A DNA stretch of 42,525 nucleotides from a virus, in IMG/VR virus record IMGVR_UViG_3300036799_000099, positions 1 to 42,525 of that record. One strand, given 5' to 3'. This document shows, piece after piece, positions 1 to 42,525 of this stretch (position 1 is its first letter; each line of letters begins with the position of its first letter). The notes beneath the pieces are model-generated. The model saw only the letters and a list, made by a program, of their open reading frames with translations. It was not told the origin of the DNA and ran no database searches. Made by a program: the position numbers and the translations under genes.

Positions 1-127
1 TCCGTCGCGGTGAGCTCATAGGTCACCATCGAGAACATCCAGGCCGTCTGGTTCGAGCTCGGGTTGTAGTAGACCATCCGAATGTGATCACCGAACGGCA
101 TCGGGAAGGTGATCAGAAAGCCCTGGT
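1..127. repeat. Left copy of 127-bp terminal direct repeat
   Basis: Identical to the last 127 bases (42399-42525). Both copies lie inside the same reading frame, and joining them restores one intact gene. The length 127 matches a common assembler k-mer, so this is best read as the overlap of a circular or circularly permuted molecule rather than a biological terminal repeat. Confidence 0.95.
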
Positions 128-452
128 TGTAGGACGGGGAGTGGATCTCCGCATGCACGTGGTGGCAGGAGTGCGTGCCGGCCCACTCTCCGGCCCCCCA
201 GTGCGTGGCGAGCAGCGTGCCAAAGTCGATATCGATCGCCGGAGACGACGACCCGTCGTAGAAGACCTGCAGACGTCCGTCGAGCGACGGGCCGGGCCCG
301 CCCCCCAGTGCCATCCACAGCGACACGACGCTGCCGGGTCCGGACTGGTCAAAGAGCACTTGCTCGTGCCCTGGCGATACGTGCACATTCTCGACGCGGG
401 TCAGTTCAAGCTTGGTCGTCCTGAGCTCGGCTAGCGGGTTCGCCACCCTCAT
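1..452 (-). CDS. GH172/DUF2961-like protein, N-terminal part (gene crosses the join)
   Basis: This is the 5' part of a 317-residue protein that continues at 42398 and ends at 41897 once the circle is closed. The ATG at 452 overlaps the end of the acidic gene upstream (406-597), and AGCGAGG precedes it. This half has the DUF2961-type pattern of glycine-rich strands (SGPGSVVSLWMAL, then LQVFYDGSSSPAIDIDFG). No signal peptide or membrane segment is visible. DUF2961 corresponds to glycoside hydrolase family 172, which includes difructose-dianhydride and D-arabinan active enzymes. The gene is not in the tail cluster and has its own terminator, so it may be cargo or an early-expressed function; a virion role is not excluded. 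Confidence 0.85.
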   Translation of the reverse strand, partial: MRVANPLAELRTTKLELTRVENVHVSPGHEQVLFDQSGPGSVVSLWMALGGGPGPSLDGRLQVFYDGSSSPAIDIDFGTLLATHWGAGEWAGTHSCHHVHAEIHSPSYNQGFLITFPMPFGDHIRMVYYNPSSNQTAWMFSMVTYELTAT

Positions 453-597
453 CCTCGCTTTCCTCGATCTCGCGGAGTGCGGCCGCGGCCGCTTCCTCTT
501 CCTCGTCGGCCTCGTCGTACCCGCGCCATACGTCGGCGGCCGCCTTCTCGCCAGTGTCCCCTGCCCTCTCGGGCCCGAATCCTGGCCAGACGTCCAT
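406..597 (-). CDS. Small acidic protein of unknown function
   Basis: A 63-residue protein with a strongly acidic middle (YDEADEEEEAAAAALREIEESEDEGGE), no hydrophobic segment and no recognised domain. The ATG at 597 follows GATGAGGGATAGCC, which partly resembles the start-associated elements elsewhere in this genome (CACCGAGATGAGG at a similar distance). Its last 47 bases overlap the start of the GH172-like gene in another frame, so the two are probably co-transcribed and translationally coupled. The acidic composition resembles DNA-mimic or small chaperone-like phage proteins, but nothing specific supports either. Confidence 0.6.
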   Translation of the reverse strand: MDVWPGFGPERAGDTGEKAAADVWRGYDEADEEEEAAAAALREIEESEDEGGEPASRAQDDQA

Positions 598-797
598 GGC
601 TATCCCTCATCTCGGTGGGTGTCTATTCGCTGGACGGTACTCCCGGCGGTCGAGACAGACCAGGGCAGTACGGGCGCTCAGATCGCCGGTACGCGGCGGG
701 CGTGCCCGGACACCTGCCGATGGGTGATCGGCCCGCTCCGGCTCTCTCAGCGGCCTAAGACCGCGCGTCTCGTCGTCGCGGTCGTCGGGAAAAGAGA

Positions 798-810
798 GCC
801 CTACTAACCC
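798..810 (+). promoter_or_regulatory. Stoperator-like 13-bp motif, exact copy
   Basis: GCCCTACTAACCC, one of two exact copies of a dispersed motif (the other is at 27347). It is intergenic, upstream of the leftward acidic/GH172-like gene pair. Confidence 0.5.
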
Positions 811-837
811 CTACGAAAAATCGGACATTCAGACAGT

Positions 838-1150
838 GTCCGGGCACGGCCGGGCAATGGCCGGGCACGGCCGGGCAAGCGGCCGGGCAAAAAGTGGCGT
901 TGACCTGCGAATGTCCGGGCAGTCCGGGCATTTTCTTTAAAACTAGTTCTATGTGTAAGTATATGTCACTATATGTAATGCATACTCACAAGTAGTTACA
1001 TATATCGCTACAGAACCCACAATGGGGAGTTGCCCGGCCATCCCGGCCACGATCGCCAGAATCGGCCCCATTTCGTGGCTCTGACCTGCACAAATAAGTA
1101 TGGCCGGGCAAATTTCGTTGCCCGGCCATACCCGGCCCTTTGCCCGGCCA
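838..1150. other. Candidate replication origin with iterons
   Basis: An intergenic stretch with seven direct CCGGGCA copies (starting at 840, 850, 861, 871, 883, 915 and 924), one more at 1104, and inverted TGCCCGG copies at 1031, 1120 and 1141. They flank an AT-rich core at about 931-1010 containing TATATGT and inverted ACATATA. The rest of the genome is very GC-rich, so the core stands out. The helicase and prim-pol genes lie beside it. Direct repeats next to an AT-rich melting zone and replication genes are the classic layout of an iteron origin; which protein binds is unknown. A TGACCTGC motif at 901 and 1082 recurs at 8942. Confidence 0.7.
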
Positions 1151-1206
1151 CGGAGCCTCGCGCGCTCGATAGCGTGTCCGATTCGCGGTTCGTGGAGGAT
1201 GCACGC

Positions 1207-1368
1207 ATGAGCGAACTCAGCGCATGGCTAGTGACCGCCACGCTCGCAGCGTTGACGGTCAGTCACGTAGCCCTATCGATTGCGGTACATCACCTACGGC
1301 GTGCGATCGAGGCGGCGTCTAGCCGTCCAGAGGCTTCCAGGCCGATCGACGAGCAGCGGCATCCTTGA
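1207..1368 (+). CDS. Small single-pass membrane protein
   Basis: A 53-residue protein with one hydrophobic helix at about residues 6-28 (AWLVTATLAALTVSHVALSI) followed by a charged tail (HHLRRAIEAASSRPEASR). GGAGGATGCACGC precedes the ATG at 1207, a good ribosome site at normal spacing. It runs rightward out of the candidate origin and overlaps the end of the helicase gene by about 50 bases in convergent orientation. No family recognised. A small membrane protein beside an origin could be a plasmid maintenance or spread function, but this is inferred from position only. Confidence 0.5.
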   Translation: MSELSAWLVTATLAALTVSHVALSIAVHHLRRAIEAASSRPEASRPIDEQRHP

Positions 1369-2749
1369 GTCTGATCCCCTCATAGGTGGGCACACGGTCA
1401 CCGAACGCGTCTATCGGCTTAGACCTGCGCAGGCTCGTCGCGCCCGGTGCGGCGAACAGCTGTCGGCCGAACGTCGCCGCCGTGCCGACGTGGGCCCGCC
1501 CCTGCTGCCGGCACCAGTCGACCCACTCGTTATAGAGGTCGGCCACCTTGACTGTGGCCTCTGGTTCCATCTGGCAGCGCTCGTCGAGGAACATGCCGAT
1601 CGGGCTCACCGACTCGCGAATCAGCTCGACCGCTTCCTGCGATGAGTCCGGCTCGGTGAACCGCCCGCGCTCGGCCAGCCGGTCGAGGCCATCGAGTGCC
1701 CATCGAAAGATGCCGGCCAGCTCGGCCCGCAGGTCCCGACCGAGGTTGGTGTCCTCTTGCCCGTAGAACGACCTGGTCATGCGCAGCACGAGCAGCCTTC
1801 CGGCGATCGCCGCCGCGGCGTCGGGCAATGAGGGCAGCTCGTTGGACAGCATCATGATTTGCGCTGACAACTGGCCGATCCAGGGATCCTTGTGCTTGCG
1901 GTCGACCGTGATCCGGTCGCCACCGGAGATCATCAGCAAGTGCTCGACGACCTGGCCGACCTCACGCGGCATGCGTGCGTCGGGGATGATCGCCAGCGAT
2001 TTCCCGATCAGCTGTGACAGGCCGAACGGCATGGTCAGGCCGGCCAGTGTCGGCCCGGCTACGTGCGCTTCTCCGGTCAGCGCGGCGATCACGTTCGAGA
2101 TGGTGCCCTTGCCCGAGCGGGTCGGGCCGACGACGAGGAAGATCTTTTGTAGGTCACGGCGTCCGCTCAGGATGTAGCCAACGATCTCCTGCAGGGTGTC
2201 AATGGCCTGCTGATCATCCGGCCAGATCGAGGCCAGGAAGTCCAGCCACCGGGTCGGCTCGGGCGCGTTCGGGTCGTAGCGGAATCCGCACCGGCTGGTA
2301 TTGAAATAGGCCGGCGTCGTCGGCAGCAGCTCGCGCGTGGACAGGTCGACCAAGCCGTTTTCCACGGGTGTCACCCGTCCACTACGACGCTCGTCGAGCC
2401 AGGTGCCGGGCTCGATATCGGCCGGCAGGATCGTGTTCGCCTCAACGGCCTCGATCAATTGTCCGATCGAACCCTTGTTTGGTGCCCACGCCCGCTCTTC
2501 GGTCGACTTGTCTCGACCGTCGACGTGCAGATAGGTGGCGTGCTCGGTGCGCTGATAGAGCTCGGATCGAAGCTCGGCCTCATCGAGCTCACGCCAGAGG
2601 CCATCAGTCCATCGGTGCCACGTGCCACGCCAGCGGCGAAGGGTGAGCCAGCCGCCCCACACCCACTCTGGTTCGAGCTCGCGGGCTACCGCCATCGGCT
2701 GCTTCGGGGAGGGCAGCTGGTCTGGACGGATCGGAAATACGTTAGTCAT
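1319..2749 (-). CDS. D5/P4-type SF3 helicase (primase C-terminal domain family)
   Basis: A 476-residue ATPase expected to unwind the replication origin as a ring. Residues around 150-200 (PENGLVDLSTRE; AYFNTSRCGFRYDP; WLDFLASIWPDDQQAI) are typical of D5/P4-family proteins. The Walker A motif is GPTRSGKGTISN near residue 210, and GDRITVDRKHKD follows about 70 residues later, as in phage and plasmid helicases of this family. The ATG at 2749 overlaps the stop of the prim-pol gene (ATGA), so the two are coupled. The primase domain is on that separate protein rather than fused as in P4 alpha. The gene ends beside the candidate origin. Confidence 0.9.
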   Translation of the reverse strand: MTNVFPIRPDQLPSPKQPMAVARELEPEWVWGGWLTLRRWRGTWHRWTDGLWRELDEAELRSELYQRTEHATYLHVDGRDKSTEERAWAPNKGSIGQLIEAVEANTILPADIEPGTWLDERRSGRVTPVENGLVDLSTRELLPTTPAYFNTSRCGFRYDPNAPEPTRWLDFLASIWPDDQQAIDTLQEIVGYILSGRRDLQKIFLVVGPTRSGKGTISNVIAALTGEAHVAGPTLAGLTMPFGLSQLIGKSLAIIPDARMPREVGQVVEHLLMISGGDRITVDRKHKDPWIGQLSAQIMMLSNELPSLPDAAAAIAGRLLVLRMTRSFYGQEDTNLGRDLRAELAGIFRWALDGLDRLAERGRFTEPDSSQEAVELIRESVSPIGMFLDERCQMEPEATVKVADLYNEWVDWCRQQGRAHVGTAATFGRQLFAAPGATSLRRSKPIDAFGDRVPTYEGIRLKDAAARRSAWKPLDG

Positions 2750-3846
2750 GCCGCACCACCCGCGGGCCGAGGCGAACGAAAGCCACTGTCAATCGCGTAC
2801 CTGACCTCGCCCTCAGGCAGCCCGCAGGCACGGGCCGCCGTGGCCAGCTCGTCGCGCACCACGTGCTCGTCGATCCAGCCGGCGGCGACCATGCCGGCCA
2901 GCCGGGAGGCCGAGCGGAAGGTCTTTCGGTTGCGGCCGGAGTTCGGACTCATGGCGGCGAGCTCGTCGCATGCCGAGCGCAGGGCATTCGCCGCGTACTC
3001 GCCCGGCTTGCTGATTCCGGCCGCCGCGGGCGCGCTCACCGCCGGCACGTCGCGGGGATAGTAGGGCCGTCTCTCCGGCGTGGCATGCCGGTCGTGGCCG
3101 GTGCGTCTGAGCTCGTCGACCAGCCACCCGGGCAGCTCCGCGGGCTCCACCCCGGGCGAGATGCGCCGGTACTGGCCACGCATGGTGGTGTTGCCGGGCA
3201 GCAGCACGAACCCGCCGTAGGCCTTGACGTCGATCTGCCAGCCGAGGCACTGAGGGGACATGGTGCCGTCGGTGCGCAGGCCTCCACTGGAGCCTTTCCA
3301 GGCCTCGACCGCGGTGCGGTAGATCAGGTGCCGGCCACCGGTCGGTGTCTCGACGGCGAGCGTCTCGCCGGTCAGTGCCTCCAGGCTGGTGTTCCCGACT
3401 CGCTCGGCCAGCCACGACAGCACGGCAACGCCGTCCGCTGGCGGTTCGGCCATGGGCTCGTGTCCGGGCAGCGGGTTCGCGGGTGGCAGCCCGCCGTGCC
3501 GGTCGGCGTCGATGGCGATCAGGCCGGAGCGGCCGAGGTGAACGGCCCACGTGGCGCGCGGGTAGTGCGCGGCCCGCCACGCGGTCACCCCGATGTCGTT
3601 GCTCGCGGCATGGACACCGTGGCAGAGCACGGAGCCTTGCCCGCTGGCGAGGCAGGGACAGTCGACGGCCGTGTGGTCGGCCACGCCGGGGCGGCAGTCT
3701 CGGCAGCCACCACGGGGCAGCTTGGCCCATTCGGTCGTGCCGTCACCGAGCGGCAGCACGTGCCAGCGGTAGTGCCGCACGAGCCAGATTGCCGCGCGCG
3801 CGGCAGGAGAAAAGAGCGACGGTTCGGCGCTCTGGTCGGCGGTCAT
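2746..3846 (-). CDS. Bifunctional primase/polymerase (prim-pol)
   Basis: A 366-residue protein of the actinobacterial prim-pol family, expected to lay primers for replication of the element. The N-terminal half carries AARAAIWLVRHYRWHVLPLG, a cysteine- and histidine-rich stretch (CRDCRPG, CPCLASG, LCHGVHAA), DIGVTAWRAAHYP, and the metal-binding IDADRHGG at about residues 112-119. The ATG at 3846 follows GGAAGGACCGACC, a better ribosome site than the in-frame upstream start at 3873. The stop overlaps the helicase start. The same pair occurs in actinobacterial integrative and conjugative elements and in phages of this type. Confidence 0.88.
   Translation of the reverse strand: MTADQSAEPSLFSPAARAAIWLVRHYRWHVLPLGDGTTEWAKLPRGGCRDCRPGVADHTAVDCPCLASGQGSVLCHGVHAASNDIGVTAWRAAHYPRATWAVHLGRSGLIAIDADRHGGLPPANPLPGHEPMAEPPADGVAVLSWLAERVGNTSLEALTGETLAVETPTGGRHLIYRTAVEAWKGSSGGLRTDGTMSPQCLGWQIDVKAYGGFVLLPGNTTMRGQYRRISPGVEPAELPGWLVDELRRTGHDRHATPERRPYYPRDVPAVSAPAAAGISKPGEYAANALRSACDELAAMSPNSGRNRKTFRSASRLAGMVAAGWIDEHVVRDELATAARACGLPEGEVRYAIDSGFRSPRPAGGAA
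3055..3067 (-). promoter_or_regulatory. Stoperator-like motif, one mismatch
   Basis: GGGATAGTAGGGC on the plus strand, so the GCCC-first form reads on the minus strand. It lies within the prim-pol coding region. Confidence 0.35.
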
Positions 3847-3971
3847 GGTCGGTCCTTCCGACCGAGCCGACACGGTGGCGAGGTACTCGCGTACTTATGT
3901 CGCGATCCGCTACGCTAACCGTGCCCACCCGGTACTTAGTCGAGTTCGTGTCGGGGGACTTGTGTGTAAAG

Positions 3972-4004
3972 CGGCCTCGGTGTCCTACTACCGGGGCCGT
4001 TTTT
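3972..4004 (+). terminator. Rho-independent terminator, rightward
   Basis: A 9-bp stem, CGGCCTCGG/CCGGGGCCG with one G-T pair, a 10-base loop, and then TTTTT at 4000-4004. No rightward gene ends here. It may terminate a short RNA transcribed against the leader of the prim-pol operon; TACGCT near 3910 is a possible -10 box. Confidence 0.7.
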
Positions 4005-4196
4005 CTATCGAGGGGCAGCATCCTCCCCCTCCCGGCGGTCAGGTGTTACCGACACGCCAGTGGACGATTCGGGTAAACCTTGGTGATCTTCGCTAAGGTG
4101 CGCGCGCCGAAGTAGATGGCGGGTCACGTACGTGCGTACGCGGGCAAGACTCGTGTCGGTGCCCGCCAGTCGAGCCAGCACGATGCGCGTGCCCAC
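4005..4196 (-). CDS. Possible small basic protein
   Basis: A 63-residue frame, arginine-rich, without a recognised domain (VLARLAGTDTSLARVRTYVTRHLLRRAHL). The GTG at 4196 lies three bases after the stop of the HTH gene, and GAGAAGGG precedes it at suitable distance, which is the main argument that it is translated. It sits in the same leftward operon as the HTH and prim-pol genes. Much of it overlaps a structured region with a terminator on the other strand, so it could instead be untranslated leader. Confidence 0.35.
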   Translation of the reverse strand: MGTRIVLARLAGTDTSLARVRTYVTRHLLRRAHLSEDHQGLPESSTGVSVTPDRREGEDAAPR

Positions 4197-4198
4197 GG

Positions 4199-4450
4199 TT
4201 AGCCCTTCTCGCCTTTTCGCTTGGCCGCGGCACCCTCGGGGAGCCAGCTGTAGATCGTGGCGCGCGTGACGCCGGGCACCTCGTCCACAAGCCTGACGGG
4301 GTTGACCCCAGCCATATAGGCGTCGATGACCTTCTGTTTCAGCACCTCACGATCGTGCTTGGCCTTGGGCATGGACTTGCTGGACTGCTGGCCGGCCTCG
4401 ATGGCCTCGCGCAGCGCGGCCGCTTGCCGCTCTTCGGGAAGGTTCGTCAT
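4199..4450 (-). CDS. Small HTH DNA-binding protein
   Basis: An 83-residue protein with a predicted helix-turn-helix at about residues 42-70 (VIDAYMAGVNPVRLVDEVPG, then VTRATIYSWL), like the HTH of resolvases and small phage regulators, and basic ends (KAKHDREVLKQK; AAAKRKGEKG). It is the first gene of the leftward replication operon. Seven bases before its ATG is TACGGT, with TTGTCC 18 bases further upstream, so the message may be leaderless. The promoter overlaps the divergent one for the rightward operon, which makes the protein a good candidate to control both directions. Whether it represses or activates cannot be told. Confidence 0.75.
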   Translation of the reverse strand: MTNLPEERQAAALREAIEAGQQSSKSMPKAKHDREVLKQKVIDAYMAGVNPVRLVDEVPGVTRATIYSWLPEGAAAKRKGEKG

Positions 4451-4457
4451 GCCAGCT

Positions 4458-4487
4458 ACCGTACTCTACTGTCTACCCATTGGACAA
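4458..4487 (-). promoter_or_regulatory. Leftward promoter, probably leaderless
   Basis: Minus-strand -35 TTGTCC at 4487-4482, an 18-bp spacer, -10 TACGGT at 4463-4458, then 7 bases to the ATG at 4450. Confidence 0.5.
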
Positions 4488-4509
4488 TACCCGCGCGGCA
4501 TGAGACACT
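4480..4509 (+). promoter_or_regulatory. Rightward promoter, divergent
   Basis: TTGGAC at 4480, an 18-bp spacer and GACACT at 4504. Its -35 box overlaps that of the leftward promoter, so transcription in the two directions should compete. Confidence 0.4.
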
Positions 4510-4527
4510 AGAGCCTGACAAGTAAAC

Positions 4528-4558
4528 GGCCCGGCGTCTGCGCGAACAGACCCGGGCC
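4528..4558 (+). promoter_or_regulatory. Leader hairpin before the rightward operon
   Basis: GGCCCGG pairs with CCGGGCC and GTCTG with CAGAC around a CGCGAA loop, with one bulged C. It lies between the promoter and the ribosome site of the first gene. No T-run follows, so it is more likely a leader or stability element than a terminator. Confidence 0.55.
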
Positions 4559-4578
4559 CTGATCGGGAGGTGTCCCCG

Positions 4579-4779
4579 ATGGCTAAGAGTGTGCCTGATC
4601 GGCGCAAAGACAGCGAGAGGTCGGCCGTACGTCGGCAGGCCAGCTCGCATCTTCGCCGTGGTGCTCGTCGCGAGATTCGCCGCTGTGTGGCAGACCTGGT
4701 CGAGCCGGTCGAGGGTCAAGGCGACCTATTCGACTTGCTCGCCGACTCCGCTACCGCAGTCGAGGACGGTGCGGCATGA
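4579..4779 (+). CDS. Small basic/acidic protein, unknown
   Basis: A 66-residue protein: a very basic first half (RRKDSERSAVRRQ; HLRRGARREIRR) and an acidic second half (EPVEGQGDLFDLLADS). The ATG at 4579 follows GGGAGGTG; a GTG nine bases upstream lies inside that ribosome site and is unlikely. Its stop overlaps the ATG of the WhiB-like gene (ATGA). As first gene of the rightward transfer-like operon it could be a DNA-binding accessory protein, but no family is recognised. Confidence 0.6.
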   Translation: MAKSVPDRRKDSERSAVRRQASSHLRRGARREIRRCVADLVEPVEGQGDLFDLLADSATAVEDGAA

Positions 4780-5180
4780 GCACCCTCGACGACTTTCCTC
4801 GCCCGCCCGAGTGGTCGGCCGATGCCGCGTGTGCCGAGGTCGGTGGCGACGGGTTCTTTCCCGAGACTGGCGACGACTATGCCGCCGACGTCGAGGCGGC
4901 CGTGAAGGTCTGCCACGGCTGTCCGGTGATGTTCGCCTGTGCGGCGGCCGCACTGGAGCAGGGCGAGCAGCACGGCGTGTGGGGTGGCCTGGACTTCGGA
5001 TCGCTGGCCGAGTCGACTCCGGTCGCCTTGGGCCGGAAGTTCGATGCCCGCGATGATGCCGAGATCATGCGACTAACCGCGGCCGGTGCGTCCGCCGCCC
5101 GGATCGCCCTGCTCGTCGGTTGCAACGAGCGGCACGTGACCCGGGTCCGGGCCCGCAACCGCGTACAGGAGGCGGCATGA
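4776..5180 (+). CDS. WhiB-like iron-sulfur regulator
   Basis: A 134-residue Wbl protein. Four cysteines, C19 and C46-x2-C49-x5-C55, are positioned to hold a [4Fe-4S] cluster, and the G(V/I)WGG signature follows (GVWGG, about residues 67-71). The C-terminal half (AEIMRLTAAGASAARIALLV, then CNERHVTRVRARNR) resembles an HTH, making the protein longer than most Wbl proteins (about 80-130). Wbl proteins bind sigma factor or DNA, and phage-encoded ones, such as that of mycobacteriophage TM4, can interfere with host cell division and superinfection. It is coupled to its neighbours on both sides by ATGA overlaps. Confidence 0.93.
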   Translation: MSTLDDFPRPPEWSADAACAEVGGDGFFPETGDDYAADVEAAVKVCHGCPVMFACAAAALEQGEQHGVWGGLDFGSLAESTPVALGRKFDARDDAEIMRLTAAGASAARIALLVGCNERHVTRVRARNRVQEAA

Positions 5181-5257
5181 GTGCGCGTGTCGTCTCGATG
5201 CCCGGCCGACCGGTCGGCATCCTGCAAGTGCTCGTCGACCCGCCCGTGAGGAGCTGA
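5177..5257 (+). CDS. 26-residue coupled micro-ORF
   Basis: The ATG at 5177 overlaps the TGA of the WhiB-like gene, and AGGAGGCGGC precedes it, a strong ribosome site. The frame encodes 26 residues (MSARVVSMPGRPVGIL, then VLVDPPVRS) and ends four bases before the next start. The codon pattern suits coding, but the length is too short to judge; it may mainly serve translational coupling between its neighbours. Confidence 0.45.
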   Translation: MSARVVSMPGRPVGILQVLVDPPVRS

Positions 5258-5261
5258 CCAG

Positions 5262-6566
5262 GTGATCACGTATTTGACGCAATTGTTTGTGACCGCTCCG
5301 GCGTTGCTGTACACGCTGGCCGCGGTCGCCGCCCTGGCCGCTATCGCCGTCTCGGTGGTAGTGGGGCGCCGTCTGGCCACGGTGGTGCGCCGCATCGGCG
5401 CTGGCCGGGTCGCGTGCTACGGCGTCGCCATGCTGTGCACGGGCTTGTCCATCGACACGAGCTGGAAGTTCTTTACCGAGCGGCTCGGCATCACGAACGT
5501 GTGGGAGCGCGGCGCGCTCTTCGCGATCATCGAGGCCGGTCTCATCTCGTGCGCCATCGTGATGAGTGCCAACATCCGGTCCGGCGGTACGCCCGGGTTC
5601 GCCCGGACGCTTGCCTGGTCGTTGACGGGGTTCGCCGGCTACATGGCGCTCGTCGAGGCGGGTCCGGTCTTGGGCATGGCGCGCGTGGTGCTCGGTCCGA
5701 TTCTCGGCCTGGTCATGCTGCACATGGCGCTCGGTATCGAGGTGCGCGAGATCGCTCCGGCTCGTCGGGGTGCGGTCGCTCAGCTCGCCCGAGAGCTGCA
5801 GGCTCGGGTTATGAGTCGGTTCGGCCTGGCCGACGATGACCGGACAGCAGCGGAGCGGACTCGGCACCGCTGGGCAACGCGTGCGGCACAGCTGGCGTGC
5901 GCGAGTCCGAGCACGGTGCGTCACCACTCGGTGAAGCTGGCGAAGGCGGTCCGGAAGGCCGGGGCCGCTCACGATGCGCAAGCACGCGAGCGGTTGCTGC
6001 GTGAGATCTCGGTGCTGAGGCACGCGACGGCACTGGTGACCTACACCCCGCCGTCGCCGTGGGAATCCCACGGCGTTCCCACGAGCGTTCCCACGAGTTC
6101 CCACGAGACCGTTCCCATTCGTTCCCACGGGATTCCCACGGGCGTTCCCACGGATTCCCACGAGACGACCGACCCGATCGGCCTCACGGCCGTTCCTACC
6201 AGCGCGGTTCCCATTCGTTCCCACGAGCGTTCCCACGAGATTCCCACGAACGGCGTTCCCACGGGCCCCCACTCGTTCCCACGGGATTCCCACGGGCGTT
6301 CCCACGGGATTCCCACGAGTTCCCACGGGGCCGCTCCCACGGATTCCCACGAGTTCCCACGGAATTCGCAGGAGCAAACGCCGGCCGTTCCCACGGAACG
6401 CCGCCGCCGGACGGTCCCTCAGTACGCGGAGGAGGTACGCAGAGTACGCGCGGGTGGCTCCAAGATCTCGCCTCAGGACGTGATCGAGCTGACTCGCTGT
6501 AGCAAGAACACGGCCACCAAGGTCGTGCGCTTGCTGGTCGGCGAAGGCTACATAGCGACGACCTGA
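5262..6566 (+). CDS. DUF2637/Spd-like membrane protein with repeat region and C-terminal HTH
   Basis: A 434-residue protein in three parts. Residues 1-165 contain about four or five hydrophobic helices (LLYTLAAVAALAAIAVSVVV; LFAIIEAGLISCAIVMSANI; ARVVLGPILGLVMLHMAL), like DUF2637 and plasmid-spread membrane proteins of actinobacteria. Residues 165-265 are charged and helical. Residues 268-378 are encoded by a dense array of RTTCCCACG repeats and are rich in SHE, VPT and FPR triplets. Residues 385-434 form a winged-HTH-like end (ISPQDVIELTRCSKNTATKV, then VRLLVGEGYI). The GTG at 5262 follows GAGGAGCTGACCAG. It lies directly before the FtsK/TraB gene, as Spd genes lie beside tra genes. A membrane anchor for DNA is plausible but inferred. 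Confidence 0.8.
   Translation: MITYLTQLFVTAPALLYTLAAVAALAAIAVSVVVGRRLATVVRRIGAGRVACYGVAMLCTGLSIDTSWKFFTERLGITNVWERGALFAIIEAGLISCAIVMSANIRSGGTPGFARTLAWSLTGFAGYMALVEAGPVLGMARVVLGPILGLVMLHMALGIEVREIAPARRGAVAQLARELQARVMSRFGLADDDRTAAERTRHRWATRAAQLACASPSTVRHHSVKLAKAVRKAGAAHDAQARERLLREISVLRHATALVTYTPPSPWESHGVPTSVPTSSHETVPIRSHGIPTGVPTDSHETTDPIGLTAVPTSAVPIRSHERSHEIPTNGVPTGPHSFPRDSHGRSHGIPTSSHGAAPTDSHEFPRNSQEQTPAVPTERRRRTVPQYAEEVRRVRAGGSKISPQDVIELTRCSKNTATKVVRLLVGEGYIATT
6065..6395 (+). repeat. Array of about 24 RTTCCCACG repeats inside a coding region
   Basis: GTTCCCACG or ATTCCCACG recurs about 20 times with a few degenerate copies (GTTCCCATT, GTTCCTACC, GCTCCCACG), mostly 10-13 bp apart. All copies are in one orientation. 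The spacing is not a multiple of three: copies are read as V-P-T, S-H-E and F-P-R in the same protein, so all three frames occur. Selection therefore acts on the DNA motif. It resembles the short-repeat clt sites bound by TraB in Streptomyces plasmids, or an iteron or partition array. Confidence 0.9.
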
Positions 6567-6579
6567 CCCACAAAAAGAA

Positions 6580-6622
6580 CCGAGCGGCGGCAACCGCTGG
6601 AGAGCTAATAGCCGCCGCTCGG
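6580..6622 (+). promoter_or_regulatory. Intergenic hairpin before the TraB-like gene
   Basis: CCGAGCGGCGGC at 6580-6591 pairs perfectly with GCCGCCGCTCGG at 6611-6622. It stands just upstream of a start-associated element. No T-run follows, so processing, attenuation or mRNA stability are more likely than termination. Confidence 0.65.
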
Positions 6623-6630
6623 TCTACTCC

Positions 6631-6643
6631 CACCGATAGGAAG
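6631..6643 (+). promoter_or_regulatory. Start-associated element (CACCGATAGGAAG)
   Basis: It lies 10 bases before the ATG at 6654. It belongs to the family CACCGATAGGAGC seen before several other genes here and includes the ribosome site. Confidence 0.75.
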
Positions 6644-6653
6644 TGGCATCACA

Positions 6654-8876
6654 ATGACACACACATTCGATACCGGGCCAACCGAGCTGGTCGACGACGA
6701 CGGCGACGGCTGGCCGGACACCTCTCACCAGGCGACGAGCGAGATCGTGCCCGCACGATCGGCTGACGTCGTGCCAGCGCAACGGCGTGCGATCGACGTT
6801 TTCCCACGTCGCATCGGCTCGCCCGGCGCCGGCTCGACCGGCACCGGCCCCGTCACTGGTCAGCGGGTTGTACTGGCCGCGTGGCAGGTCGGTGCTGGTC
6901 ACACGGCCTGGGTCAAGCGGGCGCACAGTGCGGCAACGCACGGTGTGATCCGTGAGCAGATCAGTGCCGCCCGCGCGGCGGGTGACTCGGACGCGCTGCA
7001 TGCCGCGCAAACGCTGCTGATCAAGGCCAAGAACGACCGGTCTCGTCGGCTGCGTGAGCTGCCGAAGGCGACACTGGCCGTGCTGCAGACGTCCGGCTGG
7101 GTTCTGGCCGGGCTGCTGGCAGTGCTGCTGGTCGTGATTCCGCTGATAACCCTGATCGGCGCTGGCACTCAGGCTGTCGGATCGTGGTATTCCGGCCTGC
7201 GCAGTGTCGTTACGTTCGGCGTTTCCGCAGGCCAGTTCGTGTTGCCGCTGGTCTTCGGCCCGCTCGGCATCATCGCGCTGGTGCTGCTGTGGTTCGGTGG
7301 CGCCTACGTGGCTGGCAGCAAGACGGCCACGCCGCCAGGCTGGCTAGCTCCGACCGCCGACGTCGGTGACGGCCGGAGCATGATTCCGACCGATTCGTCG
7401 ATCTTGGAAGCCCTGCGCTACCTGGGTATCCCCAAGCTTGACCAGGCCTTTAAGGCTGGCTGGGGGACAACCGGGCACCCAAGCCAGGTGTGGGAGCAGG
7501 GTGTAGCTCGGGACGGCCTCGGCTATCGCTGCCTGATCAGGCTGCCCAAGGGTGTCAACGTCAAGAAGGTCAACGACGCGAAGGATCTGCTGGCACACAA
7601 CCTGGTGCGGATGCCGGCTGAGGTCTGGCCGTCCGAGCGGAAGGACAAGCCGGGTGTTCTTGACCTGTGGATCGCGAACTCGGGTGCGCTGACCGGCCCG
7701 ATTCCCGAGTGGCCGCTGCTGGCCGAGTTGTCGACGGTCACCACGGACTACTTCGCCGGCCTGCCGGTCGGGATCAACATCCGTGGCGACGTGATCAAGG
7801 CGATCCCGTTCCAGTCGAACCTGGCCGCGGCCGGGATCATGGGCTCGGGTAAGTCGTCGCTGGTCATCACGTGGCTGCTGGGCATGCTGCTCGACCCGCT
7901 GGTCGAGGCAGACGTGTTCGTGTGCGCCGAGAACTTCGACTACGAACCCATGCGGCCGCGGTTGCGGCAACTGCGCACGGGCCAGGGCAAGGCGACCATT
8001 CAGGCCATCATGCGCACCCTTCGGGAGGCGTACGAAGAGCTGGAAGTCCGTGGTCAGGCCTTGCGCGAGCACGGTGAGCGGGCCGTGAAGCGCTCGCTGG
8101 CCGAGAAGGACGCCCGGTTGAGGCCGCGCGTGTTCGTGATCGACGAGTGTCAGGCCTTGTTCCTCGACCCGAAGTACGGGGAAGAGGCACAAGACCTGGT
8201 GGTTCTGCTGGAGAACGCGTCGCGCAAGTACGGATACACGATCATCTACCTGACTCCGGAGGCGTCGTCTGCGTCGCTTCCGCGGCGCGTGGTGGCCGTG
8301 ACCAGCCTTAAGGCGTGCTATGCGATCGGTGACCAGACGTCGAACGACTCGATTCTGGGCAGCGGTTCGTACAAGTCCGGCGTGTCGGCCGTGGGTCTGG
8401 AGCCCAAGACCGACGAGGGTCCTGGCGACGTGGGCACCGCGATGACCAGGGGTTTCATGGCTAAGCCCGGTTTGATGCGGACGTTCTACACCAGCGCTGA
8501 GGTAGCCACGTTGGTGACTGAGCGGGCGCTGGAGATCAGGGCGGCCGCGGGCATCGATGGCGAGAAGGTCGAGGACGTCGTCGAGCGCGACTTCTTGGCC
8601 GACTTGTCCGCGTTGCTCGGTGACTTGCCGCGGCTCGGCACCGATGAGATGCGGCAGCGGTTGGCCAGCCTCGACCGTGGTGCTTACGGAAAGTGGTCGG
8701 CTCGGGACTTCGCTGACGCTCTGCGTAAGCACAAGATGCCGACCGGTCGGAAGTCTGACGGGATCATGGTCGTCCGGGCCGACGACCTCGCCGATGCGAT
8801 CGAGGGAGCGGCAGCGGAAGAGGCCGCGAGGCAGGCCGAGATCGACGACTATGACGACGAGTACGACGACGAGTGA
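6654..8876 (+). CDS. FtsK/TraB-type DNA translocase
   Basis: A 740-residue membrane-bound AAA+ motor expected to pump double-stranded DNA. Residues 1-140 are soluble and charged; two membrane segments follow at about 148-170 and 188-221. The motor holds Walker A GIMGSGKSS at 394-402 and Walker B VFVIDECQALF at 493-503. A C-terminal domain (LGTDEMRQRLASLDRGAYGK, then WSARDFADALRKH) could read DNA repeats as the FtsK gamma or TraB C-terminal domain does, and the tail is acidic (DDYDDEYDDE). This architecture matches TraB-type transfer proteins of Streptomyces plasmids more than chromosomal FtsK. Known relatives move plasmid DNA between mycelia or segregate chromosomes. The adjacent repeat array is the natural candidate target; that link is inferred. 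Confidence 0.88.
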   Translation: MTHTFDTGPTELVDDDGDGWPDTSHQATSEIVPARSADVVPAQRRAIDVFPRRIGSPGAGSTGTGPVTGQRVVLAAWQVGAGHTAWVKRAHSAATHGVIREQISAARAAGDSDALHAAQTLLIKAKNDRSRRLRELPKATLAVLQTSGWVLAGLLAVLLVVIPLITLIGAGTQAVGSWYSGLRSVVTFGVSAGQFVLPLVFGPLGIIALVLLWFGGAYVAGSKTATPPGWLAPTADVGDGRSMIPTDSSILEALRYLGIPKLDQAFKAGWGTTGHPSQVWEQGVARDGLGYRCLIRLPKGVNVKKVNDAKDLLAHNLVRMPAEVWPSERKDKPGVLDLWIANSGALTGPIPEWPLLAELSTVTTDYFAGLPVGINIRGDVIKAIPFQSNLAAAGIMGSGKSSLVITWLLGMLLDPLVEADVFVCAENFDYEPMRPRLRQLRTGQGKATIQAIMRTLREAYEELEVRGQALREHGERAVKRSLAEKDARLRPRVFVIDECQALFLDPKYGEEAQDLVVLLENASRKYGYTIIYLTPEASSASLPRRVVAVTSLKACYAIGDQTSNDSILGSGSYKSGVSAVGLEPKTDEGPGDVGTAMTRGFMAKPGLMRTFYTSAEVATLVTERALEIRAAAGIDGEKVEDVVERDFLADLSALLGDLPRLGTDEMRQRLASLDRGAYGKWSARDFADALRKHKMPTGRKSDGIMVVRADDLADAIEGAAAEEAARQAEIDDYDDEYDDE

Positions 8877-8897
8877 CAGGGAGGGAGTCCGAAAACA

Positions 8898-9047
8898 GAG
8901 GGAGATCTCCCTCTAGCCTCCACGAGCCTGCCTCCCTGAGGTGACCTGCGAAAACAGTGATTCAGGGAGGCAGGGAGGCAGGCAAATGGACCCCCGCCAG
9001 ATGGCCCCAGAGGCACTGTGAGGGGGACCTGGCAGCCTCCCTCCCTG
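8898..9047. repeat. GGGAGGCA repeat cluster with inverted repeats
   Basis: An intergenic block after the translocase gene. It contains a perfect 16-bp palindrome, GAGGGAGATCTCCCTC (8898-8913); GCCTGCCTCCCTGA (8926-8939) facing TCAGGGAGGCAGG (8962-8974), extended by tandem GGGAGGCA copies to 8983; and further GCCTCCCTCCCTGG near 9034. The central spacer holds TGACCTGCGAAAACAG, whose TGACCTGCGA also occurs at 901-910 in the candidate origin, and GAAAACAG occurs again at 8891. It could be a second origin, a transfer origin or an operator cluster. Confidence 0.7.
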
Positions 9048-9059
9048 GACACACGAGAA

Positions 9060-9101
9060 GCGCCCCCATCCAGCCACAGCGGCCGGATGGGGGCGCTTTT
9101 T
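9060..9101 (+). terminator. Rho-independent terminator after the translocase operon
   Basis: A perfect 12-bp stem, GCGCCCCCATCC/GGATGGGGGCGC, followed by TTTTT. It ends the rightward operon and separates it from the converging lysis genes. Confidence 0.93.
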
Positions 9102-9123
9102 CGTGCGGCGACCCTATCGGGAG

Positions 9124-9405
9124 TCAGGTCGTCGGAGTGTTAGTAGGGCTTCCCGTAGGTGGCTCCACCTGCGTGATCGGCACGAGCGGCGTGCCGTCGA
9201 CGTCTTGCGGGTCGTCGACCGGCGTCACTCTCCGTCGAGCGACCCACCCGGCTATCAGGGGCGCCACGATGGCCACCGCGGGCCCGATGGCATCCCGGAC
9301 ACCCTCGGGGAACTGGTAGCCGAACACGGCCAGCACGGCCAGCACGGCGGCGACCACGGCCGTCAGCGCGCCCGCGGTGAGCGTGGGCTCGGGACGGTGG
9401 GTCAT
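9124..9405 (-). CDS. Holin-like small membrane protein
   Basis: A 93-residue protein with two hydrophobic helices (LTAGALTAVVAAVLAVLAVF at about 10-29; AIGPAVAIVAPLIAGWVA at about 39-56), a basic turn (RRRVTP) and a polar, threonine- and proline-rich C-terminus. Its ATG overlaps the stop of the lysin gene (ATGA). Size, topology and position directly after the lysin fit a holin, the inner-membrane pore that times lysis. It is the last gene of the leftward late operon. Small two-helix proteins are not diagnostic, so the call rests mainly on context. Confidence 0.75.
   Translation of the reverse strand: MTHRPEPTLTAGALTAVVAAVLAVLAVFGYQFPEGVRDAIGPAVAIVAPLIAGWVARRRVTPVDDPQDVDGTPLVPITQVEPPTGSPTNTPTT
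9137..9149 (-). promoter_or_regulatory. Stoperator-like motif, one mismatch
   Basis: GTGTTAGTAGGGC on the plus strand, inside the last codons of the holin-like gene at the end of the late operon. Confidence 0.35.
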
Positions 9406-10463
9406 GCCTGCCCCCCGATCGAGGCGGTGCCGGTCACGGTGATCGGCAGCTTGGACAGTCCGTCACGGATGCCGTCCTCCGCGGCCTTCCGGACCGCGTC
9501 GAGGTCGACACTGCCGCTCTCGTGTGCCTGCTGCATCGCGCTCGTCATGGCGTCGACCTTCGCGGCCAGGGTGATGAGCAGCTGCAGCCCGTTGTAGGAA
9601 GCGGCGTCCGCGTTGGCCGCGAAGCCGAGCACCGTCTCCGTGACCGTGCTGCCGGGCACGCGAGAGCCGATGCGCTGATTCGACTCGCGGTGTATCTCGC
9701 GCGCCATATCGGTGATGGTGAGCTTGCGGCCGGTGCCGTCCCAGACGTCAAAGCCGGGGTACTGGCCGCCGTTCGTGCTGTCGCGAGAGCCGGTGAGCTG
9801 CTCGCGAATGTCAAAGAGCGCGTCGCGCTCGTCGGGTTGCAAGTCGATCCCTCCCGATCCGAGTACGTTCTCCAATTGGCCGCGGTCGCCGCCGTACGCG
9901 TTCGCGTCGACGCTGTGGCCGGCTACTTGCGCCGTGGAGGCGAACTGCAAGACCTGGACACCGAGCCCGCCGTAGCCTGCCCAGTAGGTCTCGTCCACGG
10001 CCTGATAAAGCACGCTGGCCGGGGCCGCGGTCATGCTCGGGTACCGGCTCGACCACAGCGGCGGCAGTCCGGACAGATCCGGTGAGCCGATCTGCTGCCA
10101 GTACCAGCGCGGCAGGTAGAGCAGCGGGGTGTGGTAGCCGCGCGACCAGAGTCCATCGAGCAGCGCCCGGGTGGTCGAGACGTCGCCGCCGTTCTGCTCG
10201 ACGTCGAGGATTACGGGCACATCGAGCGGCACGGTTGCCGTGATGGTGTCGAGCTGGCCGCGCACGTCGTCGGCCCACTGGTAGTGGTAGGCGGCGACCA
10301 GTAGCCCGGCGGCCCGCGCTCCGTCGAGCTGGCGTTCGAACGCGGGGGAGCGGTAACTCGCACCTTCACTCGACTTAATGAACGCGAAGTCGAACCCCTC
10401 GCGCCGCACGGCGGACATGTCGATGGTGTTCTGATAGTTGCTGACGTCAATCCCGTAGAGCAC
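9402..10463 (-). CDS. lysA: Endolysin with GH25 muramidase domain
   Basis: About 353 residues. The N-terminal 195 residues are a GH25 lysozyme domain: YGIDVSNYQNTID (Asp near residue 6), FDFAFIKSSEGASYRSPAF, AGLLVAAYHYQW, and PVILDVEQ with the catalytic Asp-x-Glu at about 87-89. It should cleave the glycan strands of peptidoglycan at the end of infection. The C-terminal 150 residues (ITDMAREIHRESNQRIGSR; LLITLAAKVDAMTSAMQQAH) look helical and are probably a wall-binding or oligomerising part. The GTG at 10463 is preferred: it is 14 bases past the previous gene and follows a start-associated element, and GIDVSNYQ starts the domain directly. A longer frame from 10583 would add an unrelated arginine-rich leader. 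Confidence 0.9.
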   Translation of the reverse strand: MLYGIDVSNYQNTIDMSAVRREGFDFAFIKSSEGASYRSPAFERQLDGARAAGLLVAAYHYQWADDVRGQLDTITATVPLDVPVILDVEQNGGDVSTTRALLDGLWSRGYHTPLLYLPRWYWQQIGSPDLSGLPPLWSSRYPSMTAAPASVLYQAVDETYWAGYGGLGVQVLQFASTAQVAGHSVDANAYGGDRGQLENVLGSGGIDLQPDERDALFDIREQLTGSRDSTNGGQYPGFDVWDGTGRKLTITDMAREIHRESNQRIGSRVPGSTVTETVLGFAANADAASYNGLQLLITLAAKVDAMTSAMQQAHESGSVDLDAVRKAAEDGIRDGLSKLPITVTGTASIGGQA

Positions 10464-10471
10464 GCCGTACC

Positions 10472-10486
10472 ACTTCCTATCGGGTG
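10472..10486 (-). promoter_or_regulatory. Start-associated element before the lysin
   Basis: CACCCGATAGGAAGT on the minus strand, 8 bases upstream of the GTG at 10463. It is the only clear copy inside the late structural operon and may give the lysin its own translation level. Confidence 0.6.
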
Positions 10487-11055
10487 CCGAGCCAGGCGAG
10501 TGAGATCTCGGTGGGGACGTTGAACAGCGACGCGTGCAACGTGCATCCGGCACCGGCCCAATGCCCCCAGTAGAGGACGTCACCCGCGTTCAGCAGCCGA
10601 TCTCGGCTCTCGCCGATGATCGCCCCGTCTGCCCCGGAAATGGTCGTATCGCCGTTCGCCCGGACCACCGAGGCCGAGGCCGCCGCGGTGTTGAGGGCAA
10701 CGAACGCGACGAACGAGGTAGCGGCAGCCCAGGCGCCGAACACCGCGCGGGTGCGGACGAGGTAGCGCCCGCTGCGCTGGATCGTGATTCGACTCGTCGT
10801 ACCGGCGGCCGTGGAGAGCGTGGCGAGTCCGTCCGGGTCTTCCCCGATGAGCCAGTTGTCCTGCGCGATCACATCGGTGTTCGCGGGAAACCCCGTGACG
10901 TCCGTGGAGAGCCGGACGCGACAGACAGGGGTCAGTGGTGCCGGCGGCGGCCCGGCACGGGTCAGCTCGTCGACCCGAGCACGCAGTGCGGCGAGCTCGT
11001 CGCGCGGGCTCGGCTCGGTCTGTGCTCGCCCGGGTGGAATGTCGGGGTAGGTCAC
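10477..11055 (-). CDS. Tail tip protein with C1q-like beta fold
   Basis: A 192-residue protein. Residues 15-32 look like a short coiled coil (PRDELAALRARVDELTRAG), followed by a proline hinge (PPPAPLTP). The rest alternates beta strands and turns: WLIGEDPDGLATLSTAAGTT, SGRYLVRTRAVFGAW, IGESRDRLLNAGDVLYWGHW, ending CTLHASLFNVPTEISLAWLG. This arrangement is typical of trimeric jelly-roll (C1q/TNF-like) phage tip proteins that bind host surfaces. The GTG at 11055 overlaps the previous stop (GTGA). It lies between the large tail tip gene and the lysin. Receptor binding is inferred from fold and position. Confidence 0.7.
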   Translation of the reverse strand: MTYPDIPPGRAQTEPSPRDELAALRARVDELTRAGPPPAPLTPVCRVRLSTDVTGFPANTDVIAQDNWLIGEDPDGLATLSTAAGTTSRITIQRSGRYLVRTRAVFGAWAAATSFVAFVALNTAAASASVVRANGDTTISGADGAIIGESRDRLLNAGDVLYWGHWAGAGCTLHASLFNVPTEISLAWLGTR

Positions 11056-13241
11056 GTCGCCACCATCCCGAGCAGTTGCACATCACCCGTCGCCGACCAC
11101 TGATCAGCGCCGTTGGTGATGCCCACCAGCCGGACCCCGTACTCACCGGCCGCGAGGTAGGGGTGCCCGTCCACGTGAATCGTGGCCGTGTCGCCGACCT
11201 GGATCGCCTCGACCGGCGGGCTGCCGGTGGACTGTCCGGTGATGCTCCGGCCGTCCATGCGGACGCTGGCCGACCCGCTCACCCGCGGCGTGGCGTGAGT
11301 GGCCAGCGCCCCGTCAACGTAGGACTGCAGTACGGCCGAGCTCGGCTCGCTGCTGTGCGTGGTGTCGGCGACTTGCAGCCATGGCCAGCCGGCATCCGGG
11401 TAGGTGAGGTCGGACCCGTGTGCCCACGCCAGCGCGCCACCCTCGGTGCTGCGCTGGTCTTGGCCCTTGGTGAAGACCTCGAACGCCTGGTCTCCACCGT
11501 CGATGGTCGTTTTGATCGAGGTACAGGCTTGCCCGTAGTCGAACGCCCACGGGTAGCCGAGCTGCCCGAGCCGGCCGTCGGCGACCCGCATGCGCCACCG
11601 GATCACGGTCTGTCTGCTGTCGGCCCACTCCGGCGAGAACTCGATCTCCACCGGGTCGGCCCGCTGGGTCAGCTCACCGAGCCGGGTACCGATGGTGGCC
11701 AGGTCGGCCGCGCTGTAGGTGATCTCGGCCGTGCCGGTCGCGGTGTCCGGCAGCAGCAGCGGCGGCGAGTACGGGCCGGCCGCGTAGTACTGCCAGATCT
11801 GCACGAGCCGGACCGCCACGGATCCCCACGAGAGGCCCTGATTGCCCACGTCGGGCGAGGCGGCACCGAACACGATGTCGCTGGTCGTCGCCGTGATATC
11901 GACCGGCTGGCGTTCGTACAGGGCTAGGGCTTTCTTGCCCATGTAGTCCCACATGGTCACGGTCGTCAGCTGCGCGGTCGCCGGATGCTGCGTGTCGTCG
12001 ACGACGATGCCGTTCAGGATGCCGGCCTGCAGGATGGCCGTGCCGTAGGAGTAGACGAGCGTCCAACGCCAGGGCTCGCGCAGCATTTGCAGCGTGTCGT
12101 CGTCAATGCGTGGCTGCAGCATGACCGTGGCCGAGAGCGATCCGGCGCCGTTGATCACCCGTTGCCAGGTCGGTGGCGTCGCTATCGGCAGCTCGGCCAC
12201 CACGCCCCCGGTGACCGTGTCGGCCAGCAGCAGACGGAACGGTGCGGAGATGCGGGCCCGGGACATGAGCCCGCCCGTGGTGCCGGCCGGCGGCCGGGTC
12301 GCATACCGCGGCAGCGTGGCCGAGGCCGCGGCCAGGGTCAGCGCGAGTGTGCCGGTGCCGATCAGGGTCTCGGTGTCGACCTCGGTGGCCATCATCGGGG
12401 TTAGTGGGGCCGATCCCTGCCCGACCACCCGAGGTGATCCGGTTCTGGTGCTGGCCAGCGTCAAGGTTGTCGAGGATTGCCCGACTACCCGGGGGCTGCC
12501 GGTGCCGGTGCCGGCCAGGCTCACCGCGGCCGTGGCGGCATGAGTGGGCCCGCCGGTCGCACTGGCACCGAGGGTTAGAGCTGCCGAGCCGGTGCCCGTG
12601 AAGCTCGCCCCGCCGGCCGCGCCGACGAGCTCGACGGCGGCGATGCTGTACTTCTGCCCGGTCGGCGCGGACAGCCCAACGGTCTTCGCCCCGGCCGCTC
12701 CGGCGTCCGTCCAGACGGCCGCGTAGATGGTGTACTGACCGGAGACGTAGGCGTAGTCAGTCTCGGTCGCGGCGACGTTGGCTGTTCGCCAGGTGCGCGC
12801 CGCGCCGTCGACTGGATTCCAGTCACCTGAGGCACCCGAGATCGCCGAGTTAGCGGCGGTCGTGGTCAGCGACAGGGACGGGGCGCCGGACGCGTTCGTT
12901 TTCGCGCTCGCCCCGATCGAGGCGACGTTCGAGTACCGGTGGACGCCGATGCCGAAGTTGAAGGCCGATCCGGAGCGTGTCGCGGTCAGCGTGAACGTCT
13001 GCGCACTGCCCGCGGACGCCGTCCAGATGGACAGCCACGCATAGGACGAGACGGCGATGGTCTGCTGCGCCGTGTAGGTCAGCCCGCCCCCGGTCGGCGT
13101 GCCCACGGTCGCCGCGGCATCCGACGTGATGGCGTAGACAACCAGCGTGTCACCAGCGGCGACGGTGACGCTGCAGGTCTTCGGCGACGTCGTGGTGTTC
13201 CACGCGGACGCGTAGTGCGCGACGTAGGTCGGCGCTGGCAT
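11052..13241 (-). CDS. Large tail tip protein: adhesin-like N-terminus fused to Tal-like C-terminus
   Basis: A 729-residue protein in two parts. Residues 1-210 are beta-rich, like a surface lectin or concanavalin-type adhesin (TYVAHYASAWNTTTSPKTCS; SVTVAAGDTLVVYAITS; LSAPTGQKYSIAAVELVG). Residues 210-320 are low-complexity linkers in which TGTGS and RVVGQ-type units repeat (SPRVVGQSSTTLTLASTRTG, then SPRVVGQGSAPLT). Residues 330-729 look like the tail-associated protein of siphophages (PFRLLLADTVTGGVVAELPI; SLSATVMLQPRIDD; QVGDTATIHVDGHPYLAAGE). In other phages the Tal protein is separate and comes directly after Dit. The gene begins ATG at 13241 overlapping the previous stop (TAATG). Attachment to the tail end is well supported; the adhesin role is inferred. 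Confidence 0.8.
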   Translation of the reverse strand: MPAPTYVAHYASAWNTTTSPKTCSVTVAAGDTLVVYAITSDAAATVGTPTGGGLTYTAQQTIAVSSYAWLSIWTASAGSAQTFTLTATRSGSAFNFGIGVHRYSNVASIGASAKTNASGAPSLSLTTTAANSAISGASGDWNPVDGAARTWRTANVAATETDYAYVSGQYTIYAAVWTDAGAAGAKTVGLSAPTGQKYSIAAVELVGAAGGASFTGTGSAALTLGASATGGPTHAATAAVSLAGTGTGSPRVVGQSSTTLTLASTRTGSPRVVGQGSAPLTPMMATEVDTETLIGTGTLALTLAAASATLPRYATRPPAGTTGGLMSRARISAPFRLLLADTVTGGVVAELPIATPPTWQRVINGAGSLSATVMLQPRIDDDTLQMLREPWRWTLVYSYGTAILQAGILNGIVVDDTQHPATAQLTTVTMWDYMGKKALALYERQPVDITATTSDIVFGAASPDVGNQGLSWGSVAVRLVQIWQYYAAGPYSPPLLLPDTATGTAEITYSAADLATIGTRLGELTQRADPVEIEFSPEWADSRQTVIRWRMRVADGRLGQLGYPWAFDYGQACTSIKTTIDGGDQAFEVFTKGQDQRSTEGGALAWAHGSDLTYPDAGWPWLQVADTTHSSEPSSAVLQSYVDGALATHATPRVSGSASVRMDGRSITGQSTGSPPVEAIQVGDTATIHVDGHPYLAAGEYGVRLVGITNGADQWSATGDVQLLGMVAT
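12398..12410 (-). promoter_or_regulatory. Stoperator-like motif, one mismatch
   Basis: GGGTTAGTGGGGC on the plus strand, inside the low-complexity linker of the large tail tip gene. Confidence 0.35.
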
Positions 13242-13579
13242 TAGTCAGTGATGGTGACCGTGATGGCGTAGCTACCGGCGCTGGCGAAGGCCTGGCTCGC
13301 CGACAGCGCGGCCCCGAACGTAAACGTTCCCGCTGTCGCCGCCGACCAGACACCAAAGTGAGTGATGGTCACGCCGGTCGGGACATTGATCGTGACCTGC
13401 GAGCCCGCCTTACTGCCGCTCGCGGCGGCCGCCCAGGTGGTCTGTACCCGGGCATAGGTGCCGCCCGTGACCTCGCTGGCCCCGGTTGTGCCCGGGTCGG
13501 CCGTGTGCAGAGAGATGTAGCTACCGAGCCCGCCGACAGCGTCGAGTGCGGCGTTTCGGCTCGCGACGGTGAATGCCAA
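13241..13579 (-). CDS. Small beta-rich tail protein
   Basis: A 112-residue protein with a conserved opening seen in many phage tail genes (ASRNAALDAVGGLGSYISLH, then TADPGTTGASEVTG) and beta strands after it (VTINVPTGVTITHFGVWSA; SYAITVTITD). Homologous short proteins lie in the minor tail regions of many actinophages, where the fold suggests a virion surface or fibre-tip accessory. The start is TTG at 13579, after GGAGCCGCA. It lies between the collagen-like or fibre gene upstream and the large tip gene downstream. The precise role is unknown. Confidence 0.72.
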   Translation of the reverse strand: MAFTVASRNAALDAVGGLGSYISLHTADPGTTGASEVTGGTYARVQTTWAAAASGSKAGSQVTINVPTGVTITHFGVWSAATAGTFTFGAALSASQAFASAGSYAITVTITD

Positions 13580-13587
13580 TGCGGCTC

Positions 13588-14700
13588 CTAGGCTGGCGTG
13601 ACGCCGATGGTCAGCGGGTTGCGGACGTCGGCAGACCAGCCGACCGAGCCGCCCCCGAGCACGTCAAAGATCAGTCGCACGGTCGAGCTGCCGGTAAAGA
13701 TCGAGCTACCGATCGGCATGATCGGGCACCGGTTGTCGCCGCCCTGCCCGACCAGCGTGACGGCTCCGGCGAAGGGGCCGCTGTTGACCGACACGTAGTA
13801 GTTCATGGTGGTCGGCGAGATGATCGAGGTGATCGTGAAGATCGAGCTGGCCCACACCCGGTAGGGAAAGCCCGGGTCGGGGATGGTCACGGAGATGATC
13901 ACATTGCCGCCCCCGGACACTGTGCCGAATACGTGTGACTGCGCGTCCGGGGTGCCGGGCCATTGGCCGGTGAATGTGGCGCCTTGCGTGCCGCGCCACC
14001 GGCTCTGTGCGGCATCCCAGTAGTCGACCAGCGCCGGGTACGGGGACACGGCCGTGCGGTAGCGCAACTCGCCGTCGATCCGTCCCGGATCGTTGATCGC
14101 GTCACCGGGCAGCATGTGCCGCACGGCGCCGGTCAGGGCCGTGCTCGGCCGCATGTCGGTGATGTTGGCCGAGGTGATCGTGGTGGACCCGGCGTTGATC
14201 CGGACTTGTGCCAGCTGTACGGCGCCGTCCGGCAGCGCGGCCGTGTTCGGCGACGGTGAGGCGGCCGGGGTACCGGCGATCACGTCGGCGATCGGGCCGT
14301 GTGTCGCATCGGTGGTGATCGAGGCACGGTCACCGACCCACGTATAGACAATGTCGATGCGCGGGTTGGTGGGATTCGAGGTGGTCGGAACGACGGTGGC
14401 GGTCGACTCGGACCAGCCGACGTAGGGACCTTGTCCGGCTCGCTCGCAGACGTAGGGACCGGCGAGCACGTCGAGTGCCCACGCGGCCGTGGTTTGCTGC
14501 TGCACACGCAGGCTCGTGCAGCCGGCCGAGTCCCAATTGTGCGGCAGCACGCCGTTGCGCGCGGCCAATGGATTCGCGCTCTTGACATCGGGCAGCAGCA
14601 GCCCAGCGATCCATTTGCGGATATCCCGGCCGCTGTTTTGCCCGGTGACGCCGTCGACCGCGGTGAGCGGCACGGCATCGGTCAGTGCTACAGGTGCCAA
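13588..14700 (-). CDS. Minor tail (baseplate or fibre) protein
   Basis: A 370-residue protein. The first 200 residues match the N-terminal domain common in actinophage minor tail proteins: GRDIRKWIAGLLLPD, NPLAARNGVLPHNWDS, LRVQQQTTAAWALDVLAGPY, PTNPRIDIVYTWVGD and PDGAVQLAQVRINAG. This domain attaches fibres to the tail tip. The rest is beta-rich (NVIISVTIPDPGFPYRVWAS; RLIFDVLGGGSVGW), consistent with an exposed tip. The start is TTG at 14700, close behind AGGGGAGAGG. It follows the Dit-like gene, as expected for a siphophage tail tip operon. Confidence 0.8.
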   Translation of the reverse strand: MAPVALTDAVPLTAVDGVTGQNSGRDIRKWIAGLLLPDVKSANPLAARNGVLPHNWDSAGCTSLRVQQQTTAAWALDVLAGPYVCERAGQGPYVGWSESTATVVPTTSNPTNPRIDIVYTWVGDRASITTDATHGPIADVIAGTPAASPSPNTAALPDGAVQLAQVRINAGSTTITSANITDMRPSTALTGAVRHMLPGDAINDPGRIDGELRYRTAVSPYPALVDYWDAAQSRWRGTQGATFTGQWPGTPDAQSHVFGTVSGGGNVIISVTIPDPGFPYRVWASSIFTITSIISPTTMNYYVSVNSGPFAGAVTLVGQGGDNRCPIMPIGSSIFTGSSTVRLIFDVLGGGSVGWSADVRNPLTIGVTPA

Positions 14701-14709
14701 CCTCTCCCC

Positions 14710-15600
14710 TTACGTGTAGGTCGTTCGCCAGCTGGCGGTCAGTGCCGCGGCGTCGGATTGCACGGCGCCGACGAACCGGATCCCCATGGTTTGACCGGGG
14801 GGGACGGTGAACCAGTCGGCCCTGGTCAGATAAGCGCGGCGGCCCGCGCCGTTGAGCGTGACTTCGCCTGTGCCGGTGTTGATAGTGAGGACGTCGTTCG
14901 CGGCCAGGTTGCCGTCGTAGGTGATCCACCCACCGGCCGCGCCGATCGAGGGACCCTCGACGGGGCCGTGGATGGTCACTATGACGTCGGCCGGTGCGGT
15001 GCCGGCCAGGTTGTCGACCGTGACGATGCCGGTGGATACCGGACTGCCCCACTGCACACCGGTAGCCGGCGTACTCGGGCCGTTCCAGGCCACGCCGCTG
15101 ACGGTGCTAGTAGGGCCATTCCAGGCGACCCCGCCGGTGCCGGATTGCGCCATCGGCGTGGAGACCGATTGCAGCGCTACACCGAGCAGCCGCGGGTCGG
15201 GCGCGGTCAGCGACATCGACCAGTCCGCGGCCCGCGCCCCGATCGGCTTGAACAGCACTTCCGAACTGCGCTGAACGAGGGTGAACAGCGACCCGGCCGC
15301 GTCATCGACCTGCAGCTCGGACAGCGCGAACGGGTCGAGGCACATGGCGTTGAGCTGCCGCCGCGCGTCGACAAACGTGGCGTCATCGGTGGCGGCGACC
15401 CGGCCGGTCAGCGTGACGGTGCGGACGTCCTGCCAGGCCGGCCCGAAGTACGACCCGGGGGCGAACGGGCGGCTGGTGTAGCCCGTGCGTGGCTTGGGTG
15501 AGTCGTACCAGCCGGTGATCTCCTCGACCGAGCGCCACAGCGTGCCGTCGTCGTAGGGGTCGAGGGTCACGCCATCGAGCGTGATCTGCGGGTCAGGCAT
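14710..15600 (-). CDS. Distal tail protein (Dit-like)
   Basis: A 296-residue protein directly after the tape measure gene, the usual Dit place. It has the family opening (ITLDGVTLDPYDDGTLWRSV), a beta barrel region (YFGPAWQDVRTVTLTGRVAA), the helix that follows (FVDARRQLNAMCLDPFALSE) and the marker AADWSMSLTAPDPRLLGVAL, found in most Dit and minor tail proteins of this class. It ends with a jelly-roll-like domain (VIVTIHGPVEGPSI; LTRADWFTVPPGQTMGIRFV). In siphophages Dit is a hexameric hub joining the tail tube to the tip. The ATG at 15600 follows AGGTGATGA. Confidence 0.85.
   Translation of the reverse strand: MPDPQITLDGVTLDPYDDGTLWRSVEEITGWYDSPKPRTGYTSRPFAPGSYFGPAWQDVRTVTLTGRVAATDDATFVDARRQLNAMCLDPFALSELQVDDAAGSLFTLVQRSSEVLFKPIGARAADWSMSLTAPDPRLLGVALQSVSTPMAQSGTGGVAWNGPTSTVSGVAWNGPSTPATGVQWGSPVSTGIVTVDNLAGTAPADVIVTIHGPVEGPSIGAAGGWITYDGNLAANDVLTINTGTGEVTLNGAGRRAYLTRADWFTVPPGQTMGIRFVGAVQSDAAALTASWRTTYT
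15104..15116 (-). promoter_or_regulatory. Stoperator-like motif, two mismatches
   Basis: GTGCTAGTAGGGC on the plus strand, inside the Dit-like gene. Confidence 0.25.
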
Positions 15601-15603
15601 TCA

Positions 15604-18600
15604 TCACCTCAGCGCGAACATCAGACGGCGCTCGACCTCGCTGGCCACCTGCGACGGGCTCATGCCGTCGCCGCTGATATGGATCTCGACGATCGGGCCG
15701 CCGGAGCCGGAGAGCCGATCGAACTGGTCTCCGGTGAGCACCGGCTCCGGCTGCGCGGTCCCGTTGTAGGCCAGCGACAAGCCGGGGGGCAGATACCCGC
15801 CGCTGTCGTAGCCGCCGGGTCGGTTGAGTGCCGCGAGGCTTCCGTACCGGTGAATGGCGTAGTTCAATCCGGCGTACGTGTTCGCCAGCGGGTCGTAAAT
15901 GTCTCCCGACCAGGCCGGATTGCGGTAGGACTGGAAGGTCGACATGATCGTTTGCATGAGTCCCCGACTCGGGTCGCCCTTCTGGGCATTCGAATCGGTG
16001 AGATTGATAGCTCGTGGGTTACCGCCCGACTCCTGATTCATCCGGCGAAGGACCGTCGAGAGCCAGCTCGCGGGCTGCCCGAGCGCGGCCAGGGCTTGCA
16101 GGACGACACCCGACCAGCGCTGCACACCGCCGCCGATCGGGCCGCCGCCACCACCGGCCGGGGCCATCATCGATGCCCACCAGTCGCGCAGCTTGTTGAC
16201 CAGCATCCCGACTTCGTGACCCGGAATGCCGAGTGCCATCTGACCGAAGTCGCCGGCACTGGCCAGCGCGCCCGTGGCGTCGCCGACGATCGCATTGAGC
16301 AGCCGACCGGCCGAGCCGACCGGATCGCTGGCGAAGTCGACCAGGACACCGCCGATGTTCTGCACGGTCGACCAGGCAGCCTCGGCCGCATGCCCGATCG
16401 GGGTCAAAATGTTGTCCGAGATCCAGGCACCGATGCCGGCGTGCAGCATGCCGTCCGGGCCGAGCCCGCTCATGCCGGGTGTGCCGGCCGCAGACATGAC
16501 GGCGTTCGCGCCACCCATGCCAGCCAGCTGCTCGGGCGAGAGCACGAGCTCACCGGGTCGCAGCAGGGCCGGCACGGTGTCCTCGCCCGTGTCGATGCCG
16601 GGCACCAGGCCACCGGCCGCGAGCCGGATCGGGGCCACATAGGGAAGATCCAGGTTGCCGAGTCCGACGTGTTCGGCGATCCAATTCCACGTTGCCCGGA
16701 TGCCGTCGTCGTATACGCGCTCGATCACGAAATTGATCGGCACGGCGGCCGCGGCCTTCACTTTGTCCCAGGCGACGCCGATCCAGTCCGCGGTGCGATC
16801 GAACGCGAGGCCGAGTGCGAATACGGCATCGCCACCGAGCCGCATGACCGGAGCGATGACGTTGTCGTGCGTCCACCGGATCTTGTCGCCGATCCACGTA
16901 AAGACCGGCTGCACGATATTGGTATTCAGCCAGGTAAAAATGTTACCCCAGCCGACTATTTCATTGTGAATGAATCCGCCGACAATGCTAACGGCGGTTT
17001 CCCACAACCAATGGAACTTATTGCCGACCCAGGTAATCACCGGCTGCACAATATTGTTATTCAGCCACGTAACGACCGCACCGACGAGATAGATCTGCGC
17101 TGTAATCAAGTCGCCGACGATTTTGACCGCGGTGTCGTAGAGCCAGTGGAATTTGCCGCCGATCCAGCTCAGGATCTCGGACGTGCCGCGCCACCACCAC
17201 GAGATCAGATCGCCGATACCGGAGATCGCCGCGCGGGCAAGATCCAGGCTCGGCTTAATGCCGTAGTCATAGAGCCGGTGGAAGGCGCCACCGATCGCAT
17301 TGGCCGCTGGCTCGACGACCTCACGCCAGAGCCAGTTGACCACCGGGGCGATGATCTGCCGGAAGGCGAACACCCACGGGGCGATGAACAGCGTGTAAGT
17401 CGCCAGGAAGGCGATTTCCGCAGCGAGCGCGATGCCCTGAAAGGCCGGCTGCAGGATCGTACGCCAGAGCCAGACCGCGGCCGCGCCGACAGCTTGAAAG
17501 GCCACCTCGATGCCGTGCCACCCGGCCGCGAAGGCATGGCCCACGGCGACGCCGGCAGAGCCGAGCCAGGCAAAAGCACCCTGCAGCCATGCCCAAGTAG
17601 CCCGGCCGGCGGTCTCGATGCCGTGCCACACGGCCATCACCACGTCGCGGAAGCCCTGAAAGTGCGTCCACGCGTAGATCACCGCAGCGACCAGACCGAC
17701 GAGCAGCGCCACGACGACACCGATCGGGGAGACGATGAACGCGGCTTGCAGCAACCGCCAGGCACCGATCACTCCGGTGATCGCACCGCGGGCGATGTCG
17801 AGCATCCCGGCCAGCGATCCAACGATGGTGGTCACCGTGCCGATCACGTACCAGGCGGCGAATGCCGCGCCGAACGCCACGATCAGCGGCGTGAGCGGTC
17901 GCAACCAGGTTGAGATCGTGACCAGGACGCTTCCGATCGGGTCGAGCACAACGGACAGCGCCCGGAAGGTGCCAACGATCGCCGACCCGGCCACCTGCAG
18001 GAAGGCGCCGACCACCGGGCTGAGCGCATCCCAGACGTGCCGGGCGGCCAGGCCGATGGCCTCCATGAATCCGGCGACACCACTGCTGGTGATATCGGAC
18101 CCGCCGGCACGGAAGGCGGCGAACATCGCCCGGATGCCGCCGGTCACTTCCCTGACCCCGGCCATGGTGGTGGTGAAAAAGCCCGAGCTGCCGATCTGGC
18201 TCATCGTCTCGGGCACTTGCCCGATCCAGGTGGTCAGCGAGCCTAGCGCGGCCTTGATGCCCGGCATGGCCGGCTCGAACAGTTGGCCTAAGGCCTTGTT
18301 CGAGTTGTCGACAAAGTTGCTCCACTGGCCGGCCAGGGTCGTCGACTGGGCTTGCATCATGCCGGCGAACGCCATGGTCTCGCCGGCCGCGCCGTGGGTG
18401 CCCTTCTCGATGCCGGAGAGCAGCTGAGGGATGGCCGTGGCGGCCGGCACGAGACCCTTGGTGATCATCTTTTGCAGCTCTTCGGTCGAGATGCCCATCT
18501 GGTTGGCCAGGATGCGCAGGGCCGGGATGCCGGCCTCGGTCAGCTGCAGGATCTCGTCGCTTTGTACTTTGCCTTTAGCGGCCATCTGGCCGATGGCCAT

Positions 18601-19350
18601 GGTGACCCGGTCGAGCATGGCGGCGTCGCCGCCGAGCCCGGACACGGCGTCACCAATGGCGGTCAGGGTCGGGATCAGGTCTTGCGCCTGGAATCCGTAG
18701 GCCAGCAGTCGTTGCGCCGCGGTCGTCACCTGCGTGAGTTCGAAAGGCGTAGTCGCCGCGAGGTGGTTGAGCGCGTCCAGCATCTCGTGCGCGGCCTGGC
18801 CGCTGTGCAGCATCGTGGTGAAGGCAATGAGCGACTGCTCGCGTGCGGCGTCGAACCGGACGCCCAAAGTGGTCACGCCGATACCGACCAGGCCAACCGC
18901 GGCCGTGGCGTTCAGCCCGAAGTTGCTGAACGTCTGGCCGAGCTGCTGCACGGGTGTGGTGGCCGCGGTCCGGAGCGCGCTGCCGACCTTGGTCCACGTC
19001 GACTCGGTGTCGCGGGCTACCTCGCCCATCTGCGTGCCGACCGTGCGGACGCCGGACCCGAGCGCGGTAAACGAGCCCTTGACGGCGTCAACGGCTTTCG
19101 CGGCCGGCGACATGGCCGATTCGGTGGCCGTGCCGGCCGAGCGGGCCGCGCTGGTCATCGTGTTCTCGACCTGCCGCCCGGCATCGCGCGTCGCGTTGCC
19201 GAGCTCGCTCGTCATGGTGGCACCCATGCGCGAGCCGAGCTCGCTACCGACCCGGCTGGCCTGGCCGCCCAATTCCCGGCTAGCGGCCTGCTCAAAGTCG
19301 CGAGCCGTGGGGATCAGCTCGACCCACAACTGACCCGCGCGTGCCGGCAC
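15604..19350 (-). CDS. Tape measure protein with internal repeats and transglycosylase-like domain
   Basis: A 1248-residue protein that sets tail length and may open the cell wall during DNA entry. The N-terminus (AGQLWVELIPTARDFEQAAS) and residues around 190-350 (TTPFELTQVTTAAQRLLAYG; AKGKVQSDEILQLTEAGIPA) are typical of tape measures. A hydrophobic middle follows. From about residue 680 a tryptophan-rich unit of the type WLNNNIVQPVITWVGNKFHW recurs in several variants. Near residues 1080-1180 there is a lysozyme/transglycosylase-like domain (VLRRMNQESGGNPRAINLTD; RGLMQTIMSTFQSYR; YAGLNYAIHRYGS). The GTG at 19350 overlaps the stop of the frameshifted chaperone product (TAGTG). Bases 16900-17150 are noticeably richer in A and T than the flanks. 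Confidence 0.93.
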   Translation of the reverse strand: MPARAGQLWVELIPTARDFEQAASRELGGQASRVGSELGSRMGATMTSELGNATRDAGRQVENTMTSAARSAGTATESAMSPAAKAVDAVKGSFTALGSGVRTVGTQMGEVARDTESTWTKVGSALRTAATTPVQQLGQTFSNFGLNATAAVGLVGIGVTTLGVRFDAAREQSLIAFTTMLHSGQAAHEMLDALNHLAATTPFELTQVTTAAQRLLAYGFQAQDLIPTLTAIGDAVSGLGGDAAMLDRVTMAIGQMAAKGKVQSDEILQLTEAGIPALRILANQMGISTEELQKMITKGLVPAATAIPQLLSGIEKGTHGAAGETMAFAGMMQAQSTTLAGQWSNFVDNSNKALGQLFEPAMPGIKAALGSLTTWIGQVPETMSQIGSSGFFTTTMAGVREVTGGIRAMFAAFRAGGSDITSSGVAGFMEAIGLAARHVWDALSPVVGAFLQVAGSAIVGTFRALSVVLDPIGSVLVTISTWLRPLTPLIVAFGAAFAAWYVIGTVTTIVGSLAGMLDIARGAITGVIGAWRLLQAAFIVSPIGVVVALLVGLVAAVIYAWTHFQGFRDVVMAVWHGIETAGRATWAWLQGAFAWLGSAGVAVGHAFAAGWHGIEVAFQAVGAAAVWLWRTILQPAFQGIALAAEIAFLATYTLFIAPWVFAFRQIIAPVVNWLWREVVEPAANAIGGAFHRLYDYGIKPSLDLARAAISGIGDLISWWWRGTSEILSWIGGKFHWLYDTAVKIVGDLITAQIYLVGAVVTWLNNNIVQPVITWVGNKFHWLWETAVSIVGGFIHNEIVGWGNIFTWLNTNIVQPVFTWIGDKIRWTHDNVIAPVMRLGGDAVFALGLAFDRTADWIGVAWDKVKAAAAVPINFVIERVYDDGIRATWNWIAEHVGLGNLDLPYVAPIRLAAGGLVPGIDTGEDTVPALLRPGELVLSPEQLAGMGGANAVMSAAGTPGMSGLGPDGMLHAGIGAWISDNILTPIGHAAEAAWSTVQNIGGVLVDFASDPVGSAGRLLNAIVGDATGALASAGDFGQMALGIPGHEVGMLVNKLRDWWASMMAPAGGGGGPIGGGVQRWSGVVLQALAALGQPASWLSTVLRRMNQESGGNPRAINLTDSNAQKGDPSRGLMQTIMSTFQSYRNPAWSGDIYDPLANTYAGLNYAIHRYGSLAALNRPGGYDSGGYLPPGLSLAYNGTAQPEPVLTGDQFDRLSGSGGPIVEIHISGDGMSPSQVASEVERRLMFALR

Positions 19351-19769
19351 TAGTGGCCCTGCCCCCTCAGCAGCTCGTCATGGGTCTCGCGCATTAGCCG
19401 TCTGCCTTCCTCGCGGTCGTTGCCGGGCCGGGAGATGGACTCGGGTTGCGTGACGCCACTGGCCCCGTTGGCACGCAGCCACTCGGCCCGCCAGAAATTC
19501 AGGAGATCCACCACGTCGGCCAGTAGCAGCTGCTCGGATGACCACCCGTGCCCGCGCACGGTGCGCCCGGTGGCCGACTCGGCCGGCAGGTGCGAGACCA
19601 GCACCCGCAGCCTGCGCAGGCTTAGGCGGCCTTGCCAGTAGGCGGCGAGCTGGTCGTCGCGGTGCGGGTAGTAGCGGGCGAGATCGGCCTCTATTGCTTC
19701 CGGCGCTTGCCCGATGAGGTCGAGCGCCGTGTAGGGCGAGTCGGCTCTCCGTTGCTGCCGGGCAGCTCG
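19350..19769 (-). CDS. Tail assembly chaperone, frameshifted downstream part (gpGT-like)
   Basis: This frame has no good start. It opens at 19769, just after a TGA in the same frame, overlaps the end of the upstream chaperone gene in the -1 frame, and ends at the tape measure start. It reads DSPYTALDLIGQAPEAIEAD, then LARYYPHRDDELAAYWQGRL, then SLRRLRVLVSHLP and WSSEQLLLADVVDLLNFWRA. The YTALDL...L...Y..... LRRLRVL pattern is typical of the T part of siphophage tail chaperones, which is made only as a fusion by -1 slippage. Candidate slip points lie between 19769 and 19693, including CCCT at 19736-19733 and GGGCAAG near 19712; none is a textbook heptamer. Confidence 0.85.
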   Translation of the reverse strand, partial: RAARQQRRADSPYTALDLIGQAPEAIEADLARYYPHRDDQLAAYWQGRLSLRRLRVLVSHLPAESATGRTVRGHGWSSEQLLLADVVDLLNFWRAEWLRANGASGVTQPESISRPGNDREEGRRLMRETHDELLRGQGH

Positions 19770-20050
19770 TCACGCATGTCCGAGGCGATCTGCTGGATGA
19801 TCAGTAGCACGTAGCCCGCGCGGCCGCCGACCTCCCGGAAACGGGCATACTGCTCGTCACCCATGTAAAACCTGGCCATGTCGACGTCGCTGCCCTCGAC
19901 CTCAGCGAGGCCTTCCTTCCACTCGTCATCGGCGAGCATGGGATGAGGAACGGTCCAGGTCTGGCCGGCATAGGTGAACTCGACCTGATCGGGGTCGCCG
20001 CCGGTTGCTTCCCGGCGCTGGTCGAGAATCGCGTCGAGGTCGATCGCCAC
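19691..20050 (-). CDS. Tail assembly chaperone (gpG-like)
   Basis: About 119 residues, starting with a hydrophobic-charged opening (AIDLDAILDQRREATGGDPD) followed by VEFTYAGQTWTVPHPMLADD and a helical end (ARFREVGGRAGYVLLIIQQI). It should coat the tape measure while the tail tube polymerises. The GTG at 20050 has GAGGAG seven to eight bases upstream and is preferred to the in-frame ATG at 20065, which lies within that ribosome site. The last 80 bases overlap the downstream part in the -1 frame. It follows the major tail protein, in the standard order. Confidence 0.88.
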   Translation of the reverse strand: MAIDLDAILDQRREATGGDPDQVEFTYAGQTWTVPHPMLADDEWKEGLAEVEGSDVDMARFYMGDEQYARFREVGGRAGYVLLIIQQIASDMRDELPGSNGEPTRPTRRSTSSGKRRKQ

Positions 20051-20088
20051 TGGTGTACTCCTCATTAGGCGGGTCGAGGCGGGTCAGG

Positions 20089-20134
20089 CCGGCCCGGTGC
20101 GCGATGACCCGCCAGAGCTCACGCACCGGGCCGG
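20089..20134 (-). terminator. Strong hairpin after the major tail gene
   Basis: A perfect 13-bp stem, CCGGCCCGGTGCG/CGCACCGGGCCGG, with a 20-base loop. No T-run follows on the minus strand, so it may only partly terminate or protect the upstream mRNA, lowering chaperone expression relative to the tail tube protein. Confidence 0.6.
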
Positions 20135-20142
20135 GATAGGTG

Positions 20143-20811
20143 CTATGCCGCGGCGTAGGCGCGCCACCCGGCGCCGTCGTGCCAGCGGGCCACCGAGAAG
20201 CCGGAAACGCTGTCCGGGTACGGCGTAAAAGTCATCGGATATTGCAGCTCGGTCTTCGGCGCCCAGTCCTGCTTATCCGGCTTGGTCATCAGAGCCCGCG
20301 GGTAGAGCTTCGCGACGTACTGGCGGGTGCCGCCCGATCCGTCGATGCCCAGGAACAGGATGCTCCGGTAGATCAGGTTCGGGGTCTTCGGCTTGGTCAG
20401 CTTGTACGGGTGGTCACCGAGTGCCGGCATGGTGTCCAGCGGCAGCGCGTAGTAGAGCGCTTCCACTTCCGGCTTGGCTTCCAAGCAAACGACCTTGGCC
20501 TCTTCGTTGTCCTCGGTCACGTCGGTACGCAGTGCCTGCCTGCTCTGCCATCCCATGGTGTCCGTGGTCGTGAACTGCGGGCTGAACGAGACCCCGGACT
20601 CGTCGAGGTAGCCCGCGTCGTACCAGGCCGGCGGGCCGGTCAGCAGGCCTCCGGCGAGGTCTCCGGTCGTCGGGTCGAACGGCGTGAAGGCCGAGAGGTC
20701 CACGGTCGGGTCGTAGTCGCGCACGAGCAGCGACCCGAACAGAACCTTGCGAACGAGCTCGGTCCGGCCATCAAAGATCGTGTCCCAGGTTGCGGCCGCG
20801 GGTGCGGTCAT
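20143..20811 (-). CDS. Major tail (tube) protein
   Basis: A 222-residue protein of the actinophage tail-tube type. It has VRKVLFGSLLVRDYDPTVDL, DAGYLDESGVSFSPQFTTTD (the ESGVSFSP loop is a common marker) and TDVTEDNEEAKVVCLEAKPE, and ends with KTELQYPMTFTPYPDSVSGF. The protein forms hexameric rings stacked into the tail tube. Position between the tail terminator and the chaperones agrees. The ATG at 20811 follows AGGGG. The strong hairpin after the gene fits the high expression expected of a major structural protein. Confidence 0.88.
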   Translation of the reverse strand: MTAPAAATWDTIFDGRTELVRKVLFGSLLVRDYDPTVDLSAFTPFDPTTGDLAGGLLTGPPAWYDAGYLDESGVSFSPQFTTTDTMGWQSRQALRTDVTEDNEEAKVVCLEAKPEVEALYYALPLDTMPALGDHPYKLTKPKTPNLIYRSILFLGIDGSGGTRQYVAKLYPRALMTKPDKQDWAPKTELQYPMTFTPYPDSVSGFSVARWHDGAGWRAYAAA

Positions 20812-20836
20812 CCCATACCCCTAACGAAATGGTGGG

Positions 20837-21220
20837 TTACGTGGTGGCGGGTCGGATCGTGATTTCGACCGTGAGGACGTAGCGCTGCACGGTCGCGTCT
20901 GCGTAGTCGACCCAGATCGGGCCAGCCGTGGTGTCGACGGCGTCGACGAGCAGCCCGCCTACGTCGGTGTGCCGGAGGCCAAGCACGGCCTCGCGCACGG
21001 TGGCGGCGAGCTGGCCCGCGGCGTAGCGGGTCGCCGCGAAGCAGTCGAGGTCAACCACGGGATAGTCGGACAGGTGATCATCGGCGCCACCGACCCGGGT
21101 GACCTGGATCAGCGGCAGATTGCCGGACAGGTCGGCCGGCAGGTTCGTCGCGACACGGTGCGCGCCACCGACGCCGGACAGCGCACGGATTAGTAGGGCT
21201 TCTATGTCCGGCCAGCGCAT
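20837..21220 (-). CDS. Tail terminator protein
   Basis: A 127-residue protein in the place and size of siphophage tail terminators: an N-terminal helix (WPDIEALLIRALSGVGGAHR), then VATNLPADLSGNLPLIQVTR, a strand-turn region (YPVVDLDCFAATRYAAGQLA) and a final strand (VQRYVLTVEITIRP). Members cap the tail tube and join it to the head completion proteins. The ATG at 21220 directly follows the TAG of the previous gene. Confidence 0.82.
   Translation of the reverse strand: MRWPDIEALLIRALSGVGGAHRVATNLPADLSGNLPLIQVTRVGGADDHLSDYPVVDLDCFAATRYAAGQLAATVREAVLGLRHTDVGGLLVDAVDTTAGPIWVDYADATVQRYVLTVEITIRPATT
21187..21199 (-). promoter_or_regulatory. Stoperator-like motif, one mismatch
   Basis: GGATTAGTAGGGC on the plus strand, in the first codons of the tail terminator gene. 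Confidence 0.35.
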
Positions 21221-21538
21221 CTAGTGCAAGTCCGCGGCGATTCGGTCGAGCGCCCGACCGAGCACCCGCTCTTTCGGGTTGTTCTTGGCACCGAACTCGA
21301 TCCACCACGCTTTTTGATCTTGGGCACCCACGCGCCCGATCATTCGGGAGCGCCCGACGACGACCGTGCCTTGAATCGAGTCGCGGTAGCGGCCCGTGTG
21401 CACCGGGGCGATCGAGCGCGCGTACTCCTGCCCTACTAGTACCTCGCGCTCGATCGCCCCCCGCAGATTCGGGTCGCCACGGAGGTACTCGCGGATGCCG
21501 CCGTGGTCGAGCTCGAAATGCACGCGTTCGTTTGCCAT
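21221..21538 (-). CDS. HK97 gp10-like neck protein
   Basis: A 105-residue protein of the HK97 gp10-like family. It has the marker REVLVGQEYARSIAPVHTGR, followed by YRDSIQGTVVV and KAWWIEFGAKNNPKERVLGR. In this family the APVHTGRYRDSI turn and YIEFGT-like motif are nearly universal; here the latter is WIEFGA. It probably belongs to the head-tail joint. It lies between the stopper and the tail terminator, as usual. The ATG at 21538 is one base past the previous stop. Confidence 0.85.
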   Translation of the reverse strand: MANERVHFELDHGGIREYLRGDPNLRGAIEREVLVGQEYARSIAPVHTGRYRDSIQGTVVVGRSRMIGRVGAQDQKAWWIEFGAKNNPKERVLGRALDRIAADLH

Positions 21539-21539
21539 A

Positions 21540-21863
21540 TCAGCCCGTCCAGCGTTTGAGATAGACCTGCAGGTGGTGTGCCCTGCCGGTGAATCGCCAC
21601 GGCAGCGGGTCTCCGTCGACCTCGAACGTGATGCCGCCCCACTCGATGGCGTCGGTGGCCGTCAGGTCGGCGCTGCCCGGCGTGTGCAGCAAGTACCGGG
21701 TGGTGACCCGGTCGGCGGACCCGAGCACTTCACTGGAGTCGTCCGGCTGGATGTTGCAGCCGTCGATCTCGGTCCGCTGCTCGGTGGTCACGTCGTTGCC
21801 GTAGGGATCGACCCCGGTGGCCGACCGGCGTACCCGGGTCACGACGTCACGGCCCGGTCTCAT
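21540..21863 (-). CDS. Head-tail stopper
   Basis: A 107-residue protein with features of the stopper family: VRRSATGVDPYGNDVTTEQR, TRYLLHTPGSADLTATDAIE, FEVDGDPLPWRFTGRAHHLQ and a final VYLKR. Stoppers close the connector channel after packaging and keep the DNA in until the tail joins. The ATG at 21863 overlaps the connector stop (ATGA). Assignment rests on family-like motifs and on its position. Confidence 0.82.
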   Translation of the reverse strand: MRPGRDVVTRVRRSATGVDPYGNDVTTEQRTEIDGCNIQPDDSSEVLGSADRVTTRYLLHTPGSADLTATDAIEWGGITFEVDGDPLPWRFTGRAHHLQVYLKRWTG

Positions 21864-22480
21864 GCCGGCCCGTTCGTGATCCGGTAGGCATCGAGCACGC
21901 CTGACTCAACCGCAGGCAAGGCGATCGAGTCGGCCTCACCACCACCGACCTTGCCAGCACCGAGTACGGCCGTGCGGAAGGTCGTCGAGATGTGCCCGAC
22001 CCGGTAGCTACTGGCCGGCCCGAGGCCAGCCGTGGCGATCATCCGGGAAGCCATCGAGCAGGCCACGGCCCGGATGGATCGGGGTATCTCCGCATAGCCG
22101 TGGGTGGCCGTCACGGTCACCACGCGGTCGCCGGATGGCCACCGGTACGGGCTGCCGGTGCGGGTCAGGGTGCCGATCGCAGAGGCCGTGTAGTCAGTGC
22201 CCAATGTCAGCGTCACCGGCCCCGTGGTCGGGGTGGTGTCGACGACGGTCGGCGAGTCCGTGTCGAGTGCCAGCGTCGGCAGCAACAGCACCGGGCTACC
22301 GTCGGCGTCGAGATTCCAGGTGACGGTTTCCTGCGTGATGCTCCACCCGCAGTAGGACCGGATCACGTCGCTGGCCGAGTCGAGCATGAACGTGGCTTGC
22401 GCCGCGCTGTCCGGGCTCGTGCCGAGGTAGGCCGCGAGGTCGTCGCTACTTGCCAGAGCTGCCGGAGCTGCCGCCGTCAC
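21860..22480 (-). CDS. Head-tail connector (adaptor)
   Basis: About 206 residues. The N-terminus (ASSDDLAAYLGTSPDSAAQA, then TFMLDSASDVIRSYCGW) is typical of gp6-type adaptors that bind under the portal. A beta region (PVLLLPTLALDTDSPTVVDT; YRWPSGDRVVTVTATHGYAE) and C-terminal helices (IPRSIRAVACSMASRMIATA) follow. The GTG at 22480 is preferred because a longer frame from 22567 begins with an arginine-rich stretch unlike the family. The gene overlaps the end of its upstream neighbour by 35 bases. Confidence 0.8.
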   Translation of the reverse strand: MTAAAPAALASSDDLAAYLGTSPDSAAQATFMLDSASDVIRSYCGWSITQETVTWNLDADGSPVLLLPTLALDTDSPTVVDTTPTTGPVTLTLGTDYTASAIGTLTRTGSPYRWPSGDRVVTVTATHGYAEIPRSIRAVACSMASRMIATAGLGPASSYRVGHISTTFRTAVLGAGKVGGGEADSIALPAVESGVLDAYRITNGPA

Positions 22481-22772
22481 TCTTCGCCTTGCTCTTGGTG
22501 GTCGGCTTGGCCGCGGCCGGTTCCGGTGTGCCCTGCTGAGCGGCGATGATCTCCTTGCGCTCGGCATCCGAGAGCCACGACACGGTCATCGTGGTCGGCT
22601 CGGTCGGGGTGGCCACGCGCACCGTGGTCAGGTCGCCGTCCCACCAGTCGGCACGGGTCTCGACCGGCGCCTCGACGGTCGGGCCGTCGTAGGCCACGGC
22701 ACCGCTCGGGGTCGAGTCGGGAAGATCCTGCTCGTACTCGTCAGGGTCGGCGCCACTCTTGCGTTGAGCCAT
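22446..22772 (-). CDS. Small head protein of unknown role
   Basis: A 108-residue protein, acidic at first (SGADPDEYEQDLPDSTPSG), with a middle DWWDGDLTTVRVATPTEPTT and a lysine-, serine- and glycine-rich tail (KPTTKSKAKSDGG). The ATG at 22772 follows GGAGGTTTTCC, a strong ribosome site. Genes of this size between the major capsid and the adaptor are common in actinophages; some are head decoration or assembly proteins, but no domain is recognised here. It is separated from the capsid gene by a strong hairpin. Confidence 0.6.
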   Translation of the reverse strand: MAQRKSGADPDEYEQDLPDSTPSGAVAYDGPTVEAPVETRADWWDGDLTTVRVATPTEPTTMTVSWLSDAERKEIIAAQQGTPEPAAAKPTTKSKAKSDGGSSGSSGK

Positions 22773-22791
22773 GGAAAACCTCCAGGCGGGG

Positions 22792-22828
22792 GACGGCCCG
22801 GCCACCGGGGGATCGTGGCCGGGCCGTC
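22792..22828 (-). terminator. Strong hairpin after the capsid gene
   Basis: A perfect 14-bp stem, GACGGCCCGGCCAC/GTGGCCGGGCCGTC, with a 9-base loop. No T-run follows. It probably reduces read-through or stabilises the capsid mRNA. Confidence 0.65.
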
Positions 22829-22840
22829 TAGTCGGATCGA

Positions 22841-24082
22841 TCAGAGGCCGGTGACGGTGCCGAGCGCACCGGGCCGGTACACGGCCAGGCCCATGCGACG
22901 CTCCGCACGGATCGCCGTCTGGTTGCGCTGGAAAAAGTCGGCGTGCGAGTTGCTCGCCTCGACGGTCACGCCGCCCTTGGTGAAAACCTGTGCGGACTGC
23001 TGGAAAGCGCCGGTCAGCGCGGTTCCGGCGGCCATGGCCGGGGTCACGACGACCCGCTTGCCCCACAGCATCTCGGGGTTCTCACCAGCAAAGGGCCCGT
23101 TCGCGTAGTACTGGCCCTGGGTGTTTTTGCTCAGCAGGATGTTTTGCCAGCTCACCGGGTCGATCACGATGCCGTCGGGCTCCAGGAAAGCGGACTGACG
23201 GATCGCCGTGATCTGCCGGTAGATGGCGTCCATGCTGTTGTCGGCCGCCACGGACGGCGCGGTGCCCTTCGTGATCGAGGTAGCCAGACCGGACCGGTTG
23301 AGCAACCCGGTCAGGTTGTTCCCGGTGCCGTCGCCGTTGAGCAGCTGCGTCTCGCTGGAGAGCTGCAGGAACAGGGTCAAGCGGCCATCGATGTAGCTCT
23401 GCGCTTGGTCCCAGTCCTCCAACATCTCGTCGGTGATCGGGAGGAACGTGGCGAGCTTGTGCAGCACCTCGTCCACCTTTGAGAAGCTGATCGCCGACTC
23501 GGGCTTGAGTCCACCCTCGGCCACGGTGGCCGCCGCGTTGGTCACGGCCGTTTCGACCAGGTACCGGATCAGGGGCGAGGACGTCGCGCCACCCGGCAGC
23601 AGATCCTCGACGACCGGCGTGCGGAACCGGATATCCGTGACGCCGGGAAGGACGGTCGGGCTGATGTTCGCAGGCCAGTAGCCGCCACCCGGAGCGCCCG
23701 AGGTGCCCTCCGTGAAGGTGGTCTTGGTGTTGAGCTCGACGTCGCCGGTAGTCCAGCTAGAGCCCTGCAGACCCTTTTTCATCAGCTGCTGGTAGCCCTG
23801 GCTCTCGACGAACTGACGACCGAGAGTCTTGGCCGCCTCACTGGCACCGTTGTTCGGTGCCGGCTGGTCGGCGCTCTGCTCAGTCCAGCCGAGCAGCTCG
23901 CGGCGCCGGTCCTCGACCGCGGACTTGTCGGCGACCGTCTTTTGCGCGGCCTCCAGGTCAGGCTGGTAATTGTCGAGCCGAGTCTGCTTTTCGGCGTCGG
24001 TCAAGTCTTGGTCTTCGGCCACGTTGAGCATTTGCTGCGCAAGGGTGCGCACCTGCTCACGTGCCTCGACGAGCGTAGGCAA
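22841..24082 (-). CDS. Major capsid protein (HK97 fold)
   Basis: A 413-residue protein. Residues 1-70 are a helical delta domain (REQVRTLAQQMLNVAEDQDL; AVEDRRRELLGW) likely removed by the protease as internal scaffold. HK97-fold signs follow: GYWPANISPTVLPGVTDIRF, VEDLLPGGATSSPLIRYLVE, LHKLATFLPITDEMLEDWDQ, ETQLLNGDGTGNNLTGLL and a C-terminal VTVEASNSHADFFQRNQTAI. The start is TTG at 24082, with GGAGTAGAG upstream; no ATG or GTG fits nearby. A TTG start for the most abundant virion protein is unusual but the ribosome site supports it. Confidence 0.95.
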   Translation of the reverse strand: MPTLVEAREQVRTLAQQMLNVAEDQDLTDAEKQTRLDNYQPDLEAAQKTVADKSAVEDRRRELLGWTEQSADQPAPNNGASEAAKTLGRQFVESQGYQQLMKKGLQGSSWTTGDVELNTKTTFTEGTSGAPGGGYWPANISPTVLPGVTDIRFRTPVVEDLLPGGATSSPLIRYLVETAVTNAAATVAEGGLKPESAISFSKVDEVLHKLATFLPITDEMLEDWDQAQSYIDGRLTLFLQLSSETQLLNGDGTGNNLTGLLNRSGLATSITKGTAPSVAADNSMDAIYRQITAIRQSAFLEPDGIVIDPVSWQNILLSKNTQGQYYANGPFAGENPEMLWGKRVVVTPAMAAGTALTGAFQQSAQVFTKGGVTVEASNSHADFFQRNQTAIRAERRMGLAVYRPGALGTVTGL

Positions 24083-24088
24083 GGTTCT

Positions 24089-25231
24089 CTACTCCATTGC
24101 GAGTACGGACAGTGCCCGGAGTCGATGCGTGCGCAGCGCGACATCAGCGGCAGCGGACTCGTCAGCGGCCCCGGTGGCGGCAGACTCGTCGGCAGCGGCG
24201 GCAGGCTGGCTATCGTCCTGCTCCGGTTCGAGATTCCCGAGCAGATCGAGCAGCAGCGTGATCGCTTCCTGCGCGGACTCGGGAAGATCAGATGTGTCGG
24301 CAGCGGCGAGCCGGTCGCGCAACTCGTCCAACTGGTCGACAGTCTTGGAGCCAGCAGACGGCCTCGCGGCCGCGCTCTTTCCGGCCATGCTGGCCAGCGA
24401 GTCAGGCGGGTCTTCGTCGAGCTGGTTCCGGTAGAGGCCAACGAGCTTGCTCGCGGCCTGCCGCTTTTGTGCGTCGCTGCCGGCCACGCCCCCGCGGCCG
24501 CCGGCCAGTGTCGAAGCCGCGGCATGGCATCCGGCACGGTTCAAGGTGCCGTCGGGTTCGCGCACTGGCAGCGCGTAGTCGCCCTTGTTCTCGCTCGGGC
24601 TCTCCGGCCCGATCAGGCACGCCCGGCGGTACTGCTCGATGGTGTAGTCGCTCGCGCTGAACTGTGACCAGGCCGTCTCACTCACCTGCGCTTTCGCTGC
24701 CTTGTTGCCATCGCACGCGGCGCCGAGATGTACCGCGCCGTCGTGGATCGACTGGATAGCCGCGAGGTCCCCCGCCGCGTTGCGGCGGCCCGCCTTCGCG
24801 CCGACGACGACGGCCTCCGGATTGGCTGGGATGGCCACGAACGAGCCATTGAGCAGCTCGCGGGTCACCCCGGCTGACTTCTCGTTCGAGCGGCGAAGGA
24901 AGGCGACGCTGGTCGAGGTGATATGTCCATCGCGCACGAGTGAGCGGACGTCTTGGCCGAGCGCCGTACCGGCGAACTCGCCGGATACCCGCAGGCTGCC
25001 GTCGTCGTCGACCCACGGCACGCCGGAGCCGACCGTGCTCGCGACGGACATGCCGTGATCGGCGTCGAACGTGATCCGGGGCGGCAGCGGCGTGAGCCAC
25101 TCGTCGCTCTTAACCTCTTCGCCGTCCCGATCCTTGGTCGGAGTGGACAGCACCACGTCAAACGATCCGGTCGGACTCTCGTCGTCGGCGGGCTCGATGG
25201 CCGCGACGGCCTCTTTGCGCGTGACCTGCAC
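24089..25231 (-). CDS. Prohead protease with C-terminal extension
   Basis: A 380-residue protein. Residues 1-170 are an HK97-type (U35) serine protease: FDVVLSTPTKDRDGEEVKSD, DADHGMSVAST with the catalytic His, and HITSTSVAFL with the catalytic Ser. Residues 170-280 contain a domain often attached to such proteases in actinophages (RACLIGPESPSENKGDYALP; GRGGVAGSDAQKRQAASKLV). The last 100 residues are acidic and helical (LRDRLAAADTSDLPESAQEA), as expected for scaffold. The protease matures capsids after assembly. The GTG at 25231 follows AGGAGAG, within the portal stop region. Confidence 0.9.
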   Translation of the reverse strand: MQVTRKEAVAAIEPADDESPTGSFDVVLSTPTKDRDGEEVKSDEWLTPLPPRITFDADHGMSVASTVGSGVPWVDDDGSLRVSGEFAGTALGQDVRSLVRDGHITSTSVAFLRRSNEKSAGVTRELLNGSFVAIPANPEAVVVGAKAGRRNAAGDLAAIQSIHDGAVHLGAACDGNKAAKAQVSETAWSQFSASDYTIEQYRRACLIGPESPSENKGDYALPVREPDGTLNRAGCHAAASTLAGGRGGVAGSDAQKRQAASKLVGLYRNQLDEDPPDSLASMAGKSAAARPSAGSKTVDQLDELRDRLAAADTSDLPESAQEAITLLLDLLGNLEPEQDDSQPAAAADESAATGAADESAAADVALRTHRLRALSVLAME

Positions 25232-25233
25232 CG

Positions 25234-27318
25234 TTACTCTCCTGTGTCCGCGTGCTCAAAGCTCAACCGGCACGTGCATCCGGCCGTCTCGTTCGGCCCG
25301 CCGGACGGGTCACCGGGGCCCTGCATGCCGTTGCTGAACGGCTCGCCGAGGGACGCCGTCTTGCCGGACATGGCGGCATGGGAAGGCCGTGGCCGGCTGC
25401 TCATGACGTGCCAGGTCTTGTGTGCCGCCCCGGCCACCCGGGCGGCATCCCTGGAGGCTTTACCGCCGATCGTGGTGACCCGGGTCTGCGCGAGCTCCGG
25501 CACCCGGTCGCCTTCCAGGCTGGCGAAGTGGGACCGCGCGGTCTCGGCCGGCGGCGTGCCGGGCTCGGCCGTATCGAGCGCGTGCTGCAGGCCGTCCCCG
25601 ATCGAGGAGACGACGTTTTCGGCACTGGAGCGGGTCTCTTCCTCCAGCCAGCTCTGCAGAATGCCGGGGTCGTACTCGCCACCAAGATCCTTGGCCACCG
25701 TGCCCCCGAGCAGCTTGGTGGTGGCCAGGCCGAGGCTGAGCAGCACGCTCGCGAGCTCGTCCGTCCAGCCGGTGCCATCGGGCAGCGGCCCGGCGTCCTT
25801 GCGCTGCAGCCACTCCTGTACGGCGGCTGAGAGGCGCCGGATGTAGTCGGTGAGTGCGTCGGTGTGCTCGGTCAGCAGCCCGTCGTGGAGCTCATCCTCG
25901 TGGCCCTTGAGTCGTCCGAGGCGGCCCGCGAGGCTGCGTGCGTCGTAGGAGCGCCCGCGGGGCAGCGCGGCGGTCGCGGAGGCAGGGACCGACACGGCCG
26001 CCGCGCTGGTCAGGTGTGGGGGCACCGACGCCGCGGCCCGCTCGCGCGGCGCGGATGGGATCGACGGACCGGGCGTCGGTGCGGCTTGTGCGGTACTACC
26101 CAGCGGCACGAGCGCGGCGTTGCCGTAGAGCTGATCGGCGGTCGAGCCGGCATCGTCCAGGTTGAACATGACGCGGGCTTCCGCGGGCTTCATTACGCCG
26201 GACTGCACCAGCTTTTCGGCCGACTCGGCGCGGGTCTCGAAGTCGCCGCGCAGCACGTCGTCAAGATCAAAGGACAGCTGCAGCGAGGCGGCGTCCGGAT
26301 AGTCGGGCAGCAGATGATGCGCGAGCGCCGACTCGAACAAGGGCAAGCGGCCGGCCATCGTGTCGCGGTAGACGCTGCGCAGGTTCTCGGTCACGTTGCT
26401 AAAAGTTGCTCGGTCCAGAATGTGCGCGGCCGGGGGAGGTACGTCAAACGCAGCGCACACTTCCTCGCGGTTCAATTTGCGACTCTCGATGTACTGCATT
26501 TCCTCAGCGGAGAGCTGGACAGTCTGGATGTCCATGCCCTCTTCGAGCACGGCCGTACCGCCCATGAGGTCGGCGCCTTCGTGGGCACTCGACCAGGTGC
26601 GCCGGATGCGTTCCTGGGCGCCCTCAGAGAGCGTGCTCGGGTGTTTGATCGCCACCGATGGCCGGGCGCCGCGCTGCCACCATGAGGCCGTGGCACGCCG
26701 GGCAGCGTCTTCGGCGTAGAGGGTCTGCCGGAGCGGCTCGAGCGGGCTCATGCCGCGAACCAGCGTGTCCGGCGAATAGCTGACGAACGGGACCACGTCG
26801 GCGGCCGGGATCGGCGGCAACTGCGAGAGGTCACGCACGCCGGGCGCGTAGTAGTAGGTCGGCTCCTCACTGCCGGATGGCCGCCGCACGATCACGTTGG
26901 ACGGGTGCATGGGCTGCAGCTCGGCCACCGACCCGTCGCGGTTGCGCAGCTTCAACCAGAACGCTTCGCCGTAGATATCGAACGTCGAGCTCGTCCAGAG
27001 CCAGAGTCGGTAGCCATCCAGTTGCGGCGTCGGGCGATCCAGCAGGGCCGGCAGCGGATGATCGGCCACGGTCAGCGCGGTGCGGCCGCGGTCACCGAGC
27101 CGGCGGGTGGTCAGCGGCAGCCGCGCGGTTGCGCGGGCGAGCTTGTTGACCAGTACCGAGACCCACAGCTGCGAGCGGTAGACCGCGCCGTAGGCGGCGA
27201 ACTGGCCGAGCAGCGAGAGGGATTCGCGCGGGTAGTAGGACGCGTCCGCGAACAGCGGCGTCCGGTCGGCCAGCGTGTCGGTCGAGGCCGGTACCGGAGC
27301 GCCCGAGGACAGAAACAC
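25234..27318 (-). CDS. Portal protein fused to a MuF-like domain
   Basis: A 694-residue fusion. Residues 1-420 are an HK97-type portal: YGEAFWLKLRNRDGSVAELQ, PMHPSNVIVRR, YSPDTLVRGMSPLEPLRQTL and LNREEVCAAFDVPPPAAHIL. Residues 500-694 end with the MuF head-morphogenesis pattern: KTWHVMSSRPRPSHAAMSGK, then MQGPGDPSGGPNETAGCTCR. MuF proteins are minor capsid components often encoded separately. Here a proline- and alanine-rich linker (about 425-480) joins the two. The portal forms the dodecameric DNA gateway, so the MuF part would sit at one vertex in twelve copies. The GTG at 27318 follows TTGGAGG. Confidence 0.93.
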   Translation of the reverse strand: MFLSSGAPVPASTDTLADRTPLFADASYYPRESLSLLGQFAAYGAVYRSQLWVSVLVNKLARATARLPLTTRRLGDRGRTALTVADHPLPALLDRPTPQLDGYRLWLWTSSTFDIYGEAFWLKLRNRDGSVAELQPMHPSNVIVRRPSGSEEPTYYYAPGVRDLSQLPPIPAADVVPFVSYSPDTLVRGMSPLEPLRQTLYAEDAARRATASWWQRGARPSVAIKHPSTLSEGAQERIRRTWSSAHEGADLMGGTAVLEEGMDIQTVQLSAEEMQYIESRKLNREEVCAAFDVPPPAAHILDRATFSNVTENLRSVYRDTMAGRLPLFESALAHHLLPDYPDAASLQLSFDLDDVLRGDFETRAESAEKLVQSGVMKPAEARVMFNLDDAGSTADQLYGNAALVPLGSTAQAAPTPGPSIPSAPRERAAASVPPHLTSAAAVSVPASATAALPRGRSYDARSLAGRLGRLKGHEDELHDGLLTEHTDALTDYIRRLSAAVQEWLQRKDAGPLPDGTGWTDELASVLLSLGLATTKLLGGTVAKDLGGEYDPGILQSWLEEETRSSAENVVSSIGDGLQHALDTAEPGTPPAETARSHFASLEGDRVPELAQTRVTTIGGKASRDAARVAGAAHKTWHVMSSRPRPSHAAMSGKTASLGEPFSNGMQGPGDPSGGPNETAGCTCRLSFEHADTGE

Positions 27319-27346
27319 CCGTGCCGGCCTCCAATCTGTCGAGACG

Positions 27347-27359
27347 GCCCTACTAACCC
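27347..27359 (+). promoter_or_regulatory. Stoperator-like 13-bp motif, exact copy
   Basis: GCCCTACTAACCC, 29 bases upstream of the portal start, so it lies where it could block transcription into the structural genes. Confidence 0.5.
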
Positions 27360-27371
27360 GTGCGAGTGGGT

Positions 27372-27521
27372 CCGGTGGGCCGAGGAGTGACCCGAAAAAG
27401 GCCCACCGGAGTCTGATTCATAACAGCGTTCAAAAACGCCGGAGATGGCCCGTGATAATTCCCCTTATCACGGGCACCGTGGCGGGTCTGTGCAGCTCAC
27501 AGAGCCTTACGTTTGGCTCTG
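27372..27521. promoter_or_regulatory. Cluster of dyads between divergent genes
   Basis: This holds most of the gene-free 27319-27621 stretch. It contains CCGGTGGGCC/GGCCCACCGG (27372-27381, 27400-27409), a small GCGTT/AACGC dyad (27426-27439), a perfect 11-bp GCCCGTGATAA/TTATCACGGGC with a 6-base centre (27448-27475), and CAGAGCC/GGCTCTG (27500-27521). No T-runs follow. They could be operators, leader hairpins or an RNA feature of the start of the late operon. Confidence 0.6.
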
Positions 27522-27621
27522 AGATCAACGGAGACGGCCTATCGCCACGTACCTGGTATGGCGGGATACCCCGATAGCCGTACTCTGCTGGCCTGACCCG
27601 CCGCCAGAGAGGTTTTCGCCG

Positions 27622-27993
27622 ATGCTGGACAGGGATGACGACGAGCGCGCCGAAATCGTCGACGCGCACCTCGACTCACTCGCGCCCGAGCAGTTGCGCT
27701 GCCGGCAGCTCGGCCACGCCTGGGAGGTCGAGCACGACGGGTATTTCGAGCAGACGGCTCGCGGCGGTCAGATGATCTGGACACGCACCCTGCGCTGCCT
27801 CCGGCAGTGTGGCTGCGTGCGCACGGACTACTTCGTGCCGTTCAGCCTGGAGCCGTTCAAGGCCTCGACGATGCATTGGCCGTCCGGCTACCTCGGTGAG
27901 GGCACCGGCCGAATCTTGCGGCAGGCGGCCCGTCAGGCCGACTACCGCCGCACACGGCGGCAGAGCAAGCGGCGTCGCCGCCGCGCGTCCTGA
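27622..27993 (+). CDS. Zinc-ribbon-like protein with basic tail
   Basis: A 123-residue protein with LRCRQLGHAWEVEHDGYFEQ, RTLRCLRQCGCVRTDYF and an arginine-rich C-terminus (YRRTRRQSKRRRRR). The Cys-x-x-LGHxW...Arg-Cys-x-x-Cys-Gly pattern recurs in small actinophage proteins and probably binds zinc; the tail suits nucleic acid binding. GAGAGGTTTTCGCC precedes the ATG at 27622. The specific function is unknown. Confidence 0.68.
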   Translation: MLDRDDDERAEIVDAHLDSLAPEQLRCRQLGHAWEVEHDGYFEQTARGGQMIWTRTLRCLRQCGCVRTDYFVPFSLEPFKASTMHWPSGYLGEGTGRILRQAARQADYRRTRRQSKRRRRRAS

Positions 27994-28065
27994 ACCTCAC
28001 CGCATGCCCTGACCAGGGCCTTTAATTCACCCGGTCTCAGACTGGTTACCTTTATGCACTCCGGT

Positions 28066-28122
28066 GTCTAGTATCTAGACTTTTACGTCTGGCCTCTGTA
28101 GAGTTCTGTCTTGTAGCAAGAC
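28066..28122 (+). promoter_or_regulatory. Promoter with two palindromic operators
   Basis: GTCTAGTATCTAGAC at 28066-28080 overlaps the expected -35 region of a TAGAGT -10 box at 28099-28104, and GTCTTGTAGCAAGAC at 28108-28122 covers the start point. The two 15-bp palindromes differ only in the inner base pair of each arm plus spacer. This is the layout of a repressor-controlled promoter driving the transglycosylase and small membrane genes. Confidence 0.6.
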
Positions 28123-28221
28123 AACCGAGAGAAGCCAGTAGCACCGGCCGAGCGCGTCGTCACTGCCAGGTCACCACGCGCCCGACCGGCTCTCACACCC
28201 GGATGAGTGGAGGCGACCAGT

Positions 28222-28752
28222 ATGGGCAAGGTCAGCAAGCTGCTGATAGCCGGCGTACTGATCTATGCCGCGAAAGAGGGAGTCGACCACCAGGGCGGGA
28301 TATCCGCGGTCATCAATGCCCTTCCGGCACCGGCACCCGCGGCGGCGGTCGGCTCGGTCGCCGACATTCCCGCGAACTACCTGGGGATGTATCGCGCGGC
28401 GGCTGGTACCTGCCCGCATCTTGACTGGGCACTGCTCGCCGCCATCGGCAAGGTCGAAACCAACCATGGCCGACTAAAGGCGCCCGGAGTGACCTCCGGA
28501 GCCAACTACGCCGGGGCGATGGGACCGATGCAGTTCCTTGGTCCCACGTTCGCCAGCGTCCGATCCAGGCACCCGGACGTCGGGCCGAACATCTACAGCC
28601 CGGCGGATGCCATCCCGGCGGCAGCGCACTACCTGTGCGACTCCGGCCTGGCCGCCGGAGACCCGAACCGCGCGGTGTTCACCTACAACCACGCCGGTTG
28701 GTACGTCGCGAAAGTGATCGGCCAGGCGGCCGCGTACCGCGCGGCGCATTAA
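28222..28752 (+). CDS. Membrane-anchored lytic transglycosylase
   Basis: A 176-residue protein. Residues 4-20 form a short hydrophobic anchor or signal (VSKLLIAGVLIYAAKEG). The catalytic domain has the SLT/MltB-type signature: LDWALLAAIGKVETNHGR (catalytic Glu in VETNHG), GAMGPMQFLGPTF, and a closing NRAVFTYNHAGWYVAKVIGQ. Such enzymes cut glycan strands. The ATG at 28222 follows GGAGGCGACCAG. It lies outside the lysis cassette and next to two small membrane proteins, and is under operator control of its own, so local wall opening (for DNA passage or exclusion) is as plausible as lysis. Confidence 0.88.
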   Translation: MGKVSKLLIAGVLIYAAKEGVDHQGGISAVINALPAPAPAAAVGSVADIPANYLGMYRAAAGTCPHLDWALLAAIGKVETNHGRLKAPGVTSGANYAGAMGPMQFLGPTFASVRSRHPDVGPNIYSPADAIPAAAHYLCDSGLAAGDPNRAVFTYNHAGWYVAKVIGQAAAYRAAH

Positions 28753-28755
28753 GCC

Positions 28756-28775
28756 TCAGCGGCACTCGCCGCTGA
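28756..28775 (+). promoter_or_regulatory. Leader hairpin, first copy
   Basis: TCAGCGGC/GCCGCTGA with loop ACTC, followed by CTCCCACCGAGAAAGAGG before the next ATG. Nearly the same unit occurs at 29045. Confidence 0.7.
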
Positions 28776-28804
28776 TGGAGCTCCCACCGAGAAAGAGGAT
28801 CACC

Positions 28805-29026
28805 ATGTTGAAGTTCATCCTGTTTGTCGCCTTCATCGGCGGCGGCTACCTCGCCTGGAAGGGCGGCGACACCGCGGCGGCCGGAGACCCCGCTCAGTAC
28901 TGGCAGACGATCAAGGTCGCTGCGGGCTTCGGCGGCGTCTCGCTGCTGTCCTTCATCGCCCTAGTCGGCGTCAGTAAGGGCAAGGGCAAGAGCAAGGGCA
29001 AGAGCAAGGCCAGCTCCAGCCACTAA
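28805..29026 (+). CDS. Small membrane protein, paralogue 1
   Basis: A 73-residue protein with two hydrophobic segments (LKFILFVAFIGGGYLAW; GFGGVSLLSFIALVGV) around GGDTAAAGDPAQYWQTIKVA and a lysine/serine/glycine tail (KGKGKSKGKSKASSS). It shares GDP-x2-x-W-Q-T and the following hydrophobic helix with the next protein, so the two arose by duplication. AAAGAGG precedes the ATG at 28805. The role is unknown; two-helix proteins beside a transglycosylase could form a holin-like or envelope complex. Confidence 0.72.
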   Translation: MLKFILFVAFIGGGYLAWKGGDTAAAGDPAQYWQTIKVAAGFGGVSLLSFIALVGVSKGKGKSKGKSKASSSH

Positions 29027-29044
29027 CCGTGGACGATCGACCCG

Positions 29045-29066
29045 CTCAGCGGCACTCGCCGCTGAG
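29045..29066 (+). promoter_or_regulatory. Leader hairpin, second copy
   Basis: CTCAGCGGC/GCCGCTGAG with loop ACTC, followed by CTCCCACCGAAAGAAAG. It repeats the unit at 28756, so leader and gene were duplicated together. Confidence 0.7.
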
Positions 29067-29095
29067 CACTCCCACCGAAAGAAAGTAGATCAACA

Positions 29096-29335
29096 ATGAT
29101 TGTCAGGTTGCTCGGACTCCTGATCGGCACCGCGCTCGGCTGGTGTGCCTGGAAGTTCAGCTACGTTGCCCACACGGGTGACCCGCTGCTGTTCTGGCAG
29201 ACCATGAGACCGGCGATCATCGTCGGCGCCGCGTCGCTGTCCGTGTTCGCTGGCGTGATCCTGACCTGGGGCGCGGAGCAGACGGGCAAGGTCAAGGGCT
29301 TCGTCGAGGCACGCAAGAGCGGGGCCAAGCTCTAA
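29096..29335 (+). CDS. Small membrane protein, paralogue 2
   Basis: A 79-residue protein with two hydrophobic segments (IVRLLGLLIGTALGWCAW; IIVGAASLSVFAGVILTW) around HTGDPLLFWQTMRP and a charged tail (GKVKGFVEARKSGAK). It is related to the preceding protein (shared GDP-x3-WQT, followed by a helix). GAAAGAAAG precedes the ATG at 29096 within a duplicated leader. It ends the rightward operon, before a terminator. Unknown function. Confidence 0.72.
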   Translation: MIVRLLGLLIGTALGWCAWKFSYVAHTGDPLLFWQTMRPAIIVGAASLSVFAGVILTWGAEQTGKVKGFVEARKSGAKL

Positions 29336-29348
29336 CCCGCTCACCACA

Positions 29349-29374
29349 GGGCCGTCCGGTACGCCGGACGGCCC
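29349..29374. terminator. Perfect hairpin between converging genes
   Basis: An 11-bp stem GGGCCGTCCGG/CCGGACGGCCC with loop TACG, then TTCGC. It follows the rightward small membrane gene and also lies just past the stop of the leftward gene, so it may serve both. Confidence 0.75.
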
Positions 29375-29378
29375 TTCG

Positions 29379-29579
29379 CTATGTGCGCTGCAGGTAGGCG
29401 ACTTGGGGCCGCGGCAAGTACGTCAGTCCGTCGATAGGCGTGCGCGTGCCATCGGCGCTCACGGCACTCGCCGCAGCCAAGATCAGCATGCGGTCGTCCA
29501 CGTCCATCAGCAACCCCTCGACCGCTTCGCCGCTGGTCAGGCTCACGAGGAAGCGTTCCCGCAGGGCGGCACGCAGCAG
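29379..29579 (-). CDS. Small conserved protein after the large terminase; start unclear
   Basis: A frame of about 66 residues that overlaps the end of the large terminase gene: LLRAALRERFLVSLTSGEAV, then EGLLMDVDDRMLILAAASAV, then PIDGLTYLPRPQVAYLQR. A protein of this pattern (RERFLV-L-SGE-F-G-L--VD-----L) follows terL in many actinophages. There is no ATG in frame before the conserved start; the only options are CTG at 29579 or 29576, ATT further up, or GTG at 29546, which would cut the conserved N-terminus. The frame is +1 relative to the terminase. Non-canonical initiation or frameshifting are both possible. Confidence 0.75.
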   Translation of the reverse strand: MLRAALRERFLVSLTSGEAVEGLLMDVDDRMLILAAASAVSADGTRTPIDGLTYLPRPQVAYLQRT

Positions 29580-29583
29580 CCGG

Positions 29584-31329
29584 TCACGCGCCCGAATCGG
29601 CGATCACCGTCAAGTCCGCATCCTCGTACTTGCTGCGTGTCGGCGCCGTGCGGGCCAGGGCACGGGACAGCGCCATGATGGCCGCGACCGGGCCGTCGAT
29701 CTTCTCGGACGACTTGGCCTTGGACGGCTTCACGTTGCCCGCGGCGTCCTGGTCGACCACGAGCGCGTCGATCTGCCACCGGATCGCCGGATTCCCGCCG
29801 TGCCGGAACAAGGGCTTGTCCTCGGTGCCGGAGGACAGCAGCCGAGTGAGATCCTGCGTCGGCCCGCTCATGCTGGCGAATCCCTGCCGCTGGGTGACCA
29901 TTGGTGCCTCGTCGGCCATCAAGTCGCTGATCAGCTGCGTGGAGTTCCACGGGTCGTATGCGATCTCGACGACCTCGAAACACTCCCGGTCGGCGTTGAT
30001 CTGCTCCCGGATGTAGCCGTAGTCGGTGACCTCGCCCGGCGTGGTGCGCAGCAGCCCACGGCGAGCCCAGTCGGTCGCCGCGCCGTGCGTGCGGTCATCC
30101 AGCTCGCGGAGCTTCATCTCCGGAGCCCAGAGTCGCCAGAGCACGTCGTAGCCACCCTCACCGTCGGGGAAGCACCAGCACAGCGCGGTTAAGTCGCTGG
30201 TAGCCGCGAGGTCCAAGCCACCGAAGCACTCGCGGCCGACCAGCTTTCTCTCATCCACCATCCCGGCATTGCGGTCCCATACGTCCAGCTCGATGAATCG
30301 CGCATGCTGCCGGCGGCGGATGCCCAGGTGCAGCCGCTCGAAACGGGCCCGGGTGGCCGGGCTCTGTTTGGCCTTGCGTGCCTCGGACTGCAGGAAAGCC
30401 TTGGTCGGCGAGACGCCGTAGCCCGGATTCGCCCGGCGCCACGTGGTCTCTTTGAACGGGTCGGCACCCTCCGGCGCCGCGAAAATCACGGCGTACTGGC
30501 TCTCATCCCGGATCGAGCCGGAGGCCACCCGCTCGACGTAGGAGCGCTTGTGCGCATACACCGACTCGGTTCGCCCGTCGTCGGCCGTGGTGATGATCAG
30601 GACGAGCGGCTGGTCGCGGGCACCCGTGCCGGACTCCACGGCGTCGAGCACGTCCGCGCTCTTGTGGATGTGCAGCTCATCGACCGCCGCGCCGTGCACG
30701 TTCGCGCCATGCAGCAGATCACCGACCGAGCTAGCCACCTCGAAATACGAGCCGTCAGACTCGCGCGAGATCCGGTTGCGCAGGGTCCGCACACCCGCGG
30801 CACGGAGCTCCGGCGAGTTCGAGGCCACCTGAGCGGCCGGGTCGAAAGTCCTGCGTGCCTGCAGACGGCTCGCAGCGACCGCGAAGACCTGGGCGCCGGG
30901 CTCCTTGTCGGCGAAGGCCAGATAGAGGCTGAGGCCGGCACTCAGCGTCGTCTTGCCCGCCTTACGGGGCAGGTCGATGAACGCGTTGCGGATGATCCGG
31001 ACGTGGCGGCCGTCGCCGTCGTCGACGACCCACCCGAAAACGGGGGCGAGGATGTAGGCCACCTGCCAGGCGTCCGGTTCGAGCGGCCTCCCGGCCCACT
31101 TACCCTGCGTGTGCCGCAGCCTCGATAACGCTGATATCACCCGGTCGACCCGTTCGGGGTCGAACAAGGCGCCGGGAACGTTACGCGGCTCCGGAGTGCG
31201 GATGAGGGGACGGCACCACCGAGGCAGCGAGTAGCCGCGATCCTTGAGATACCAGCGAACCTCAGGCGAGAGCGGAGCCTGATCAGCCCCACTAACCCGT
31301 GGCTGCGAACGGGGTTTCTTCGCCGCCAT
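29584..31329 (-). CDS. terL: Terminase large subunit
   Basis: A 581-residue DNA-packaging motor. It has QVAYILAPVFGWVVDDGDGR, the Walker A-like FIDLPRKAGKTTLSAGLSLY near residue 130, SADVLDAVESGTGARDQPLV, LILIITTADDGRT-like ATPase motifs, and a nuclease domain with FGGLDLAATSDLTALCWCFP and VEIAYDPWNSTQLISDLMAD, carrying the acidic metal ligands. The ATG at 31329 (MAAKKPRSQ) follows GGCAGGACG and is preferred to a GTG at 31356. It overlaps the small subunit gene by 38 bases. Confidence 0.95.
   Translation of the reverse strand: MAAKKPRSQPRVSGADQAPLSPEVRWYLKDRGYSLPRWCRPLIRTPEPRNVPGALFDPERVDRVISALSRLRHTQGKWAGRPLEPDAWQVAYILAPVFGWVVDDGDGRHVRIIRNAFIDLPRKAGKTTLSAGLSLYLAFADKEPGAQVFAVAASRLQARRTFDPAAQVASNSPELRAAGVRTLRNRISRESDGSYFEVASSVGDLLHGANVHGAAVDELHIHKSADVLDAVESGTGARDQPLVLIITTADDGRTESVYAHKRSYVERVASGSIRDESQYAVIFAAPEGADPFKETTWRRANPGYGVSPTKAFLQSEARKAKQSPATRARFERLHLGIRRRQHARFIELDVWDRNAGMVDERKLVGRECFGGLDLAATSDLTALCWCFPDGEGGYDVLWRLWAPEMKLRELDDRTHGAATDWARRGLLRTTPGEVTDYGYIREQINADRECFEVVEIAYDPWNSTQLISDLMADEAPMVTQRQGFASMSGPTQDLTRLLSSGTEDKPLFRHGGNPAIRWQIDALVVDQDAAGNVKPSKAKSSEKIDGPVAAIMALSRALARTAPTRSKYEDADLTVIADSGA
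31286..31298 (+). promoter_or_regulatory. Stoperator-like motif, one mismatch
   Basis: GCCCCACTAACCC at the junction of the terminase genes. Confidence 0.35.
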
Positions 31330-31756
31330 CGTCCTGCCGGCGTGGGATTCGAGCACGGCTGGCGAAGGTCATGCCGAGTTGCTTCGCGTATTCGAGGTAG
31401 GTCGTCGACTGCTGCCGGAACTCGGCACCGGCCGGGTTGCGCTTCCGGCCGCCGTGGTTGTAGTCGGCCTCGATCAGCTCGCCCGCCATCAGCACGTCAG
31501 AGGCACGGCGAGCAGCAAGGAAGTGTCGCAGCATGAGCTCGACGCTCGGGCCATCACAACCGGCCAGCAGGCCGGCACGGTCGAGGTTCTGCACGGTCTC
31601 GTCCCACAGACCGGCGAGCTCAGCGTCGCCGCCAGACCATCCGAACGGCGTGTCAGGGGAGGACGGCGTGACGCGCTCGGCCTCGGTGCCAGCCTCGGTG
31701 CCGTCAGCGACCGGGCGCAAATGCTTGGGGACCTTTAGCGGCCCGCGCTCACCCAT
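31292..31756 (-). CDS. terS: Terminase small subunit (P27-like)
   Basis: A 154-residue protein with the P27-type pattern: GERGPLKVPKHLRPVADGTE at the N-terminus, a helical core (LWDETVQNLDRAGLLAGCDG; MLRHFLAARRASDVLMAGEL) and RKRNPAGAEFRQQSTTYLEY, then AKQLGMTFASRARI. It recognises the packaging site and brings the large subunit to it. ATG at 31756; the Shine-Dalgarno is weak (GAGTCGAG). It lies between the HNH gene and the large subunit. Confidence 0.9.
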   Translation of the reverse strand: MGERGPLKVPKHLRPVADGTEAGTEAERVTPSSPDTPFGWSGGDAELAGLWDETVQNLDRAGLLAGCDGPSVELMLRHFLAARRASDVLMAGELIEADYNHGGRKRNPAGAEFRQQSTTYLEYAKQLGMTFASRARIPRRQDDGGEETPFAATG

Positions 31757-31884
31757 CTCGACTCACATTCCCTCGGCATCCGGATACCGGCTTTGTTGAA
31801 AGCTTCACTACCCGCGCGGTCTGACCAGGCAAAACGGCTAGCGATTTGATCATCCCCTACCCCGTGGCGCATCGATGTGACCGT

Positions 31885-32259
31885 TCATTCGCGCGTTCGA
31901 TACCAACCACCGGGCTGCCGCTCGGCTGTCTGCCGGCGGTCACAGCGTCCACACAGACCTCGACCATGCTTCGGGTTGTTCGGGTCTTGACCTTGTTGCC
32001 TCAACGTCTCTCGGTCGATCGGCCAATGGTCGGCGACGGTCGCTAGTCGTATGTCACAGATGCGACACAGCTTGTCTCGCCGCAGGACAAGGCGACGGAA
32101 GCGCTGCTGATGCTGACTGCTGTAGCCGCGGCCCGCTGAGCTCGCTCTCTTGTTGTCGCTCTCACGTCGACGCTGTGCGCGGCACTGGTCGCACGGTCCA
32201 CCGTTGCTGGTCTGTCCGCAGCGTGGCGTAGTGCAGACACGTGGTGGTCTATATGGCAT
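31885..32259 (-). CDS. HNH endonuclease
   Basis: A 124-residue HNH nuclease. The N-terminus has CTTPRCGQTSNGGPCDQCRA, a small zinc site. The nuclease core follows: RGYSSQHQQRFRRLVLRRDK, LCRICDIRLATVADHWPIDR (with the H of the metal site in ADHWP) and LCGRCDRRQTAERQPGGW. HNH proteins beside the terminase are needed for DNA cutting during packaging in HK97-like phages. The ATG at 32259 starts the domain neatly; a longer frame to 32427 has no family likeness. No ribosome site is visible at the chosen start. Confidence 0.88.
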   Translation of the reverse strand: MPYRPPRVCTTPRCGQTSNGGPCDQCRAQRRRESDNKRASSAGRGYSSQHQQRFRRLVLRRDKLCRICDIRLATVADHWPIDRETLRQQGQDPNNPKHGRGLCGRCDRRQTAERQPGGWYRTRE

Positions 32260-32390
32260 AAGGAAGCGGCCCGATCCGGGGGAAGGGTGCGGGCCGCCTG
32301 CCGCGTGGCTACCTATCTCGACACGTATCCACGCTGATGTCCGTGATCTTGCATGCAGGTCACGAGGGTTGTCAACAGACCTGGCCGATA

Positions 32391-32465
32391 GACCCTGCCG
32401 ATACGCCCCGGGCCATACCCCTGCCACTAGACCCCTGCCGATATGCCCCCTGCCATACCCCTACC
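32391..32465 (+). repeat. Two tandem pyrimidine-rich repeats beside the packaging genes
   Basis: Two near-identical copies of about 36 bp, at 32391-32425 and 32430-32465: GACCCTGCCGATACGCCCC followed by GGCCATACCCCTGCC, and a variant ending CTACC. A degraded third copy may follow to about 32510. The gene-free stretch 32260-32583 is strongly C-rich on the plus strand. Being next to HNH, terS and terL makes it a candidate packaging (cos or pac) region. Confidence 0.6.
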
Positions 32466-32559
32466 TGCCGGCCCCCTCTCGACCTACCCCTTGGCATTAC
32501 CCGCCCTACCTCTCGACCCGCCCCCACCTAACGACTACGTCTCCCTCGTATACTCCAGT

Positions 32560-32577
32560 GTCTAGCTGCTATACACT
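32560..32577 (+). promoter_or_regulatory. Leaderless promoter with palindrome
   Basis: GTCTAGCTGCTATAC (one mismatch to GTCTAG-N3-CTAGAC) overlaps the -10 box TACACT at 32572-32577, which lies six bases before the ATG at 32584. An outer dyad, GTGTCTAG/CTAGACAC, spans 32558-32583. Confidence 0.55.
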
Positions 32578-32583
32578 AGACAC

Positions 32584-32781
32584 ATGGCCATCAACGAGCA
32601 CACCCCGCCGGCCCGGCGCAAGCGCGAGAGCGAGCGCGCCTACTACCAGCGGTGCGACTCAGACCCTCGGGTGGTCGTCACGCCGGACGGTCAGCGCATT
32701 AAGTGCGCTGGCGAGGTCTCGGCATGCGTGGTTGCCAACACCATTCCAGGCTCGAAGATCGAGCCCGTTTCCCGCCGATAG
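32584..32781 (+). CDS. Small basic protein, leaderless
   Basis: A 65-residue protein (HTPPARRKRESERAYYQRCD, then SDPRVVVTPDGQRIKCAGEV). No domain is recognised; two cysteines and a basic N-terminus could suit nucleic acid binding. The ATG is six bases after a TACACT -10 box, so the message probably starts at the ATG. It is the first gene of a rightward accessory cluster controlled by a palindrome-linked promoter. The stop is followed at once by a start-associated element for the next gene. Confidence 0.6.
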   Translation: MAINEHTPPARRKRESERAYYQRCDSDPRVVVTPDGQRIKCAGEVSACVVANTIPGSKIEPVSRR

Positions 32782-32785
32782 GAGC
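32773..32785 (+). promoter_or_regulatory. Start-associated element (CGCCGATAGGAGC)
   Basis: It lies four bases before the ATG at 32790 and overlaps the end of the preceding gene. Confidence 0.7.
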
Positions 32786-32789
32786 CAGC

Positions 32790-33191
32790 ATGACCAGTCA
32801 CAACGAGGCAACTGATCTTGACATCGAGGGTCAACTTGAGTTCGAGGACCAAACCGACGACATCGCCCGCGCGATGAACCACGTTGGGCACTTCACCGAC
32901 CCGGACGGCCCGCACCGTCTTCGCCTGAGCGGTATCAAGATCACGCCGCGGGAGGGTGCCTACCCGGCCGCGGACATCCTGCTATGGAACAAGCCGCTGG
33001 AATTCGCCCACTGGTGCCAGGCACTGCCGGTCGACCTGGTGAGCGTGGAACGCCGTGGACTTTCCGTGATCCTGCGCGCCACGGTCGACAGCCAGAACGT
33101 CACCTACCGGCTAGCGAGCTCGATGCCACGAAGCAACGAGCTGCCGGAACAGATCACTGTCGAGCAACTGATCACCCTGCTGGCCAGCTGA
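32790..33191 (+). CDS. Hypothetical accessory protein
   Basis: A 133-residue protein beginning NEATDLDIEGQLEFEDQTDD, with RLRLSGIKITPREGAYPAAD, LVSVERRGLSVILRATVDSQ and a final PEQITVEQLITLLAS. It looks soluble, mixed alpha and beta, without cysteine clusters or membrane helices. No family is recognised. Its translation signal is a start-associated element, shared with the genes on either side, so it belongs to the coordinately expressed accessory set. Confidence 0.62.
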   Translation: MTSHNEATDLDIEGQLEFEDQTDDIARAMNHVGHFTDPDGPHRLRLSGIKITPREGAYPAADILLWNKPLEFAHWCQALPVDLVSVERRGLSVILRATVDSQNVTYRLASSMPRSNELPEQITVEQLITLLAS

Positions 33192-33200
33192 CCCGCACCA

Positions 33201-33224
33201 GCCGCCCGGCAGTAGCCGGGCGGC
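33201..33224 (+). promoter_or_regulatory. Perfect hairpin before a start-associated element
   Basis: GCCGCCCGGC/GCCGGGCGGC with loop AGTA, 10 bp perfect, then the element at 33233. No T-run follows. Confidence 0.7.
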
Positions 33225-33232
33225 CCATCTCT

Positions 33233-33245
33233 CGCCGATAGGAGC
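33233..33245 (+). promoter_or_regulatory. Start-associated element (CGCCGATAGGAGC)
   Basis: It lies four bases before the ATG at 33250, after a hairpin. Confidence 0.7.
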
Positions 33246-33249
33246 ACTC

Positions 33250-33432
33250 ATGCCGGAAAGAATGCCGCTGTGGTGGTCGCCTTCCGCAGGGCTGATCACT
33301 GTTGATCACAACGACGGCGACGCAGAGCCCGTGTACTGGCAGATCAAAGACTCGCGAGAGTCGCTCAGACACATGGGCTTGCCCAACGAACTGCCCTCGG
33401 ACGCCGTCCCGCTCGAACCGCGCGAGAGTTGA
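33250..33432 (+). CDS. Small hypothetical protein
   Basis: A 60-residue protein (MPLWWSPSAGLITVDHNDGD, then AEPVYWQIKDSRESLRHMGL). No domain is recognised. Its translation context is a hairpin plus start-associated element, which argues strongly that it is expressed. It lies upstream of the DNA methyltransferase gene with only 25 bases between. Confidence 0.6.
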   Translation: MPERMPLWWSPSAGLITVDHNDGDAEPVYWQIKDSRESLRHMGLPNELPSDAVPLEPRES

Positions 33433-33439
33433 CCCTTCC

Positions 33440-33452
33440 CACCGATAGGAGC
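33440..33452 (+). promoter_or_regulatory. Start-associated element (CACCGATAGGAGC)
   Basis: It lies five bases before the ATG at 33458 used by the methyltransferase; another, out-of-frame ATG immediately follows the element. Confidence 0.75.
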
Positions 33453-33457
33453 ATGAG

Positions 33458-34135
33458 ATGACCATGCGACGACAGCGGCTTAGACCGCGCATCCTCGACG
33501 CCTTCTCGGGCGCCGGGGGCGCCGGAATGGGCTATCACCAAGCCGGCTTCGAGGTAGTCGGGGTGGATATCGCCCCGCAACCCAACTACCCGTTCGAGTT
33601 CCATCAGGGTGACGCCGTCGAGTTCATCCGGAGACACGGCCACGAGTTCGATCTGATCCACGCCTCTCCGCCGTGCCAGTCGTATTCGGCACTGCGGGCG
33701 CTGAGCCCGACCAAGATCTACCCGGATCTCATCACCGAGACACGGGCCGTCCTGATCGAGTCGGGCTTGCCGTTCGTGATCGAAAACGTCATGTCGGCAC
33801 CGCTGCACAAGCCGACCTCGATCACGCTCTGCGCTGACAATATGGGCCTGCGCACGATCCGGCACCGTCGTTTCGAGTACGGCGGCGGGCTCATCTTGGA
33901 TCAGCCTCCACACCAGGCGCACCGAGCCCGGACGGCCACCTCTCGGCGCCGTGAGCGTTGGGCCCAAGGCTGGCATGTCTCGATCACTGGCGACGTCGGG
34001 GTCTATGTCGGCACAGAGGCCATGGGCATCGACTGGATGAGTGGGAACGAGCTCTGTGAGGCGATCCCACCGGCCTTCACGCGCTACATCGGCCAGCTGA
34101 TGCTGGCTCATCTCGACTCGGCTGCAGCCGCCTAA
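33458..34135 (+). CDS. Compact C5-cytosine DNA methyltransferase
   Basis: A 225-residue enzyme expected to methylate cytosine in DNA. Motif I (LDAFSGAGGAGMGYHQAGF), the catalytic motif IV (HASPPCQSYSALR, Cys about residue 73) and motif VI (PFVIENVMSAPL) are clear, then LRTIRHRRFEYGGG and the late motif PPAFTRYIGQLML. It is shorter than typical Dcm-type enzymes (about 330-430), as in other actinophages, with a small target-recognition region. No nuclease gene lies beside it, so it is probably an orphan enzyme for protecting phage DNA from host restriction. The target is unknown. Confidence 0.92.
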   Translation: MTMRRQRLRPRILDAFSGAGGAGMGYHQAGFEVVGVDIAPQPNYPFEFHQGDAVEFIRRHGHEFDLIHASPPCQSYSALRALSPTKIYPDLITETRAVLIESGLPFVIENVMSAPLHKPTSITLCADNMGLRTIRHRRFEYGGGLILDQPPHQAHRARTATSRRRERWAQGWHVSITGDVGVYVGTEAMGIDWMSGNELCEAIPPAFTRYIGQLMLAHLDSAAAA

Positions 34136-34159
34136 GGCACCCGCCTGGCGGTCTCTCTC

Positions 34160-34173
34160 CCACCGATAAGAAA
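34160..34173 (+). promoter_or_regulatory. Start-associated element, variant (CACCGATAAGAAAG)
   Basis: It lies nine bases before the ATG at 34183. Confidence 0.55.
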
Positions 34174-34182
34174 GAGTCACAG

Positions 34183-34527
34183 ATGTATTACATCGGCGTT
34201 TTCCTCAGATGGTCAGCGGCGATCGCCCTGGTCGTCGCCTGGCAGTACCTCTACACCCACAACGCGGGGCCGGGCTCGCCCGCCTTCTATGCCTCGATCT
34301 TCGCGGCATCCCTGGCCGCGGCCATCTTTTTCAGCCCGAAGATCAAGTACAGCCTCATCGAGACGTGCGTGCGGACGCAGCTGGCTACCGGCTTTTTCCT
34401 GCTGGGCGTCGAGGCCGTCCGGCACCACGCTCAGCTCGGGGCCGGCGCCTACTGGGCAGCGGCTATCTGCGGCATCCTTTTCCTCGCGGTCGCCTTTGGT
34501 GACTCGTCCAGGGTGGTGAGCAGCTAG
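34183..34527 (+). CDS. Multi-pass membrane protein
   Basis: A 114-residue protein with four hydrophobic helices: IGVFLRWSAAIALVVAWQYL, AFYASIFAASLAAAIFF, TGFFLLGVEAVRH and GAYWAAAICGILFLAVAF. Size and topology would suit a small envelope or superinfection-exclusion protein, but no family is recognised. A start-associated variant precedes the ATG. The stop lies three bases before the next gene. Confidence 0.68.
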   Translation: MYYIGVFLRWSAAIALVVAWQYLYTHNAGPGSPAFYASIFAASLAAAIFFSPKIKYSLIETCVRTQLATGFFLLGVEAVRHHAQLGAGAYWAAAICGILFLAVAFGDSSRVVSS

Positions 34528-34529
34528 CC

Positions 34530-34769
34530 ATGTCGGACACAGCGATGCATGGCGGCACGGGCGGCACCTGGTCGGACTGCCTGGCCGAGATGGGCAGGGA
34601 GATCGATGGCACGGAGCCGGCATGGTTCGTGGTCTGCACACGCTGCTTCGAGCAGGGCCATGTCCGCGACGCTTGCCCCAACCCGGAGTGTGCCCACTGT
34701 GGCCGAACGGAGAGCCCGTGGCATGGCGACGGGTGGACTCTCCACGAGTTCGAGGAAGCGGGACGCTAA
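34530..34769 (+). CDS. Zinc-ribbon protein
   Basis: A 79-residue protein containing FVVCTRCFEQGHVRDACPNP, then ECAHCGRTESPWHGDGWTLH. Two Cys-x-x-Cys pairs and nearby His residues indicate a zinc ribbon. Small proteins of this type are frequent in actinophage accessory regions and probably bind nucleic acids or proteins. The ATG at 34530 follows GGTGAGCAGC near the end of the membrane gene. An overlapping frame at 34549 with no support was rejected. Confidence 0.65.
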   Translation: MSDTAMHGGTGGTWSDCLAEMGREIDGTEPAWFVVCTRCFEQGHVRDACPNPECAHCGRTESPWHGDGWTLHEFEEAGR

Positions 34770-34779
34770 CCAAGAACAC

Positions 34780-34792
34780 CACCGATAGGAGC
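34780..34792 (+). promoter_or_regulatory. Start-associated element (CACCGATAGGAGC)
   Basis: It lies five bases before the ATG at 34798. Confidence 0.75.
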
Positions 34793-34797
34793 AGCGC

Positions 34798-35121
34798 ATG
34801 ATCAACCGTCCCTGGTCGGCCATCATCGATGACGGCCTGACCGACGCCATGAATGAGGCCGGCAGGTCGCGACACCTGTTGCCGATCTACTGGCATCTAC
34901 TCCCCGATATCGGGGTCACCGGCCATGTCACCGACACCGACCGCAGCGACGACGAGCACGCCGTGATCGCCCTGCAATGGGCCGACGTGCTCGGCCTGAC
35001 CGAGGTCGCCGGTCCGTCGTGCGCCGGCACGACCGAATACCGCGGCACTGTCGAGGGTCGGCCTTTCTCTATCTGGGCGGTCATCGACCGGGCCGCGTTC
35101 GAACGGGCGATCGACCGCTAG
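34798..35121 (+). CDS. Hypothetical accessory protein
   Basis: A 107-residue protein: INRPWSAIIDDGLTDAMNEA, HLLPIYWHLLPDIGVTGHVT, EHAVIALQWADVLGLTEVAG and a final VEGRPFSIWAVIDRAAFERA. Probably a compact mixed fold; no recognised domain. It is translated from an exact start-associated element and followed by a very stable hairpin. Confidence 0.62.
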   Translation: MINRPWSAIIDDGLTDAMNEAGRSRHLLPIYWHLLPDIGVTGHVTDTDRSDDEHAVIALQWADVLGLTEVAGPSCAGTTEYRGTVEGRPFSIWAVIDRAAFERAIDR

Positions 35122-35133
35122 ACCGACCCACCT

Positions 35134-35169
35134 ACAGCAGGCCTGGCCGTTTTCGGTCGGGCCTGCTGT
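35134..35169 (+). terminator. Very stable hairpin, possible terminator
   Basis: A 16-bp stem with two G-T pairs, ACAGCAGGCCTGGCCG/CGGTCGGGCCTGCTGT, around a TTTT loop. No T-run follows. The next gene has no obvious ribosome site, so this may be an end or processing point. Confidence 0.6.
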
Positions 35170-35178
35170 CATGAGCGG

Positions 35179-35382
35179 GTGAGCGACTGGAAGTACAGCA
35201 CGGCTGAGCGGTGCCCCCGGTGCAACATGCGAGTCCTGATCCCCAACGAGGAGACCGCCGACCGGTTCGTGGCTCGGTCTGAGGGATGGCTGGAAAAGTC
35301 GCCATGCCAGTTCGAGGCGGGCGCGTGGCACCTCGACCTCAACTATTCGGCCGTCATGCGGCTCTCGCTGCCTGAGGAGTGA
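35179..35382 (+). CDS. Small zinc-ribbon protein
   Basis: A 67-residue protein starting with GTG at 35179 (SDWKYSTAERCPRCNMRVLI). One CPRC pair is at the N-terminus and one Cys later (SPCQFEAGAWHLDLNYSAVM). The paired Cys-Pro-x-Cys is typical of phage zinc ribbons. The Shine-Dalgarno is weak (TGAGCGG), so the start is uncertain. It precedes two more small zinc-ribbon genes. Confidence 0.55.
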   Translation: MSDWKYSTAERCPRCNMRVLIPNEETADRFVARSEGWLEKSPCQFEAGAWHLDLNYSAVMRLSLPEE

Positions 35383-35385
35383 TCG

Positions 35386-35559
35386 ATGGCCAAGACGCCG
35401 GATAACCGGCAGACCTACACCTGCCCGACCTGCCACGGCGGTACGACGGTCAAGGTCAAGCGCTCGGTGCGCCGCAAGGGCAAGACCACTACCGAGACCG
35501 TCAACGAGGAATGCCGCCAGTGCGACGGCTCGGGAACTATCGTCGGCCCACCGACGTGA
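35386..35559 (+). CDS. DnaJ-type zinc-ribbon protein
   Basis: A 57-residue protein: YTCPTCHGGTTVKVKRSVRR and NEECRQCDGSGTIVGPP. Two Cys-x-x-Cys-x-Gly-type motifs resemble half of the DnaJ cysteine-rich domain. The ATG at 35386 follows GAGGAGTGATCG, and the same GAGGAGTGATC leader precedes the next gene. No DnaJ domain is attached. It probably binds zinc; the partner is unknown. Confidence 0.7.
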   Translation: MAKTPDNRQTYTCPTCHGGTTVKVKRSVRRKGKTTTETVNEECRQCDGSGTIVGPPT

Positions 35560-35568
35560 GGAGTGATC

Positions 35569-35769
35569 ATGAGCGAGCAGAGCCCTGACCGGCCACCGAC
35601 CACTGTCCGCACGGCCTGCCACCTGTGCGGCAGCTCGGGCACCATCCACGAAGAGAAGATGGCCGTTCGCCGCGGTGAGGTCTTCTCGGCACTGACCGTG
35701 CGTCGCTGCCCGGTCTGCTCGGACTGGGACACCCCGGGATGGATGCCGGGCCTGCAGCCGCCCGTCTGA
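35569..35769 (+). CDS. Small zinc-ribbon protein
   Basis: A 66-residue protein with ACHLCGSSGTIHEEK, then VRRCPVCSDWDTPGWMPG. Two Cys-x-x-Cys pairs form a likely zinc ribbon. The ATG at 35569 follows GAGGAGTGATC and is better than the GTG six bases upstream. It is the third zinc-ribbon gene in a row, in line with local duplication or a shared pathway. Confidence 0.68.
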   Translation: MSEQSPDRPPTTVRTACHLCGSSGTIHEEKMAVRRGEVFSALTVRRCPVCSDWDTPGWMPGLQPPV

Positions 35770-35795
35770 TCAGGCTTCCTCTCCCTCATCGTTAT

Positions 35796-35823
35796 GTCTA
35801 GTAGCTAGACGCTGGCGTACACT
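35796..35823 (+). promoter_or_regulatory. Palindrome plus leaderless promoter
   Basis: GTCTAGTAGCTAGAC at 35796-35810, seven bases, then the -10 box TACACT at 35818-35823, six bases before the ATG at 35830. The palindrome lies where a -35 box would be, suiting repression or activation. Confidence 0.7.
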
Positions 35824-35829
35824 AGCTAT

Positions 35830-36042
35830 ATGAACCTCAACGCGGAACTTTTCATCATCCTGGCCCCTGCCCTGGTGTTCTTCGCCGGCCTGGAGATGGG
35901 CGCACTCCAGTCAGGCCTGGTCACGCTCGGCCGGTACGTGATCCCCGTGGTCGCGGCCACCATCCTCACCGCAGGCGCGTGGCTGATCGAGCGGACGCAC
36001 CCGACCGCCCCGCAGCTTGAGGCCGTGGAGGCTGCCGAATAG
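35830..36042 (+). CDS. Small membrane protein, leaderless
   Basis: A 70-residue protein with two hydrophobic helices (AELFIILAPALVFFAGLEMG; YVIPVVAATILTAGAWLIE) and an acidic end (TAPQLEAVEAAE). Its ATG follows a TACACT box by six bases and a palindrome controls the promoter. It is the only gene before a terminator, so it has its own transcript. Function unknown; single-gene units with operator control are typical of lysogeny-expressed phage accessory genes. Confidence 0.65.
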   Translation: MNLNAELFIILAPALVFFAGLEMGALQSGLVTLGRYVIPVVAATILTAGAWLIERTHPTAPQLEAVEAAE

Positions 36043-36062
36043 AAGCCTGACCCGTCCACCCA

Positions 36063-36090
36063 CAAGCCCGGCCGTCACTGGCCGGGCTTG
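36063..36090. terminator. Hairpin between converging genes
   Basis: A perfect 11-bp stem CAAGCCCGGCC/GGCCGGGCTTG with loop GTCACT. It follows the rightward membrane gene and overlaps the end of the leftward one. Confidence 0.75.
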
Positions 36091-36290
36091 CTGTCGTTCT
36101 GCCGTGCCTCGACCTCATCGGCCGCCGCGTCGCTGATCATGCCGGGCACCAGCACCAGGCAGAGGACGGCCGGAATACTCCACCACCAGGCATCGGTGCC
36201 GATGGTGCCGGACATCCCGAGCACACCGAGGATGAGCAGCACCGTGGCCAGCGGAAGACTGTCGCGGGTAGCCGTGTGCCGGGCGCTCAT
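36075..36290 (-). CDS. Two-helix membrane protein
   Basis: A 71-residue protein, leftward in an otherwise rightward cluster. Two hydrophobic helices (SLPLATVLLILGVLGMSG; WWWSIPAVLCLVLVPGMI) precede an acidic, polar tail (SDAAADEVEARQNDSK). The ATG at 36290 follows GGGGGAGGAT, a strong ribosome site. It is divergent from the next rightward gene across a shared 62-base region that contains the GTCTAG palindrome, so both may share control. Confidence 0.65.
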   Translation of the reverse strand: MSARHTATRDSLPLATVLLILGVLGMSGTIGTDAWWWSIPAVLCLVLVPGMISDAAADEVEARQNDSKPGQ

Positions 36291-36318
36291 ATCCTCCCCC
36301 TCTCGTCCTGATCGTGTT

Positions 36319-36346
36319 GTCTAGTGACTAGACCCTGTTGTACACT
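36319..36346 (+). promoter_or_regulatory. Palindrome plus leaderless promoter
   Basis: GTCTAGTGACTAGAC at 36319-36333, seven bases, then TACACT at 36341-36346, six bases before the ATG at 36353. Geometry is identical to the promoter at 35796. Confidence 0.7.
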
Positions 36347-36352
36347 GGCTAT

Positions 36353-36676
36353 ATGAGCGAATCGAGGCGAGCCGGCACCGCGCGCAAGACGCCGCGCACC
36401 TGCACAGGGATGATCGAGAGCGGTATGCAGGTCTACCGCTGTGGCCGCAACGCCACGAAGGCCAGCGGATTCAAGTGGTGCCCCCGCTGTACGCCGACGC
36501 CGCGCGTGGTCCGCGTCTGGCATTTCGATATCGGCGGTTTCCGCGATGGCGTCGAGCGCTACGACCGGAGTTTCGACGTCGAGGCCGGTGGCCCGAACGA
36601 AGCACGCGAGGCTGCCTACGCGCAGATGGTGCGTGACGAGTGGATCGAGGGCAGCACGCGCGGCGAGATCGTGTAA
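36353..36676 (+). CDS. Zinc-binding hypothetical protein, leaderless
   Basis: A 107-residue protein: a basic N-terminus (SESRRAGTARKTPRTCTGM), YRCGRNATKASGFKWCPRCT with paired cysteines, then a possible beta domain (VVRVWHFDIGGFRDGVERYD) and a helical end (NEAREAAYAQMVRDEW). Four Cys residues, including CPRC, suggest a zinc site. Translation probably begins at the mRNA 5' end. A terminator follows. Function unknown. Confidence 0.66.
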   Translation: MSESRRAGTARKTPRTCTGMIESGMQVYRCGRNATKASGFKWCPRCTPTPRVVRVWHFDIGGFRDGVERYDRSFDVEAGGPNEAREAAYAQMVRDEWIEGSTRGEIV

Positions 36677-36693
36677 AGACGCTCTCCGGTAAC

Positions 36694-36724
36694 GGGCTCG
36701 CATCTTCGGGTGCGGGCCCCTTTT
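36694..36724 (+). terminator. Rho-independent terminator
   Basis: GGGCTCGCA/TGCGGGCCC (one G-T pair), an 8-base loop, then CTTTT. It ends the rightward cluster before the converging leftward operon. Confidence 0.8.
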
Positions 36725-37509
36725 CATGCGGCCCGCTTCCGGTGTGAGAGCCAGCTGGCCACCACGTCGGCCACTTCGCCGAATCGGTACAGGTGGTGCC
36801 CTTGCCGGTCGGGTCCACGAGACAACACCCGGCCGCGCGAGACCCAGGAGTCGAACGTCCCGCGCGGCGGGCTTGTCTTCATGAGAGCACGGGACCACCC
36901 GAGCGCTGTAGTGGCTGTCACCAGCTGGTCCGCGGCGGCATCCAGCAATTCGGTCCGCCTTTCGTCGACGTCGTGCTCGGCCAGGCAGGCATCGCAGGAA
37001 GCCCGCTCGGCCTCGATCGGGGCGTACACGATCCGTGTGCAACCCTCGACGCCGCACGGACCGAGCACGACCAGCTCGGGCGGCCGGTCGATGGTCCGTC
37101 TGGCCATGGCTACCGCATCGGCGATCTCGTCGATGATCTTCTCGGCATCCTCGTCGAGCCGGATCGAATCAGCGTGTCGGCCGAGCCAGCGGGCGTGCCC
37201 GGCAGGATTTCGCCAGCTCAGGTAGATCGGGAGGTCGAGCCCGCGCGACGAGCTCAGTGCCGAGGCTTGGGCACGGAGCGTGTCACCGAGCACGTAGCGC
37301 GCTTCCGAGGCCGGCACGTGGTAGGGCAACTGTTCACCTCGACCTTCACTCGGAATGCCTAAACGATGTAACCGAGCGTAAGTAACCTCCAGCTGCACGA
37401 GCAGCTCGGGCACGGCGTCCAGGTCGGCGATCAGTCCGGCCAGGCAACCGGCACACACGAACGCGTTCGCGAGCGGCCGGGCGCAGCTGACACATTCGAC
37501 GGTGGTCAT
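36724..37509 (-). CDS. Zinc-finger and HTH protein
   Basis: A 261-residue protein of an actinophage type. The N-terminus is a zinc finger (VECVSCARPLANAFVCAGCL); a second cysteine cluster follows at about 150-176 (VLGPCGVEGCTRIVYAPIEA; ASCDACLAEHDV). The C-terminus has a predicted MerR-like wHTH (GTFDSWVSRGRVLSRGPDRQ, then GHHLYRFGEVADVVASWL). Zinc plus HTH architecture suggests a DNA-binding regulator or a replication accessory factor. It is the last gene of the leftward recombination operon; its ATG overlaps the stop of a tiny membrane gene. Its regulatory target is unknown. Confidence 0.75.
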   Translation of the reverse strand: MTTVECVSCARPLANAFVCAGCLAGLIADLDAVPELLVQLEVTYARLHRLGIPSEGRGEQLPYHVPASEARYVLGDTLRAQASALSSSRGLDLPIYLSWRNPAGHARWLGRHADSIRLDEDAEKIIDEIADAVAMARRTIDRPPELVVLGPCGVEGCTRIVYAPIEAERASCDACLAEHDVDERRTELLDAAADQLVTATTALGWSRALMKTSPPRGTFDSWVSRGRVLSRGPDRQGHHLYRFGEVADVVASWLSHRKRAA

Positions 37510-37604
37510 AGCCTCTCCCTGCGCTTGAGGTTGCGGACGGCCAACGAGTTGAGCAGCACGGCCAGCGCGAGAAGCGCTAGTAGGGCTTGTTCGGACCAGC
37601 TCAC
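37506..37604 (-). CDS. 32-residue membrane micro-protein
   Basis: A GTG at 37604 overlaps the stop of the RuvC-like gene (GTGA) and its own TGA overlaps the next ATG. The frame encodes one hydrophobic helix (EQALLALLALAVLLNSLAV) and a basic end (RNLKRRER). Perfect coupling on both sides and a membrane-like composition favour a real product. It also carries a stoperator-like motif. Confidence 0.6.
   Translation of the reverse strand: MSWSEQALLALLALAVLLNSLAVRNLKRRERL
37574..37586 (-). promoter_or_regulatory. Stoperator-like motif, two mismatches
   Basis: GCGCTAGTAGGGC on the plus strand, inside the micro-protein gene. Confidence 0.25.
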
Positions 37605-38224
37605 CGGCTCACCTCCCTTGCGATCGCGTCGCCGATGGAAAGCTGATGTGCGAGCTGTTGATCGAGCGGCCACTCAACGCGCGAGGCGGCGTCCGAGTGA
37701 CGGGTCAGCGCCGGGATCAGCCCGAGACGCTGAGCGGCCATCGACGCTAATGCCGCTGCGTCGCTCTCATTTGCATTCTGCGGGCCGGACAGCCCGCCCC
37801 CGGGGTCTTCCCCCGCAGAGCGCCACAGCGACTCCACAGAGGCGCTCACAGCCGCCTTGTCGGCGTTGCCGCGCCCGGTAGCCCACCGGCAGCGGACTGA
37901 GGGCGGACACACGGCCACCGGCACACACCGTCTGAGCAGGGCGGAGACGAGGAACCACCACAGGCCGTGCCGATCCAGCACGGACCCGCCGCGGGCCGCG
38001 TAGGCCGGCCCCTCGATCACCACCAGGTCGGCAGGCAAAGCCCAGTCGGTCACCGACCGGCTGATCACCTCCAGGCGGCGATGCCGATCGGGCAGCGGGT
38101 CGGCCCGGCGGCCGGAGGTAGCCACCGTGGAGGTTTCCAGCAGGGCCCCACTAACCCCGTCAGCGGTGACGCGGGCCAGGCCGGTTCCGGTCAGGGACGG
38201 GTCGATTCCGATCGCCGTGCTCAT
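37601..38224 (-). CDS. RuvC-like Holliday junction resolvase
   Basis: A 207-residue RNase H-fold nuclease. Acidic residues of the active site are visible: Asp8 in IGIDPSLTGTG, Glu71 in LVVIEGPAYAARG and Asp155 in NESDAAALA; HGLWWFLVSALLRRCVPVA and WATGRGNADKAAV also fit the family. It should resolve recombination or replication branches before packaging. Its ATG overlaps the previous stop, and it belongs to the recombination operon with RecT and the RecB/Cas4-like nuclease. Confidence 0.88.
   Translation of the reverse strand: MSTAIGIDPSLTGTGLARVTADGVSGALLETSTVATSGRRADPLPDRHRRLEVISRSVTDWALPADLVVIEGPAYAARGGSVLDRHGLWWFLVSALLRRCVPVAVCPPSVRCRWATGRGNADKAAVSASVESLWRSAGEDPGGGLSGPQNANESDAAALASMAAQRLGLIPALTRHSDAASRVEWPLDQQLAHQLSIGDAIAREVSR
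38145..38157 (+). promoter_or_regulatory. Stoperator-like motif, one mismatch
   Basis: GCCCCACTAACCC inside the RuvC-like gene. Confidence 0.35.
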
Positions 38225-38541
38225 GTGCGCGGCCAGCCGAGCTGCTGGGCGACCCAGGCCTTCATCTTGGCCCGGTGGATCGGCGAGGCCGGTGTGCCAC
38301 CGGCCGGCAGCGCGGGCCGGGAAGCGCGACGAGCGGCACGGATCCGGTCGGTGACGACCCCGGGCATGATGTAGGCGGTTTGCTCGGCATAGTGCCCGTG
38401 CACGGCGTTGCAGGCCTCATCGAAGGTCCACCGGCCGCGCTGAGCGGACTCGGTCCAAGCCGAGACCATGCCGCGGCCCACCTTGCGGTTGTCGTAGCTG
38501 GTCACCACGGCGAGCAGCTCTTTCACTTCGTTCTCGGTCAT
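38221..38541 (-). CDS. Small replication-associated protein, possible helicase-loader partner
   Basis: A 106-residue protein: ENEVKELLAVVTSYDNRKVG, RWTFDEACNAVHGHYAEQTA, then YIMPGVVTDRIRAARRA. This pattern (helical, ending in MP-x-V-x-D-x-IR) is common in actinobacterial phages next to O-like initiators. It may help load the host helicase, by analogy with lambda P, but the evidence is positional. It is coupled to the initiator gene by an ATGA overlap. Confidence 0.62.
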   Translation of the reverse strand: MTENEVKELLAVVTSYDNRKVGRGMVSAWTESAQRGRWTFDEACNAVHGHYAEQTAYIMPGVVTDRIRAARRASRPALPAGGTPASPIHRAKMKAWVAQQLGWPRT

Positions 38542-39431
38542 GCGATCTCACCCGGGGCATCCCGGTCGGATCGGGCTTCACGCAGTAGTCGGGCGATCGT
38601 TTGATCAGCGGCGTTTGCGAACTGTTCGGGCTCACGATCGGGCCCGCGCCGTCGACACCACTCGGCCTCCCGGCGCATCCATCGCCGCCACTCGGCCGAC
38701 CAGTCGGCGACGGTCACCCGTGGTCGGGCCCGGTAGTAGTCGATGAACTTCGCCGTGGCCGAGCGCACGTCGACGGTCGGCACTTGCGCCGCGGCCCATG
38801 CCCAGTCCGCTTCGGTCAGCGTCCAGTCGGGCGGCAGCGAATGTTCTCTCGGGATCGGGCTACTAGCGGTATCCGGGGGCGGGGTCTTTTTGAGTTCGGT
38901 CCAATCCGCGGGGATGTCGAGCGAGGCCTCGCGCGCGCGCCCGCGCGCGGCCCGTGCTTCTACGTCAGTAGAAGTACTACTCGGGGACGGGGACGGGGTT
39001 CCGTTTTGCTTGCGTTTTGCTTTAGCACTTGCTTCGTCGTTTGCTTCACCGCGTGCGGACTCGATCCGGCGCACGGAAGCGGCCTTCCGGCGGCGAACCT
39101 GGCCGCTGACCAGGCCTCCCTTTCGTCCGGCCTCCGCTCGCTTGCGTCGCAACTCGCGTTGAGCGTCGGACGGTGGTTGGTAATCAGCCCAGTCGTGGAA
39201 CACGAAGCCGCCACGCTCGTCGTCTCGATGCCACAAGCCGGCTTCAAGCAAAGCGGAAGCACTTGCTTCGGAGTCCTCACAGAGCCGCGGCAGCACCTGG
39301 TCAGGCACGAAGCCATCGGTTAAATGAGCGCATGACCAGGCGCCGGCCAGCGTCCAGAGGCCTATCGCTGCAGGTCCGGCGGCAACCATCTTCGGGTGCT
39401 GAACTACCGAGTCGTCGACCTTGAACCACAT
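38538..39431 (-). CDS. O-like replication initiator
   Basis: A 297-residue protein. Residues 1-85 form a winged-helix-like domain (WFKVDDSVVQHPKMVAAGPA; AIGLWTLAGAWSCAHLTDGF; GGFVFHDWADYQPPSDAQRE), the opening typical of phage initiators. A low-complexity basic middle (KRAEAGRKGGLVSGQVRRRK) is encoded by an AAGCAA-repeat DNA segment. The C-terminal domain (DWTLTEADWAWAAAQVP; SATAKFIDYYRAR; WSAEWRRWMRREAEWCRRR) is common in these proteins and may contact the replication machinery. Like lambda O, the gene contains candidate binding repeats. It lies in the recombination operon. Confidence 0.82.
   Translation of the reverse strand: MWFKVDDSVVQHPKMVAAGPAAIGLWTLAGAWSCAHLTDGFVPDQVLPRLCEDSEASASALLEAGLWHRDDERGGFVFHDWADYQPPSDAQRELRRKRAEAGRKGGLVSGQVRRRKAASVRRIESARGEANDEASAKAKRKQNGTPSPSPSSTSTDVEARAARGRAREASLDIPADWTELKKTPPPDTASSPIPREHSLPPDWTLTEADWAWAAAQVPTVDVRSATAKFIDYYRARPRVTVADWSAEWRRWMRREAEWCRRRGPDREPEQFANAADQTIARLLREARSDRDAPGEIA
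39003..39050 (-). repeat. AAGCAA-type iteron array in the initiator gene
   Basis: The minus strand reads GAAGCAAACGACGAAGCAAG and continues with TGCTAAAGCAAAACGCAAGC. About five AAGCAA units recur in 48 bases, locally AT-richer than its surroundings and inside the initiator coding region, as in the lambda origin. Confidence 0.65.
39256..39269. repeat. GAAGCA-NN-TGCTTC palindrome, copy 1
   Basis: GAAGCACTTGCTTC inside the initiator gene, encoding EASA-type residues with codons (AGT, GCA) uncommon here. Confidence 0.7.
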
Positions 39432-39434
39432 GCT

Positions 39435-40574
39435 TCACCCGCTTTCGTCGTCGTCGGCCGTGGCACCTGCCGAAGCACTTGCTTCGTTGCTGTCTTCCTC
39501 GTGGTCTTCGGCTTCTTCTTGCTCGGCTTCGTAGGCGAGCGTGATCAGCGACTCGCCAGCATCGGCGGAGGTCGACGCGTTGCGGACGACGGTCGCCACG
39601 GTGTCGATCAGCACGCCGGCCTCGCGCTTCGTGAGCTCTCGTGAGCTGGTCAGCTCCGGCCGTCGGCCGATCGAACGGGCCACCCGCAGCCGCTTCTCGC
39701 GGTCGTCGAGGTCAGCGGACGAAAACAGGGCATGGATGTAGCGCAGCTGCGCATCGCTGGCGGGCTCGTGCCACTCATCCATCGGCGGCATGTCCGGCGG
39801 CTTCGCGTCCTCCGGGTCAGCGGAAGCACCCTCGGAAGCACTTGCTTCGCCTTGTTCACCGGGCAGTGGCGGCCCGGCCGGCTGCTCCGACTCGGAAGCA
39901 TCCTCGGAAGCATTTGCTTCGCCTGAGGCTCGCTCGGCTTGTGCCCTGACTGGAGTAGTCCGGCGCACCTTTCGTGACGGCGCAGCCTCCGCCGGCCCCG
40001 TGTCGTCGGCATCGTCGCTGGCTTCCTCGACCAGCTGTGCGGACATACCGGCCAGGCAATCTGCGAATTGCAACCTCGCAAGCTCACCTGAGCACCGGGC
40101 TTGAAGCATCCGTCTTGGGTGCTTCTGCCAGTTCTGCCTGCCGTTGATCCGGGCCCGCCGGGCGTCCTCCATCGACCAGGTGACCGTCGTCCACTCGTGC
40201 TCACCACGTCGGCGACCGGACAACACGCAGCGCTGAGCGGTGATCTCTCGCCAGCGCAGCTGATGACCGTGGGCCAGGATCAGGGCACGGGCCATCTCGG
40301 CTGAGAGCGCTGGCCGACCCTCGACCACGTGCACATGCTGCAAGGCAGCCATCGGCCCGATCCGGAGCTCACGGCCGGCCAGGATGGCTGCGCTGACCGC
40401 CGCGGGGTTGTCCCGTAGGGAGCTCGGCACGAACTCCGTAGAGGCGATCTCACGGGCGATCGAGGCGGCCGCTTCCAAGGCAGGCAACCACTCCCGAAAG
40501 TCGGCGGCGGGCATACCGGCCGCTGGTGGCGTGGTAGCCGGATCGGCTGGGTCATAGCGTTCGAGTTCGCTCAT
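39435..40574 (-). CDS. RecT-like single-strand annealing protein
   Basis: A 379-residue protein. Residues 30-185 are the RecT core: EIASTEFVPSSLRDNPAAVS, AAILAGRELRIGPMAALQHV, HVVEGRPALSAEMARALILA, WTTVTWSMEDARRARINGRQ and NWQKHPRRMLQARCSGELAR. The middle is acidic with repeated EASASEG-type peptides, encoded by the palindromic DNA repeats. The last 110 residues (DAQLRYIHALFSSADLDDRE; LTKREAGVLIDTVATVVR) form a small helical domain seen C-terminal to some actinobacterial RecT proteins. RecT anneals single strands and works with a RecE/RecB-type nuclease, here the upstream gene. Confidence 0.92.
   Translation of the reverse strand: MSELERYDPADPATTPPAAGMPAADFREWLPALEAAASIAREIASTEFVPSSLRDNPAAVSAAILAGRELRIGPMAALQHVHVVEGRPALSAEMARALILAHGHQLRWREITAQRCVLSGRRRGEHEWTTVTWSMEDARRARINGRQNWQKHPRRMLQARCSGELARLQFADCLAGMSAQLVEEASDDADDTGPAEAAPSRKVRRTTPVRAQAERASGEANASEDASESEQPAGPPLPGEQGEASASEGASADPEDAKPPDMPPMDEWHEPASDAQLRYIHALFSSADLDDREKRLRVARSIGRRPELTSSRELTKREAGVLIDTVATVVRNASTSADAGESLITLAYEAEQEEAEDHEEDSNEASASAGATADDDESG
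39472..39485. repeat. GAAGCA-NN-TGCTTC palindrome, copy 2
   Basis: GAAGCACTTGCTTC inside the RecT-like gene near its 3' end. Confidence 0.7.
39835..39848. repeat. GAAGCA-NN-TGCTTC palindrome, copy 3
   Basis: GAAGCACTTGCTTC inside the RecT-like gene; a GGAAGCA half-site lies 12 bp before it. Confidence 0.7.
39907..39920. repeat. GAAGCA-NN-TGCTTC palindrome, copy 4
   Basis: GAAGCATTTGCTTC inside the RecT-like gene; another GGAAGCA half-site lies just upstream. Confidence 0.7.
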
Positions 40575-41320
40575 GCCGCCTCCCTTCGCGGCGGGTCGAG
40601 TGGCTCGCCGACCAGGTCACGGCCGATCTCGCCGAACTCGGCCACTTGCTGGCAGTAGAGGAAATACCGGTGCTCGGCCCGGCCGGCCTCGACCGGCACG
40701 AGTGCCGCACCCTCAGCGGTCACGTGCACGACGCCGCACCGGTCGACCTCCGGCAGCTCGTCCCCGTACCGGTAGGCGGCCAGCTGCAGGGCGGTCTCGG
40801 GGAACACCCCTGACTGGGTCGTCTTGATATCGAGGAGCCAGCGCTCGATGCCGTGCTCGGTGGTCAGGTCGGCGATCAGATCGAGCGTGCCGGCGTAGCC
40901 GTGCTCATAGGAGACGGCCATGGCCTCGACCAGCACGGGCTGTACCTGCCAGGCATCGAGGAAATCGCGATAGGCCTCGACATGCCCGGCCAGCTCGTCG
41001 GGTACCTCGACCTCGCTGCCACTGACGAGCTGCTCGGCAAGCCGGTGGACCTCCGTGCCCCGTTTGGCCGCGGCATCCCGGCTGGCGAATCGGCTGCGCT
41101 GCAGGTCACGCAGCCTCTTAGAGGGGGAGAGCGTAGCGAGCTCGTCCCAATTGTCGAGTGCGTATTCAGCGGTGGTGTTGGCTGCCCAGGCGATCAACGC
41201 TGGCTTGGGTAGCCCGTCATTCAAGATCGTTGTCACGCCGGGCACGCGGCGTCCGTCCGCATCGACGTATCGATGCCCGCGGCCGGCCTTGCGACGCTGG
41301 ACTGGTGGTGTCGGTTTCAC
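40571..41320 (-). CDS. Cas4/RecB-like PD-(D/E)XK exonuclease
   Basis: A 249-residue nuclease expected to resect DNA ends for the RecT protein. An early helix-turn region (GVTTILNDGLPKPALIAWAA) is typical of the family, then the active site: HRLAEQLVSG, YEHGYAGTLDLIADL with the metal-binding Asp, RWLLDIKTTQSG with Asp-x-Lys, and QLAAYRYGDEL with the Gln-x3-Tyr motif. No CxxC iron-sulfur cysteine cluster of Cas4 is seen, so it is closer to phage RecB-like nucleases. It starts with GTG at 41320, overlapping the previous stop (GTGA), and its stop overlaps the RecT start. Confidence 0.9.
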   Translation of the reverse strand: MKPTPPVQRRKAGRGHRYVDADGRRVPGVTTILNDGLPKPALIAWAANTTAEYALDNWDELATLSPSKRLRDLQRSRFASRDAAAKRGTEVHRLAEQLVSGSEVEVPDELAGHVEAYRDFLDAWQVQPVLVEAMAVSYEHGYAGTLDLIADLTTEHGIERWLLDIKTTQSGVFPETALQLAAYRYGDELPEVDRCGVVHVTAEGAALVPVEAGRAEHRYFLYCQQVAEFGEIGRDLVGEPLDPPRREAA

Positions 41321-41493
41321 CGCATGATCGCTCTCCCGAATTCTGCGAGGTTCTGGTCACTCATTCCGCACGTGCGGCGGATGGCCGGGTCGTGGCGGTC
41401 GTAGTGAAAAACCAGACGTCCGGTTTTTACGGAGACCTGAATTCTTCGCCGGCCGCATCGGGGACACGTCACCTGATTAGCTGATTGCGTCAT
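41317..41493 (-). CDS. 58-residue zinc-ribbon protein
   Basis: The ATG at 41493 overlaps the end of the upstream membrane gene, and the TGA overlaps the nuclease start. The protein reads TCPRCGRRRIQVSVKTGRLV, then FHYDRHDPAIRRTCGMSDQN. CPRCG and RRTCG form a likely zinc ribbon. The FHYDRHDP turn is common in small actinophage proteins. GGCAGGGA before the ATG is a weak ribosome site, so coupling to the upstream gene is likely. Confidence 0.7.
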   Translation of the reverse strand: MTQSANQVTCPRCGRRRIQVSVKTGRLVFHYDRHDPAIRRTCGMSDQNLAEFGRAIMR

Positions 41494-41668
41494 TCCCTGC
41501 CTCGGTTTCTTCGGGCACCGATGGCCGCTCGACGTGGCGCGGCCGCCGATGCCGTCCCTTGGTTCGGTAACCGGCCCTACCTGATATCCAGAGCACGAGC
41601 AGCGCGGCGAGCGCGAGGCCGAGCACGGAGCAGACCAGGGTCGCGAGACCGATCAGTACGGCGGTCAT
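41477..41668 (-). CDS. Small membrane protein with basic tail
   Basis: A 63-residue protein: one long or two short hydrophobic helices (TAVLIGLATLVCSVLGLALA, then ALLVLWISG) and a basic segment (YRTKGRHRRPRHVER). It is the first gene of the leftward recombination operon, and its stop overlaps the zinc-ribbon gene. The ribosome site is weak. The 228 bases upstream hold TTGACA-like sequence, but no convincing promoter could be assigned. Unknown function. Confidence 0.55.
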   Translation of the reverse strand: MTAVLIGLATLVCSVLGLALAALLVLWISGRAGYRTKGRHRRPRHVERPSVPEETEAGNDAIS

Positions 41669-41850
41669 TCGCGGGGTCCGGGCGAATTGACGCTGTCAAC
41701 CATCTGCGCAATTTTGAGCATGGCCGACACGGTAGAGACGCATCTTGTCACCTACCACCGACGGGAAACAGTAACTCCGCATGGAAGAATCAGCAGCGAG
41801 GTGGCATACCGGATTCGGTCGAGCACATTCCGCAAGACTTGAACATGCAT

Positions 41851-41881
41851 AAAGAAAGCGGCCCCGGAAATCCGGGGCCGC
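41851..41881 (-). terminator. Terminator of the GH172-like gene
   Basis: On the minus strand GCGGCCCCGGA/TCCGGGGCCGC, 11 bp perfect with a 2-base loop, then TTTCTTT. It isolates the acidic/GH172-like pair from the recombination operon downstream. Confidence 0.85.
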
Positions 41882-41896
41882 TGTTACGAAATGGTT

Positions 41897-42525
41897 TCAG
41901 CTAACGCTGTAGTAAAGCACGCACCACACGAACCGATCGCCGGTCGTGCAGACGGGCTCGGTGAAGGCCTGCATCGTCATCGAGCGCTGGAAGGGCACGC
42001 CTCCCCACTTGCTCCACAGGTCCGTAGCCATGCCGGTGGCGTGCGGCTGCTGCGCTGGCTTGTCGGTGCCCACGTAGCTATGGAAGCTCGTGTTGAAGTC
42101 GCGCCACCCGTTGAAATACCAGGCCGAGTCGTACCAGTCCTCGGTGCCGGTGGCCTGGATCGAGGGCACGTTCTCGCCGTCGATGTAGAACCCGAAGTTT
42201 CGCTCCAGCCACGAGTCCGAGTTGTCCGATCCTGGCGTGATCTGCGCGGCATCGATGCCGCCGACCTGCGAGTGATAGACCACGCTGCCGGGCCCGCCCG
42301 TGGTCTCGGCCAGCGTGGTCACGTCGCTGGCTTGCCGGGTCACGGCCTGATCGAGCCAGCGCGCACCCGAGCACCGGAGCCGCTGGCCGGACGCCTCGTC
42401 CGTCGCGGTGAGCTCATAGGTCACCATCGAGAACATCCAGGCCGTCTGGTTCGAGCTCGGGTTGTAGTAGACCATCCGAATGTGATCACCGAACGGCATC
42501 GGGAAGGTGATCAGAAAGCCCTGGT
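41897..42525 (-). CDS. GH172/DUF2961-like protein, C-terminal part (gene crosses the join)
   Basis: This is the 3' part of the 317-residue protein that starts at 452. Residues 209-246 hold the family core: SDSWLERNFGFYIDGE, then PSIQATGTEDW. Two glutamates, E216 in WLERN and E237 in TGTED, are 21 residues apart. From memory this is the spacing of the nucleophile and acid/base pair in the characterised GH172 enzyme, so the site looks intact. The family suggests a fructofuranosidase or D-arabinofuranosidase; the substrate cannot be told from sequence. The protein ends in a hydrophobic strand and a terminator follows at 41858-41881. The family assignment is firm; the role in the phage life cycle is inference. 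Confidence 0.85.
   Translation of the reverse strand, partial: QGFLITFPMPFGDHIRMVYYNPSSNQTAWMFSMVTYELTATDEASGQRLRCSGARWLDQAVTRQASDVTTLAETTGGPGSVVYHSQVGGIDAAQITPGSDNSDSWLERNFGFYIDGENVPSIQATGTEDWYDSAWYFNGWRDFNTSFHSYVGTDKPAQQPHATGMATDLWSKWGGVPFQRSMTMQAFTEPVCTTGDRFVWCVLYYSVS
42399..42525. repeat. Right copy of 127-bp terminal direct repeat
   Basis: Same 127 bases as positions 1-127. Removing one copy gives a circle of about 42,398 bp. Confidence 0.95.

Follow-up and report, generated by a model that had tools for sequence, protein, structure and literature searches.

On the plasmid pSVH1, TraB binds 8 bp repeats through its C-terminal winged helix. To our knowledge, the DNA site of segregation and transfer systems normally lies outside the gene of its binding protein. 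The membrane protein SpdB2 binds DNA and interacts with TraB (PMC4170104), and transfer of the Streptomyces plasmid-phage pZL12 (phage ZL12, NC_013420) is reported to require tra and two adjacent genes (PMC3583192). Origin iterons inside a coding sequence are known from the lambda O gene (PMC7157519; also general knowledge).

The stretch of DNA analysed here (the window) is the 42,525 nt virus record IMGVR_UViG_3300036799_000099, from a phage of a soil bacterium. Its features are listed in Table 1. pZL12 resembles it in being a phage genome that lives as a plasmid and carries an FtsK-like tra gene. The pZL12 protein gp073, encoded two genes before tra, is a remote homologue of the membrane-HTH anchor protein P0001 (hhalign 98.6%, E 7.7e-16). 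The order in pZL12 is gp073, gp072 and the FtsK-like gene, whereas no gene lies between anchor and translocase in the window; unlike the window, pZL12 has no array in the gp073 gene and does possess ParA/ParB.

The TraB–SpdB2–clt system of pSVH1 shares with the window a TraB homologue with membrane helices, an FtsK motor and a predicted C-terminal winged helix, as well as an upstream gene for a membrane protein with a DNA-binding region and short direct repeats nearby. The repeats follow traB in pSVH1 (four copies) but lie inside the membrane protein gene in the window (about 25), and the words differ. By profile comparison, the membrane domain of P0001 is homologous neither to SpdB2 nor to DUF2637: alignment of P0001 by hhalign with pSVH1 SpdB2 and two DUF2637 proteins gave a probability of <4%. 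A phage DUF2637 protein showed a weak similarity in fold (E 1.0). Like SpdB2/DUF2637, P0001 is a predicted integral membrane protein, with a DNA-binding part suggested by its HTH, and its gene adjoins traB.

The nearest plasmid TraB is that of Saccharopolyspora pCM32 (40% identity to P0002). In pCM32, as in the window, a membrane protein gene precedes TraB and WhiB lies upstream, with Prim-Pol after TraB, but the gene before TraB belongs to another family and is devoid of an array; the sole array found in pCM32 is 3' of the helicase gene. The Pseudonocardia phage-like plasmids pPaSha2 and NZ_CP053567 also combine phage genes and TraB/FtsK on one circular element, but with a DUF2637 membrane protein instead of the anchor and with no DNA-level array. 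Lambda O resembles the anchor in that the binding sites of the protein (putative for the anchor) are within its own gene; however, it is a soluble replication initiator, whereas P0001 is predicted to be membrane-anchored and the window has another origin-like region.

Table 1. Positions of the features described in the text (nt of the window).
Feature	Position	Strand	Remarks
Direct terminal repeat	1..127 = 42399-42525	.	Exact 127 b match
Origin-like region	697..1152	.	CCGGGCA iterons in both orientations (8 and 4), surrounding an AT-rich stretch
P4-family primase/helicase (D5_N, DUF5906), plasmid-type replication protein	1319..2749	-	
Bifunctional DNA primase/polymerase (Prim-Pol)	2746..3873	-	
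WhiB-type regulator with C-terminal HTH	4776..5180	+	Upstream of anchor gene, same direction
Membrane-HTH anchor protein P0001	5262..6566	+	434 aa; AlphaFold2 and sequence predictions
RTTCCCACG array	6058..6395	+	Within P0001 linker coding sequence
C-terminal HTH coding region of P0001	6414..6557	+	aa 385-432; AlphaFold2
TraB/FtsK-type dsDNA translocase P0002	6654..8876	+	740 aa; tblastn to pCM32, pPaSha2, pSVH1 TraB
Walker A, GIMGSGKS	7833..7856	+	
Walker B, VFVIDE	8130..8147	+	
Predicted C-terminal winged-helix-like domain of P0002	8592..8789	+	aa 647-712; AF2 model

Genome, translocase and anchor protein

The genome is closed (circular or circularly permuted), as follows from the exact terminal repeat. 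Together with genes for terminase, portal, protease, capsid, tape measure, minor tail and lysis, this repeat bears out the complete siphophage genome of the preliminary description. A plasmid module extends over 0.7–8.9 kb and comprises a P4-type replicon that has origin-like iterons of its own, WhiB, the anchor with its array and TraB. Integrases of neither type were found in the window, and a search for a ParA-type partition NTPase gave no AAA_31 match there. Among 18 sister phages, 15 carry an integrase; the anchor and TraB are absent from all 18. Because the sister phages lack both proteins and mostly have integrases, and since virion genes accompany a plasmid replicon with no integrase, the window is, by its gene content, a phage-plasmid consisting of a siphophage genome and an actinobacterial plasmid block; its extrachromosomal state is predicted from the same genes.

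The P0002 gene begins 87 bp beyond the end of the P0001 gene. The protein matched the characterized TraB proteins of pSVH1 (E 4e-11) and pCM32 (E 6e-77) and FtsK in the PDB, both by sequence (E 1.4e-19) and by fold (E 1.2e-14), and is modelled with an FtsK-motor fold. Two N-terminal membrane stretches are predicted, with low confidence at 169-242. The earlier reading of a translocase with two membrane segments and intact Walker motifs was thereby upheld, and homology and fold mark P0002 as a genuine TraB/FtsK translocase for which DNA pumping is predicted. No relatives of this TraB were found in annotated phages.

P0001 is predicted to have 4–5 membrane helices and, after a disordered linker, a C-terminal HTH, in agreement with the N-terminal membrane helices and C-terminal HTH described before. 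In the AlphaFold2 model, long helices at aa 13-163 (membrane) are followed by a cytoplasmic bundle (171-260), a disordered linker (~263-378) and the HTH. The linker is the array-encoded part, the predicted disorder overlapping the array. Pfam, NCBIfam and PHROG yielded no family for P0001, and a Foldseek search of the PDB gave no whole-protein match, HTH fragments alone being found with E above 1. One unnamed viral protein was matched by Foldseek (I4AZH8, E 1e-4, poor superposition). No relatives were found among annotated phages except pZL12 at E 2.

The repeat array and its distribution

The array contains 19 exact RTTCCCACG copies on the + strand (6075-6395), preceded by an inverted first copy (6058-6066) that forms part of a palindrome (6058-6072). 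With about six degenerate units of 1–2 mismatches (6064, 6111, 6192, 6207, 6333 and 6364), the array has about 25 copies, close to the 24 or so counted initially. The spacing is mostly 10–12 bp. Against the 19 exact copies observed, dinucleotide shuffling of the whole window produced 0.8 on average and never more than three. All three reading frames contain copies (9/8/2), which are translated as different peptides (VPT, SHE/SHG and FPR). When the P0001 gene was shuffled synonymously 5000 times, the mean was 1.8 copies and the maximum seven; codon shuffles gave a maximum of two. Since the copies occupy three frames and synonymous shuffles contain far fewer, the TTCCCACG array is kept at the DNA level and not at the peptide level. 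One other exact TTCCCACG occurs in the window, at 6801. The word alone is not informative, because an IMG/VR scan for three TTCCCACG copies returned eight contigs with neither protein.

Single-protein IMG/VR scans with P0001 or P0002 gave no matches, and relatives were obtained by an alignment-based search. Dozens of actinobacterial virus contigs encode a member of the anchor family, as do several plasmids. The family's conserved membrane core (T66, R83, E91, R141, G145-P146, H154, G158, G188 and an SPW end) is shared by P0001. Linkers were compared with their synonymous shuffles (p<=0.01); this stricter test was adopted because the codon-shuffle test overstates arrays in genes with peptide repeats. 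The repeats of an S. virginiae DUF2637 gene were rejected as an array, since all copies share a single frame and are spaced by multiples of 21 nt, as in a coiled-coil peptide repeat.

Significant in-gene arrays were present in the linkers of 37 of the 83 relatives compared with five of 176 control genes, and 32 of the 37 have copies in more than one reading frame. An iterated word of its own in the linker DNA, as in the window, is thus frequent but not universal in the family; the array is not essential to it, because no significant one was present in 46 of the 83 linker-bearing relatives or in the pZL12 homologue gp073. Members ending at SPW carry no array. At least ten distinct iterated words were found (TTCCCACG, CGTACCCG, TGTCCCGG, TGTCGCCC, CTGCCAGC, CGCGAACC, CGGATGCG, GCGGAACC and others). 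With the membrane domain controlled for, word similarity tracks HTH similarity (partial r 0.33, 0/2000 permutations); this covariation could stem from co-inheritance, the linker and HTH being adjacent.

The earlier interpretation was supported in part. As one obligatory unit, array, HTH protein and TraB did not hold together: arrays occur without TraB and TraB without arrays. Of the 37 relatives whose gene carries a significant array, 33 had no TraB match in the locus. Close translocase relatives with no nearby array, named beforehand as evidence against the unit, were found in pCM32, Kibdelosporangium (L110) and Actinophytocola (L113), where the neighbouring gene has none. The co-occurrence proposed as a check in a database search was seen with the membrane-HTH gene family and not with TraB; by sequence comparison, it is this family that the array goes with. 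The locus had also been proposed as an undescribed system. In-gene, lineage-specific arrays do appear to be new, but phage-borne transfer is not, since the conjugative phage-plasmid pZL12 with its remote anchor homologue is known.

Proposed role of the array and alternative explanations

In the explanation that we favour, to which we give about an even chance, the HTH attaches to the array that its own gene contains and thereby ties the DNA to the membrane, where TraB drives its transfer. The C-terminal HTH of P0001 would bind the copies, and many anchors on one DNA segment would hold the extrachromosomal phage DNA at the cytoplasmic membrane. TraB, loaded at this tether, would pump dsDNA through the septum or envelope, and the DNA might reach neighbouring cells or other parts of the mycelium. 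The mode would, by analogy, be akin to SpdB2–TraB–clt of Streptomyces plasmids and to the conjugative plasmid-phage pZL12. Many relatives with an array gave no match to the TraB profile, so the basic role of the array need not be transfer; in these the anchor–array pair alone may act as a membrane tether.

The relatives with different words at the same place suggest a widespread and undescribed means by which phage DNA is tethered to the cell membrane, be it for inheritance or transfer. More tentatively, they may represent a general class of self-contained ParA-free tethers in which HTH and array, joined in one gene, co-diversify with a private word per lineage and serve phage-plasmid segregation or membrane loading, some being coupled to TraB for conjugative spread. 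Protein and presumed site here make up one cassette, in an uncharacterized family with a different word per lineage. If binding is true, the family supplies ready-made pairs of HTH and site, the role of a conserved, unnamed membrane protein is explained and the spread of a phage by both virions and conjugation becomes directly testable.

The main rival is ParA-independent segregation, a possible but somewhat doubtful reading in which the array is a centromere located within the gene for the membrane-anchored protein that binds it. A low-copy phage-plasmid would be kept at the membrane and shared between daughter compartments, TraB serving only to cross the septum. The dense, helically spaced direct repeats are consistent with this, as are the lack of ParA in the window and in most anchor-family records (six of 45 positive), the many array-bearing relatives with no TraB and the stabilization of SLP2 by its own spdB2 (PMC4170104). 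Plasmid members of the family in Mycobacterium and Kitasatospora, located near ParA genes, point the same way. However, at least 26 of 50 anchor-bearing virus records have a tyrosine integrase and would need no plasmid partition while integrated, and in the window TraB adjoins the anchor.

It is unlikely that the array is a clt to which TraB binds through its C-terminal winged helix, with its place in the upstream gene a matter of chance. Repeats of clt type with 7–9 bp are known, such as the 4x GACCCGGA of pSVH1, found at 8158-8233 directly 3' of traB; the clt of pWTY27 lies partly inside traA (PMC3583192) and P0002 has a winged-helix domain in its predicted model. Against this, many relatives with no TraB carry an array in this gene too, and the close TraB relatives of pCM32, L110 and L113 have none at that place.

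A replication origin, as in the lambda O gene, is less probable still. The array word is that of the pWTY27 origin iterons (TTCCCAC/GTGGGAAC), where RepB is also a primase/polymerase (PMC3583192). This reading is weakened because a second repeat region, separate from the TTCCCACG array, was found, and it is there that iterons, an AT-rich unwinding stretch (930-1030, 33% GC) and a replication gene come together, the inverted iteron clusters being directly 3' of the P4-type primase. Relatives of this primase in the S. virginiae plasmid NZ_CP108186, pCM32, NBC_00562 and L251 also have iterons at the matching position. No AT-rich stretch was found near the array (6–7 kb, 67% GC), and GC skew marked no origin at it.

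Least credible is a protein-repeat by-product or autoregulatory operator cluster with no role in DNA movement: some relatives' arrays do fit peptide repeats (DTDTDT in L040), and DUF2637 genes have coiled-coil and heptad repeats that look like arrays, but the window copies fall in three frames, encode different peptides and lie far beyond synonymous shuffles, and more than 20 sites exceed the need of an operator.

Repeat array and family of the anchor protein

Between the coding regions for its membrane part and its C-terminal HTH, the anchor gene carries 19 exact copies of RTTCCCACG in one direction, opened by one inverted copy that forms a palindrome and joined by about six degenerate copies, in agreement with the roughly 24 repeats of the preliminary description. 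Because the exact copies are distributed over the three reading frames (9, 8 and 2), the peptides that they specify differ considerably (VPT, SHE/SHG and FPR). Synonymous-codon shuffles of the gene gave a mean of 1.8 copies and a maximum of seven (5000 trials), and codon shuffles gave at most two; what is maintained is therefore the DNA repeat and not a peptide. Adjacent copies are mostly spaced by 10–12 bp, about one helical turn. Elsewhere in the window, exact TTCCCACG occurs once, at 6801.

Features of the window discussed in the text
Feature	Position	Strand	Remarks
CCGGGCA iterons	697-1152		two orientations, in inverted clusters flanking an AT-rich stretch (33% GC); directly 3' of the P4-type primase
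P4-family primase/helicase	1319-2749	minus	upstream of anchor
Primase/polymerase	2746-3873	minus	upstream of anchor
Anchor protein	5262-6566	plus	434 aa; gene ends 87 bp before the translocase gene
RTTCCCACG array	6058-6395		linker-coding DNA of the anchor gene
Translocase (FtsK-like protein)	6654-8876	plus	740 aa; TraB relative by sequence
DNA methyltransferase (phrog_363)	33458-34135	plus	phage type; among minus-strand genes
Second replication set	38538-41320		replication initiation protein (phrog_2447), RecT, exonuclease
DUF2961 protein	41897-42499		runs on across the circular junction

Searches of the anchor against Pfam, NCBIfam and PHROG matched no family. An AlphaFold2 model (calculated with 41 relatives) predicted long helices (13–163), a helical bundle (171–260), disorder (~263–378) and a confident HTH (385–432), consistent with the N-terminal membrane helices and C-terminal HTH originally assigned; the array-encoded stretch coincides exactly with the disordered one in this model. 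The family extends to plasmids of Pseudonocardia, Prauserella, Mycobacterium and Streptomyces, to at least 80 IMG/VR contigs and to 57 genome contigs, of which most come from Lentzea, Amycolatopsis and Mycobacterium; a terminase is present in 25 of the 50 family records tested (window included). Conservation is strong in the core (T66, R83, E91, R141, G145, P146, H154, G158 and G188, usually with an SPW end), unlike in the variable linker and HTH, and most Lentzea and Amycolatopsis genome copies stop at SPW, lacking both the C-terminal HTH and the array. ParA genes lie within ~3 kb of four plasmid members from Mycobacterium and Kitasatospora (L012, L013, L108 and L109).

An iterated 8-mer was detected in the linkers of 37 of the 83 members with linkers of at least 150 nt (p ≤ 0.01 versus synonymous shuffles), which, as the members are related to each other, are not 37 independent events and are better counted as about ten unrelated words. 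More than one reading frame is spanned by 32 of the 37 arrays, and the identical test was positive for 5 of 176 long open frames, other than the anchor genes, in these loci. The words are lineage-specific: TTCCCACG in the window and CGTACCCG, TGTCCCGG, TGTCGCCC, CTGCCAGC, CGCGAACC, CGGATGCG, GCGGAACC and others in relatives. The in-gene array is a family trait. Word similarity rises with HTH similarity, and does so too with the membrane core controlled for (partial rank correlation 0.33, reached in 0 of 2000 permutations), a correlation that co-inheritance may explain in part because linker and HTH adjoin. No description of a membrane-HTH family with such arrays in its linker was found in the part of the literature covered. 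Some arrays, those of the DTDTDT linkers among them, passed a looser codon-shuffle test, but peptide repeats would fit them and they were left out of the count. In two mycobacterial anchor linkers (L147 and L157) a further independent word, CGCGCACA, is arrayed in three frames.

Translocase and possible roles of the array

The assignment of an FtsK/TraB-type translocase beside the array gene, across a gap of 87 bp, was upheld by matches to pCM32 (40% identity), pPaSha2 and the TraB of pSVH1 (E 4e-11), by a profile match to FtsK structures (E 1e-19) and by superposition of its model on FtsK motor domains. Its C-terminal end (647–712) is predicted to be winged-helix-like. Array, HTH protein and translocase had been proposed to form one unit; they are adjacent in the window, but a TraB profile match is missing from the locus for 33 of the 37 significant arrays. 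Such matches occur in only 11/80 IMG/VR family loci; in roughly a dozen others the downstream genes include weaker FtsK/HerA-like ATPases. Nor is the array kept near close relatives of the translocase: the gene neighbouring the nearest ones (on pCM32 and in the Kibdelosporangium and Actinophytocola loci L110 and L113) has no array, and in L113 TraB directly follows an anchor gene without one. It is therefore the anchor that the array accompanies, with TraB as an optional partner. Downstream of another anchor gene, a large ORF (L082:11515-14898) contains an FtsK gamma domain (E 3.9e-19), which in chromosomal FtsK reads 8-bp polar sequences.

In the most likely mechanism the HTH would bind the array within the gene that encodes it, many copies of the membrane-anchored protein would gather on this DNA, and TraB would be loaded there to drive double-stranded DNA through the septum or envelope. 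In pSVH1 the membrane partner of TraB, SpdB2, binds both DNA and TraB, and the plasmid SLP2 is stabilised by its spdB2 (PMC4170104). In the Streptomyces plasmid-phage pZL12 the remote anchor homologue gp073 would, from its position, be among the genes needed for transfer. The strongest rival explanation is a tether for segregation, since most family arrays occur without TraB. The iterons of the pWTY27 origin consist of the same word as the window's array (PMC3583192), though the window has another origin-like region.

Replicon block and phage background

That region is the iteron stretch beside the primase. Iterons occupy the same place in relatives of this primase (Streptomyces virginiae plasmid NZ_CP108186 and virus contig L251) and in the less closely related replicons of pCM32 and NBC_00562. 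The iteron stretch of the window is likely to be the plasmid replication origin of the phage, which would make the array at 6 kb a second cis element. A search for ParA in the window found none.

The record is complete, as first described: its ends are identical over 127 bases, and genes for the large terminase, portal, maturation protease, major capsid, tape measure, minor tail and lysis proteins are present. Anchor and TraB are absent from all 18 phages with a related portal, 15 of which have a tyrosine or serine recombinase; neither recombinase is present in the window. The simplest reading is that the phage exchanged integration for the plasmid block, with a putative extrachromosomal state. 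There is precedent for TraB on phage-type elements in pZL12, and pPaSha2 and NZ_CP053567 are further examples. The latter (L170) and CP052773 (L015), two Pseudonocardia plasmids with lengths of 27 and 42 kb, carry phage genes, a DUF2637 gene and TraB, and are apparently additional phage-plasmids, or satellites, equipped with a transfer pump.

With its second replication set, the phage has lytic replication genes of its own besides the plasmid-type primase. A methyltransferase gene stands against the surrounding gene direction (see table). The DUF2961 protein (E 4.6e-18) belongs to a family that includes glycoside hydrolases of family GH172, and it may act on the arabinan-containing host cell wall.
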